A stretch of DNA of 47,760 nt from Acidobacteriota bacterium (GTDB lineage Bacteria > Acidobacteriota > Terriglobia > Acidiferrales > UBA7541). The notes beneath the pieces are model-generated. The model saw only the letters and a program-made list of their open reading frames with translations. It did not search any database and was not told the origin of the DNA. The position numbers were made by a program, and so were the translations under genes. This document shows, piece by piece, positions 1 to 47,760 of this stretch. Each line of letters opens with the position of its first letter. Within the stretch, counting starts at the first letter, position 1. The DNA lies in contig QHYZ01000093.1 in NCBI GenBank assembly GCA_003225295.1, positions 1-47,760 on the forward strand, read 5' to 3'.

Positions 1-342
1 AATCCGTGCCCATCTTGCGCTGGTGAATATCGGCGTGGCAATCCTGACAATTCTTCCCCACATCCGTGAATATCGGCTTTACGTGGCACTGCGTGCATTG
101 CACTTTCTCGTGCATGCCGCGTAGCGGGTAGTTCGTTTTGGTGTGATCGAATTCGGGAACCGCGCGAATGGGGCGCCAGCCCGCAGCGGTGTGGCAGTTC
201 TCGCAAGGAATCGCCAGCGGTCCGTGCGGACTACGAGTGCTGCCCTGCTGACCATCAGGAAGCGCAGCGCTTGCCGTCGGCCAAGACAAAAGCACCAGCC
301 ACAATACGATTTGAATACACTTAGACGTAAATGTCCCACCAT
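1..342 (-). CDS. Multihaem c-type cytochrome, N-terminal part (cut by window edge)
   Basis: The minus-strand frame reads off the left window edge. It holds three haem-binding CXXCH motifs in about 80 codons: CENCH (near 191-205), CTQCH (83-97) and CQDCH further left. A hydrophobic stretch ending in PTASA (about 270-310) looks like a Sec signal peptide, so the protein should be periplasmic and probably carries electrons. The close haem spacing fits small multihaem cytochromes of the c3/c7 or NapC/NirT-like groups, but the rest is outside the window. The start is odd. The haem frame has no ATG. The only good ATG (340-342, behind AGAAGA) is in another frame and would join the signal peptide only through a one-base shift near 320-330. 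A TTG at 302-304 is the in-frame alternative. The class is sure; the exact start is not. Confidence 0.75.
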
Positions 343-749
343 TCTTCTAAAATACCTTCTGTTTCTCTTAATTCGTCCCCATAAGGCTGGGCGTTGCGAG
401 ACAAAAATCGTGCTCACAGTGTCGATTCTGAAAGAGGGATGCGCAACTGTCCTTCCGTCCAGTTCTGGTTCAGGAGTCCTCGCGGTGTAAGAAAAAACGA
501 AAACAGTCATCGAGACCGAGCGCAGCAACAAATATGAGTTGCATTTCAGCTTCACCTGCCGCTCGCTGTAACAAATCGAACAAATTCTTGTGTTTCCGAT
601 GTTTCAGCAGCAGAGCGATCCAGATGCTCAAATGCACGGGAGGGGTCCCGCGGCGGGACGCGTCGGGGCCAGCCCGCAATTGAATAAGATTGAGAGTGTT
701 CGATTGCTAGGGGATGGGGATTCCACCCGTGCCACTCAGAGATGCCTAC
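343..749. other. Intergenic, no gene supported
   Basis: About 400 bases between the cytochrome start and the VOC gene. Short open frames occur on both strands but none has a recognisable product or a convincing ribosome site. The cytochrome promoter must lie here; I see no clear -35/-10 pair. Confidence 0.5.
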
Positions 750-1385
750 TCACCACGCATTGTTGCTCTCGCTCGTCGGGACGGCCCATCGAAGATTACC
801 TTCCGTCACGCACCGTTTATCGGCGACGCTCACAGGACTTTTAATGAGCGGCAAGTCTGCGCCAGACAAACCGATGCTTGACGGGTCATGCAAGCCCATG
901 GGGTCGCCGAAATAGCCGGAGTAGCCTCCCCAGGGTGTGTCTCTGGGTGGCTTTAGAATCGTTGCCCCCGCGGCCACAGCGCGTTGAATGAGCGGATTCA
1001 CTTCATTTCTCGCACGAACGTTGTATGCCAATGCCATGGGTGCAGGTCCGGATGCTGCCGGATCCGCCTGAAAATCTGCGGCGAGATGATCACGCCGAAA
1101 CAGCGCAAAAACCATCCCGCCTGTTTGGAGGAAGATGATGTCGTTGTCCTCATATACCGGCTTCCAACCGAAGCCGTCGACGTAGAATTTCTTCGAACTC
1201 CCCAGGTCTTTCACCCCAAGGGTCACGGCGCTGAAGCGCTGGTTGGTCTCCAGACTCTCCTTTTGCAAGAGGAAAAAACGACACTGCCCCCGAAGTCTGC
1301 TAGAAGTTCTCTCCGAGTCAGCATTGTGCCGAAGATAGAAATGATGGATGCGTCCGAATGAGACCAGATCAAGCGAAGAGCGCAT
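750..1385 (-). CDS. VOC-superfamily (glyoxalase/bleomycin-resistance fold) protein, probably damaged at both ends
   Basis: The middle of the frame (about 1241 down to 900) is a good VOC domain: QRFSAVTLGVKDLG opens the first beta strand, followed by SSKKFYVDGFGWKP, IIFLQTGGMVFALF and TPWGGYSGYFGDPMG. VOC proteins bind metal and serve as lyases, dioxygenases or resistance proteins; the substrate cannot be told. The end of the domain, usually DPDGHLWEVAWNP, is not recognisable after GDPMG, and the frame runs on with unrelated residues. The first 48 residues also do not look like VOC. In another frame an ATG near 1320 opens MLTRRELLADFGGS, a Tat-like start, so the original N-terminus may have been separated by a frameshift near 1260. 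No ATG precedes the domain in its own frame. Domain call firm, intactness doubtful. Confidence 0.55.
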   Translation of the reverse strand: MRSSLDLVSFGRIHHFYLRHNADSERTSSRLRGQCRFFLLQKESLETNQRFSAVTLGVKDLGSSKKFYVDGFGWKPVYEDNDIIFLQTGGMVFALFRRDHLAADFQADPAASGPAPMALAYNVRARNEVNPLIQRAVAAGATILKPPRDTPWGGYSGYFGDPMGLHDPSSIGLSGADLPLIKSPVSVADKRCVTEGNLRWAVPTSESNNAW

Positions 1386-1906
1386 TGCGGGGATGGAAGC
1401 AACATCCTGGGTGAATTGCCCGAAAACCGCTGCACCTCCGGAGTCATGTGCGCTTGATCGGCCGTAGTCCGGTCCGCGGCAAACCGAGCAAGATTCCGCC
1501 GAATACCTGCGCTAGCGGCAAGATTCAGAAGGCGCCTGGAAACGGAGCACGGACTGGAATAATTTCGGGCCCTAACGGACTCCCATCGTGAACCGAGGCT
1601 GCTACGGCGATGTCGATTCCGATTCACGTGACGAACACGACCACAGCCTAATCCTTCGCAGCGCGTTCATGAAAGAAGAATATCCGCCCATTTTCACAGC
1701 GGGAGGAACATCCACGATGCCCACACGCCCAAAAACTCTCTTAGCCGTTCCATTTGGTTGTTACGGGATTCACCTGCTGAACCGCTAGGGTCAACTCCGG
1801 CTGAACTATATTTTTCTCCACCGGCAAACTCCTTCCTCCATGGGTAACGTTGCATTGACCCATCCGCTGACGAGCGGAATGATGAGTAAAGAGGTATAAA
1901 CGGGGG
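1386..1906. other. Intergenic, no gene supported
   Basis: About 520 bases with only short, overlapping frames lacking family resemblance. It separates the damaged VOC gene from the plus-strand gene at 1907. I see no RNA gene, repeat or clear promoter. Confidence 0.45.
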
Positions 1907-2551
1907 ATGGCGATGATTTGCCTTAAGGCTGTGGAATGGAGTGATTTTGTGAACCACGCGGCTTCTGACGTTCGACGAGAGGCCGTGCCGAAACACCGGG
2001 GAACGTGGCGAAAACGTTACCTGGAAACAGGTGCGCTGTGGCGGAAAGTAGCCAAAGTGCCAGCGCAGGAGGCTAGTTACCGGCCTGCCGCGGAAAGAGT
2101 TCGCATGGTCAAGGCAGCGTTCACACCGGCTGGCCTGATGCCCAGGCGGCAGGAAACAGGCGGCCTGATCCAGCAGCTATACGACAGTTTCTCGCGGCCG
2201 GCTCCGGCAGGAACACGCTCGGCCGCCATGCGCGTCAGACAAGTGCTCTATCGGGCCGACCCTTATCAGATCGATCTCCAGATCGAATTGCAGCAGGTGC
2301 AAAATCGCCTCGCGGTTACTGGACAGTTGGTGGACCTTAGTCATCCGGAGATGGTTGGCCGCGGCGTGCAGGTCATGATCTCGGATGGCCGCGAGTATAT
2401 TGTCAACACGGTGACAAATCACTTTGGTGAGTTTCGCGGTGAGGTTGAAAATTCCGGCGATCTGGAGATTTCTTTCCATGGCGGCAGTAGAAAACCCATC
2501 GTCATTCTGCTGCGAGGCGCGCTGAATCCTTTTTCCAGCGCAAAAGAATGA
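1907..2551 (+). CDS. Anti-sigma-like/carboxypeptidase-regulatory hypothetical protein with lost Cys pair
   Basis: A 214-residue protein. Residues 10-75 (EWSDFVNHAA, then LETGALWRKVAK) resemble the N-terminal segment of acidobacterial anti-sigma-like proteins, which normally carry a His-x3-Cys-x2-Cys zinc motif. Here the corresponding stretch is KHRGTWRKRYLETG and both Cys are absent (Arg and Tyr stand in their place), so zinc binding looks lost. Residues 130-200 form a beta-rich segment (GQLVDLSHPEMVGRGVQVMI, TNHFGEFRGEVE) like the Ig/carboxypeptidase-regulatory fold found at the C-terminus of the same family. No sigma factor gene is adjacent. No signal peptide or membrane segment. ATG at 1907 follows a G-rich stretch (cggggg). 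The family assignment is from memory of the motif pattern; function unknown. Confidence 0.6.
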   Translation: MAMICLKAVEWSDFVNHAASDVRREAVPKHRGTWRKRYLETGALWRKVAKVPAQEASYRPAAERVRMVKAAFTPAGLMPRRQETGGLIQQLYDSFSRPAPAGTRSAAMRVRQVLYRADPYQIDLQIELQQVQNRLAVTGQLVDLSHPEMVGRGVQVMISDGREYIVNTVTNHFGEFRGEVENSGDLEISFHGGSRKPIVILLRGALNPFSSAKE

Positions 2552-2890
2552 CCAGCAGCCTCATCGAGTTTCGCCGTTGGCGACACCCCAGTTTCGAGCA
2601 TGATGGTAATCGAAAAGCAAATCAGCGGATTCGGAGGCACTACGGCAATCTCTGGATAAGTACTAAGGTCTTCACTTGATTGTTACCAGGAGAATTAAAT
2701 GCTACGCAATAGGGGGATGAGGTAGCTGACGGGGGTTCCAAGGCAACGGATCAAGTGACCCAGCACCGGATCGACGCAGAAGAACCGTCGCCGCGCCAAT
2801 GAGGATGCTTCCCGACGAAGACCTGGACGAAGGTTTCAAGCCGAATCAGCGCGCCGCCACACCTCAGGTTTGCCCAGTCAGGGTCTGAGC
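2552..2890. other. Intergenic, no gene supported
   Basis: About 340 bases between the anti-sigma-like gene and the PilZ gene, same direction. I see no clear promoter, hairpin or remnant. Confidence 0.4.
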
Positions 2891-3217
2891 GTGAACCCTT
2901 TGGATTACGGGCCCAATGGCAGAATAGAAAGGCGGCTGCCGATCATCGTCGTAGTGCGTCTCGCAGCAGCAGTAAGTGTGGCTGCCGATGGAGAGAGGAC
3001 GTTCACCGACAACATCAGTCCGCACGGCGCTCGCATATTCTCGAAGCACGCCTGGCAACCTGGCGACGCGGTCCGAGTTACTCCGCTGAACGCAGACTTG
3101 GCCTGGGCCAAGGTGATTTACTCTCAGAGGCTTCCGGACGACCGCTACTGCATCGGCGTGAAATTCCAAGATCGCCCGGTCACGTGGACCGCCATACGCA
3201 GATATGTCGGCATATAG
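2891..3217 (+). CDS. PilZ-domain protein
   Basis: A small single-domain PilZ protein (108 residues from GTG 2891). The c-di-GMP-binding signature has an arginine-rich start (GRIERRLP) and, about 35 residues on, DNISPHGARI, matching the RxxxR ... (D/N)xSxxG pattern. The remainder (AWQPGDAVRV, AKVIYSQRLP, YCIGVKF) follows the beta-barrel pattern of the family. Stand-alone PilZ proteins are cytoplasmic c-di-GMP receptors that act on motility, exopolysaccharide or secretion targets; no target is encoded nearby. The start is uncertain: GTG 2891 has AGGG seven bases upstream, while TTG 2870 would add seven residues without a good ribosome site. Confidence 0.8.
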   Translation: MNPLDYGPNGRIERRLPIIVVVRLAAAVSVAADGERTFTDNISPHGARIFSKHAWQPGDAVRVTPLNADLAWAKVIYSQRLPDDRYCIGVKFQDRPVTWTAIRRYVGI

Positions 3218-3369
3218 ACCAGGTCCCCGACAAATGAAGTCCTTCTGCGAATCGTCCCTGGTGCGAGTGGGAGACGTGGCCGCAAATCCTTCCCTGGGAT
3301 CCGGGCAAGTTCCTGCGGGGGTTGACCGAGGAGGACTCTGCGCCAGCTTCATTGAGCGTCTACAATCAG

Positions 3370-4752
3370 TCAGAGCTTGACCAAACACCATTCCTCACTC
3401 CACGGCAGGCGCGACATCTGTCGTGAAGGCCCTTCCGGCTGAACTACGAAACCGTCTGAGAAATTCGCACCAATCCCGTGCTCGGGATCATACAAGCCCG
3501 GTTCGACCGAGAAGCACATTCCCGGCTCGAGCATCCTGTAATCCCCCAACGCCAGATACGGCGGCTGGTGCCCTTCCCAGCCCTGGCCGTGCGCCGGTCG
3601 GTGATAGATATAAGGTGCAACGCCATTCTTCACCTGGTACTTGTGAACCTTGTAGGCCACAGTCGAGCAGGTCACGCCGGCGACGGACTCTTCCTTTTGA
3701 ATCTGGCAGCAATCGCGGCTCACCATCCAGAGCTTTTTCATTTGCTCGGTGAACGGATGAATGAACATGGCGCGGTAGAGCTCTCCCCCGCAGCCCGCTA
3801 TGTTCACTACACCTTCGATCTGCAGTGCTTGTCCTCGCGCCACCTTGTTGTGCTGAAACTGGTTCGGATGTGGATAGGCTGTCGATTTTCCCGTGCGGCA
3901 GCCCACTTCAATCTCGATTCCGACTGCGGTGTGCGGTGCGCCGTCACGCTTGATGTCTAACATGATCAGGTCCGTACCGTATTTGGTAGCTGCGCTCGCA
4001 ATGTCGAAGTCAGTTAGATCCGTACCGTGCTCCAGCAACATGTCGCGGGCAAACGAATGCAACTGGTTGAAGTAGTTGTAAGCACGGCGCATAAGCGCCA
4101 ACTCCTCCGGCGTTTTCCGCATGCGCATGCCCATGCATGTCTCTTCCGCGGATGTCATCTCCTTCCCCAGCACATTCACCACTTTCTTTTGCGCCGAAGG
4201 CGGAAACTCGATGTCTGCCGCCAGCTTTTGACCTGCGCACCCTCGGTTCTTGAGAGACTTCAGCATCCACTCGAACAAATCTACCTTAGCCCCCATTTGT
4301 ACCTTCCCTTCGTTTGGGAAAGCACCTTCCGCGTGGAACCAGTCGAAGTACATCTCGCCGTCGTTGTACCACCACGTTTTGACGAGGTCGCGATCGAGCG
4401 CCGAATTGAACCAGACCGGATCGCCCTTCAAAGGCAGAAATACATTCACCAGCCGCTCGGTGGTGGTGTGCCACAAACCGGTGAAGTAAATGATGTTCCA
4501 CCGATCCGTCAAAAGAATTCCCGTGTACCCATCCTCGGCTAGCTTCTCGCACAGCTTTTGCGCGCGTTGCTTGTGCCATTCGAGTGGCAGCCGGTCAAAC
4601 GTAGCCGGCTTTAGATCATCCACGGGCAAAAAAAGCCTCGCCGACTTCTCGCTGCCCGTTGCCGGTTCACCCTTCGCTGCGGATACTCCGCCCACGCTTG
4701 AAGTCGCCACGGCTGCCCCGGTCGTTGCGAGAAACTCTCTCCGACTTATCAT
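3370..4752 (-). CDS. Tat-exported M24-family (creatinase/prolidase fold) peptidase homologue, altered metal site
   Basis: A 460-residue protein. It starts with a Tat signal (SRREFLATTGAAVA), then a creatinase-type N-terminal domain (about 40-210) and the pita-bread M24 domain (about 215-450). ATG 4752 is preceded by AGAGG. M24 enzymes such as Xaa-Pro aminopeptidase use Asp, Asp, His, Glu, Glu to hold two metals. Here the two Asp positions, which keep their 11-residue spacing, are Glu313 (QIEG) and Glu324 (GELYR). His388 and Glu417 (SVEPGLY) are kept, and the last Glu falls on Ser432 (ANFSDG). The second-shell HE is HQ (His395). So the fold is clear, but a standard two-metal peptidase site is not; a creatinase-like hydrolase or an inactive homologue are both possible. 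It stands alone, divergent from the TonB receptor gene. Confidence 0.85.
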   Translation of the reverse strand: MISRREFLATTGAAVATSSVGGVSAAKGEPATGSEKSARLFLPVDDLKPATFDRLPLEWHKQRAQKLCEKLAEDGYTGILLTDRWNIIYFTGLWHTTTERLVNVFLPLKGDPVWFNSALDRDLVKTWWYNDGEMYFDWFHAEGAFPNEGKVQMGAKVDLFEWMLKSLKNRGCAGQKLAADIEFPPSAQKKVVNVLGKEMTSAEETCMGMRMRKTPEELALMRRAYNYFNQLHSFARDMLLEHGTDLTDFDIASAATKYGTDLIMLDIKRDGAPHTAVGIEIEVGCRTGKSTAYPHPNQFQHNKVARGQALQIEGVVNIAGCGGELYRAMFIHPFTEQMKKLWMVSRDCCQIQKEESVAGVTCSTVAYKVHKYQVKNGVAPYIYHRPAHGQGWEGHQPPYLALGDYRMLEPGMCFSVEPGLYDPEHGIGANFSDGFVVQPEGPSRQMSRLPWSEEWCLVKL

Positions 4753-5320
4753 GGCAGTCGCCTCTCTTCTCGGAAAAATTGGAGCACCCTTTAGGCGGAT
4801 TTGCCGCCAATGCGCGGCCAGCGAACGGGCAAGTCTCTGGCCGCAACGTAGACGTTCTCTGCGGCGGCCCGAGGGTTTCCTGAGCACGGGTCTTAACACA
4901 ATTCGAGCATTTTTGGTAGGAGACCTCCATCTCGTCGTTGCTCGCGACCTGACAGGGCGGGTAAGGCTCGCCGGGAGCCTCTCGATACCTGCCGGAAATG
5001 AAACCCAGATGAAGCTGCGAATGCACTTTGGAAGTAGGTCATGGATGCCGGCGAAATACTTGCGAGGACTGTTTCTGAGTCGACGTCAGCATCCGGATGC
5101 TACAGGCAAATCTCTCGATGCGTCACGGAGGGTGACAGCGACCTACGACTCGCACACTAGTCCTGAAATATCCACTTAAAACCAAATTCCTGCGTTGACA
5201 GGCCGTCAACAGTGCATACAATATCCACGATTCTTAGCTGCCAGCTTCTGGAATTACCTCTCACGCGGGGTGGGAGAAACAAGAACCTCTGGGGCAGCAT
5301 TTCTAGGTACGAGGTGGCTC
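4753..5320. other. Divergent intergenic region between M24 gene and TonB receptor gene
   Basis: 568 bases between two divergent starts. It holds the strong plus-strand promoter at 5195-5222 and about 100 bases of leader ahead of the receptor gene. The left 400 bases have no supported gene. Confidence 0.5.
5195..5222 (+). promoter_or_regulatory. Sigma-70-type promoter of TonB receptor gene
   Basis: TTGACA (5195-5200, perfect -35 consensus), 16-base spacer, then TACAAT (5217-5222, one mismatch to TATAAT). It lies about 100 bases before the receptor ATG at 5321 and points toward it. By sequence the best promoter match noticed in the window. Confidence 0.6.
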
Positions 5321-8233
5321 ATGTCCTTTTCTGTCATTTTCCGTCACAACTCTGGTTTTCGGTCGGTCATCCTCACCTCTTTGCACCTTTTGATATTTTC
5401 GCTCATAGTGCCGCATACGTTGACCGCCCAGGTCTCAACTACCGGCAAGATTACAGGCGCGGTAACGGACAGTTCGGGCGCGGCCGTGCCGAACGCTTCT
5501 GTTGCGGTGAAGAGTACGGCGCTTTTAGCTCCGCGGAGCACACACACGGAAGGGGACGGTAGCTACCAGTTTGACTTGCTAGCGCCAGGTACCTATGAGC
5601 TGACCGTGACTGCGGCTGGATTCCGCACATTTAGTCAGACTGGCATCGTTATCACCGCCGGATTCACGGCAACGATCAACTCCAAGCTCCAGGTTGGAGA
5701 GGTTACGCAGACTGTAAAGGTGGAAGGCGAGCCGGTTCTCGACTTACAGAGCAATCAGACCGCGACAACATTTGACCAGAATCTGCTGCAAGACATTCCT
5801 AGCGGCCGCGACCCCTGGTCCACGGTCGCGCAGATGCCGGGCGCGACGCTCGGCACCTTCGACGTCGCCGGCAACAACAGTTATCAGCAGTCCGCCATGC
5901 AAGTACATGGCAGCACTCCGGCGGAGCAGATCTATAGCTTTAACGGCTTGGATCTGAACTGGCCTGGAGCCAATGGCGGTTACACGCAGTTCTATACCAA
6001 CCACGATTCCTTCGATGAGTTTCAGGTTGTTGCTGACAACGCCCCCGCCTCCGTGCCCATCGGGGGCGTGTATATGAACATGGTGACGAAGTCCGGGTCT
6101 AACCAACTGCACGGGCAGGCGGGGTTCTATTACTTGACCGCCGGGCTCCAAGCTGGAGTCAAATTTCCAGTCTACAACGGCAAACCCGTCACCTCTGGCT
6201 CCCCGTTTGATATGACACGAGACGCTACCGCCAGTCTCGGTGGCCCGCTCATCAAGGACAAATGGTGGCTATTCGGATCGTACCGCAGCTACGATCTGCG
6301 CCAGCGGATTCTCTCCATCACGAACCAGGCGGGCACGCCCGTGAAAGACGTCAACCATCAAACCAATACAGACTTGCGAAGCGACTTTCAGGTGAATCCC
6401 ACGAACAAATTCAGTTTCATCTGGCTCTACAACGAACAAAATCGCTTCTTCCGCCGCGACACGTCTTATGCATTCGTAAGTGAAGAAGCCAGTTGGAAAC
6501 AGATCGAACCGGCCTATATTCTTCAAGGACTGTGGACCAGCCAGATCACCAACAACTTCCTGCTGGACTTTCGCGTGGGGTGGAACAAGATCGTATTTCC
6601 TCTAAGCTATCAGTCCGGTGTTACGGCTAACGACGTGAACGTCACAAATGTTGGCACCGGAACGGAAACCGGTGCAGCTCCTTACGCTTTCGCGAACCCT
6701 GCCTGGGTGCTCAAGTACTCGGTGAGTGGCTCCTGGTACAAGGGCAATCTTCGCGGCACGCATAACCTCAAGTTCGGCTTTGAATCAGGAAAAGCGTATA
6801 ACTCCTACATCTATCAGGTTCACCAGGGAATAAATATCTTCTTCAACGGACTTGACAGCAATAATCTTCCCATTCCATATCAGGTCGCAGCGTTCGATAC
6901 CCCCGCGACACAGAAAAACTATTTCCGCGACACTGGCGCCTATTTCCAAGATACCTGGACGATCGCCCGACGCCTCACGCTAGACCTTGGACTGCGCTAC
7001 AACCACTTCAATACCTACTACCCTCAGCAAACGACCGATCCGGCAGTGACGTTCCCTCAACTTTTCCCGCAAACGACCTATCCCGCCTCGGGAAACTTGG
7101 TGAACTGGAACACCATTTCTCCCCGTCTTGGCCTGGCCTTCGATCTGACCGGAAAGGGTGATTCGGTTGTGCGCTTCAGCTATGGCCGGTACTACAAGAT
7201 GCAAGGCACGGGTCTAGCCGAAACCTCTAATCCAGTCGGATTTGCCGGGCAGTATTATTCCTGGATCGATGGAAATGGGGACAGAATCCCGCAGCAAAGC
7301 GAATGGTTGGTCCCCAGTCAGCTGGTATTTGCGTTTGGCGGTTCCAGCACGCACATCAACGAAAACATGAGCCGGCCCTACTCGGAACAGATCAGCGCAG
7401 GCTATGAAAAACAGCTGTGGGGAGATCTCCGTGTCGGAGTCACGTACTACTATCGCACCAAGAAAAACATGATCGGACTCGAGAACACTGCGGTCCAGGC
7501 TTCGGATTACGCGCCGGTCACTACAATTGCCGGCCAGCCGATCGTAAACGGAGTTACTGGAAAGCCTTTGACGCTATTTAGCTTTCAGCCATCCGATCCG
7601 ACTAAGTATGGGCAGTTCAACTTCGTGGTCACCAACATCCCCAAGCTTGACGACAACGCTTATCACGGCCTTGAATTTACGGCCGTAAAGCGGCTGTCCC
7701 GGAAGTGGCAACTACTCACGGGATTCACCATCCAACGCCAGAAAGGAATTTTCGGTCGGGGATCTTCCGATGACGCTCTAAGCGACAACTTCACGGATCC
7801 CAACAATGACATCAATCGCGCGAATAACTATCTCAACTACGATGCGACATTTGTTTTCAAATTGGATAGCAGCTACGAATTTCCATGGAAGATCGGCACC
7901 AGCGTCAATTTCCAGCACTATACGGGTTTCCCGATCCAGACGACCCAGACCTTTGGCGTACCTAACGGGCAAGGCGTATCGGTCGGGGAGACCGTCATTC
8001 TTCAGCCCGCCGGCGTCCTGCGGCTCCCCAGCGTGAACATGCTCAATTTGCGTATATCTCGCGACTTTCTTCTGAGCGATCGGTGGCACCTGATACCGAA
8101 CGTAGATTTCTTCAATGTGGCCAATGCGCAAACGGTGATCGGACAGGTGGGGACCTTTGGATCGAGCTATCTTTTTCCGTACAGCACAATCAATCCATTC
8201 GTGACCCGGTTCGGTCTGCGGTTCACCTTTTAA
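5321..8233 (+). CDS. TonB-dependent receptor with N-terminal carboxypeptidase-like domain (Oar type)
   Basis: A 970-residue outer-membrane receptor. A signal peptide (hydrophobic core before TLTAQ, about residues 15-35) is followed by a CarboxypepD_reg-like beta sandwich (about 38-115: GAVTDSSGAAVPNA, LAPGTYELTVTAAGF), a plug domain (about 125-250, with NGLDLNWPG and GGVYMNMVTKSGSNQLHG), and a long beta barrel ending in FGLRFTF with the terminal Phe expected for BAM insertion. Proteins of this layout are abundant in Acidobacteriota and import unknown, probably peptide or glycan, ligands. ATG 5321 has GAGGTGG just upstream; the open frame extends to 5195 but overlaps the promoter, so the longer start is rejected. 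The S9 peptidase gene follows 114 bases downstream in the same direction, which suggests peptide uptake (inference). Confidence 0.93.
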   Translation: MSFSVIFRHNSGFRSVILTSLHLLIFSLIVPHTLTAQVSTTGKITGAVTDSSGAAVPNASVAVKSTALLAPRSTHTEGDGSYQFDLLAPGTYELTVTAAGFRTFSQTGIVITAGFTATINSKLQVGEVTQTVKVEGEPVLDLQSNQTATTFDQNLLQDIPSGRDPWSTVAQMPGATLGTFDVAGNNSYQQSAMQVHGSTPAEQIYSFNGLDLNWPGANGGYTQFYTNHDSFDEFQVVADNAPASVPIGGVYMNMVTKSGSNQLHGQAGFYYLTAGLQAGVKFPVYNGKPVTSGSPFDMTRDATASLGGPLIKDKWWLFGSYRSYDLRQRILSITNQAGTPVKDVNHQTNTDLRSDFQVNPTNKFSFIWLYNEQNRFFRRDTSYAFVSEEASWKQIEPAYILQGLWTSQITNNFLLDFRVGWNKIVFPLSYQSGVTANDVNVTNVGTGTETGAAPYAFANPAWVLKYSVSGSWYKGNLRGTHNLKFGFESGKAYNSYIYQVHQGINIFFNGLDSNNLPIPYQVAAFDTPATQKNYFRDTGAYFQDTWTIARRLTLDLGLRYNHFNTYYPQQTTDPAVTFPQLFPQTTYPASGNLVNWNTISPRLGLAFDLTGKGDSVVRFSYGRYYKMQGTGLAETSNPVGFAGQYYSWIDGNGDRIPQQSEWLVPSQLVFAFGGSSTHINENMSRPYSEQISAGYEKQLWGDLRVGVTYYYRTKKNMIGLENTAVQASDYAPVTTIAGQPIVNGVTGKPLTLFSFQPSDPTKYGQFNFVVTNIPKLDDNAYHGLEFTAVKRLSRKWQLLTGFTIQRQKGIFGRGSSDDALSDNFTDPNNDINRANNYLNYDATFVFKLDSSYEFPWKIGTSVNFQHYTGFPIQTTQTFGVPNGQGVSVGETVILQPAGVLRLPSVNMLNLRISRDFLLSDRWHLIPNVDFFNVANAQTVIGQVGTFGSSYLFPYSTINPFVTRFGLRFTF

Positions 8234-8347
8234 CCCAGCCGGCCTCGTTTGAGGCCACCACTTTCCTAGCCGGCGGGTTGCCGATGATCGCGCCCTGCCG
8301 GTGTCGTGTTGGAATTGACTTCTCATTTTGTGCAACGTAGGGGGGCT

Positions 8348-10516
8348 ATGTGGAGAGGCAATAAATCGATCGGGATGGTTATCGCGGTAGCAGTGACGTT
8401 AGCGGCCCCTGCTGCAGCGCAGAACAACGAAAAACCCTCGCGGCTGACGATTGAGCACTTGGTTGATATCAAGCATCCGTCCAACCCGATCTGGTCACCC
8501 GACGGCAAGCATGTCTTGTACCTCTGGGATCGCGCCGGAGTGGCGAATCTATTCGTGGCGAATGCTGACGGCCATAGCCTACCCCAAGCACTCACTTCGT
8601 TTCCCGAAGGCCAAGTGCAGGGGGCGTTCTGGAGCCGCGACTCACAAAAGGTCTACTTTCCGCATGACGGCGATCTGTGGCAGGCGGCAATCGCCGGAGG
8701 TGCAGCGAAGCCGGTGTGGACGACAGCTGCGCGCGAATCCTACATCGTTCCTTCGCCCGACGCTACTCGCGTAGCGTTCGTCCGTCACGCCGTCGGGGCT
8801 GCCGACGGCACTCCTCACAAAAGCGATCTCATCGTGCGCTCGCTGGCCGAGGGCAGCGAGTCCGTTGTAGCGCAAGACGAGGTAAGCATTACGCGCCCAA
8901 TGTGGTCGCCCAATGGCGCAAGCCTGGCCTACACCGCGGGCTTCAAGACCATCAATCACGATGAAACACCCGCCTATTCCGGAGATAAGATTATTTACCG
9001 TACTTGGGAATACGTTTCAGGGCAGATCTACGCCGTTAAGCTCGCGGAGGGCCGGCCGGTTGCCATCGGCACAACCGGAGAATACGGCGGCTTTGCGTGG
9101 GTAGACCCAACGCGGCTCGTGTACGATGGGCAATCGAAAGACTTCAAGAAATATTCGATCTATGTCGTGGACGTTGCCGACGGAAAGCCGCATGTTATCC
9201 ATGACATCACCGAGGAGCAGTTTTGGAGCATTCCGGACTGGGGAGAGGCGGGAGCCCAACCCTGGCCCTCGCCTGACGGCAAGTGGATCGCCTTCCTGAG
9301 CGATCGAGACGGCTGGGATCACCTGTACGTCGTGCCCTCCGCTGGTGGCGACGCCGTTCAGCTGACCATGGGACACTTCGAAGCTTGGCGCCCCGCCTGG
9401 TCGCACGACAGTACCCGCATCGCCTTCGACGCGAATGAGCCAGACCGGCCCGGCGACCGCCACATCGGCATCGCCAGCATTGGCGGCGGCCTCTCGCACG
9501 CGACAGTAACGTACGTCACGTCAGGCAACGGCACCAACATCGAACCGCATTGGTCCGCCGATGATAAATACGTCGTCTACCAACACACGGATACGCGCAA
9601 CAGTGCGGACTTGTTCGCGATCGAAGCAAAACCAAACTCGAAGCCGGTTCGTCTCTCCGACTCCATGCCGGCCGGTATCGACAAATCGCGATTCGTCGAG
9701 CCCCAGTTTGTGCATTTCCCGGGAGCGGATGGCAAGCTGGTGCCGGGCTGGCTGTTTGTTCCAAAAAATCTGGATCCTGTCAAAAAACATCCGGCCATCA
9801 TCTGGATTCACGGCGACGGCGTGAATCAGAACTACAACGGCTGGCACGTACAGCGAAATTACGCCGTTTACTACAGCTTTCACCAGTATCTGCTGCAGCA
9901 GGGTTATGTCGTTTTCGCTCCGGACTATCGCGGCAGCATCGGCTACGGACGCGATTGGCGCAATGGCGTGTTCATGGACGTCGGCGGCAAAGATGCCAAA
10001 GACGCTTGGATGTCGGCGAATTATCTGAAGACCCTCCCTTACGTGGATGCCGACCGGATCGGGGTCTGGGGATTGAGCTACGGCGGATTCTTCACTCTGA
10101 TTGCCATGACCGATCAACCAAAGTTGTTCCGCGCTGGTGTCGACGTAGCCGGTGTGGTCGACTATGTGATGTATTACTCCGACCCCTATCATGGCGATTG
10201 GACAGCAAGTCGCATCGGAACGCCGGAGCAGAATCCGCAAGTCTATGCGAATGCCTCACCGATTTCGCATATCGATCGGCTGGAGCGCCCCTTGCTCGTG
10301 CTTCACGGCACGTCCGACCTCAATGTTCCGTACCTCGAGTCCGTTTGGCTCATCGACGAAGCACTCAAAAAGGGCAAAGGTGATCTCCTTTCCTACATGA
10401 TGTATCCAGGCGAATTCCACTATTTCACCAGAGCGCATGTCTTGCTGGACGCTTGGCACCGCGTGGACGACTTCTTTGCGTTTCACCTCGAGGGCAAGAG
10501 CAAGGTTCCGCGCTGA
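8348..10516 (+). CDS. Secreted S9-family (prolyl oligopeptidase/DPP4-like) serine peptidase
   Basis: A 722-residue protein with a signal peptide (cleavage after APAAAQ). A WD40/TolB-like beta-propeller fills about 30-440 (repeats such as HPSNPIWSPDGKHV, RPMWSPNGASLAY, PWPSPDGKWIAFLSDRDG, RPAWSHDSTRIAFDA), and an alpha/beta-hydrolase domain about 450-715. Nucleophile Ser577 sits in GLSYGG; the acid is Asp in HGTSDLNVP and the base is His in PGEFHYF, so the triad is complete. It should cut peptides in the periplasm or outside, releasing N-terminal dipeptides or acyl-amino acids. ATG 8348 follows AGGGGGG; the GTG at 8306 is less likely. It lies between the TonB receptor and an exported DUF3108-like gene, all on the plus strand. 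Confidence 0.93.
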   Translation: MWRGNKSIGMVIAVAVTLAAPAAAQNNEKPSRLTIEHLVDIKHPSNPIWSPDGKHVLYLWDRAGVANLFVANADGHSLPQALTSFPEGQVQGAFWSRDSQKVYFPHDGDLWQAAIAGGAAKPVWTTAARESYIVPSPDATRVAFVRHAVGAADGTPHKSDLIVRSLAEGSESVVAQDEVSITRPMWSPNGASLAYTAGFKTINHDETPAYSGDKIIYRTWEYVSGQIYAVKLAEGRPVAIGTTGEYGGFAWVDPTRLVYDGQSKDFKKYSIYVVDVADGKPHVIHDITEEQFWSIPDWGEAGAQPWPSPDGKWIAFLSDRDGWDHLYVVPSAGGDAVQLTMGHFEAWRPAWSHDSTRIAFDANEPDRPGDRHIGIASIGGGLSHATVTYVTSGNGTNIEPHWSADDKYVVYQHTDTRNSADLFAIEAKPNSKPVRLSDSMPAGIDKSRFVEPQFVHFPGADGKLVPGWLFVPKNLDPVKKHPAIIWIHGDGVNQNYNGWHVQRNYAVYYSFHQYLLQQGYVVFAPDYRGSIGYGRDWRNGVFMDVGGKDAKDAWMSANYLKTLPYVDADRIGVWGLSYGGFFTLIAMTDQPKLFRAGVDVAGVVDYVMYYSDPYHGDWTASRIGTPEQNPQVYANASPISHIDRLERPLLVLHGTSDLNVPYLESVWLIDEALKKGKGDLLSYMMYPGEFHYFTRAHVLLDAWHRVDDFFAFHLEGKSKVPR

Positions 10517-10756
10517 CAAGTGGTTAGCTCTATACCAGGGCACAGCGGCACACTCGATGTGGTGAAAGAAAACAAACGACTTACGCGTTGTTTTCTGTTC
10601 TACGCCGGACGCCATCGCCTACCACCATCCGGCTAACTGTTTTCTACTCAGCGAATCTAAGCCCAACAGCGGGGGTGCAGCCCCCATCCAGGTTGGAGGG
10701 GAACGAGCTTCCTGCCAAGCTCTCCGAAATGCACCGCTTCGGGGAAAGGAGCGGGC

Positions 10757-11566
10757 ATGATCGACAGAGTCAATCGACCTGTGCGCGGGGTCGCCCTAGC
10801 CTTGGTCGCATTGCTTACCCCTCCCACGTTCCTCTATGCCCAATCGCCGCCGTCAGCGCCGACGGAGGCTGTGATGGTCGGAGATCCGAGAGTTGATGGA
10901 TCGTTTCTGAAGCCTTACAAGAATGCGTGGAAGGTGGTCTACGCGTTTCCGGGGAAAGAGCCGTTCTTAGCTGGCACCTGGACCGATGAACTCGCGGCCG
11001 TGGAGATCAACGGGCGGCATTTGCTCAAGCGCACCCAAATGGCCGATTACGCCAAATACAACATCGTGACGACTTATGTAAACGTATTTGACCCCAAGAC
11101 AATGGCCCCTATCTACATGGAGTTCAAGCGAAGCGACACGGGAGAATGGACACGTCGTGACTTCGAGAAGGCCCAGGTGAAGTATCAGCGAAGAAACGCC
11201 GCTGATGAGGCGAAGACGGAGACTGGTCAATTTGAGATGAAGGAACCTATATTCGACTACAACGGGGGAATGTACGGAATTCTCTTGGCGGCACTGCCCC
11301 TCAAAGAGGGATTCAAGGCTAAATTTCCCAGTCTCTCGGAGGATCACGACGAAATCGATTGGATCGGTGTAGTGGTGGGCAGGCAAGAGCTCGTGGAGGC
11401 CGGACCCGGGAAACAGGTCATGGCTTGGCCCATCGACACTGAGGGAAACTACGCCAACAAAAGCCACAGTATTTTCTGGATAACAAAAGAGGTTCCCTAC
11501 GTCATCAAACTGGTGACCACAATTCCCACGGGCAAGTGGGTGACAGTTACGATCAGCATGATCTGA
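10757..11566 (+). CDS. Exported DUF3108-like protein
   Basis: A 269-residue protein with a clear signal peptide (ALALVALLTPPTFLYAQ). The mature part is beta-rich: tyrosine/tryptophan-containing strands (AWKVVYAFPG, AGTWTDELAAVEINGRHLL), a segment recording conversion of units or type (DPKTMAPIYMEFKRSDTGEW), and a tail predicted as strands (FWITKEVPYVIKLVTTIPTG). This pattern recalls DUF3108 periplasmic or lipoprotein-like proteins of unknown function. There are no catalytic motifs. It follows the S9 peptidase by 240 bases; that gap holds a short GC-rich hairpin (10671-10685) but no gene. Start ATG 10757 with GGGAAAGGAGCGGGC before it. Family call tentative. Confidence 0.65.
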   Translation: MIDRVNRPVRGVALALVALLTPPTFLYAQSPPSAPTEAVMVGDPRVDGSFLKPYKNAWKVVYAFPGKEPFLAGTWTDELAAVEINGRHLLKRTQMADYAKYNIVTTYVNVFDPKTMAPIYMEFKRSDTGEWTRRDFEKAQVKYQRRNAADEAKTETGQFEMKEPIFDYNGGMYGILLAALPLKEGFKAKFPSLSEDHDEIDWIGVVVGRQELVEAGPGKQVMAWPIDTEGNYANKSHSIFWITKEVPYVIKLVTTIPTGKWVTVTISMI

Positions 11567-11633
11567 ATCTGCGACCCTCCCTCGCCCGGGTGATGGGTGT
11601 CGGGAGTGTTTGTGATTGCCGCTTGCTCAAAGG

Positions 11634-12016
11634 TCACGTTCTTCGGCTTCGCCGAACCCACATCAAGGCATATACGAGCCTCCAGAATACCCAAAGCATG
11701 GCCAGGCTCCGATTTACTGGCTTGAGAATCATGGAAAGAGCTGCGAGTAGTACTGCAACACCTGCGCAGTAAATTGGATCGCACGCGATACTGAACTGAA
11801 ATAATCGTTCGTGGGCCATGAGATTCTGAGTGCTTTCTGCGGCGTTGCCCTCGACAATCAGACGGTCGGGGGGACCGAACTGAGCAAGACCACGGTCGCC
11901 AGCGTGAACAGGTAAGCAAATCCCGCGACTGGTGCAGCCGTCTGTTGTGCCGGCCGTATGGTGCGGCGTGTCATCGCCGACCTGTCCGACCCGTTGCTCG
12001 ATTGAGCTGTGCTCAT
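11634..12016 (-). pseudogene. DUF4386 membrane protein, frameshifted and truncated
   Basis: ATG 12016 with GAGGT nine bases upstream opens a frame that reads PVAGFAYLFTLATVVL, the first membrane helix of DUF4386 proteins, and then stops after PPTV. The family sequence resumes in the next frame as LAQFGPPDRLIVEGNAAE, NLMAHERLFQFSIACD and FWRLVYALMWV, so one base has been gained or lost near 11890. After MWV the similarity ends (RRSRRT, stop at 11634) and the remaining helices are missing. DUF4386 proteins are roughly 220-240-residue membrane proteins of unknown role; only about half is left. The frame pieces and the good ribosome site show this was once a gene. Confidence 0.7.
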
Positions 12017-12074
12017 ATTCTTTACCTCGCTATCGAGGGATGCAGCACCGCTCTGAGCGCCTATCGATACGGCT

Positions 12075-12422
12075 TCATGGCCCCTTGCTCTCGCTGGTCG
12101 AAGGGCCGAAGCCGAAACGCTCGCGCATGCGTTGCCGGAATCGCTCCCGCTCTTCGGGGGTCAGGTGCTCGCAGCGCTCTTCCATGCGACGGCGGAAACT
12201 GGAGCGACCGGAACCGTGAAATCCAAATCCGCCGAAGAGGATCCGGCACAACGCCAGAAGTCCCAGCGCCTGCCAGAAGGTGATCTCGCGCCAGCCGAAG
12301 AGCGGCGGCAGCAACCAATTCCACAGGTGCAGCACTACTTCGCCGCCAATAACGACAAATAGCAACATCCCCAGAATCGCCAGCGGAGCAATGAAAATCA
12401 CTCTCTTCAATCCCCTACTCAT
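12075..12422 (-). CDS. Small two-helix membrane protein with charged C-terminus, downstream of ECF sigma
   Basis: A 115-residue protein. Two hydrophobic segments (about 6-40 and 48-70: IFIAPLAILGMLLFVVIGG, FWQALGLLALCRILFGGFGF) are followed by an Arg/Glu-rich cytoplasmic tail (FRRRMEERCEHLTPEERERF, then RQRMRERFG). ATG 12422 has GAGGG eight bases upstream, lying just past the sigma factor stop at 12433, so the two are one operon. Small membrane proteins with such a tail commonly follow acidobacterial ECF sigma genes, and a regulatory or envelope-stress role is a fair guess. It is intact although the sigma gene above it is interrupted. Confidence 0.7.
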   Translation of the reverse strand: MSRGLKRVIFIAPLAILGMLLFVVIGGEVVLHLWNWLLPPLFGWREITFWQALGLLALCRILFGGFGFHGSGRSSFRRRMEERCEHLTPEERERFRQRMRERFGFGPSTSESKGP

Positions 12423-12432
12423 GTTCAATCCC

Positions 12433-13014
12433 TCACCCTTTCCTAAATTCGTCGTAAATGCTTTGCAACCGCTCGCGCAGATGCAGCACCGCGTAGCGTT
12501 TGCGTGAAAGCAGCGTATTCACGCCTACGCCGGTCTGGGCGGCGATCTCCTTGAAGCTGCGCCCTTCCAACTCATGTGCCACAAACACCTTGCGCTGTTC
12601 CTCCGGCAACTCGTCGACCGCGGACTCGAGTTCATCGAGAAGCACGTTGCGGGCATAAAGCGCTTCCGGCCCGGCATCGGGCGATGGCAAAAGATCTTCG
12701 ATCTGCAGCAGCTGGCCGTCTTCGTCCTCGACCGCTGCGTCGCCGAAGGTCTCGGGCTTCTTCTTGCGGAAAAGGTCCGTGATGCGATTGCGGGCCACGC
12801 GAAAAAGCCAGCCAGTCACGTGCTCAATTGGCATCAGCAGGCGGTTGGCTTCTACCAGTTAGTAGAAGACCTCCTGCACAATGTCCTCGGCGTCAGCGGG
12901 ATCGGGCACACGCCGGCGGATGAAATTGCGCAGCCGGGATCGTTCTTCCGCGATGATTTCGGAGATTTGACGGTCTCGCTCGGTCATCGAGGTGATGCTC
13001 GACGGCTCATCCAT
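12433..13014 (-). pseudogene. ECF-family RNA polymerase sigma factor with in-frame TAA
   Basis: ATG 13014 behind AGGA opens a sigma-70 region 2 reading MDEPSSITSMTERD ... DAEDIVQEVFY. Codon 52 (12861-12859) is TAA. The same frame then continues without shift as LVEANRLLMPIEHVTGWLFR, VARNRITDLFRKKKPE (end of region 2) and a full region 4 (ELPEEQRKVFVAHELEGRSF, KEIAAQTGVGVNTLLSRKRYA). Family members have Glu at the stop position (VFYELVEA), so one GAA to TAA change explains it. Without the stop the protein would be 193 residues, normal for ECF sigma. The downstream half (12433-12834, ATG at 12834) could still be made alone but would lack most of region 2. No anti-sigma gene is next to it; the small membrane gene follows. 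Confidence 0.8.
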
Positions 13015-13194
13015 CCATTCCTGTAGACGAACGGCGGCCGCAAATATTGTAGAGATTTGAATCGGCCAAACAGGGGTGCGTGCAGTGCCTGGGGAACGAA
13101 CATGGGCCGAAAATGCTTACCCTTGATTCCCTCCTTGAGAGATTTTACATTGTCTTCCTCATAGTTGGGTTCAAGCCGAAATTTCCATTTTGAC

Positions 13195-13911
13195 TCACTT
13201 CGTGGATGAATGAGACTTCGGTTCACTTCTTGTACCGAGATATTCTGCGGCGCTTGGCGCTGAAATGATCCCGTATCCGATAGCATAGTGAATAAGCTCG
13301 ACCAAGGAGTGGAGGCCAAGTTTGAGCATGATCTTAGCGCGGTGGGTCTCGACGGTTCTTACGGCGATTCCCAGCCCCGCTGCGACCTCCTTATTGGATT
13401 TTCCCTGGGCTAGGAGGCGGATGATTTCAATCTCGCGAGGAGTTGTTCTAGCGCCCGGCCGCCCCTCTCGCGGATGCTGACTTCTTGGCTTGAGAAATCC
13501 CTCTAGCACGATTTCGGAGACCTTGGGGGTGAGGAAACGCTGGCCCTCAGAAACGGCTTTCACGGCTTTCGCGAGGCAGTCCGTGAGGTCGGATTTCAAG
13601 ACGTATCCGTGAGCCCCTGCATCCAATGCCCGCTGCACCATCTGGTCTGACTCGTGCATGGTGAGCACAATAATCTTGGTATCCGGAACTGCCTCCCGGA
13701 CCTGGCGCACTACCTCGATGCCATCCAGTTCTGGCATGCTGATATCCATAATGGCCACATCCGGTTTGAATTTTATTGTCTTCTCTACTGCCTCCCGGCC
13801 ATTTGCTGCTTCGCCAACGACTCTCCAGCCGTTTCGGGAATGGAGGACGCCTCGCGCGCCACGCCGCACCAATCCGTGGTCATCAGCGATCAGAATGCGA
13901 AGTTCTCTCAC
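13195..13911 (-). CDS. NarL/FixJ-type two-component response regulator (orphan)
   Basis: 238 residues. The receiver domain (1-120) has the acidic pair Asp10/Asp11, the phosphoacceptor Asp56 (AIMDISMPELDG), Thr in VLTMHES and Lys in YVLKSD. A LuxR-type helix-turn-helix (about 150-210: TPREIEIIRLLAQGKSNKEV, AVRTVETHRAKIMLKLG) binds DNA. The start is taken as GTG 13911, giving MRELRILIADDHG, with GGGGGA ten bases upstream; a TTG at 13926 is the longer option. No histidine kinase gene lies in the window, so its partner must be elsewhere. It is intact inside a region of damaged genes. Confidence 0.9.
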   Translation of the reverse strand: MRELRILIADDHGLVRRGARGVLHSRNGWRVVGEAANGREAVEKTIKFKPDVAIMDISMPELDGIEVVRQVREAVPDTKIIVLTMHESDQMVQRALDAGAHGYVLKSDLTDCLAKAVKAVSEGQRFLTPKVSEIVLEGFLKPRSQHPREGRPGARTTPREIEIIRLLAQGKSNKEVAAGLGIAVRTVETHRAKIMLKLGLHSLVELIHYAIGYGIISAPSAAEYLGTRSEPKSHSSTK

Positions 13912-14370
13912 TTTCGTGTCCCCCAAGCGGTATCGCTACGCGCACAGGTGTGCGGCAGCCAGTGGAATCCAACTCTCCAGCAACGTATTGTAATAAAAAA
14001 GTCCTAGAATTGGTGACGGTGATGCGGCAGGTTTTTCGGTCGCGAGCCGAAATGCTCTATGGAATTTTACAGGAAACGTTGGCTCCTCCAGGAACCGCGC
14101 AACTGGCACACCCGCTTGGGAGGCAGACGCGCTGCCTCCCGGACGCCGAGAACAGATCTGGTGCTGCCGACGATGGGGATATGAGCAAATCTTTCATTCA
14201 GCTCGCTCGGTACTGACTCATTGTTTAGAAATACTAGCAAGGCGGTGGGATCACCAGCCAGGTGCGACTTCCGAGGCGCTCCTAGCCATCACGCCGGAGA
14301 TCGCTAATTCAAGGCCCGTCGCTCTCACCAGATGGTTAGCACCACTTGTCTACTCTCGCACCACAGTAGT
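13912..14370. other. Intergenic with a perfect 9-bp hairpin
   Basis: About 460 bases between the thioesterase stop and the response regulator start. Apart from the hairpin at 14118-14140 and a small six-base stem near 14035-14053 (tttcgg...ccgaaa) I see no gene or remnant. Confidence 0.4.
14118..14140. repeat. Inverted repeat, 9-bp stem and 5-nt loop
   Basis: GGGAGGCAG (14118-14126), loop ACGCG, CTGCCTCCC (14132-14140): a perfect nine-base stem. No T-run follows on either strand, so it is not a standard terminator. It may be a short dispersed repeat or an RNA hairpin. Confidence 0.5.
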
Positions 14371-14814
14371 TTAGCGTCCCTTGGCGCGCTCACCTCTGAG
14401 GGCCATGCAAGTCGAGGATGCCTTGGCTATCAGGTGACCGCCCTCATCCGTGATTTCACACTCCACGTAGCCAATAACGCTGCCGCGCCGCACGACTTTG
14501 CCCTCGGCTCGCAGGCGAGCCTCCCAAACGGGCCGAAAGAAATTGATCTTCAGTTCCACGGTCGTAAACGATTCCTCCGGCGCAAGTGTGCTCGCGAACG
14601 CCATTCCCATCGCGGCGTCAGCGATGTCACAAAGAATCCCGCCGTGCAGCGTCCCCATGGGATTGGCGTGCTGTGGTCCAGCCGCCAAGATGACCGTAGC
14701 TCGTCCATTGGCAATCTCTTCGGCTTCGAATCCAATCAGACGGGCCACCGCCACGTCGTTGGTCTTCGCCCGCGTCCTAAAGTCGGGTTTCAAGGGGGCC
14801 TCCGGAATACTCAT
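14371..14814 (-). CDS. PaaI-type hotdog-fold acyl-CoA thioesterase
   Basis: 147 residues from ATG 14814. A single hotdog domain with the PaaI/COG2050 signature HGGILCDIADAAMG (about 57-70), in which the Asp of CDIAD is in the expected catalytic region; then TTVELKINFFRPV and a final strand GHLIAKASSTCMAL. Such enzymes cleave acyl- or phenylacetyl-CoA thioesters in the cytoplasm; the substrate is not predictable here. An open frame reaches 14877, but those 21 extra residues do not match the family. It is divergent from the SDR remnant that begins right beside it. Confidence 0.88.
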   Translation of the reverse strand: MSIPEAPLKPDFRTRAKTNDVAVARLIGFEAEEIANGRATVILAAGPQHANPMGTLHGGILCDIADAAMGMAFASTLAPEESFTTVELKINFFRPVWEARLRAEGKVVRRGSVIGYVECEITDEGGHLIAKASSTCMALRGERAKGR

Positions 14815-14867
14815 GACTTTTCCGCCCGAGTCTTCACGCGAATACTCGTTTCGAGATATTCCTCGAG

Positions 14868-15397
14868 ATGACAGCATGCAAAACCGAGGGCGTCGTCCCT
14901 GCGTTGCGGCCGGCTTACCATCAATCCCCCTTCGAACATATTGACAGTCAGCATGATTATGACTCGATCTTTGACATCAATGTGAAAGGCCTACTGTTCC
15001 CCGTGCAGAAGGCCCTCCCGCTGTTGCCGGATGGTGCCTCGATCATCCTGAATGCCTCCATGGTCGCGAGTAAAGGATTGTCGGCCAATAGTGTTTATAG
15101 CGCCACAAAGGCCGCCGTGCGCTCTTTCGCGCGGACATGGACAACCGACCTAAAGGATCGCCGTATTCGCGTGAATGCCGTGAGGCCAGGCCCATCGACA
15201 CGCCCGGACTGAACGACCTGGTAGCTTCCACAGGCGCGGGCGAGCAACGCGTGAAGATGATTTCGAGCAATGTTCCCCTAGGCAGGCTCGGTACACCCAA
15301 TGAGATCGCCAAGGCCGTGGTGTTTCTCGCATCCAACGACAGTAGCCACATCACGGGAACGGAATTATTTGTGGATGGCGGTTTCGCACAAGTGTAG
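14868..15397 (+). pseudogene. SDR oxidoreductase remnant, N-terminus lost and frameshifted
   Basis: Family similarity begins only at about 14925 ([20 protein letters not shown]) and runs through [20 protein letters not shown] and the active-site [12 protein letters not shown] (catalytic Tyr and Lys present) to [11 protein letters not shown]. There the frame breaks. The family text resumes one frame over as [12 protein letters not shown] and ends normally with [13 protein letters not shown] at 15397. A missing C in the run near 15188-15194 accounts for the shift. The Rossmann start (TGxxxGxG) and about 80 residues are absent. SDRs of this kind are NAD(P)-dependent dehydrogenases of about 245-250 residues. 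It cannot be functional as it stands. Confidence 0.8.
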
Positions 15398-15403
15398 GCC
15401 ATT

Positions 15404-16973
15404 TTAATGGGGGAGTGTCCCTCTGTTGTCAGGAATCAGCAACCGCGCGGCCATGGCGCTTGCCACAGACAAACCTGCGCAAATCAGCATAATAAGCCGG
15501 AATCCAAACACAAATGCTTCTCGAACCGATTCTCTGATGGCGGCTCGGATAGTTGGGTTGAGACTAGCCGGCAGCTCCAGGCCGGCGAGTTTGATTTTGC
15601 TCCTCTCCATGTCGCGGAGTATTTCGGGAGGCAGCGAGAAGTTCGCCAGCTTGGAATCTAAGCGAGCACCGAAGGCGTTCACCATCACTATCCCAAGGAC
15701 CGCAATCGCAAGCACGCCCGCGACCCGAGCAACTGCATTGTTGATTCCCGAGGCTGCACCGATGCGTTCTTGGTCTGCCGAATTCATCACCACCGTAGTG
15801 AGAGGGGCTACCGTGATTGCCATCCCCAACCCCAGAACAACGACGGCAATGAAAAACGCCTTCCAGTAGCTTGCTCCAACTGACGGCACCGCAAACAGGA
15901 CGAACCCGAATGCCGCAATGAGCGGGCCGGTGATCAGCGGAACTCTCGGGCCATAGCGCGCGATGAGTCCGCCGGACCAACGGGAAAGAAGGAAAATCAG
16001 CAGAATCATTGGCAGGGTGGCCGCACCTGCTGCGGTTGCCGAGTATGCCTGGACTTGGATCAGGTTCAACGGGAACAAGAAGAAGAAGATTCCCATGGCG
16101 GCATAGAGGAAGACGGTGAGCAGGTTGGCGCCAGTGAAGCTACGCGACGCAAACAGCCTGAGCGGCACCATCGGCCAGGCTCCGCTGGCTTCGACGATCA
16201 CGAACGCAACAAGGCAGCCGAAGCCTACCATCAAACTCCCGAAAACCAGAGGATGCCTCCAACCCCGGGTGACAGATTCGATGAATCCACTAACCAGGCC
16301 GCCTAAGCCGAGTGTGACGATCGTGGCACCTAACCAATCGACACGCGCAACGGTGGCGTTGCGGCTCTCCGGAATACGCCAAAGCGAAATGGCTATCACT
16401 GCCGCCGCAGGAGGGAGATTGATGAAGAATGCCCAGCGCCAGGACGCATGCTCAACAAGCCAGCCGCCAAGAACCGGTCCAATGGCCGCGGTGATAGCCG
16501 TGAAACCAGACCACGTCCCGATGGCCTGTCCTCGGCTTTTCTCGTCGAACGATGTGCCAATGATCGCAAGGCTCCCGGGCCGAGAAGCGCAGCTCCCACG
16601 CCTTGTACACTCCTCGCGATTATCAATTGATGAATGTTTGAAGCAGCTCCGCAACCAGTAGAAGCCAGGGCGAAAATTATTACGCCCACCACGAACACCA
16701 GACGACGGCCAAACAGGTCGCCGAGCGAGCCGCCGACCAGAATCAACGCTCCCAAGAATAGTCCGTAAGACTCGACCACCCACTGCATATCGACTACCGT
16801 CGCACGAAAGCTTGCCTGGAGCGCGGGCAGAGCAACGTTGACGACTGTGCTGTCAATGAAAGCCATGCTGGAGCCGAGAATTGTCGCGGCGAGTATCCAC
16901 AGTCTCGCTTGTTCTGCACACGGAACTCGGACACTTCCCGACGGATTACGGCCTCGTCGCAAGGTGGTCTCAT
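15404..16973 (-). pseudogene. MFS drug exporter, DHA2/EmrB type (14 TM), frameshifted
   Basis: Two frames hold one transporter of about 520 residues. The upstream part (to about 16575) has ILAATILGSSMAFIDSTVVN, GSLGDLFGRRLVFVVG and the motif-C-like ARSVQGVGAALLGPG. The downstream part continues as SLAIIGTSFDEKSRGQAIGT, GPVLGGWLVEHASWRWAFFI and further helices to 15404. The break lies in the G/C run near 16570-16575, where one base is missing. A second break is likely near the start: ATG 16973 opens MRPPCDEAVIR, which fits these exporters, but the transmembrane frame is reached only after another shift near 16935. Members export drugs or other organic compounds using the proton gradient. It converges with the SDR remnant; the stops are six bases apart. 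Confidence 0.8.
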
Positions 16974-17286
16974 GGCTGCTATCGACGGTTTCTATCTGCG
17001 ATGAACGGTCCCGACCAATCGTGGCTGCTCAAGTCGGGCCACTACCGGTAGTTGCCCATCCTAGCCGTAAAGCTCCGGCGTTCAGACCGGGGATATAAGG
17101 CTGTTTTCTGCGGTTTGTTCTGTCATCCTCGCGTCCAAAAGACCTATGGGCGAATAGCCCAAAAGTCAAGCCTCTCGGTTGTCCTCGCCTTAAGTAAGGG
17201 CCCTGTGGGAGGAACCACCGAAGAGACTGGCCCAACATCCGGTTCCGTAGGAATCCTCTCCCTTTAGGGAGAGTGCTTGTTCCGAG
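16974..17286. other. Intergenic with terminator-like hairpin
   Basis: About 310 bases between the MFS start and the end of the SDR/DUF302 chimera. Nothing coding is supported; a 7-bp hairpin lies at 17256-17273. Confidence 0.4.
17256..17273 (-). terminator. Hairpin after SDR/DUF302 gene, possible terminator
   Basis: CTCTCCC (17256-17262), loop TTTA, GGGAGAG (17267-17273): a perfect seven-base stem 14 bases past the stop of the chimera gene on the minus strand. There is no clear U-tract, so intrinsic termination is only possible. Confidence 0.35.
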
Positions 17287-17845
17287 CTACTCCCCAGCCT
17301 TGGCCGCCAATGTTTCGACGACGGCGATGTCTTGTAGCAGCCCCTGCGGCAGACTGTGGCGCTGTTTTAAGTAATCGGGGCTATTGTAGGAAACCCAGAC
17401 TTTCCCCTGGTTGTCTTCCCAAATCAGAATCTTCAAAGGGAGGTCGATGGTCCTTCTGGGAGCGGCGAGCATAAGACGCGTTCCGGCTTTGGGGCTGCCG
17501 AAGACCAGCAGCTTGGTGGATCGCATTTTCATTCCTACCTTTTCCGCTTGTCCGCTGTGGTCGACCAGGGCAAACAGGGTCATCCTGGCATAGCAGTTGG
17601 TGTCCACCACGGCCTTGAATCCATCGGAGTTCAACTGCTTGAACGGTGCGACATCGCCGTACCCCGCGTTGTTCACGTCGAGGGGAGCGGTGCGCACCCG
17701 ATCGCCATATTTCGCCACCAGACTCTCAAGGCGGCGAGGATGGCGGGCCGTTGCGACGAGCCGATCGCCCCATGCGAGCACAGCTTCAGCGATGCTTCGG
17801 CCCAATCCATTTGCGCTGCGTCACCAACCAGACGCTAGTAGACAT
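17287..17845 (-). pseudogene. SDR N-terminus fused to DUF302 domain by deletion
   Basis: ATG 17845 with a strong GGAGG eight bases upstream starts MSTSVWLVT, the usual start of a short-chain dehydrogenase. A two-base loss shifts the frame before NGLGRSIAEAVLAWGDRLVA. The SDR text then jumps from TAPLDV directly to NNAGYGDVAPF, missing about 35 residues. After FKAVVDTNCYAR it switches to a DUF302 domain (MTLFALVDHSGQAEKVGMKM, FGSPKAGTRLMLAAP, LPLKILIWEDNQGKVWVSYN) which runs to the stop. SDRs are cytoplasmic NAD(P)H enzymes; DUF302 proteins are small soluble proteins of unknown role. The join looks like recombination between two former neighbours. The open frame from TTG 17805 (172 residues) could still yield the DUF302 part. 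Confidence 0.72.
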
Positions 17846-17875
17846 GCAAATCCTCCGTGATTCGGCTCATCAATT

Positions 17876-19285
17876 CTACGGTTGTTGCTGCCAGCCTCCG
17901 CCAAGTGCCCTGTACAGTTGCACCAGACTCTGGTACTCGGTGCCGCGCGCCTCCGCGAGTGTGAGTTCAGCGGAAAAGAGGGACCGTTGACCATCCAGCA
18001 CTTCGAGATATGTTGTCGTGCCTCCCTTGTAACGCATGTCGGACAGGCGAACGGATTCCTGCAAGTCCTTGACGGTATCCTCCTGGCGAACCCGGACCTG
18101 ATGGAATTTCTCGTAGCCGATTAGCGCGTCGGATACGTCGCCGAACGCGCGTTGAATGGTTTGCCGGTACGAAATCAAAGCCTGTTGATGTTGCGACTTG
18201 GCGAGCCGCAGATTTCCCCGGAGCGCTCCGCCCGTGAAAATGGGCTGGCTCACTTGGGCGCCGTAAGACCAGGTTCCGAGTTGCGAGCTCATTAGGCCGG
18301 AGAATGCGCTGCTCCGTCCGAAGGCGCCGCCGCCGGAACCCGTCAGGGAGATTTGCGGAAAGAACTGGGCCTTGGCGACTCCGATTTCGGCGTTCGCGGC
18401 CACCAGGATTTGCTCGGCCTCGCGAATATCAGGCCGGCGCTCGATCAACGAGGAAGGCAGCCCCGGCGGCACTTCGGGTGGAAGCGGCTGCTCCACTAGC
18501 GGGCGTCCGCGTGTCACGGCCTGAGGGTAGTTGCCAAGAAGAATGCTGATGGCATTCTCTTCCTGCGCGATCCGCCGCTCCAAATCAGGGATTTGGGCGT
18601 TCGCGGAATCGAGAACTTGCTGAGCCTGCAAAACGTCAAGCTTCGTGGCCACGCCGTGCTCCACACGAAGATTGGTCAGCTTCACCGAGTCTTCCTGCGT
18701 CTTTACCGTCTCGCGCGTAATTTGGAGTTGAAGGTCAAGTTGCAGCAGCGCGAAATAGTCACTCCCCACGTCGCTCACCAGCGTTAATATGACCGTCTGC
18801 CGCGCATCCTGTGTTGCAAGGAGTCGGGCGCGTGATGCCTCGGTCGCGCGGCGCAGCTTACCGAAGAAATCCAACTGGAAAGCTGCGTCAGCAGTAAGGG
18901 TGAGAAAATTTGATTTGGTTTGGAAGTTATGCTCTTTCCCTCCACTGAAATCGCTATTGCCCTGGACCTGCGGGAATAGACTGGACCGCGTTACGGCCAG
19001 TTCCGCGCGCCCGGCGTTGATGCGTTCCGTCGCAAGTTGCAAGTCATAGTTTTGCTTTAGCGCTGTGCGGATGAGTTCTTGTAATTGCGGGTCCTGGAAG
19101 ACCTGCCACCAAGGAAGATCAGCATAGGACGCTGCTTGAGCCTGGACCTGTGGGTTCTCGCTCAGATCACGGAAGGCCGCTGGAGGTTGAACCGTGGGCC
19201 GATGGTAGTTCGGGCCGACCCTGCACCCAGCGACTAAACCCGATGCCATCATGATGGAGGCCATGAATCGCGCTAGTTTCTTCAT
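17876..19285 (-). CDS. RND efflux outer-membrane channel, NodT/OprM family lipoprotein
   Basis: 469 residues with a lipoprotein signal ending in lipobox LVAGC (Cys21). Two OEP repeats (about 65-255 and 275-460) give the TolC-type alpha barrel; GCRVGPNYHRP and the mid-protein LIERRPDIREAEQILVAANA are family hallmarks. It forms the outer-membrane exit duct of the tripartite pump encoded just upstream. The start lies 48 bases after the pump gene stop, so it is the third gene of the operon. ATG 19285 follows a purine-rich AACGGCGGAGC. Confidence 0.93.
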   Translation of the reverse strand: MKKLARFMASIMMASGLVAGCRVGPNYHRPTVQPPAAFRDLSENPQVQAQAASYADLPWWQVFQDPQLQELIRTALKQNYDLQLATERINAGRAELAVTRSSLFPQVQGNSDFSGGKEHNFQTKSNFLTLTADAAFQLDFFGKLRRATEASRARLLATQDARQTVILTLVSDVGSDYFALLQLDLQLQITRETVKTQEDSVKLTNLRVEHGVATKLDVLQAQQVLDSANAQIPDLERRIAQEENAISILLGNYPQAVTRGRPLVEQPLPPEVPPGLPSSLIERRPDIREAEQILVAANAEIGVAKAQFFPQISLTGSGGGAFGRSSAFSGLMSSQLGTWSYGAQVSQPIFTGGALRGNLRLAKSQHQQALISYRQTIQRAFGDVSDALIGYEKFHQVRVRQEDTVKDLQESVRLSDMRYKGGTTTYLEVLDGQRSLFSAELTLAEARGTEYQSLVQLYRALGGGWQQQP

Positions 19286-19333
19286 AGGTTGCTCCGCCGT
19301 TCTTTCTTCGCGCCGTTCTCGCGGTAGCCCATC

Positions 19334-22300
19334 TCAGTCCGCCTCCGCCGGGGCCGGCCTTGCTGGCAGCGCTCCCGAAACGGGCTCCTTGCCGGCGCTT
19401 GACCATTTCTCCACCAGATAGAAGATCGCAGGCACGAAGAAGATTCCGATCACGCTGGCGGCCAGCATCCCTCCGATAACCGTAGTGCCCATGATTTGGC
19501 GGGCAACCGACCCGGCACCAGTTGCCGTCCACAGCGGCACGCAACCGAGAATGAATGCAAAAGAGGTCATCAAAATCGGCCGCAGGCGAAGCCTGGCTCC
19601 TTCGAGCGCAGCATCCGCCAGAGGCTTTCCGTTCTCGTATTGCTCCTTAGCGAACTCGACGATCAAAATCGCGTTCTTGGCGGCCAAACCGATTAACATG
19701 ACCAATCCGATTTGCGAGTAGATATCGTTCTCGATCTGGACCATAAAAGGCGGCAGGAAAACGCCGAGCAGCGCGCGGCGCAACCACAGGATTCCAAAGG
19801 CTCCAAAGATCGCCACCGGTGTACTCAGCAGCACACTGAACGGCAGCGACCAGCTTTCATATAGCGCCGCCAAAATCAGGAAAACGAATAACAGCGAGAG
19901 TCCGAAGATCACCGAAGCGGGCACTCCCTCCCGAGCTTTCTGTTCTTGAAAGGACATACCCGAATAGTCAAAGCCCATCTCGCGCGGCATCGTCTGTTTA
20001 AAAACGCCTTCGAGAGCAGCCGTGGCTTGGTCCGCACTGTAGCCCGGCGCCGCGCCGCCGTTAATCTGCGCCGAACGGTACTCGTTGAAACGCATGGTAA
20101 ACTCCGGCCCGAGCCGCGGCTTTACGCTGGTTAGCGTGGATAGCGGGACATTCTCCCCTTTGCTGTTGCGAACGTAGAACTGCCCGACGTTTTCCGCCTT
20201 AGCGCGGTCTTCGCCTTCCGCCTCGATATAAACCTGCCATTGACGGCCGAACCGGTTGAAATAGTTGATGAAATATCCGCCCATGAAGGCTTGGATTGTC
20301 CGATAGACGTCGTTGAGCGGCACGCCCTGCTTTAGCACTTTGTCGCGGTCTACCTCCACGAATTCCTGCGGCACGCTGGGCAGGAAGGTGGTGCTCAAGC
20401 CCGCGATCTCGGGGCGCTTGCGGGCTGCTTCCAGGAAAGTGGTGAGGTTCTTGGCCAGAAACTGTACATCATTTCCGGCGCGATCCTCAAGGACGAAAGT
20501 GAATCCACCGGACGTGCCGACTCCTGGAATCGCCGGAGGCGAGAAACTAAAGGCAGCACCTGCGGGCAGCCTGCTCAGCCCCGCGTTCAATCGCGCTTTG
20601 ATGGCTTGAAATTGTTCGGCCCGTGCGGTGCGCTCGTCCCAGGGCTTGAACGTGACAAAAAAGAACGCGTTATAGCTGGTGCGCACAAAGCTCAGCAAAC
20701 TGAAGCCGATGACGCTGGTCGTGTATTGAACGCCCGGCGTATTCGCAAGGATTTTTTCTACATCCGCCGCGGCTGCGGTCGTACGTTCCAAGGAAGCTCC
20801 GTTGGGAAGCTGGAGATTGACGAACGCATAGCCTTGATCTTCGTCTGGAAGGAAACTCGACGGCACTCGGTTGGCAAAAAAGCCACCCGCCAAGCCAAAG
20901 GCCACGAGCAGAACGACTACGACGGCGGTCTTGCGGATGAGTACCGCGCTCCAACGGACATAGCCCTCGGTGGCACGCGCGAACGAGCGGTTAAACCAAT
21001 CGAAAAATCTTCGCAGCAATCCTCGGCTCGGCGCCCGTGGCCGGAGAAGTAGTGCGGCAAGCGCGGGACTGAGCGTAAGCGCGTTGAACGCCGAGAGCAG
21101 CACCGAAATCGCGACGGTGACGGCGAACTGCTGGTAGAGCCGGCCGGTGATGCCGGGGATGAAGGCTGTCGGCACAAAGACCGCTGAGAGAACCAGCGCG
21201 ATGCCGACGACAGGACCGGAGAGTTCTTCCATTGCTTTCAAAGCCGCCTTCTTGGGTGTGAGGCCCTCCTCGATGTGCCGTTCCACGCCTTCAACCACAA
21301 CAATCGCGTCGTCCACCACGAGGCCGATCGCTAGCACAAGCCCAAAGAGAGAGAGCGTATTGATGGAAAAACCGAACACCGGGAAAAGCACAAACGTGCC
21401 GACGAGCGAAACGGGCACCGCAAGGAGCGGAATAAGCGTGGCGCGCCAGCCCTGCAGGAACAGGTAGACCACCAGGATCACGAGCGCCAGGGCTATCAGA
21501 AGGGTTTTAACAATTTCCTTGATGCCTTCCGTGACCGCGCGAGTCTGGTCGAGCGCTACGACATAATCTATGTCCTCCGGAAACCGCTGTTTCATCTGGG
21601 CCATTAGCTTCTTGACGTTTGCGGCTGCGTCGACGGCGTTGGAACCTGGCAACTGATATGTCGCGATAATCGCGCTCGGTTGTCCGTTGAGTCGGCCAAG
21701 AACGCTGTAGTCCTGGGAACCCAATTCGATCCGAGCAACGTCCCGTACCCGGACGGTCCCGCCGTCGGGCGTCTCCCGCACCACGATCTGTCCGAATTCT
21801 TCGGGCGACGCAAGACGGCCTTGCGCGAGAACCGAGTAAGTAAATTCCTGGCCCTTCGGCGCCGGTTCCCCGCCCGCTTTTCCGGCCGGGTTCACCGTAT
21901 TCTGCGCCTGAATGGCACTGACGATCTCGGGGACAGTGATGCCCAGCTTCGCCAATTGGTCGGGTTTTACCCACAGACGCATCGCGTATTGGCCCGCTCC
22001 AAATACCTGAACGTTGCCGATGCCCGGCGCGCGCGTGATCGGATCGGTGATATTGATGTACGCGTAGTTCGCCAGAAAGCTGGCGTCGTACGTTCCATGC
22101 GGCGAGTACAAGGCAACTAACATGAGAGGAGCGGTTACCGACTTTCGGACAGTAATTCCATAGTTGTTGACATCGGCGGGTAGCTGCGAAGCGGCTTGCG
22201 TCTCTCGTGCTTGGGTGAGAATCAAATCCGTGTTTGGATCGGTTTTTACATCGAAGTTCACGATCAGTGTCGTGTTCGAGTTACCCGTTGCATTCAGCGA

Positions 22301-22537
22301 ATACATATAATTCATGTTGTCCACGCCGCTCATCTGCTGTTCGATGGGAGTGGCGACCGCCTGCTCGAGGGTTTGCGCGTCCGCGCCGACATAGGTGGCC
22401 AGTACTTGAATTTCTGGTGGAGCAATGTTGGGAAATTGCGCGATCGGCAGACTGAGGATCGTGATGGAGCCTACAATCACCATAACGATAGAAATGACCA
22501 TGGCCACGATGGGACGGTTGATAAAGAACTTTGACAT
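19334..22537 (-). CDS. RND multidrug efflux pump, HAE1 family (AcrB/MexF-like)
   Basis: 1067 residues, normal for the family. Helix 1 opens [20 protein letters not shown]. The proton relay is complete: paired Asp in helix 4 ([13 protein letters not shown], near residue 405), Lys in helix 10 ([14 protein letters not shown]) and Arg in [12 protein letters not shown]. Two large periplasmic loops carry the porter and docking domains (about 40-335 and 560-870). It should export hydrophobic compounds from the periplasm and inner membrane using the proton gradient. The adaptor gene ends four bases upstream and the channel follows. No repressor gene flanks the operon, so its control is not visible here. 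Confidence 0.95.
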
Positions 22538-22541
22538 CGGG

Positions 22542-23744
22542 TTACCTTTCCTTACTTTCCACGGTGAATGGCTTGGGGTTCACCTGCATGCCGGGACGTA
22601 CCTTCTGCACTCCCTCGACGACCACGCGTTCGCCCTGCTTTAGCCCTTTCGCAACAATCCACTCCGTGCCCGCACGATCGCCGACTGTTACCGTACGGAT
22701 GTTCACTTTGTTCTCGCCGTCCACAACCGCCACTTGATAGCCGCCTTGCAACTCCGACACCGAGCGCTGCGGGACAAGCAGCGCGTCTTTCTGGACGCGG
22801 ACAGCTGTCCGAACTTTGCCGTAGCCGCCTGGGCGCAGAATATTCCCAGGATTCGGAAACAGCGCGGCAATGCGAATCGCACCTGTGCTTTGATTCACCT
22901 GGCGGTCCGCAAAGTAGAATGTGCCTTCATGTAAATAGGGAGAGCCGTCGGCCAAAATTAGTTCGAGGCGCAGACTCTTGTCCGCCGCTTGCCGAGTCGT
23001 CTCCGTCGGGAACCGTTTGTTCCAATCGAGATACTCCCTCTCGCTCACGGTAAAATAAACCTTGATAGGGTCGAGGGTGGACACGGAGGTCACCGGCCCG
23101 CTGTTCGGGTTGACCAAGGCACCCACCTGCAGCTGTGCCTGCCCGGCGATGCCGTCGATGGGCGCAATGAGGCGGGTAAAATCGAGGTTGATCTTGGCCG
23201 TTTCAACGGCAGCCTCAGCCGTCTTAATTTGAGCTTGGGCCGTGGCCACCGTTGCCTTTGCCGCCATGTTGTTCTGGACGGCGTTATCGAGATCCTGCTG
23301 GCTGGCGGCTTGCTCTTTGGCCAGAGGGGTGTAGCGGTTGACGTCCAGTTCGGTCCTGCCTTGCACTGCCTGGGCGTTGGCAAGTATGGCCTTGGCCTGC
23401 GCCAACTGCCCTTCGGCTTGGTCCAGCGCCGCCTGAAAGGGCCGCGGGTCAATCTCGAAGAGTAGTTGACCCTTCTTGACGAATCTGCCTTCCTGGTAAC
23501 CCTGTCGCAGTAGGTAGCCCGTGACCTGCGCCCTGACGTCGGCATTTGTGAAACCGTCGATCGTGCCGATCCACTCGCCAAAAATAGGAACGTCTTTCTG
23601 CTCGACTTGCACGACCTCAACGTCTGGCGAAGCACTGGGCGCCCCCGATACCCGCTTTGGGCGCATTGCCCCGACAATCAGGCCGGCGACGACCAAGCAG
23701 AGCGCTCCTCCTATCCAGAGTTTGCGTTTCGTAATCGTGTTCAT
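22542..23744 (-). CDS. RND efflux periplasmic adaptor (membrane fusion protein)
   Basis: 400 residues from ATG 23744 (GGAG upstream). An N-terminal membrane anchor (about 8-27) is followed by the lipoyl/hairpin layout: [40 protein letters not shown], a long coiled coil with Ala/Gln-rich heptads ([14 protein letters not shown] to [11 protein letters not shown]), the returning lipoyl half ([18 protein letters not shown]), then beta-barrel and membrane-proximal domains ending [11 protein letters not shown]. It links the pump to the channel. First gene of the operon. The open frame extends to 23846, but the extra 34 residues lack family likeness. Confidence 0.93.
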
Positions 23745-23874
23745 GGTTTGCTCCGACAGTGAGACCTTTCCCCGGAATCGAGGTTCGCTGTTTTCGACTC
23801 CCGCGGGATGGATGAATTGATGCTTCGCCTGACCAGGAGGATACAAGCAAATCCTCCAAAACCAAAGACGGCGC

Positions 23875-24305
23875 TCAGACTGCGTGGACCGCTTCCGCGG
23901 GGAAGCGCTTGGCCGCGAGCACCCCTAGGACAATGAAAATCAACATGACCATGACCTGCGTCCCGAGAAACGGCGGTTCTGAAGGGTGGGCGCCAGGGCC
24001 TTGAGCCCGGGAATGTTCATAAAAAACTGGGCGATCAAAACGAAAACGTTAAGATAGAGAGCGATGACGGCACCGATGACATAAGTGCGGCGCCATGGAC
24101 CGGCCAGATGAAAGAGGGCGTGGGAAGGCAAAAATCTGTGGAACGGAAACAGGAATCCGGTCACGCTCGTCAAACCGTGGTCGCAAGAAAAAGCGCGGTC
24201 CAGCCGTCGCGTCGTTTTCGCGGTCAGGAACCCGCCCACGACGACGAATCCAAAAAGGATTCCTACCAAGCTCAACACCACGCGTACGAACGTCAATATC
24301 GTCAT
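23875..24305 (-). pseudogene. Small four-helix-type membrane protein, several indels
   Basis: The piece from ATG 24305 (MTILTFVRVVLSLVGILFGF, VVVGGFLTAK) is a first helix. Next, two short shifts are visible: the expected GWTALFLATTV is in another frame, then TSVTGFLFPFHRFLPSH returns. From HALFHLAGPWRRTYV about 20 residues of a helix appear to be missing. After TYVIGAVIALYLNVFVLIAQ and ALAPTLQNR another base is lost, and PFLGTQVMVMLIFIVLGVLA finishes in a third frame with a stop at 23875. Acidobacterial genomes carry intact relatives of about 150 residues (from memory). The several indels make sequencing error unlikely as the only cause. It lies 130 bases from the RND operon start and points the same way. 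Confidence 0.68.
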
Positions 24306-24731
24306 ATCGAATATCATGAAAGAAGGAGCGTGAGGGGAGGACTGTCTAAGTCAGAAGGGAGGTTCCCGGGCAAAACCGCAAAGGCTAACAATCTCCCGGA
24401 GCGACGGCTTGGAGTATTCGGCTTGCACTTTCGGCGTAGTACCGGTTGTAAGGATTGATCTTCGCTCCCGCGCCGGACATCTGCCGAAGTGCTCTGGCGG
24501 GCGATTCCAATGATGAACGCTCTAACGTTAATCGGGGATTTGAGTCCATTCCTAGGCGCTGAAGTGCTCATTTTAGACACGGAAAGACAGCTGCCGCGGG
24601 CAGCCGGGACCTTGTGCAGCCTCCTCAAATCGTCACCGGAAGTGTGCTTTTCTGGACAGATCGGCTTTCGCGCGCGTGTTCTACTTCTGGACTCGCCGTG
24701 CGGGCCTGTCATTGGCGAGGGAGGAGCTAGC
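24306..24731. other. Intergenic, no gene supported
   Basis: About 425 bases between the broken membrane gene and the STAS gene. A long open frame enters the STAS gene from 24489 but its first 81 codons have no family likeness and no start signal. Confidence 0.45.
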
Positions 24732-25097
24732 ATGACGGTAAGAATGAAGAACAGCGAAGTAGATGGCGTAACCGTGGTGGGACTGGACGGTCGCATTGTG
24801 CTGGGCGAGGAGAGCAATTCTCTCCGAGAGAGACTGAAGAGTCTGATCGCCGAAGGAAAGAAAAAGATCGTTCTGAACATGGCTGAGATCAAATACATCG
24901 ACAGCGCGGGGCTAGGCACTTTGGTCGCTGCGCATCTCAGCGCCAAAAATCAGGGTGCATCTGTGCGCCTCTGCCATCTGGGCAAAAAATTCCATGACGT
25001 CATGCAAGTGACCAAGTTGCTGACCGTTTTCGATGTTTACGATACAGAAGCAGCTGCAGTCAGCAGCTTCCAAAGCTTCTTGGCCACGAGCAATTAG
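24732..25097 (+). CDS. STAS-domain anti-anti-sigma factor
   Basis: 121 residues from ATG 24732 with GGGAGGAG upstream. A single STAS domain: VDGVTVVGLDGRIVLGEES, the IVLNMAEIKYIDSAGLGTL core with the phosphorylatable Ser58 of DSAGLG, and a final TVFDVYDTEAAAV. Such proteins bind an anti-sigma kinase (SpoIIAB/RsbW type) when unphosphorylated and so free a sigma factor. No kinase or phosphatase gene is adjacent, so the partner is elsewhere. A cytoplasmic regulator. Confidence 0.9.
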   Translation: MTVRMKNSEVDGVTVVGLDGRIVLGEESNSLRERLKSLIAEGKKKIVLNMAEIKYIDSAGLGTLVAAHLSAKNQGASVRLCHLGKKFHDVMQVTKLLTVFDVYDTEAAAVSSFQSFLATSN

Positions 25098-25467
25098 CTG
25101 CGAACGTCATCAAAACCCTTTTAGGGACTCGCACTATCGTCATGAGGGTCAAGTGTCGGGGCAGCGAGATTTTCCGATAAATCAGCGTTTATCCGAACTT
25201 GGGGACCTTCGGTCGGGAGCGTAACCGCATTTGCAATGTGGGTCTGGCATCTCGGCGACGGGCGATTTTCAGTATAATACCTTGACTTCGCATAGACTCC
25301 CGCGTACCGTTGCTCCTGCAAACTGGCAGAGCGACTAGGTAAGGAGCTGTTGCTCCTCTCACCCGGGTCCTTTCTCCACATACGTACAGCGCCCTCGTTT
25401 ACTTTGCCCTCATTTGCCAGGCTCAGGCCAAATCTTTTCGAAAATCTCAACAATTAAGGGGATCGCT
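25098..25467. other. Intergenic, leader of DUF4440 gene
   Basis: About 370 bases. It holds a perfect -10 hexamer TATAAT (25273-25278) about 190 bases before the DUF4440 start; no good -35 is at the right distance, so it is only a candidate promoter. Confidence 0.35.
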
Positions 25468-25917
25468 ATGAAAAAAACATGGATGTGGTGTTTGATTGGT
25501 GTGCTCCTACTGGGAAGCGCCGCACGGTCGCCAGCGCAAACGACCGGCGGGACTGAAAAAACTGTAGCCGCACTCGAAGAACAGTGGCTGCAGGCACAAA
25601 AGACGAATAATGCGGACCTACTCGCCCCGTTGCTGGCCGACAAGTTCGTGAGTACGGGCAGCGATGGGAAAGTAACTGGCAGGGTCGAGACGCTGGCCGA
25701 ATTGAAGACGATGAAATGGAACACTGCCGGCTACGCCGACTTGAAAGTCACCGTTTTTGGCGATACGGCCATAGCGACGGGAGACTTCAAGAGTAAAGGG
25801 ACCGATGCAGCGGGTAAGCCTTTTGACGTGGATATTCGCTGGACCGATACCTGGATGAAGATGCCGAGCGGACAGTGGCAATGTATTGCAAGCCAAGGGA
25901 CGCCCGTAAAGGCGTAA
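25468..25917 (+). CDS. Exported DUF4440/SnoaL-like (NTF2-fold) protein
   Basis: 149 residues from ATG 25468 (AAGGGG upstream). A signal peptide (WCLIGVLLLGSAARSPAQ) precedes a single NTF2-like domain: ALEEQWLQAQKTNNADLLAP, LLADKFVSTGSDGKV, the AIATGDFKSKGTDAAGKPF strands and RWTDTWMKMPSGQWQCIASQ, typical of DUF4440. Members are periplasmic or cytoplasmic cone-shaped proteins, often ligand-binding and of unknown reaction. No catalytic residues can be assigned. Confidence 0.85.
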   Translation: MKKTWMWCLIGVLLLGSAARSPAQTTGGTEKTVAALEEQWLQAQKTNNADLLAPLLADKFVSTGSDGKVTGRVETLAELKTMKWNTAGYADLKVTVFGDTAIATGDFKSKGTDAAGKPFDVDIRWTDTWMKMPSGQWQCIASQGTPVKA

Positions 25918-26353
25918 GCAACCGCACAACGCTGAACCGAAGTGGCCGCCTTCTCTGTGGCGGCCATTTCTTTGTCCCCACGTTCGATGCTTCCAAACTT
26001 ATCCTCCTCACCACCCGAGTCCGATTCCGCAAAGCGGCTACGACCTCTGGTGTCAGTCTTGCTAGATGGGGAACTGGCGACCGAGCAGTACCGGCCTCGC
26101 GGACTGGCGGCCAAAGCTCAAGACCTCTCCGGCACTCCCTGCGCTGTCCCGCCATCGTGTACTATTTCGTGTGGGTAAGCGGCACAACGAACCGACTGGA
26201 GGGTGGAGGACTTTGGTCCCAGCGAGGCTAGAAGAGCTTTCGCGACAGGGGCGCCGGGGTGAACAAGTAGCTTCGCGTCCCGCTCTGAAAAAAGATGGTT
26301 TGACCTGTCGATTTCGAAGAGCGTCGTTCGACGTACTTGTAGGGGAAGAAGGA
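25918..26353. other. Intergenic, no gene supported
   Basis: About 435 bases between the DUF4440 gene and the kinase stub. Only short unsupported frames on both strands. Confidence 0.4.
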
Positions 26354-26437
26354 ATGAGTCTTCCGGCCGGTACCAAACTCGGGCCCTACGAGATCGATGT
26401 GTCGCTGGGAGGGTTACCGCAGTTGAAATCCACTTAG
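26354..26437 (+). pseudogene. Stub of a Ser/Thr protein kinase gene
   Basis: ATG 26354, behind GGGGAAGAAGGA, reads MSLPAGTKLGPYEI, the characteristic first residues of acidobacterial PASTA/TolB-type Ser/Thr kinases (X-GTKLGPYEI then a glycine-rich loop). Only the start of the loop (SLGG) remains before unrelated codons and TAG at 26435-26437. The kinase catalytic domain is gone. This is a 27-codon remnant with an intact start site. Confidence 0.6.
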
Positions 26438-26471
26438 ACATTCATCAAGGCTTAGAGAGTCGCACGGTTGC

Positions 26472-27266
26472 TCACATTCGCCGTACTTGCCCTACCATTT
26501 CTACCAGAACTTTTCTGGCTTCCGCCGGACTACTTACCTCCCGCACGAATGAGATGCGGGCACCACGCGTGCCATCTTGGGTTTTCAAGCGTACCTGAAA
26601 GCCGAGACGGTCGACCGAAGTCATCGCCACTTCCTGAGACTCGATTCCAGCAAATTCCCGGGCAAGCAGGACGAGAGCATCCCCGTGATCGGTATTCATG
26701 TGCTGGATGATGTCGCGTGCAGCGTCAGCCAGCGGGTCGGGTTGCCCGCTGTAATATTCCGAGGCAGGGAACCAGCCCATCACCCCGAAGCCACCCACGT
26801 AGTAAACGTCCACCACGTCCATCCGGTAAAAGGAAAAATCGTCAAAGTCCACCCAGTATTTGCTGTTGGCATAACGCGCCAGGTAGAGTTTCCGTGCTTC
26901 GGCTACTTCCGGCACAAGTACCGGGAGAATATTTCCTAGCAGCGTGACCCTGGACGCTCCCAAGGGATCGCCGATGGTATCAGGCTGGGTCACTAACAGG
27001 CTGGAACGCGGGTCTGCCTGCACATTTTGAGTGTGCATGGCCATCGTGCTGATGAGGAAGATAGGATTCGCGTGGTCGTCCAACCCATAGGGCATCACGG
27101 ATCCGAAGGGGAACCCCTGCTGTTTACGTGAGAGTGTCGATAGACTCCCAACTCGGCCCAGATACACCAAGGTACGCGCTCGTTCGGCAAACGTAGGCTC
27201 AGCGACCGCAGTTTGGTTACTCACCGCGCCTGAGCCCGCGTGTTTCCCTGACGTTAGTGAAGGCAT
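26472..27266 (-). CDS. HugZ-type haem-utilisation/pyridoxamine-phosphate-oxidase-fold protein with DUF2470
   Basis: 264 residues from ATG 27266 (GGGGGAGAACAGGA upstream). The split-barrel domain (about 30-165) has LSTLSRKQQGFPFGSVMPYG and FLISTMAMHTQNVQADPRSS, the FMN-binding fold typical of HugZ. The C-terminal DUF2470 region (about 185-260) has the conserved helix IIQHMNTDHGDALVLLAREF, whose His residues bind haem in relatives. Members degrade or hold haem in the cytoplasm for iron use; the reaction here is assigned by family only. It stands alone with a palindrome in its upstream region. Confidence 0.85.
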   Translation of the reverse strand: MPSLTSGKHAGSGAVSNQTAVAEPTFAERARTLVYLGRVGSLSTLSRKQQGFPFGSVMPYGLDDHANPIFLISTMAMHTQNVQADPRSSLLVTQPDTIGDPLGASRVTLLGNILPVLVPEVAEARKLYLARYANSKYWVDFDDFSFYRMDVVDVYYVGGFGVMGWFPASEYYSGQPDPLADAARDIIQHMNTDHGDALVLLAREFAGIESQEVAMTSVDRLGFQVRLKTQDGTRGARISFVREVSSPAEARKVLVEMVGQVRRM

Positions 27267-27622
27267 TCCTGTTCTCCCCCCATGGATTCGGCACAGGATC
27301 CCGGATTCTCTTGTGTCCCAGGTCCTGGGAACAAGGAACAAGCTAACACGTCGCGGCTTGAGCTGTCTGTTTAAAGGGAACGTACCGAGCATGCCAGTTC
27401 CTATAGCCACCAGGCGGCATCCACCGCAACCGCTAGCGGCTACTGGGGATCAAGAACAACAACGCAAGGAATTCCAAGGGCTTACGAGAAATGCGATGGA
27501 ATTCTAAGCCACTGAGAAGGCACGATGGGCACTGTCTACGTTCGGCCCCCATCACGCCTTTTCCGACTTTTTCTTTTGTCTTTCGCTTGCCCTTTGTTTC
27601 GCCTACGCCCCTCGGTTCGCAA
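27267..27622. other. Intergenic upstream of HugZ gene
   Basis: About 355 bases holding a 15-bp palindrome at 27316-27330 and otherwise no gene. Its right part is the 3' flank of the minus-strand PSD1 operon. Confidence 0.4.
27316..27330. promoter_or_regulatory. Palindrome upstream of HugZ gene, possible operator
   Basis: TCCCAGG (27316-27322), T, CCTGGGA (27324-27330): perfect seven-base arms, 50 bases upstream of the HugZ ATG. It could bind a dimeric regulator or form RNA; which factor is unknown. Confidence 0.3.
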
Positions 27623-29062
27623 TCATCGTTTTTGCTTCTCTGTTTGCAGCTCGGACTGGACCGTGCATTTTGTCTCGAACAGATACAGGCGCTTCAGCCT
27701 CACCTTGTGACGAAGCAGAGCGACCCCCGTGTCGTCCACACCCGTAGCAGTCAGATTGAGCGTCTCGAGTTTGTCGAGCCGGCTGAGAAGACGCACGCCA
27801 ACCGAGGTAATCGCCGTGTGCGAAAGATCGAGAGACCGCAAGTTTGAAAACGTGGAAAGTGTCTTAAGCCCTCCATCGGTGACCTTAGTGCTGGCAAGTT
27901 CGGCATCAACGATCAAACTGGCGACCGGCGCCAACTTCACGAGGGCCGCATCATCACATCGTTCCCGGGCACTGACGGTGCGCAGAATCAAGCCGTCCGT
28001 CGGATTTTGTGATCGCGGCACGAGCCGCACGCCGAGCTCGCTTTGCAGCGCTTGAATCTTGTCTGAGCGCGGCCGGTAGTCGGCGGTTAGAGGCGGCGAA
28101 GCCGTCATTGGCGGCGCAAGCGGCGGTGCTCCGCGGACTTCCTCTGCAGCCAAACTTTGCGACGCACCCAAAGCAATCCACAGCTCGATTACCTTGATTT
28201 CGGCTTCAGTCGGGCCGGGCTTCCCCTCAGCTGGCATGGCGTCCTTATCGTCGCGGGGCAGAGTGATTCTACGAAAAACCTCGCTGCCGCTTGGATCTCC
28301 GGGCTTCACGATCACGCCATCTTTGCCACCGCGCATCACGTTTTCGAACGTATCCAGCCGAAGCTTCCCTTTCTTCTTTTGCGGTCCATGGCACTGAACG
28401 CATTTGTCGTGGAAGATAGGCGCAACGCGCGAAGCGAAAAAAGTGACCGAAACCATTCCGGCGCTAACTGGTGATATACCTACTGCGCTGCTCGTAGGTG
28501 TGTGCTTTTTTTCCGGCGGAGGCACACCAAGCACCGCGCGCAGTTTCGCGGGCATGAACTCGGTCAGAAAGCCCTCACCGTGAGTCAGCTTTCCACCTTG
28601 GTCGCTAGTCCATGCCATGAGACAGACCGTGGCAAAGAGCGCTGTACCGTACAATTTCGCGTTCGATTCGCGCACAGCGCAGCAGAGGATGAGCGCGGCC
28701 GCGAGCGAAACTCCTCCCCACATGTGGCGCGTGACAAGGCGGCCTTCGTAACCACCGCTCCTGGCGAGCAGCCAGCCGAGAAAGACCGCCATCAGTGCGG
28801 TGACGGCAGCCAACGTCAGAACGAAGCTAGCGGAAGCTTGCAGGTGTTTTCCGTTGCGAAAGAAGCCTGCGCATTCGAGCGCTGCGACCAGCAAGACGAG
28901 CGCGATCGGAAGATGCACAACTAGCGGATGAAAGCGTCCCAGGAATTGACTCAGCTGGCCACGCTCAAGCCCATCGGGCGGGGCCTTTAGCACAATGAGC
29001 GCCAGCGCGATTACGAGAAATAGGCCGATACCACACAGCGGTAAGCTCTTGCGCGAGGTCAT
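27623..29062 (-). CDS. DUF2231 membrane protein with single cytochrome c site and leucine-rich-repeat tail
   Basis: 479 residues from ATG 29062. The first part is a DUF2231 membrane domain with about five helices (RFHPLVVHLPIALVLLVAAL, then ASFVLTLAAVTALMAVFLGW and others). A linker leads to a planctomycete-type cytochrome domain (FASRVAPIFHDKCVQCHGP, haem motif CVQCH at 221-225, followed by KKGKLRLDTFE). The C-terminus carries leucine-rich repeats (KTLSTFSNLRSLDLSHTAIT, LLSRLDKLETLNLTATGVDD) of the kind found in the same planctomycete-style proteins. It should sit in the inner membrane with haem and LRRs in the periplasm. Last gene of the PSD1 operon: its start is 10 bases after the propeller gene stop. 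Redox partner unknown. Confidence 0.82.
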   Translation of the reverse strand: MTSRKSLPLCGIGLFLVIALALIVLKAPPDGLERGQLSQFLGRFHPLVVHLPIALVLLVAALECAGFFRNGKHLQASASFVLTLAAVTALMAVFLGWLLARSGGYEGRLVTRHMWGGVSLAAALILCCAVRESNAKLYGTALFATVCLMAWTSDQGGKLTHGEGFLTEFMPAKLRAVLGVPPPEKKHTPTSSAVGISPVSAGMVSVTFFASRVAPIFHDKCVQCHGPQKKKGKLRLDTFENVMRGGKDGVIVKPGDPSGSEVFRRITLPRDDKDAMPAEGKPGPTEAEIKVIELWIALGASQSLAAEEVRGAPPLAPPMTASPPLTADYRPRSDKIQALQSELGVRLVPRSQNPTDGLILRTVSARERCDDAALVKLAPVASLIVDAELASTKVTDGGLKTLSTFSNLRSLDLSHTAITSVGVRLLSRLDKLETLNLTATGVDDTGVALLRHKVRLKRLYLFETKCTVQSELQTEKQKR

Positions 29063-29072
29063 CCGGGCAGAC

Positions 29073-30131
29073 TCAGACGCGGCGCAACAGCGTGATGCGC
29101 CCAATTGGCAGCCACTCGGCCACTAGGATGTCGCCGCTGTGAAGGAAAATTGCCGCGTGGGGCGTGATGAACTGCCCCGCAGTGAATTCGTTACGCGACT
29201 GCCTGCGGCGTGAGCCAACTTCCCCGTTCGAAGCGCGTCCGTCTCCCAGTTGCACAACTACCTTGTACTCGCGGTCGAGAATGCAAACCTGGCTGTCGAG
29301 GTCCGGACAGACCATCCAGTCCCCTTGCGAATGGAAGTGACAAGGCATGCGGAGCCGCGACTCGTCTTTAATGGTGCGAAGATGTGCGCCGTCCAAGGAA
29401 AAAGTTTGCACGCGACGATTCCCGCGATCCGCAACCACCAGGATGGGATCCGCGCCACGGGTATCCACGAAGAGGCCGTGTGGCGTGTCGAATTCGCCGT
29501 CACCGTGGCCCGGCCGCCCGACTTCTCCAAGAAATTTTCCGTCCGAAGAAAATCGCAGCAAATGGTGCGAGCCGTAGCCATCACCTACATAAAAGTCTCC
29601 GTTTAAAGCGAAGGCGACGTTGGTCGGAACAAAATCAATGGGTCGCCCTGCATAGGCAGGGTCTTCACGCGGGTAGCCGTGTGCCCAAAGCGATTCGCCG
29701 TTCAGCGTGGTCTTCACGATCTTGCACTGATTGATATCGCAGTGATAGAGAACTTCCGCGCCTTTCTCGCGGCGGACACCAAGCCCATGCGCGCCCCCAC
29801 GAAATTCCTCCCCAAAGGCGCGAACGAAGCGCCCGGACGAGTCGTAAATAACCACGGCCTCTCCGCGCATGCTGGATTTGTTCACCGTGTGCGCCACGTA
29901 GATGTGGCCTTGCTGATCCTGCGCCAAACCGTGGGTGTCCCCCCAAACCAGGCCGTCGGGCGGCACCAGCCAGTCGTGAACACACTCGTAGGTGTGTACC
30001 CCAGAGCCGACAACCGGCAAGCGGCTGCCGGACTTGTTTGATGTCTGCAGAAAGAAACGCGGCAGCATCGCCGCGGCGGCTGTCGCCGTCGAGCCATCTC
30101 TAAGGAACCTGCGTCGAGTAAGTGATTTCAT
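29073..30131 (-). CDS. Tat-exported NHL-type six-bladed beta-propeller protein
   Basis: 352 residues. Tat signal TRRRFLRDGSTATAAAAML at the start. The mature protein has NHL/SMP-30-like blades: DTHGLAQDQQGHIYVAHTVN, VVIYDSSGRFVRAFGEEF, LLRFSSDGKFLGEVGRPGHG, DTPHGLFVDTRGADPILVVA, DRGNRRVQTFSLDGAHL and a last HAAIFLHSGDILVAEW. Related propellers bind ligands or hydrolyse small molecules (for example peptidylglycine lyase-like proteins); a metal site is possible from the repeated HG pairs but not shown. Its start overlaps the DUF1501 stop by four bases (ATGA), so the two are translationally coupled. Confidence 0.88.
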   Translation of the reverse strand: MKSLTRRRFLRDGSTATAAAAMLPRFFLQTSNKSGSRLPVVGSGVHTYECVHDWLVPPDGLVWGDTHGLAQDQQGHIYVAHTVNKSSMRGEAVVIYDSSGRFVRAFGEEFRGGAHGLGVRREKGAEVLYHCDINQCKIVKTTLNGESLWAHGYPREDPAYAGRPIDFVPTNVAFALNGDFYVGDGYGSHHLLRFSSDGKFLGEVGRPGHGDGEFDTPHGLFVDTRGADPILVVADRGNRRVQTFSLDGAHLRTIKDESRLRMPCHFHSQGDWMVCPDLDSQVCILDREYKVVVQLGDGRASNGEVGSRRRQSRNEFTAGQFITPHAAIFLHSGDILVAEWLPIGRITLLRRV

Positions 30132-31678
30132 GCGATGAGGTCCGGCACGATCTTTGCCGGAACAACTCCTGTCAATTTCTGCGCGAGTCCCTGGAACTTG
30201 AAGGTGAGTTTCTCATGATTCACACCGAGAAGGTGAAGAACAGTTGCGTTAAAGTCACGCACGTGCACCGGATCCTTCACCACGTTGTAGCAGAAATCGT
30301 CGGTTTGCCCATGCACGTGACCTTTCTTCGTTCCGCCGCCGGCCATCCATGTGGTGAAGCAACGCGGATGATGGTCGCGTCCGTAGTTGTCTTTTGAAAG
30401 GCCGCCCTGGCTGTAAACGGTTCGGCCAAATTCGCCCCCCCAAATGACCAGCGTGTCGTCCAGCAAGCCGCGACGTTGCAGGTCTGCGACAAGCGCATAA
30501 GATCCTCGATCCGTAGCAGCGCAAAGCTTGGGCAGGTTACCCACAACGTTCGAATGTACGTCCCACCCTCTCTGATAAACCTGAGTGAAACGCACGCCGC
30601 GCTCGACCATTCGCCGGGCCAGTAGACAGTTATACGCAAAACTTCCAACCTGCTTCGCGTCTTCGCCATATAAAGTCCACGTGCTGGCAGGCTCGTCGCT
30701 AAGATCGGTGAGCTCGGGCAACGAAGCCTGCATGCGAAACGCCATTTCATACTGATGAATGCGCGCGTGTGTTTCCGGATCCCCTACTTCTTCAAATGTC
30801 ATCTGGTTGATCGTGTTCACCGCCTCGATTAGCTGGCGACGAACATCGCGGCTCATTCCGGCTGGATCGTCGAGATAAAGCACCGGAGCGCCTTGCGACC
30901 GAAACGCCACTCCGGCGTATTCATTGGAAAGAAATCCGCTGCTCCACAACTTCGGCGAAATTGGCTGAAGGTCTGTGCCCGGAATCGTAAGTGAATTGAG
31001 AACAACAAAGGTCGGAAGATTTTCGTTCATGCTTCCGAGGCCATACGATAGCCAGGAGCCAAGCGAAGGCTTACCGGGCACCATGTTGCCCGTGTTGATC
31101 AAAAGAATTGCCGGCTCATGGTTGATCGCATCAGTTTGCATCGTGTGGATCAACGTGATGTCGTCCACTAACTTGCCCGTCCACGGCAGTAAATCGCTGA
31201 CGTAACGGCCAGACTTTCCTTGTCTCGAAAAGCCCCAATGCGCGGGCGCAATCGGAAAACGCGCCTGTCCGGAGGTCATGCCGGTCAGTGCCTGGTTCCC
31301 TCGAACGGAATCGGGAAGGTCCTTGTCGAAAAGAGATGTCAGTCCAGGCTTGTAGTCCCACAAGTCCATCTGTGATGGGGCGCCGGACATGAACAAATAG
31401 ATCGCTCGCTTCGCTTTTGGCGCGAAATCCGGCAGGCGATGAGCCCCCCCGCCAGTCAATTCCGCCGCCGCCGCGCGCCCGACCAACGCATTGCCAAGTA
31501 GACTCGTCAGACCTGCCCAGCCAAGCGTCTTTCCCATTCGGCCCAGGAAGTGTCTGCGCGTGGCGAGGCGCTTCCATTCCTGGCGGAGAGAAAGCGGTAC
31601 AGGCAAATCGTAAACAGTTGGACCTTCGCCGCCATGGTCGCAACATTGGCCTTGAATCAACGGACTTTCTGGCTTCAT
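30128..31678 (-). CDS. DUF1501 Tat-exported protein (alkaline-phosphatase-like fold)
   Basis: 516 residues. A 40-residue leader precedes a Tat motif (TRRHFLGRMGKTLGWAGLTS), as usual for DUF1501. Typical blocks follow: KAKRAIYLFMSGAPSQMDLW, a TDAINHEPA box, GTDLQPISPKLWSSGF, GVRFTQVYQRGWDVHSN, VIWGGEFGRTVYSQGG and GRDHHPRCFTTWMAGGG. DUF1501 belongs to the sulfatase/alkaline phosphatase superfamily by fold; its biochemical role is not established. The His/Asp pairs resemble metal ligands. It starts 17 bases after the PSD1 gene stop and overlaps the next gene by four bases, placing it in the middle of the operon. Confidence 0.9.
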   Translation of the reverse strand: MKPESPLIQGQCCDHGGEGPTVYDLPVPLSLRQEWKRLATRRHFLGRMGKTLGWAGLTSLLGNALVGRAAAAELTGGGAHRLPDFAPKAKRAIYLFMSGAPSQMDLWDYKPGLTSLFDKDLPDSVRGNQALTGMTSGQARFPIAPAHWGFSRQGKSGRYVSDLLPWTGKLVDDITLIHTMQTDAINHEPAILLINTGNMVPGKPSLGSWLSYGLGSMNENLPTFVVLNSLTIPGTDLQPISPKLWSSGFLSNEYAGVAFRSQGAPVLYLDDPAGMSRDVRRQLIEAVNTINQMTFEEVGDPETHARIHQYEMAFRMQASLPELTDLSDEPASTWTLYGEDAKQVGSFAYNCLLARRMVERGVRFTQVYQRGWDVHSNVVGNLPKLCAATDRGSYALVADLQRRGLLDDTLVIWGGEFGRTVYSQGGLSKDNYGRDHHPRCFTTWMAGGGTKKGHVHGQTDDFCYNVVKDPVHVRDFNATVLHLLGVNHEKLTFKFQGLAQKLTGVVPAKIVPDLIA

Positions 31679-31695
31679 TTAGTTTCTCAACTTTC

Positions 31696-34600
31696 TCATT
31701 TGTTCAAGACCGCGTCCAGGTTCATGGCCGCGCTCGCAACCAGCATCCAGGAAGCCACCTCGTCGGCATGCAAGTCTATGTCGGGCCTGCTTTCACCTAC
31801 GGCAACCAGTTTTTCCGCAGAGGGCTCATCTTGCGCATACGTTGACCGGAATTTCGCCAAAGCACGTTCGAGCGCGGCTTTTTCTCTTGGCTCCCACCGA
31901 CGAGCCAGCAAAATCTCGCCGAGCGCATTGAGACGTCCTTCGGCGTTCGACGATTCATGAATCAAGCGTTCCGCCAAGCGCCGCGCCGCCTCCAGCCACT
32001 GCGGATCGTTCATTAGCACAAGCGCCTGCAGCGGAGTATCGGTTCGCTGACGCCTTGTGCACGCAGCGTCCCGCACGGGCTCGTCCAGAGCATCCATGTT
32101 GGGCATGGTCGCCATGCGTTTCCAAAATGTATACAGACTGCGACGATACAACGCGTCACCATGATCCTGAACATACGCTTTTGTATCACTGTTCTGGTGA
32201 CTGCCCGCTTCCCACACGCCAGCCGGCTGGTAGGGCTTCACGCTCGGGCCGCCAATTTTTTCGACAAGCAAACCGCTGGCCGCCAGGGCGGTATCGCGGA
32301 GCATCTCCACGTCCATGCGGAATCGCGGTCCGTGCGCCAGCAGCCGGTTCTTTGGATCTTTTTCGACTAGCTCGGGAGTCGCGCGCGCCGACTGCCGATA
32401 AGTAGCCGAAAGCACTAGCTGTTTGTAAAAGCCCTTCACATCCCAGCCGTGTTCGCGAAAATCCAGCGCAAGCCAGTCGAGCAGCTCAGGATGACTCGGC
32501 CGCGCGCCCATCACACCGAAATCTTCGGTCGTTTCCACCAGGCCCGTACCAAAAATTTCCGACCACATGCGATTTACGGTCACTCGCGGTGTAAGGGGAT
32601 TCGACGGACTGACCGTCCATTCCGCAAGCGTTAAGCGGTCCAGCGGCACTCCTGCCTTCAGGGGCGGAAGAAAATGCGGCACGCCGGGGCGCACGCGCTC
32701 TGTGCGCGCGTTAAACGCACCTCGAGTGAGGACGTCGGCATACGCCAAAGTAGGCGCCTCTTGACTAATGATCACGATGTCTCCGTCCTTGGAGAGACGG
32801 TCCAGTTCCTGGTTGAGCAGAGAAATTTGAGCCCTAAACGTACGCGTCGGCTCATCCAGTTCCGCGAAGTAGTATTCACTTACCGCGTGCAGTTCGTCCT
32901 CAGTCCACTCGGCCAGAGACTTGCGCACAACTTCCGACACATAATCCTCAAACGGCAATCGCGCCGCCTCTTCGTTCGAAAGCGCGCGCTGATAGAAACG
33001 AAAATCCTGAAAACCAGATTGGCGCAAGGGGTTGGCGTCAGGATGCATGCGGCCGAATTCCAGCGGTGCGGTCGGGCCGGAGCTGCCGTTGAGCGCATCC
33101 TTAATTACCGTTACTTCTTGCAGCTTCCCGTCAACGTAAAGTTTCACTCCTGCCGCTTGGCCTGAACCATCATAAGTAGCCGCCAGATGATTCCACCGGC
33201 CCACCGCTAGGACTTTTCCCTTCGTCTCTAGTTGAATTGCGTCATCCGGCAACTTGTGCGCGAGCACAAACGCCAGCTTTCCTTTGCTGGAAATGAGTTG
33301 CCACCCGCGACCGTCCTGGGTCGCTTCTGCGCGAGAAAGGATCACGCCGTCCGGCTTGCCTTCGTCCTTGGGTTCGAGCGGACGGAGATGCGGATGCAGC
33401 CAGGTAGCAACGCTAAAGGGCTTTGCCGCCTCTTCATCACCAACGTCCGGGAGTTCTAGCCGCGTGCTGATTTCCATCCGCATGTACGGCCAAAACCAGG
33501 TGCCTTCGCCCCACACGACGGGAGCGCCCGTTGCCGTCGCAAACTTGCGTTTCACGCCAGATGCCGAGTCCGCGAATACGTCTCCGCTTTGCTCGTCAAA
33601 TCGGAGGCGCACGACCAAGCCATCCGAACTGACGGGACGCGGAGCACGCTCCTGACGGGCGAGCCATGCTGAGATCAATTCCCGTGCCTGAGTTCGGCGA
33701 TCGTGAATTTGGCGCTTCAACGCCGTGCGCTTTGCTAGCGTTTCTTCATAAGCAGCCCTATTTTCCGATTTTGGAACGAGCAGAAACGGCGGCCAGTCCT
33801 TTCGCTCGTCGTTGAAGGGATTCTCAGTGAGGTTGTTGAAGAATGCTGTGAGCCGGTAGAAATCCTTCTGGGTAATCGGATCGAACTTGTGATCGTGGCA
33901 GTTGGCGCACCCGGCTGTCAGACCCAGAAAAGCCGCGCTGTATGCTTCCGTCCGTTCGCGTTTGTTGTTCACGCGAAGCTCTTCACCGAGTGTGCCGCCC
34001 TCGGCAGTGCTGATTCCTGCACGCACATATGCCGAGGCGACGATCGAGTCCAGAGTTTCGTCCGGCAGCATATCTCCGGCAAGCTGCTCCTTGATGAACT
34101 GATCGAAGTGCTTGTCCTCGTTATAAGCTTTGATCACATAGTCGCGGTAGGGCCAGATACTGCGGAAGTGATCGGTGTGCAGGCCGTGCGTGTCTCCATA
34201 GCGGGCCACGTCCAGCCAATAGTGCGCACGATGCTCACCGTAGCGAGGACTTGCCAGCAACCGGTTCACAACATTTTCGTACGCATCGGGCGCATTATCT
34301 TCGAGGAACGCTTTGACTTCTTCTGGAGTCGGCGGGAGACCTGTGAGGTCATACGTCACGCGCCGAATGAGCGACCTCCGATCCGCTTCCGGTGACGGAG
34401 TCAACCCCTCCTTTTCTAGGCGCGCCAAAATGAAGTTGTCTATGGCATTGCGCACCCACCCGGCTTGCTTCACAACGGGAACGGCTTGCGCCTTTGGCGC
34501 GAGGAACGACCAATGCTCCTCGTACTCCGCCCCTTCCTTCACCCACTCGCGCAAGAGCGCGATTTGCTCGGGCTTCAGAGTCTTGTGCGCTTCCGGAGGC

Positions 34601-34956
34601 GGCATGCGATCCTTGGGATTCTTCGCCTCGATTTTCCGCACCAGCGGACTCTTGTCGGGCTGCCCTGCGATGATGGCGGGGCCGAACTTATCGTGCGGCA
34701 CGAAGGCGAACTCAGCCCGGTCGAGCCGTAGTTTGGCCTTTCGCGCGCCCGGATCAGGCCCGTGGCACGCGTAACAGTTCTCAGACAGAATTGGCTGAAT
34801 CGTTTCGTTAAATGACAGTTTTGTCTGCTCTTTGCTGGCACGAACGGCAGGCTTCCTCGGCTCAGTCCTGGATTGCGCAAGGGACCGAAGTGATCCAGTA
34901 CCCACAACAACGAGGAGACAACTTCCAAACAACAACGACTTGTCGAAGGACACCAT
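31696..34956 (-). CDS. PSD1 protein: planctomycete-type cytochrome c, DUF1549, LamG-like and DUF1553 domains
   Basis: 1086 residues from ATG 34956 (an upstream ATG at 34986 adds ten). A signal peptide (LLFGSCLLVVVGTGS) is followed by PSCyt1 with a single haem site CYACH (61-65) and the flank KAKLRLDRAE; DUF1549 (about 140-350: LTPSPEADRRSLIRRVTYDL, HRAHYWLDVARYGDTHG); a LamG/concanavalin-like domain (about 450-640: FSVATWLHPHLRPL, WNHLAATYDGSGQAAGVKLY); and DUF1553/PSD1 (about 760-1010: SNPLTPRVTVNRMWSEIFGT, MLRDTALAASGLLVEKIGG, RRQRTDTPLQALVLMNDPQW). First gene of the operon. Families are abundant in Planctomycetes and Verrucomicrobia and of unknown reaction; exported and haem-bearing. The LamG part suggests polysaccharide or protein binding (inference). 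Confidence 0.92.
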   Translation of the reverse strand: MVSFDKSLLFGSCLLVVVGTGSLRSLAQSRTEPRKPAVRASKEQTKLSFNETIQPILSENCYACHGPDPGARKAKLRLDRAEFAFVPHDKFGPAIIAGQPDKSPLVRKIEAKNPKDRMPPPEAHKTLKPEQIALLREWVKEGAEYEEHWSFLAPKAQAVPVVKQAGWVRNAIDNFILARLEKEGLTPSPEADRRSLIRRVTYDLTGLPPTPEEVKAFLEDNAPDAYENVVNRLLASPRYGEHRAHYWLDVARYGDTHGLHTDHFRSIWPYRDYVIKAYNEDKHFDQFIKEQLAGDMLPDETLDSIVASAYVRAGISTAEGGTLGEELRVNNKRERTEAYSAAFLGLTAGCANCHDHKFDPITQKDFYRLTAFFNNLTENPFNDERKDWPPFLLVPKSENRAAYEETLAKRTALKRQIHDRRTQARELISAWLARQERAPRPVSSDGLVVRLRFDEQSGDVFADSASGVKRKFATATGAPVVWGEGTWFWPYMRMEISTRLELPDVGDEEAAKPFSVATWLHPHLRPLEPKDEGKPDGVILSRAEATQDGRGWQLISSKGKLAFVLAHKLPDDAIQLETKGKVLAVGRWNHLAATYDGSGQAAGVKLYVDGKLQEVTVIKDALNGSSGPTAPLEFGRMHPDANPLRQSGFQDFRFYQRALSNEEAARLPFEDYVSEVVRKSLAEWTEDELHAVSEYYFAELDEPTRTFRAQISLLNQELDRLSKDGDIVIISQEAPTLAYADVLTRGAFNARTERVRPGVPHFLPPLKAGVPLDRLTLAEWTVSPSNPLTPRVTVNRMWSEIFGTGLVETTEDFGVMGARPSHPELLDWLALDFREHGWDVKGFYKQLVLSATYRQSARATPELVEKDPKNRLLAHGPRFRMDVEMLRDTALAASGLLVEKIGGPSVKPYQPAGVWEAGSHQNSDTKAYVQDHGDALYRRSLYTFWKRMATMPNMDALDEPVRDAACTRRQRTDTPLQALVLMNDPQWLEAARRLAERLIHESSNAEGRLNALGEILLARRWEPREKAALERALAKFRSTYAQDEPSAEKLVAVGESRPDIDLHADEVASWMLVASAAMNLDAVLNK

Positions 34957-35166
34957 AAGCTTAACATTCGAATAGCACCCAGCCATACGTCAAGGTAATT
35001 TAATAACGCTTATGTCCGTTCGCCCTTGCCACCGCGCAGGCAGACCGGCGAACGGCGTGAAACGGTGAGTTCACATCTCCGCGAAGGCATCCAGTGGTGC
35101 AAGTGGTAGAGGGCGTCGTAAAAAAGACGCGCATCGTCTAGTCTATAGTCTGGTCTGTTGCTCCAA

Positions 35167-36123
35167 ATGGTTTTTCAATATATCTCAGTGCTCTTGGCTG
35201 TGCCCGTATTCTGGGATCGCTTCGGCTTGTTTGTTATCGTGGCCGCGGGTGCCGTGATAGCCATCCTTCTCTGCAAGGGTCTGAAGAACTCCGCTGCCGA
35301 AGATCCGCTCGTGAAGCTGTTTCGCCCCCGCTTTAACCAGCGATCAGGAACAGGGGACGCCGAATTGAAACCCAACCCGGTGCGGCGCTACGCGTCGTGC
35401 CATTGCCTCGATGCGCAATACGAACCCGATGAAGTGGAAGATGAGGGCGCCGGAGAACATGGCCTTCGCCCCGAGTGGCAGGAGCTGTTGTTTCATACAG
35501 AAGTTCAGGAGACAGATTCTCACGCATGGAATTCGCTGGAAGCGTACATCGCGAAGGTTCGCGAGGAAGGGTCCGATGAGCTAAATCCGATGGTGGGAAT
35601 CGGTTCCGAAAAGTGGGAGCAGATCGTCACGCTGCCCAAATCGATTGGCACACTGAAGTCAGTCAAAGTTTTGAGTCTGCATGGGGGACACCTTGTGCGA
35701 ATCCCTCCCGCGATAGGCGACATGACGAATTTAGAAGAGTTCGATCCGTACACTTCGCGTTGTCTGCATTGGTTTCCATACGAGATCACGAGGTGCGAGC
35801 GCCTAACTCGAAGTCGTGTCAGTACCCGGTGTCTTTACGGCAACTACAAGTACCGACCTCCGTTTCCGAGATTGCCGCAGATTCCGACGGCGCTCGCACC
35901 GGCGACCTGCAGTGTGTGCGGCGGACTGTTCTCGCAAAAGAAAACACATCAGGCGTGGATTTCACTGAGAGTTGCGACTGACGTGCTTCCGCTATTGGTG
36001 CACGCGTGCTCCGAAAAATGCATCGAAAGCCTGCCAAAGCCCGCCTTCGGTTACGCGCAGCGGCCGCATTTCGGCGGGTTGCATCTCGAACAGCCACCGG
36101 CTGATCTCCGACAACCGCGTTGA
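35167..36123 (+). CDS. Membrane-anchored leucine-rich-repeat protein with two Cys pairs
   Basis: 318 residues from ATG 35167 (a TTG at 35158 is the longer option; neither has a clear ribosome site). One N-terminal membrane helix (FGLFVIVAAGAVIAILLC) is followed by a charged region with ASCHCLD, then two to three leucine-rich repeats (TLPKSIGTLKSVKVLSLHGG, LVRIPPAIGDMTNLEEFD). The C-terminus has CSVCGG and later CSEKC, a possible zinc-binding CxxC/CxxxC set. LRRs serve in protein binding; no enzyme motif is seen. It is divergent from the PSD1 operon, sharing the 200-base gap 34957-35166. I do not recognise a named family. Confidence 0.72.
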   Translation: MVFQYISVLLAVPVFWDRFGLFVIVAAGAVIAILLCKGLKNSAAEDPLVKLFRPRFNQRSGTGDAELKPNPVRRYASCHCLDAQYEPDEVEDEGAGEHGLRPEWQELLFHTEVQETDSHAWNSLEAYIAKVREEGSDELNPMVGIGSEKWEQIVTLPKSIGTLKSVKVLSLHGGHLVRIPPAIGDMTNLEEFDPYTSRCLHWFPYEITRCERLTRSRVSTRCLYGNYKYRPPFPRLPQIPTALAPATCSVCGGLFSQKKTHQAWISLRVATDVLPLLVHACSEKCIESLPKPAFGYAQRPHFGGLHLEQPPADLRQPR

Positions 36124-36260
36124 TCGGGACGTATCTTTCCAAGACTTTTTCCTAAGCCTGTTTAGAACTACCAGAGAGGCTTACCGTGGGTTTACCGCCT
36201 GCAGCTGCGTCGACTCCCGACCGAACATGAGTGGATGTACAATGCCGATCGGAGGAACCC

Positions 36261-37484
36261 ATGTTCACTGCCACCGCCAACCTGATTCTTCCAAGTACTG
36301 TCACAGGCTCGTTTCCGCGACCACGCTGGTTCGACGTGAGTATGTGGGGCCGCCCGCTGGACACCTGCATGCTCGATATCCGCTTTCGCGAGAAGTTTCA
36401 AGACGCGCTGGCGGTGGTGATAAGTGATCAGGAGCGAGCGGGGCTCGACATCCTCACGCACGGCGACTTTCACCTCGATGAGGACATGGCAGGCCGCGCG
36501 TGGCACCACTACCCGCTCCAGCGCTGGGCCGGCTTTGAAGGGGACTATCTGCAGCCGGAGCAGACGACCGCGCCTTGGCTCCACTATCCATGCGGCACGC
36601 TACTGAACGAGATCTACACTGGCTGGAGATGGCCGCACGTTGTCGACAAGATCGAGCACAAGCCGCTCGGCTATCCAAAATTGTGGCGGATGGCGCAGGG
36701 AAAGACTCGCAAGCCGGTAAAGTTCGGCACGTGCTGCTCGCAGGTGATGGCGCTCTTCCTGGACATCCACACGCCCAAGTACAAGGACAAGCGCCAAGTG
36801 ATTTGGGATATGGCAGAAGCGATGAATAAGGAATTGCTCGCGCTGCGTGATGCAGGTTGCCGGTGTATCCAAATCGAGGAGCCGACGTTCCACTTCATGG
36901 CGAACACCTACGGCAAAGACCATGAAGAGGTCAAGTTTATGGTCGAAGCGTTCAACCGCGAGGTCCAAGGGCTGGATGACGTCGAGTTGTGGATCCATAC
37001 ATGTTGGGGCAATCCGAACATGCAGCGCGTGATGGAAGATACGAGTTACGCGAAGTCCATCGAGATCTATCTGGAGCGATGCCGGGGCGATGTGTGGACG
37101 CTTGAAATGAGGGATCGTAATCAGAAAGATCTCGAACTATTTGAGCCATTCAAGCAAGGCCTGAAAAAGAAAATTGCTGTGGGCGCCGTCAGCCATCGCG
37201 CGCTGCAGGCGGACCGGCCGGAAGACGTGGCCGCCGAGATCCGCAAGGCGCTGAGGTTCATTCCGGCAGAACATTTGATTGTATCGAGCGACTGCGGCTT
37301 TGGCCGTCAGGGGTGCAACCGAGAGATCGCCTTCTACAAGGCGAGTGCGATCGCACAGGGCTGCAATATCATTCGGCGCGAGCTTGGCCTGCCTGTGACC
37401 TACGTGCCGGCCGCCGATCCAAGTTTGCAAGTCGATGTGGTACCTGGGCGGGACGTCGCGTCAATCAGATTGAGCGCTTCGTGA
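36261..37484 (+). CDS. MetE-like zinc methyltransferase homologue (cobalamin-independent methionine synthase II family)
   Basis: 407 residues from ATG 36261 with GGAGGAA seven bases upstream. A single TIM-barrel domain of the MetE C-terminal type: TVTGSFPRPRWFD opens it; LTHGDFHLDEDMAG, GCRCIQIEEPTFHFM and the zinc residues follow, with His and Cys in WIHTCWGN, an acidic residue in WTLEMRD, and Cys in SSDCGFGRQ. It lacks the N-terminal MetE half, as do archaeal MetE-like and epoxyalkane:CoM transferase-type enzymes. It should activate a thiol or thiolate for methyl or alkyl transfer in the cytoplasm; the natural substrate is unknown. No methionine genes flank it. Confidence 0.88.
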   Translation: MFTATANLILPSTVTGSFPRPRWFDVSMWGRPLDTCMLDIRFREKFQDALAVVISDQERAGLDILTHGDFHLDEDMAGRAWHHYPLQRWAGFEGDYLQPEQTTAPWLHYPCGTLLNEIYTGWRWPHVVDKIEHKPLGYPKLWRMAQGKTRKPVKFGTCCSQVMALFLDIHTPKYKDKRQVIWDMAEAMNKELLALRDAGCRCIQIEEPTFHFMANTYGKDHEEVKFMVEAFNREVQGLDDVELWIHTCWGNPNMQRVMEDTSYAKSIEIYLERCRGDVWTLEMRDRNQKDLELFEPFKQGLKKKIAVGAVSHRALQADRPEDVAAEIRKALRFIPAEHLIVSSDCGFGRQGCNREIAFYKASAIAQGCNIIRRELGLPVTYVPAADPSLQVDVVPGRDVASIRLSAS

Positions 37485-37816
37485 CACTAGACTGTGCCGG
37501 AGCGCTTCCATGAGAGGGGAGTCGATCCGCACTGGCTATGGCGATCTAGGGCAAGTCGGCATCTCACACTTGTGGCCCCCGTCATCCAAGAACCGCGTCC
37601 GAGGAGACGCGAGAGTACTCCCCTGCGGCGCATTTCCTCCGACATGACTTCGGGGGAAGCCGGCTGGATTCCAGTCGTCCGGCAAGTAATCAAGCATGTG
37701 CATTTACTTCGCGTGGTCTGTTATCCGGTCGGAAATTGTGAATGGTGGACGAAGGCGATCGACTACTCGGTCTACCTTGTCCCATACCCTATACTGAACA
37801 GAGTTAGGTTCGCGCC
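37485..37816. other. Intergenic, no gene supported
   Basis: About 330 bases between the MetE-like and PhyH-type genes. A 118-residue open frame (37494-37850) has no family likeness and overlaps the next start. Confidence 0.4.
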
Positions 37817-38563
37817 GTGGACCACGAACAAGCTGTCCGATATCGCCTAACGCTTGATTCTCATGCGCCATCGGTGGTGGGCGATGCGCAGATCAGGCAG
37901 TTCATCCGTGATGGGTTCGTGAAAATCCAGGAGGCTTTTCCGCGTGAGCTTGCGGACGAGAGCTGTTCCATCCTCTGGCGGGACACGGGCTGCGATGAGG
38001 CCGACCCAACAACCTGGACGAAGCCGGTGAGGCCTCGAAGCGATCTCGGGACGTTCCCAATTCGATTTCCGTCGCCCGACGATCCAGGAGACGCGGGCTG
38101 GCACGTGGATAGCAGTTTCCCTCCTGATCTCGGCGATACCAATGATTTTCTGAACTGGCGCATCAACGTGTTTTCTAAGGGAAGAGCCCTGCTGATGCTG
38201 TTTCTTTTCTCCGATGTCGGCGAAAGTGATGCGCCAACCCGCATTCGTGTCGGTTCGCATCTCAATGTCGCGAGGATTCTCTCCCCAGCGGGGGACAACG
38301 GTTTATCGGCAAGAGACCTAGCCGCTGCGGGGGGTTTTGCTGAAACGGCTGCGCGGCGTGAGGTACTCGCGACAGGCGACGCAGGCACCGTCTACCTGTG
38401 CCATCCGTTTCTGGTGCATGCGGCTCAGCAGCATCGCGGTTCCCGCCCGCGCTTTCTCGCACAGCCGCCTCTTGTGCCGGCTGGGCCCTTTCTTCTCAAC
38501 CGCACGGATGGGGCGTACTCGCCCGTCGAGCAAGCCATCAGGATCGCTTTGCAGGACGGCTGA
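37817..38563 (+). CDS. Phytanoyl-CoA dioxygenase (PhyH)-like Fe(II)/2-oxoglutarate oxygenase, likely internally deleted
   Basis: 248 residues from GTG 37817 (AGGT upstream). PhyH features: QIRQFIRDGFVKIQEAFPRE, the facial-triad HxD in WHVDSSF, and a distal His with Arg in CHPFLVHAAQQHRGSRPRF. Relatives I recall have about 35-40 more residues between WTRPV and LGTFPIRFP, covering the segment on small helices that closes the substrate pocket. Here TTWTKPVRPRSDLGTFPIRF joins these directly in frame. So it may be a shortened or inactive oxygenase. The substrate is unknown. It stands in a loose plus-strand series after the MetE-like gene. Confidence 0.78.
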   Translation: MDHEQAVRYRLTLDSHAPSVVGDAQIRQFIRDGFVKIQEAFPRELADESCSILWRDTGCDEADPTTWTKPVRPRSDLGTFPIRFPSPDDPGDAGWHVDSSFPPDLGDTNDFLNWRINVFSKGRALLMLFLFSDVGESDAPTRIRVGSHLNVARILSPAGDNGLSARDLAAAGGFAETAARREVLATGDAGTVYLCHPFLVHAAQQHRGSRPRFLAQPPLVPAGPFLLNRTDGAYSPVEQAIRIALQDG

Positions 38564-38788
38564 GTTCGGGCTGACGCCGTAACGTTAGGTCCATGCCGTC
38601 CGGTTGGCAATTCGAAGACGATGCCAGCGCCTTCAATCAAATCCTGAATATGCGCTGGGCGATGGAGTTGGCGGCCCCGGCCCGCTGAATTGCTCGCGCC
38701 GCCGGCTAGCTTCCGCCCAGCTTCCGCCCTCGCCATACCGAATTCGTTGATGGTGCGTGATAGAATCCCGCATCGGGAGGGAACGGCG

Positions 38789-39028
38789 ATGGAAACTCAG
38801 CCCGAAGTCGTCGAGTATTTCAGGAGCCTGGAGATCGCGCTGAATGAGCAGAAGAAGAAAGGCACGCCCAAAGGAGACCCCACGTACAGCAGGATATATA
38901 CCCAACTCGCTAGGGACATTGCGCAAATAGGCATCGCGCGAGATGAGCTTCCTGAGGCCGCCAAAATATGCGGTCACCTCAGCACGTTCGAACGCTTAGA
39001 ACAGCTCATGAAGAAACCCGTCGGTTGA
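38789..39028 (+). CDS. Small hypothetical protein (79 aa)
   Basis: ATG 38789 with a strong GGGAGG eight bases upstream. The sequence is mostly helical and charged (VVEYFRSLEIALNEQKKKG, IYTQLARDIAQIGIARDEL, STFERLEQLMKKP), soluble, with no membrane or signal segment. No family recognised. The ribosome site and coherent helical pattern support a real gene. It follows the PhyH-type gene by 225 bases. Confidence 0.55.
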   Translation: METQPEVVEYFRSLEIALNEQKKKGTPKGDPTYSRIYTQLARDIAQIGIARDELPEAAKICGHLSTFERLEQLMKKPVG

Positions 39029-39582
39029 CCGAGGAACGATTAGCTGTTCGCGACAGCTATTCTTGATTCTGCCCGCTTCGCTTGTGATTGTCGCTGAGTT
39101 GGCCCTGTACTATCTCAATGCCAGGTGGAGGACCAGAGTCTGGAATTGGGGGGCCTATCACTAGGCCGCTGACTGGATTCCGTCTGTGATTGCCTTGGTG
39201 AGCGGCTGCGTGTATTCACGTCACGGTTTGTCCCTGTTGCCCTAGTCAAATATTCTTGTGGCCCCGCATACCGTCCGCTCAGCTGAGGGAGCGTTTGGAA
39301 CGATGCTTGGCCTATCCTACGCTCGCGCAAGAATCGGAGAGATGAAAGAAGAAACGGAACCGACGCAACCGCATCCGCCCAAAAGCAAAAGGGGCTATCA
39401 TCTCCGTCCGATTTAGTCCCGAAACTCATCTTCCCCAAACTTTCCGTACCCAAATTGCCAGGTCGATAAAATCTCATCAGTTTTACGACCATTCACGATC
39501 CGACTAGCTTACGGAACTCCAAGAAGTCGGCCCAACTACCAAGGCCTGCAACCATCAGAACATTCGACTCGCTGTCGCCAAT
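39029..39582. other. Intergenic, no gene supported
   Basis: About 550 bases between converging genes (plus to 39028, minus from 40164). A 33-residue hydrophobic frame at 39063-39164 is noted but not supported as a gene; no terminator hairpin was recognised. Confidence 0.35.
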
Positions 39583-40164
39583 TCAGCGGAAACCAAACCT
39601 AAAAACAACTCCGGCCGTGAGCGTGTATGTTGTCTCCCAAGCGCTCCGCCGAGTAGGAAGATATTCAACTTGGAACGCCCGAATCGCCACAAGTCGTGTC
39701 CAGTTGACGTCCAGACCACCGCCGAGACCCAACGTGAGACTGTTTTGACGAATGAGGTCCTCGTAGAGTGTGCCAGCCTGTCCATACAATCGCGTGTTGG
39801 TGACACCCACCAAGATATTGCCAAAGGCGGTAGCCTTGTGTCTCTGAAGAGTGAATTGAGGGCCGAAAAGCGCCTCTGTTGTCTGCAGATGAACCTTGGT
39901 GAACGGCGGCGGAGGGGTCGTTGTAGTTCTCCCGAATTGGAAACCGACGTCAGCAAGCAGCCGGATATTTCGGTGTGGATTAAAACTGAAGTCCAAATCG
40001 AATCCGTCGTAATTCCTGTTGCTGGAGCTGAATAGGGACGCCTGTGGACCGAGATTGACGTTCGCATAGGAGAAGCCCCCGAACGCTTCCCACCGCGGAA
40101 ATTCTTGGGCACGAGCAGTGAAAGGGGCGGCCACAAGCGCAAGCCCGAGGGCTAGGATTTTCAG
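39583..40164 (-). CDS. Outer-membrane beta-barrel protein (OmpA/Opa-like), probable CTG start
   Basis: 193 residues if read from CTG 40164. The leader is a textbook signal peptide (LKILALGLALVAAPFTARAQ), preceded by GGAGG seven bases before the CTG. GTG 40134 is the next start but would cut the hydrophobic core. The mature part alternates polar and aromatic residues in about eight strands (WEAFGGFSYANVNLG, IRLLADVGFQFGRTT, ALFGPQFTLQ, SLTLGLGGGLDVNW) and ends in VVFRFGFR, near the aromatic end signal. It should be an outer-membrane barrel of about 8 strands with no enzyme role inferred. Confidence 0.8.
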   Translation of the reverse strand: MKILALGLALVAAPFTARAQEFPRWEAFGGFSYANVNLGPQASLFSSSNRNYDGFDLDFSFNPHRNIRLLADVGFQFGRTTTTPPPPFTKVHLQTTEALFGPQFTLQRHKATAFGNILVGVTNTRLYGQAGTLYEDLIRQNSLTLGLGGGLDVNWTRLVAIRAFQVEYLPTRRSAWETTYTLTAGVVFRFGFR

Positions 40165-40453
40165 TGTGCGCCTCCAGGAATCTTAGCGGAGTCTAGCGGT
40201 GTGGAATAGGTGCGTCGGTTGCTCCGGAATGAAATCCATCGCCCCGATCCAACTCTATCTGCCGGACCACCTCCGATAGAGAACGCACGTTTCGGGAGTC
40301 ACACCGCGTTTGCACTGAAGAAAAAGCCTCCGACAATGCCAACAAACTGGCGACCGCGATGACAGCTTGCCAACCCGGCACACGTTCACAGGCCGATCGT
40401 TTACTTCTTAATCGTCAGCCGGCAGGATAATACGACGGCGTCGCCCCGGCCCA

Positions 40454-41335
40454 CTAGGCGAGTGCCAGATTCAGATTCTCGATCGCCTCGTCGATCTCGG
40501 CAGCGTTCTTGTAGCCGACTGTAACGCAATCGACACCGGCGTTCTTGATCGCGAATCTCATTGCCGCCTTGCGGTCCTCACGGTTGAACGTACCCTCTCC
40601 CACAAGTTTCATGCTGACTACGCCCATTCCTTCTTTGCGTACCTGCTTGACGTGGGTGACAACTTCGGTGACGTTGCCCAGTCCGTCGGTGTTGTAATCC
40701 TCGGCGTCCATTCTGATGCCCTTGTGATTCATCCGGATCATGGCGATGTCGAGCCACCTGTTTCCGGGGACTTGGCGCAACGCCGGAAGCCCGTGAACCG
40801 ACGCGCCGTGACTCACTATAGCTTTCTTCGACTGAGCCTCCAGAATTCCATCCTGCCACTTGCTCGTGTCCGCGGGCCATGTTGCATTATGTTGCCAGTG
40901 CAACAGCATGACGTCGAAGTATTCGGTATTCGCGAGTTTGCGGAGCTCGTCGAATTTCTCTTGCGGATTCACACCTTGTCGGGTGGTCACCTTCGACATA
41001 AGGCGATAGCTATCGCGTGGAATGCCCTTTAGGGCCACTCCGAGCATCCTGTGCATCTCGCCGTAAGACTCAGCAGTCTCGAAGAAGCGAATGCCGCTGT
41101 CGTAGGCGTAGCGCACCAGCCTAGTAAACCCGTCTTGTCCCAAGTCGCGCTGTACCCGGCCGCTAAAGCTGCCTGTACCAAACGCGAGCCGCGTCACCTT
41201 CACTCCAGATTTTCCGAGCGTTACCCAATCTGTCGCGGTCTGGCGCGCCGCGCTCAGCGGGAGGCTCCCGGTGACGCCAAGGACGCCGGCGGCGAGTCCG
41301 GTTTTCAGGAATTCACGTCTGGTGTAGTGAGACAC
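40454..41335 (-). CDS. Tat-exported aldo/keto reductase homologue
   Basis: 293 residues from GTG 41335 (GAGGTG nine bases upstream). Tat signal TRREFLKTGLAAGVLG. The AKR TIM barrel follows: TLGKSGVKVTRLAFGTGSFS, IRFFETAESYG, LMSKVTTRQG, DVMLLHWQHN and the later KNAGVDCVTVGYKN helix. Of the catalytic tetrad, Tyr (ESYG), Lys (MSKV) and His (LLHW) are present, but the Asp of FFDTA is Glu. The usual nicotinamide-binding end is short. Such exported AKRs are common in soil Acidobacteria; whether NADPH reaches them in the periplasm is open. It stands alone. Confidence 0.87.
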   Translation of the reverse strand: MSHYTRREFLKTGLAAGVLGVTGSLPLSAARQTATDWVTLGKSGVKVTRLAFGTGSFSGRVQRDLGQDGFTRLVRYAYDSGIRFFETAESYGEMHRMLGVALKGIPRDSYRLMSKVTTRQGVNPQEKFDELRKLANTEYFDVMLLHWQHNATWPADTSKWQDGILEAQSKKAIVSHGASVHGLPALRQVPGNRWLDIAMIRMNHKGIRMDAEDYNTDGLGNVTEVVTHVKQVRKEGMGVVSMKLVGEGTFNREDRKAAMRFAIKNAGVDCVTVGYKNAAEIDEAIENLNLALA

Positions 41336-41557
41336 GGATGCACCTCAAATGGGGCGAATGATAGCGCGAGTGTAATGGAGCGGAGATGCCGGTTCGGCGG
41401 GAGGCGACTGGGTGTCCAAAGGCCATGACAAGACAATCCTATTACGAAAGTCGAATATCAGCTATAGCGGAGGTGTTGACTTGCCTCTGTTCCCTCGTTT
41501 CGCCAGTGGAGGCGACCGGCCGTGGATAGGTATTCATCACTTGCTCAAATTTGGCAA

Positions 41558-43270
41558 TCAATAGTGCCAGGCAGCCGTGTTCTCCCCGGGCGGGGAGTTC
41601 TTCACAATGTGTTCCGCCATCCACTGCACTAGGTTCGCAGTCGAGGTGGGCTGCCAGCCGTGGCCCTTCATCGGTCGGCCGTACTTGAATTCGCAATCGC
41701 ACGGCGGGTTTTGTAACACCTTCAGCTCCTCTTCAAGCTTGTATACCGCCAGGTTCAAATAAAAATTGTCCATGTCGCCGACGTACACATGAATCTTTCC
41801 TCGCAACTTTGGCCCGAGGGTGGCCCAATTGGTTTTGAGGTTGTAGGTCAGATCGTACCCGTGGTCGCGCATGTATAGTGCCACGCTGTGATCGATTTTC
41901 CCCGTCTGCTTGTCCCACAACGGCTTTGGATAGCCATCCTCGCCTACCGGTCCGTAAGTTGCTTCCCAAATTTCCAACTGTTGCCCCGAACGTCCATGGC
42001 TGCCCAATACGTCTTCGTGCTGGCTTAACTCCTGCGCCGTAAGTTCCGGCTGGCCGTCGGACTTGCGCATTATGTAGCGAGGCGCTTGCTGCCAAGTATG
42101 TTCCGGCTCGAAGAACGCGTTTTCGTCTTCGTATACGTTCGAAAGCCCATAACGCCGAAAATCGATTGGGTCGGGGTAAAGCGTCCATGTCCCACCGAAG
42201 AAGTCCGGATAGAAAACCTGTACGCCGAGTGACTCCCACCCGCCCGTTGAACCGCCCGTAAGCACTCGCGCAAACGGTTTGGGGATCATCCGGAAATGCG
42301 CTTCGAGATACGGAATCATCTCCGTAATCAGCGCATCGCCAAAGGGCCCGTTGTTCACCGAATTCACCGCATAAGAGTCGTCAAAATACGGAGTCGGGTG
42401 CTGGAACGTAACCGCAATCATGCGAGGAAAATTTTCGGAATTCCACGACTGATAAAACTCGTAGCTCGTCTCGCGGTTTAGGTCGGCCAGTTGCGCACGC
42501 CGTCCGGCGCTGATCGATCCATCCTCGGTGGAAAATCCGAACGGTGGCCGGAGACTAAAATGGTTTTCCTCATAAATCACAGGATAGTGCGTGTTGGGAT
42601 GCTCATCGTAGCCTTTCGGCAGCAGCACAATCGCGCCTAGGTAAATTGGATGGCCCCAGAACTTGGTGAGCATTTCACTCTGGATTTTGATGTGCTTGAC
42701 CCACGGCGTGTCCGCAGGCGTCTGCACCGGTGGAATTACCTTCGTCAAGCTTAGTCGAATGTCGTAACCGGCTGCCGGGTCCAGATGCACCCGCTGGACT
42801 TCGCTATACAGGTTTCCAGGCGAGATGTTGAACTGCTGGCCTTCCCATTGGTCCATGTGCGCCCAGATCGTGTGCCCGTCGGAACGATGAAATTCAGTAT
42901 AAATGTTCAGAAGCGCCTGCACGTAATAGTCGCCCGCAGGGAGCTCGTGCAGATTCCGCAGCGGATAACCGGGCGTGGCGTTGTCAATGATTGCAGCCGT
43001 GTCGGGTAGTAATGCGTTCGCGCCGGAACCGAAGATCGGAGGTATGTCCCCGAATCCTCCACCTTGTATTCGCGGCTCAGGTGTCTCTTTCTTCGCAATC
43101 ATGACAAAAACGCGTCCAGTGATTGGTCCGGCATGCGCCGATGCGGGAAACGACACCTCGAATTTTTCTCCCGCAGATTGTGGCGCCGGCGCTGCCTGCA
43201 CATTGGCCGCCAGCGAAAAAATCGTCGCGGACAAGAGCCCGACCAAATGCCTTCTCACGACTAATCTCAT
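41558..43270 (-). CDS. Secreted esterase-like alpha/beta-hydrolase (putative esterase family)
   Basis: 570 residues from ATG 43270 (GGGGAGAAG upstream). A signal peptide (VGLLSATIFSLAANVQAAPA), an N-terminal beta domain (about 35-200, with YVQALLNIYTEFHRSDGH), and a hydrolase domain of the esterase D type (about 230-560: YPVIYEENHFSLRPPFGFS, nucleophile in TGGSTGGWESLG, acid region VGDMDNFY, His in MKGHGWQP). The open frame extends to 43441 but those 57 residues do not fit. Proteins like it are secreted hydrolases of unknown ester substrate. It is 283 bases from the broken alpha/beta-hydrolase gene and points the same way. Confidence 0.85.
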   Translation of the reverse strand: MRLVVRRHLVGLLSATIFSLAANVQAAPAPQSAGEKFEVSFPASAHAGPITGRVFVMIAKKETPEPRIQGGGFGDIPPIFGSGANALLPDTAAIIDNATPGYPLRNLHELPAGDYYVQALLNIYTEFHRSDGHTIWAHMDQWEGQQFNISPGNLYSEVQRVHLDPAAGYDIRLSLTKVIPPVQTPADTPWVKHIKIQSEMLTKFWGHPIYLGAIVLLPKGYDEHPNTHYPVIYEENHFSLRPPFGFSTEDGSISAGRRAQLADLNRETSYEFYQSWNSENFPRMIAVTFQHPTPYFDDSYAVNSVNNGPFGDALITEMIPYLEAHFRMIPKPFARVLTGGSTGGWESLGVQVFYPDFFGGTWTLYPDPIDFRRYGLSNVYEDENAFFEPEHTWQQAPRYIMRKSDGQPELTAQELSQHEDVLGSHGRSGQQLEIWEATYGPVGEDGYPKPLWDKQTGKIDHSVALYMRDHGYDLTYNLKTNWATLGPKLRGKIHVYVGDMDNFYLNLAVYKLEEELKVLQNPPCDCEFKYGRPMKGHGWQPTSTANLVQWMAEHIVKNSPPGENTAAWHY

Positions 43271-43553
43271 GCCGCTTCTCCCCTGGCGGCGTGAGCGTAC
43301 TACATTCATCACAGGCACGTCGCGAATGAAATTGGGAATCCGGAAGGCAGTTGACAGCTTCTTCGGGCGATGTAGCCATGACCGCACAAGGGGGAGTGTG
43401 AGGGGCGCGGACTTGCCGTTATAAAGCGCATGGCCGATCACTTCACTTCGGCTCAGAGCAGGAGCTAGCTAATGCGGTTCCGGTTGGCTCGTCACTCGGG
43501 CGCAATCGTCACAGTGCCAACGGAGCACATCTTCGTAGACCCGCCTGTCCCTC

Positions 43554-44087
43554 TCACGGCAAATGGCGGCCCACTGGCTGCGCAGCCAGAACATCCTTAA
43601 TGCTATCGATCACCAAGTCAAGTTGATCGACCAATACAATGCCAGCGACTTGATGAGGATGCTCGTGGTGGTACCATAGCACAAACAACCCGGCGATTGC
43701 CTGTCCGGCTAAAATGTAGGGCGGGCGTTCACCACCATTTTGGAGCCGTGCATTAAGATCGTGCTGACCTGCTTAATCGTGTCCCATTCCGGTCCGGCGT
43801 CGCTCCACTCATCGCCAGCACGATCGTATGAGCACACACGCGTAATCTTGGCGACCTCGGGCTGCACAAGCGCCCAGTCAATCGAAAAGGAGCCCCGCAC
43901 CACTTTTCAGAACCACGGTTGGACTGCCATCTCCAGTGCAGTACACGTGCAGCTTGCGACCACCAACATCCACTAGCTTTCCAGGAGGGACTGGTCGAGG
44001 CTGGTCTACGGCCTGCTCTGTCATTGCAGGTTTCTCAAACGCCACTACCAGGGCAAGGGCAGCAGCGTATGGAAGTAACCTAGTCAT
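43554..44087 (-). pseudogene. Exported alpha/beta-hydrolase, frameshifted at two places
   Basis: ATG 44087, behind GGAGGAA, starts a protein with a signal-like segment (LLPYAAALALVVAFEKPA) and VDVGGRKLHVYCTGDGSPTV, the beginning of an alpha/beta-hydrolase. At the G-run near 43893 the frame breaks and continues as GSFSIDWALVQPEVAKITRV, CSYDRAGDEWSDAGPEW. After DTIKQVSTILMHG it breaks again, and a third frame reads GERPPYILAGQAIAGLFVLW, HQVAGIVLVDQ, and stops at 43554. The nucleophile elbow, normally GHSIGG, is GQAIAG, so even a repaired gene would lack the Ser. The start overlaps the stop of the upstream permease gene by eight bases, so it was translationally coupled to it. Confidence 0.75.
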
Positions 44088-45666
44088 CGTCGTCTTCCTC
44101 CCAATTTGTCCGACGCGGAAGAAATGTCAATTGAGAACCGGAGAAAACCTCTTCGCGTTCTCCAAACAGGGCGCTCCATGAATCGTCCAAATATGTCCAG
44201 CGTTCTGAATCAACGCAGCTCGGCTGCATGAGCGGTATATGCAGAATGCCGTGGCCTCCATCGCAGACCAACTCCGTTCCACTTCTTTCCAGAAAAAAGT
44301 CTCCGGCGCTCCTCAAATTCACTTGTGTTCCAAGACGTTTTAGGCAGGAGCGGCAGCGGCCAAGATGGTCGCGAATGGACCATGCGAGTGCCATTGTTGT
44401 TCCAATCCAAAAGAGCCACATCGCTCCTGCACTCATAACTGACTGCGTACTCCCGCCGCTTCCGAGCCCCGCCAGGTGAACTAGGTCAAGGCAAATGACG
44501 AGTATCACCATCAGCAAGAGAGCGCTCTTGAGAGCAAAGAACATCCACCAGTGGAAGCCATCACGCACATTCCCGCGCGGACCAGTGATAGCTAGGCGCG
44601 CAACTGGCCGCCACATGAGGATGAGAAGAATTAAGAATGCCAAGGCAAACCACGTCAGACATGATTCCAGAAACTCGTACTCCAATTCCTTCACTGAGAG
44701 GATTCCAAGCCTCGTGTTCAGCGGCATTGAACTTGCTCGGTTCATGGAGGTTTCGAGTACTTTCTTAGCCTCTATCGGATCTACGCCCGCAGGTATGCGA
44801 AGCAACGCACCAGGCCATTCGTACATCGGAAGCAGTGGACGCGAACCCGTCCCAAACGGAGTGAGCACGCCAACTTCGCGCGCCGCGAGCCGGCAATGTG
44901 GCGGGAGAACACCGATGATCTCGACCCGCCGGCCGTCAAGAAACAACGATTGCCCTACAACATGCCTATCGCTATGGAACTGACTCCTCCAAATCGCATC
45001 GCTCAGCACTATGCAGTTTCCACAGGTTGGCAACTCTGATTCTTGAAACCCTCTCCCGAGACTCGGACGAACACCGAGAAGCCCAAATAGTCCAGGTGTA
45101 ATCCTCGCGCTGAGAATGCTTTCCGTTCCCGACGGACCTCGTACCAGGCTCGGTCTCCATGCGTAAGCAGCAACCCCCGTGATCAATGGAATTTCCTTTG
45201 ATAGTTGAAAGATCCTGTCGCGCAGAAGCTCGGGTGCTAACCAGGGAGATCGGCCCACGACAAAGACAGTTATAAGGTGTTCTGCATCTGTATAAGGAGG
45301 AGGAGCAATGAGTTCGGAAAAGATTGAAGCTGGGTCACCGGCAAGGAACACCACCAGCACTGCCAGGATCGCGAAGATGCAAAATCGAGGCGTCCGTGGC
45401 CATTCATGAATGAAACTGAGAAATGCAACACGATTGAAACGGTGCCAGGTGGCATCTGCAAATGCCCCCCAACAATGTCGCAGTAGTTCTTGCTCGGTGC
45501 GCTTGCTCAGCCGCCCAGATTCCACGAGAAAGTGACACCAATGCCAGACTTCTCCTTCCCATTCCCGGAGCCACTCCACTCTCTGCCGACGCGGAACAAT
45601 CCAGCTCGCTAAGCGGAGTACGTGATTGCAACACCAAAGCAACTTTTTTAATCGGCGCTCGCCCAT
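44080..45666 (-). CDS. ADOP-like orphan permease (MacB periplasmic-core type), shortened
   Basis: 528 residues from ATG 45666, with TAGGAGAG ahead. The N-terminal cytoplasmic part (WLREWEGEVWHW) is usual in acidobacterial permease-like proteins. Next come one membrane helix (FCIFAILAVLVVFLAG, about 95-115), a MacB-PCD-like periplasmic core (about 120-320: ARITPGLFGLLGVRPSLGRG, IVLSDAIWRSQFHSDRHVVG, RRVEIIGVLPPHC), then three hydrophobic segments (about 330-445) and a soluble C-terminus with CRSCLKRLG. The orphan permease family typically has about 800 residues with two FtsX units; this one has only one core. No ATPase gene is adjacent. It is 9 bases from the PadR gene, so it is the regulated target. 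Confidence 0.8.
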   Translation of the reverse strand: MGERRLKKLLWCCNHVLRLASWIVPRRQRVEWLREWEGEVWHWCHFLVESGRLSKRTEQELLRHCWGAFADATWHRFNRVAFLSFIHEWPRTPRFCIFAILAVLVVFLAGDPASIFSELIAPPPYTDAEHLITVFVVGRSPWLAPELLRDRIFQLSKEIPLITGVAAYAWRPSLVRGPSGTESILSARITPGLFGLLGVRPSLGRGFQESELPTCGNCIVLSDAIWRSQFHSDRHVVGQSLFLDGRRVEIIGVLPPHCRLAAREVGVLTPFGTGSRPLLPMYEWPGALLRIPAGVDPIEAKKVLETSMNRASSMPLNTRLGILSVKELEYEFLESCLTWFALAFLILLILMWRPVARLAITGPRGNVRDGFHWWMFFALKSALLLMVILVICLDLVHLAGLGSGGSTQSVMSAGAMWLFWIGTTMALAWSIRDHLGRCRSCLKRLGTQVNLRSAGDFFLERSGTELVCDGGHGILHIPLMQPSCVDSERWTYLDDSWSALFGEREEVFSGSQLTFLPRRTNWEEDDDD

Positions 45667-45675
45667 CACTCTCTC

Positions 45676-45993
45676 CTAGCGACGCTTGCTCTTTTCAGCA
45701 GTAACGAGTTGTTCGAAGAGCGCGTAGCGCTCAAGCGCCTTGGCCAGCGTCTCCTTTCCTTCCCGGGTCAGTCTGTAATATTTGCGCGGCGGTCGCTGTT
45801 CAGCGAAGGCGGTGCGTTCTCCTTCCCAATTGGATTTGATCAACTCTAGTTGCTGAAGGCGCCGAAGCGCAGGGTAGACGGTACCGCTCGGGAGACCAGT
45901 AACGTCCATTATGTCGAAGCCATAGCTGTATCCAGATCTGATGGTCTGGAGCAACAGCGCCGATGTGTACGACAGTTTGGGGGTATCGTCCAT
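45676..45993 (-). CDS. PadR-family transcriptional regulator (acidobacterial type)
   Basis: 105 residues. The winged helix starts SYTSALLLQTIRSGYSYGFD; IMDVTGLPSGTVYPALRRLQ is the recognition helix region, followed by the wing RPPRKYYRLTREGKETL and a short C-terminal helix. PadR repressors act as dimers and release DNA on ligand or drug binding. The start ATG 45993 has no ribosome site; it is preceded within four bases by the operator palindrome, so the mRNA is nearly leaderless. The permease gene follows closely. Confidence 0.92.
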   Translation of the reverse strand: MDDTPKLSYTSALLLQTIRSGYSYGFDIMDVTGLPSGTVYPALRRLQQLELIKSNWEGERTAFAEQRPPRKYYRLTREGKETLAKALERYALFEQLVTAEKSKRR

Positions 45994-45996
45994 TTT

Positions 45997-46017
45997 CTAT
46001 GTAGCAATGCTACATAG
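45997..46017. promoter_or_regulatory. PadR operator palindrome
   Basis: CTATGTAGC (45997-46005), spacer AAT, GCTACATAG (46009-46017): a perfect nine-base inverted repeat matching the ATGTAGC...GCTACAT kind associated with acidobacterial PadR genes. It ends three bases from the ATG at 45993 and covers the -10 box on the minus strand. Confidence 0.75.
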
Positions 46018-46035
46018 GGGTAGACGACATGTCAA
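46007..46035 (-). promoter_or_regulatory. PadR promoter overlapped by operator
   Basis: On the minus strand, TTGACA (46035-46030, perfect -35) is followed by a 17-base spacer and TAGCAT (46012-46007, four of six matches to TATAAT). The -10 lies inside the operator, so repressor binding would block RNA polymerase. Transcription would start about ten bases before the PadR ATG, with no room for a ribosome site. Confidence 0.55.
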
Positions 46036-46127
46036 GCTAGCGACGCCAGCCGCGCTACTAGCGTGCCCCCCTTTAGGCCCATTATAGGGTCCCGAACGAG
46101 GATTTTGTTCTCGTAGCGCTTTCCTTC

Positions 46128-47585
46128 TTAGGCCGCTTTCAAGCCGACAGCCTCTACGAGATCGTCCAGCGCCTGAATGACGGCAGTATATCGACGATCG
46201 AGATCGCTGATCTTTTCTTTTGGGATAGATTCGTCAGCGACAAAAGGCTGCAGAATGCCGGCAGTCAGCGGAGCATAGATTTTTTCATAAAGCTTCAAGA
46301 ACACCAGGCAGATTTGATAGCCGTGGGGGAGAAGCCGGTAGCGGCGGGAATGAGGGATCTTTTCCACCAAACCCTTGGCGCGCAGCTTCCACAGGTCATA
46401 ACGGAGAGATCCCAGCTTGTACTCTTCCGGTGTCCTCCGGAGGGCCTGCAGGGTTTGCGGGTATAAGTCGCGGGTGGTGAAGGTGCCTTCGGCGGCGAGG
46501 TAGCAGAAACGCACCAGGGAATGCATGAGGGCCAACTGTCGGGGCTGATCCAGCTTCAGACCAGGGATGCGTCTGCCGTTAGGAAGAAGCGTGGGCTGGG
46601 TGAGTTGGCGAAGTTCCTCGTGGTCCACAAAGGTTTCCAAAATATCTTGCTGCACCTCCAGATAGCGGTCGATGATGCCGTTTAGCTTCTGCCGCAATTG
46701 AGGAAGATTCGCCACGGCCTTGCCAATGCCGTAATCGGTGGAGATATTGTTGGTCGCAGATTCGGTGCGGAGGAGGAAGCGGTCGCGGACGTATTGCTTG
46801 AGGAAGCCCTTGCGGTAGTGGCTGCGGATCACCGGGTTGGGTAGGTTCATATCCTCGATTACCGTTTGGAGCTTGCCGGCGTGATGGCGAGTGATGCGGC
46901 GGCCGAAGATCAAGGTGAGTTTGTTGGGTTGACCGATGGAGCGATTGGCGTCGAGGAGCCGTTGCTCGAGGGCATCGACGGCAGCACGACGACGAAAGAT
47001 GAGATTGTCGCAGAACTCCACCTGCGCAAAAAACAGCCGGTGCTGAACGCCGGCGTGCTTTCTCTCCTCGGCAGTGAAAAAGGGCGTGAAGCGGGTCAGC
47101 CATTTCTGGGCACAGGTGAGCAGATCGTCGGCGGTGAGAGAATCGGCGAGTTTCTGCAGGGTCTCAGGATCGGAACACTGCAAGAAGGCGTTAGCGCACT
47201 GCTGAAAGCGAATGCCACGCTCCTGCATGCGCAGGGCCAGCCAGTAATGCTGATTGAGACAGACGCGAGCGGAGAAGGGAAAATAGGGGCACACCCGTAC
47301 GAACATTTGTCCCCAACGGGAGTCTTGGACATAGAAGTTGTATTGGTCGACCCAGCGCCACTTCAGCTCCAGATGCCAACGATCATCTTTTCCGATGGCG
47401 GTCATGATGGTGGCGGGCTCGCGCGCTTTGATGATGGCCACGGCCTGATCGGGTTGGGCATGTCGGAAGTAGCGTTCCACGAAGTCATCGCGCCGGCCTG
47501 GGGGATCTTCTTGAATGGGTACACCCCATTTCTGGGAGCGGTTCTTGACCCAGTTGTGGTACTGCGTAGCGATATCGCGCAACAC
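46128..47585 (-). CDS. Large conserved protein of unknown function, N-terminus possibly beyond this start
   Basis: At least 485 residues from GTG 47585, and the same frame is open further up to 47723 (stop TGA 47726-47724), where FDYRCFDRILLHAAIQPFQ and FFWTYRQIYPVSR look like true protein. An ATG at 47716 opens MLCVS out of frame; dropping two bases would give ML-RFDYR, so either a CTG at 47711 starts it or there is a frameshift. The protein is rich in Arg, Tyr and Gln, soluble, without signal peptide. Long blocks such as LKWRWVDQYNFYVQDSRWG, FPFSARVCLNQHYWLALRMQ, TLIFGRRITRHHAGKLQTVI and LPHSRRYRLLPHGYQICLVF suggest a single conserved family; the last block (LRYDLWKLRAKGLVEKIPHS) looks like a winged helix. 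I recall it as a hypothetical family repeated in related genomes. No known function or transposase motif. Confidence 0.7.
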   Translation of the reverse strand: MLRDIATQYHNWVKNRSQKWGVPIQEDPPGRRDDFVERYFRHAQPDQAVAIIKAREPATIMTAIGKDDRWHLELKWRWVDQYNFYVQDSRWGQMFVRVCPYFPFSARVCLNQHYWLALRMQERGIRFQQCANAFLQCSDPETLQKLADSLTADDLLTCAQKWLTRFTPFFTAEERKHAGVQHRLFFAQVEFCDNLIFRRRAAVDALEQRLLDANRSIGQPNKLTLIFGRRITRHHAGKLQTVIEDMNLPNPVIRSHYRKGFLKQYVRDRFLLRTESATNNISTDYGIGKAVANLPQLRQKLNGIIDRYLEVQQDILETFVDHEELRQLTQPTLLPNGRRIPGLKLDQPRQLALMHSLVRFCYLAAEGTFTTRDLYPQTLQALRRTPEEYKLGSLRYDLWKLRAKGLVEKIPHSRRYRLLPHGYQICLVFLKLYEKIYAPLTAGILQPFVADESIPKEKISDLDRRYTAVIQALDDLVEAVGLKAA

Positions 47586-47760
47586 CTGCCGACTGACTGG
47601 ATAGATCTGGCGATAGGTCCAGAAAAAGCCGACGGCCCGCTGTTCCTGTTGAAAGGGTTGGATCGCGGCATGGAGCAGGATGCGATCGAAGCAACGATAA
47701 TCGAAACGCAGAGCATTTTTAGATCACCGGCGCAGCTCCGATCACATTTCTCTCCGCACA

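Follow-up and report, generated by a model that had tools for sequence, protein, structure and literature searches.

A candidate PadR operator inside a predicted near-leaderless promoter of an Acidobacteriota bacterium and its half-site upstream of related PadR genes

In the genome of an Acidobacteriota bacterium, a short gene encoding a PadR-family regulator is preceded by a palindrome lying over its putative promoter, which raises the question whether the regulator governs its own gene from a site that leaves hardly any room for a leader. The stretch of DNA analysed, 47,760 nucleotides in length, is called the window here. Its relevant features, with the corresponding hexamers of two close relatives (loci L004 and L035, with PadR proteins 86-87% identical to that of the window), are the following.

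46030-46035, minus strand: -35 hexamer TTGACA, outside the palindrome; TTGACA in L004 and TTGACG in L035
46007-46012, minus strand: -10 hexamer TAGCAT (4/6), within the palindrome and spaced 17 nt from the -35; TAGTAT in L004 and TAGCAT in L035
45997-46017, no strand assigned: candidate operator palindrome CTATGTAGCA-A-TGCTACATAG, a PadR-type box ATGT-N9-ACAT with a half-site conserved in the family
45994-46000, minus strand: predicted 5' leader of about 7 nt, placed from the -10 with a start assumed 7 nt past it; no Shine-Dalgarno word
45676-45993, minus strand: PadR-family regulator of 105 aa (PF03551), with recognition-helix stretch GLPSGTVYPALRRL
44080-45669, minus strand: co-directional membrane protein of 529 aa, with a MacB_PCD-like core and a CxxC...C..GHG tail; start at GTG 45669 or ATG 45666
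43709-44087, minus strand: remnant of a broken gene, with interrupted frames

An earlier note on this DNA had described a 9-3-9 palindrome covering the -10 and ending just 5' of the start codon; this description is correct, and the repeat extends to a perfect 10-1-10 inverted repeat (21-mer), separated from the PadR ATG (45993, minus strand) by 3 nt. On the minus strand, TTGACA is followed by 17 nt, TAGCAT, TGCTACATAG, AAA and ATG. By itself, such a palindrome is unremarkable in a window of this size, since 20 dinucleotide shuffles of the window gave a mean of 0.5 palindromes with arms of at least 10 and a gap of at most 5. In the 8.13-Mb genome it is present in perfect form once, and allowing two mismatches yielded 1 place compared to 8 for the reversed control. 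The TTGACA-17-TAGCAT promoter is of the sigma70 type, scores 10/12 and is the sole promoter-like match in 43600-46200; since 1.1 such matches are expected in shuffles of this stretch, the score alone is weak. The note's statement that there is no ribosome site holds, as no Shine-Dalgarno-like word of at least 4 bases precedes the PadR ATG. The -10 ends 13 nt before this ATG, predicting a leader of about 7 nt and a messenger that is near-leaderless rather than strictly leaderless. A literature search on transcription start sites mapped by dRNA-seq in Acidobacteria found no paper.

The regulator matches the PadR winged-helix domain (PF03551) with 48.2 bits, above the gathering cut-off of 27, and the acidobacterial model TIGR03433 (padR_acidobact) with 44.5 bits, below the cut-off of 101.8. 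The membrane-protein gene starts 6 or 9 nt after the PadR gene and is preceded by AGGAG, overlapping the PadR stop codon (read by eye). Its product scores 93.4 bits against the ADOP model TIGR03434 (cut-off 622.3), the best stretch covering model positions 18-284 of 803, and resembles a shorter relative of ADOP; in its structure model (mean pLDDT 63.9) the tail is unreliable. Next to the CxxC...C..GHG tail, which possibly binds metal, the proteins of this membrane family carry an N-terminal WxxEW..E.WH-like motif, and the MacB_PCD and ADOP models match them partly. The unit had been proposed to comprise PadR, an orphan permease and a former hydrolase. The permease can be specified as the probable shorter ADOP relative mentioned above and the interrupted frames of the third gene are present; its pieces matched no Pfam family, and the putative hydrolase identity goes back to a resemblance of the remnant to an alpha/beta hydrolase N-terminus. 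A 20-residue match lies at the corresponding place in L035. Upstream of PadR and co-directional with it is an ORF of 485 aa (46128-47585, minus strand), present as a single copy in the genome and without Pfam or NCBIfam match.

To get more insight into the conservation of the site, we collected PadR relatives from named genomes (80 loci among the matches listed, with 197 candidates encoding a relative) and from 396 genomes of the phylum, 46 of which, including the window's own, contained a relative and from which the best loci only were fetched. Loci were picked by protein and not by the presence of the octamer. Removal of four duplicates with identical upstream DNA (L036, identical to L004, and L055, L082 and L103) left 107 non-redundant regions; L001 is the window again. 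The octamer CTATGTAG/CTACATAG was found within 200 bp upstream of the start or just inside it in 96 of these, related sequences being counted as if independent. It is missing in exact form from 11/107 regions (10 of the 104 with a usable protein), several of which have a one-base variant; this variant, CTATATAG, lies at most 40 nt from the start in 6 regions. In the 104 regions outside the window clade (the window and its two close relatives), 159 octamers are present in the 15,390 bp upstream of PadR, compared to 7 in the remaining 728,858 bp of the loci. A second half CTAC follows with N4 spacing in 71 of these 159 sites and with N5 spacing in none. The N4 gap of the relatives amounts to ATGT-N8-ACAT, the register of the published PadR box, and the N5 gap of the window clade to ATGT-N9-ACAT.

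The symmetric N9 form is limited to the window clade (3/107 regions), in which L004 and L035 retain TTGAC, the spacer of 17 nt and, apart from a single change in either, the palindrome, while the farther-upstream DNA has diverged. The earlier expectation that the palindrome is kept upstream of related PadR genes was borne out for the half-site and not for the full palindrome: CTATGTAGN5CTACATAG is confined to the window's genome among the 396, being absent from the other 395, and conservation of the whole palindrome was rejected. When this N5 palindrome was scored over 16 positions, most relatives were only weakly apart from mononucleotide shuffles. The family signal is an asymmetric site, of which the perfect palindrome of the window is a private version. 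The asymmetric form CCTATGTAGN4CTAC occurs 22 times in the 396 genomes, 13 times beside PadR genes of the subfamily; this total means little, because the reversed control gave 17, and it is the position beside PadR that constitutes the signal.

The promoter layout differs among the relatives, with the start codon taken as the nearest start before the conserved motif, which is oddly placed in a few cases (L052, L058, L092, L104). In 58/107 regions (class A) the end of the octamer lies 11-18 nt from the start; 51 of these 58 have a -10 of at least 4/6 whose end is 5-8 nt upstream of the start, and TTGTCA is the best -35 in 24 of those 51. A -10 ending so close predicts transcription at or next to the ATG, that is, a leaderless messenger. 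Class B, 12/107 regions including the window and L004, has the octamer end at 1-8 nt and the -10 end at 10-17 nt before the start (12/12), and class C (15/107) has the left octamer only, including L035, with a right octamer containing one mismatch. Another 8 regions have other layouts and 14 none. Shine-Dalgarno words of at least 5 bases occur in 7/15 class C and 3/58 class A regions, indicating that leaderlessness is not universal; words of 4 bases occur in 32/58 class A regions, a count to which the operator contributes through its own AGGT. A -10 of at least 5/6 ending 5-8 nt before the start was found for 50/106 PadR starts compared to 6/574 other ORFs of at least 200 aa from the same loci, a crude control in which the first ATG of the frame was taken as start. 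The position of the -10 thus predicts a leaderless mRNA in about half of the relatives; the window, with its 4/6 match at 13 nt, falls outside this group. Conservation and position together support the very short leader for the window that had been proposed as a nearly leaderless transcript.

A relative of the membrane protein lies directly behind PadR in 85/107 regions (101 have at least 800 nt downstream), although these proteins are not all of one kind, L054 encoding one of 948 aa with MacB_PCD and FtsX domains. The RCxxC...C..GHG tail is found in 43 of the 68 regions with at least 2 kb downstream and is invariant in nine aligned proteins. On the other side, a divergent ABC ATPase gene is present in 62 of the 100 regions with enough upstream DNA (7 regions being too short), and 59 of these 62 carry both a left and a right octamer, compared to 6 of the 38 regions without this gene, two of which are the window and L004 with octamers overlapping in the palindrome. 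This association suggests that the left operator serves the divergent ABC transporter. No ABC gene lies beside PadR in the window clade. In a poorly resolved tree of 105 columns, the neighbour of the window clade, with support 85, is L039, in which a divergent ABC gene is combined with one octamer; this placement is tentative, L037 being nearer to the clade than L039 by tree path. Behind the divergent ABC ATPase, L048, L062, L079, L105 and L039 contain an ORF of 549-603 aa, and the two of these ORFs compared with Pfam (L048, L039) matched no family.

The recognition helix of the subfamily is near-invariant: the motif GTVYP..RRL is found in 86/104 members (L068, L092 and L104 being excluded from these counts as well as from the tree, and L017 being known as identical to L016), and the remaining 18 deviate mostly at its final residue or have I in place of V. 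A helix change accompanying an operator change was looked for and not found, the 18 non-matching proteins differing at the motif end or in V/I. We infer from the shared half-site and helix that the PadR of the window recognises its N9 site. The window's genome contains 69 PadR-domain matches, and 65 paralogues were examined, three of the 68 others (C280:54-275, C138:25279-25407 and C24:6594-6815) being left out. Translated in six frames, the 60 stretches containing these 65 paralogues show no GTVYP..RRL, and the octamer accompanies 1/65 of the paralogues, on which ground we rejected the idea that the PadR genes of this genome all share one operator. The scan of the genome's PadR/ADOP genes that the earlier note had advised did not return the palindrome elsewhere, the site being unique. 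Several of the genome's own PadR genes (L116-L175) have other short palindromes near the start, e.g. CCTATAG...CTATAGG and TCCTAG...CTAGGA, which suggests private operators; some of these near-start palindromes include the ribosome-site word AGGAG. A comparable near-start promoter was found for 5 of the 54 testable paralogues.

We consider it likely that the palindrome is the operator of PadR as an autorepressor, placed inside a near-leaderless promoter; the operator over the promoter of the regulator's own gene, as proposed before, is supported by conservation and position. Inverted ATGT/ACAT halves 8-10 bp apart, taken as the mark of a PadR operator, are found both in the window (ATGT-N9-ACAT) and in the relatives (N8). 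A different regulator might read the operator and control the PadR gene together with other genes, which we regard as unlikely. In its favour, the site CCTATGTAGHAWWC has 18 matches in the 15 Acidobacteriaceae genomes with a subfamily PadR (reversed control 0), 10 of them adjoining PadR. The other 8 are placed at gene starts or close to them; two of these (L217, L221) overlap early codons of a script-called ORF, and for one (G197 C4) a weaker match to PadR is found at a distance of about 2 kb. Judged by their sequence, the genes at these extra sites are presumably TIGR03435-like, hydrolase-like and an ABC ATPase, among others. Against such a regulator speak the uniqueness of the site in the window's genome, the 13 of 22 sites adjoining the PadR subfamily in the phylum scan, and the 28 Acidobacteriaceae genomes without a close PadR relative (G314 with a 41% match), which contained 4 CCTATGTAGHAWWC matches, 3 of them inside ORFs (control 2). 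The site may govern a small set of other genes in the Acidobacteriaceae. Half-site copies were seen upstream of other, presumably TIGR03435-like, outer-membrane-like, hydrolase-like and ABC ATPase genes at L201, L216, L218, L219 and L220, in genomes with a subfamily PadR, and at L211 (G443) behind TTGACA, in a genome for which no close subfamily PadR relative was found; the gene downstream of the latter copy we take to be ADOP-like from its sequence.

The palindrome would also fit an RNA hairpin just before the AUG, with a farther promoter driving the gene, since it folds well as RNA (-16 kcal/mol for a 58-nt stretch, z -3.6) and TATAAT is present at 46086-46081 and the unrelated co-directional ORF at 46128-47585. 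However, the sites of the relatives are mostly asymmetric (GTAG-N4-CTAC core) and take varied places relative to the -10 and the start, and the upstream TATAAT is kept in neither L004 nor L035, which makes this hairpin quite improbable. A chance inverted repeat, or the end of a mobile element, could be considered on account of the 0.5 such palindromes expected per shuffled window; yet one appeared in the 200 bp upstream of the PadR gene in only 4/2000 shuffles of that stretch, the palindrome is kept in L004 and L035, the half-site is enriched in the relatives and the genome holds a single copy, so that we give this origin hardly any credence.

The proposed operator can be compared with described systems. 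ATGT-N8-ACAT is called the canonical PadR box with a spacing of 10 in the lmrCD operator (PMC5428041), and the half-site spacing is given as about 8-10 (PMC3506622). Like LmrR/lmrCD of Lactococcus lactis (PadR-s2), the window would have a small repressor of the PadR type that controls both its own gene and a transporter through inverted ATGT/ACAT halves (PMC5428041, PMC3506622). Unlike LmrR, with spacings of 8 and 10 in its two sites, the spacing is 9 in the window and 8 in its relatives; moreover, the site of the window contains the -10, ends 3 nt from the start codon and is followed by no Shine-Dalgarno word, and no ABC transporter lies beside the PadR gene. With the TIGR03433/TIGR03434 pairs, the window shares the gene order, PadR coming first and a membrane protein of the MacB/ADOP type second, but both proteins score far under the cut-offs and the membrane protein is shorter, with the CxxC...C..GHG tail. 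Leaderless genes with a TANNNT box some 12 bp ahead of the start have been predicted to make up 9.7-19.4% of the genes in three Acidobacteria genomes (BMC Genomics 2011, PMC3160421). They share with the window a -10 box near the start codon; in the window, this short stretch additionally holds a candidate repressor operator. Among the matches listed, no treatment of the operators of acidobacterial PadR proteins was found in the literature. Control by a PadR operator is of a known kind, here in an unusually tight layout, and with half of the palindrome conserved upstream of related PadR genes the site is very probably the regulator's own switch.

With the palindrome as PadR operator, a PadR dimer would lie across both the -10 and the predicted point of transcription start, by which RNA polymerase would be kept from binding or opening the promoter, and PadR would hold down the expression of its gene together with that of the presumably co-transcribed membrane-protein gene. 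A ligand might weaken the binding, as described for LmrR, upon which the promoter would open. The message would start about 7 nt before the AUG, PadR being translated without a Shine-Dalgarno site and the second gene with one. What the sequences show is the palindrome with the promoter elements, the lack of a Shine-Dalgarno word, the conserved half-site and the link of the latter to this PadR subfamily; the identity of the binding protein, the repression, the co-transcription, the start point and the ligand are the parts that we infer.

For the phylum as a whole, a wider picture is possible, which we put forward tentatively and with some doubt. The PadR subfamily, spread over the phylum, might keep one operator half-site while the promoter moves around it. 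In about half of the regions, the operator would lie between -35 and -10 and the mRNA would be strictly leaderless; in others, including the window, it would lie over the -10, leaving a leader of a few nucleotides; in still others it would precede a leader, frequently one with a Shine-Dalgarno word. Most testable relatives would have two operators, for a divergent ABC transporter and for PadR; in the window clade, without the ABC half, these two might have been fused to the perfect palindrome ATGT-N9-ACAT, still read by the same repressor, and in the Acidobacteriaceae the site may additionally govern a few other genes. Insertion of one base in a single site would account for the palindrome equally well as operator fusion.

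One PadR subfamily hereby gains a concrete candidate operator, accompanied by a recognition helix that hardly varies, and a promoter layout that can be tested. If true, the locus would offer a small model of repression, with the promoter, the operator and the start codon crowded into about 45 bp and without a leader on which other control could act.
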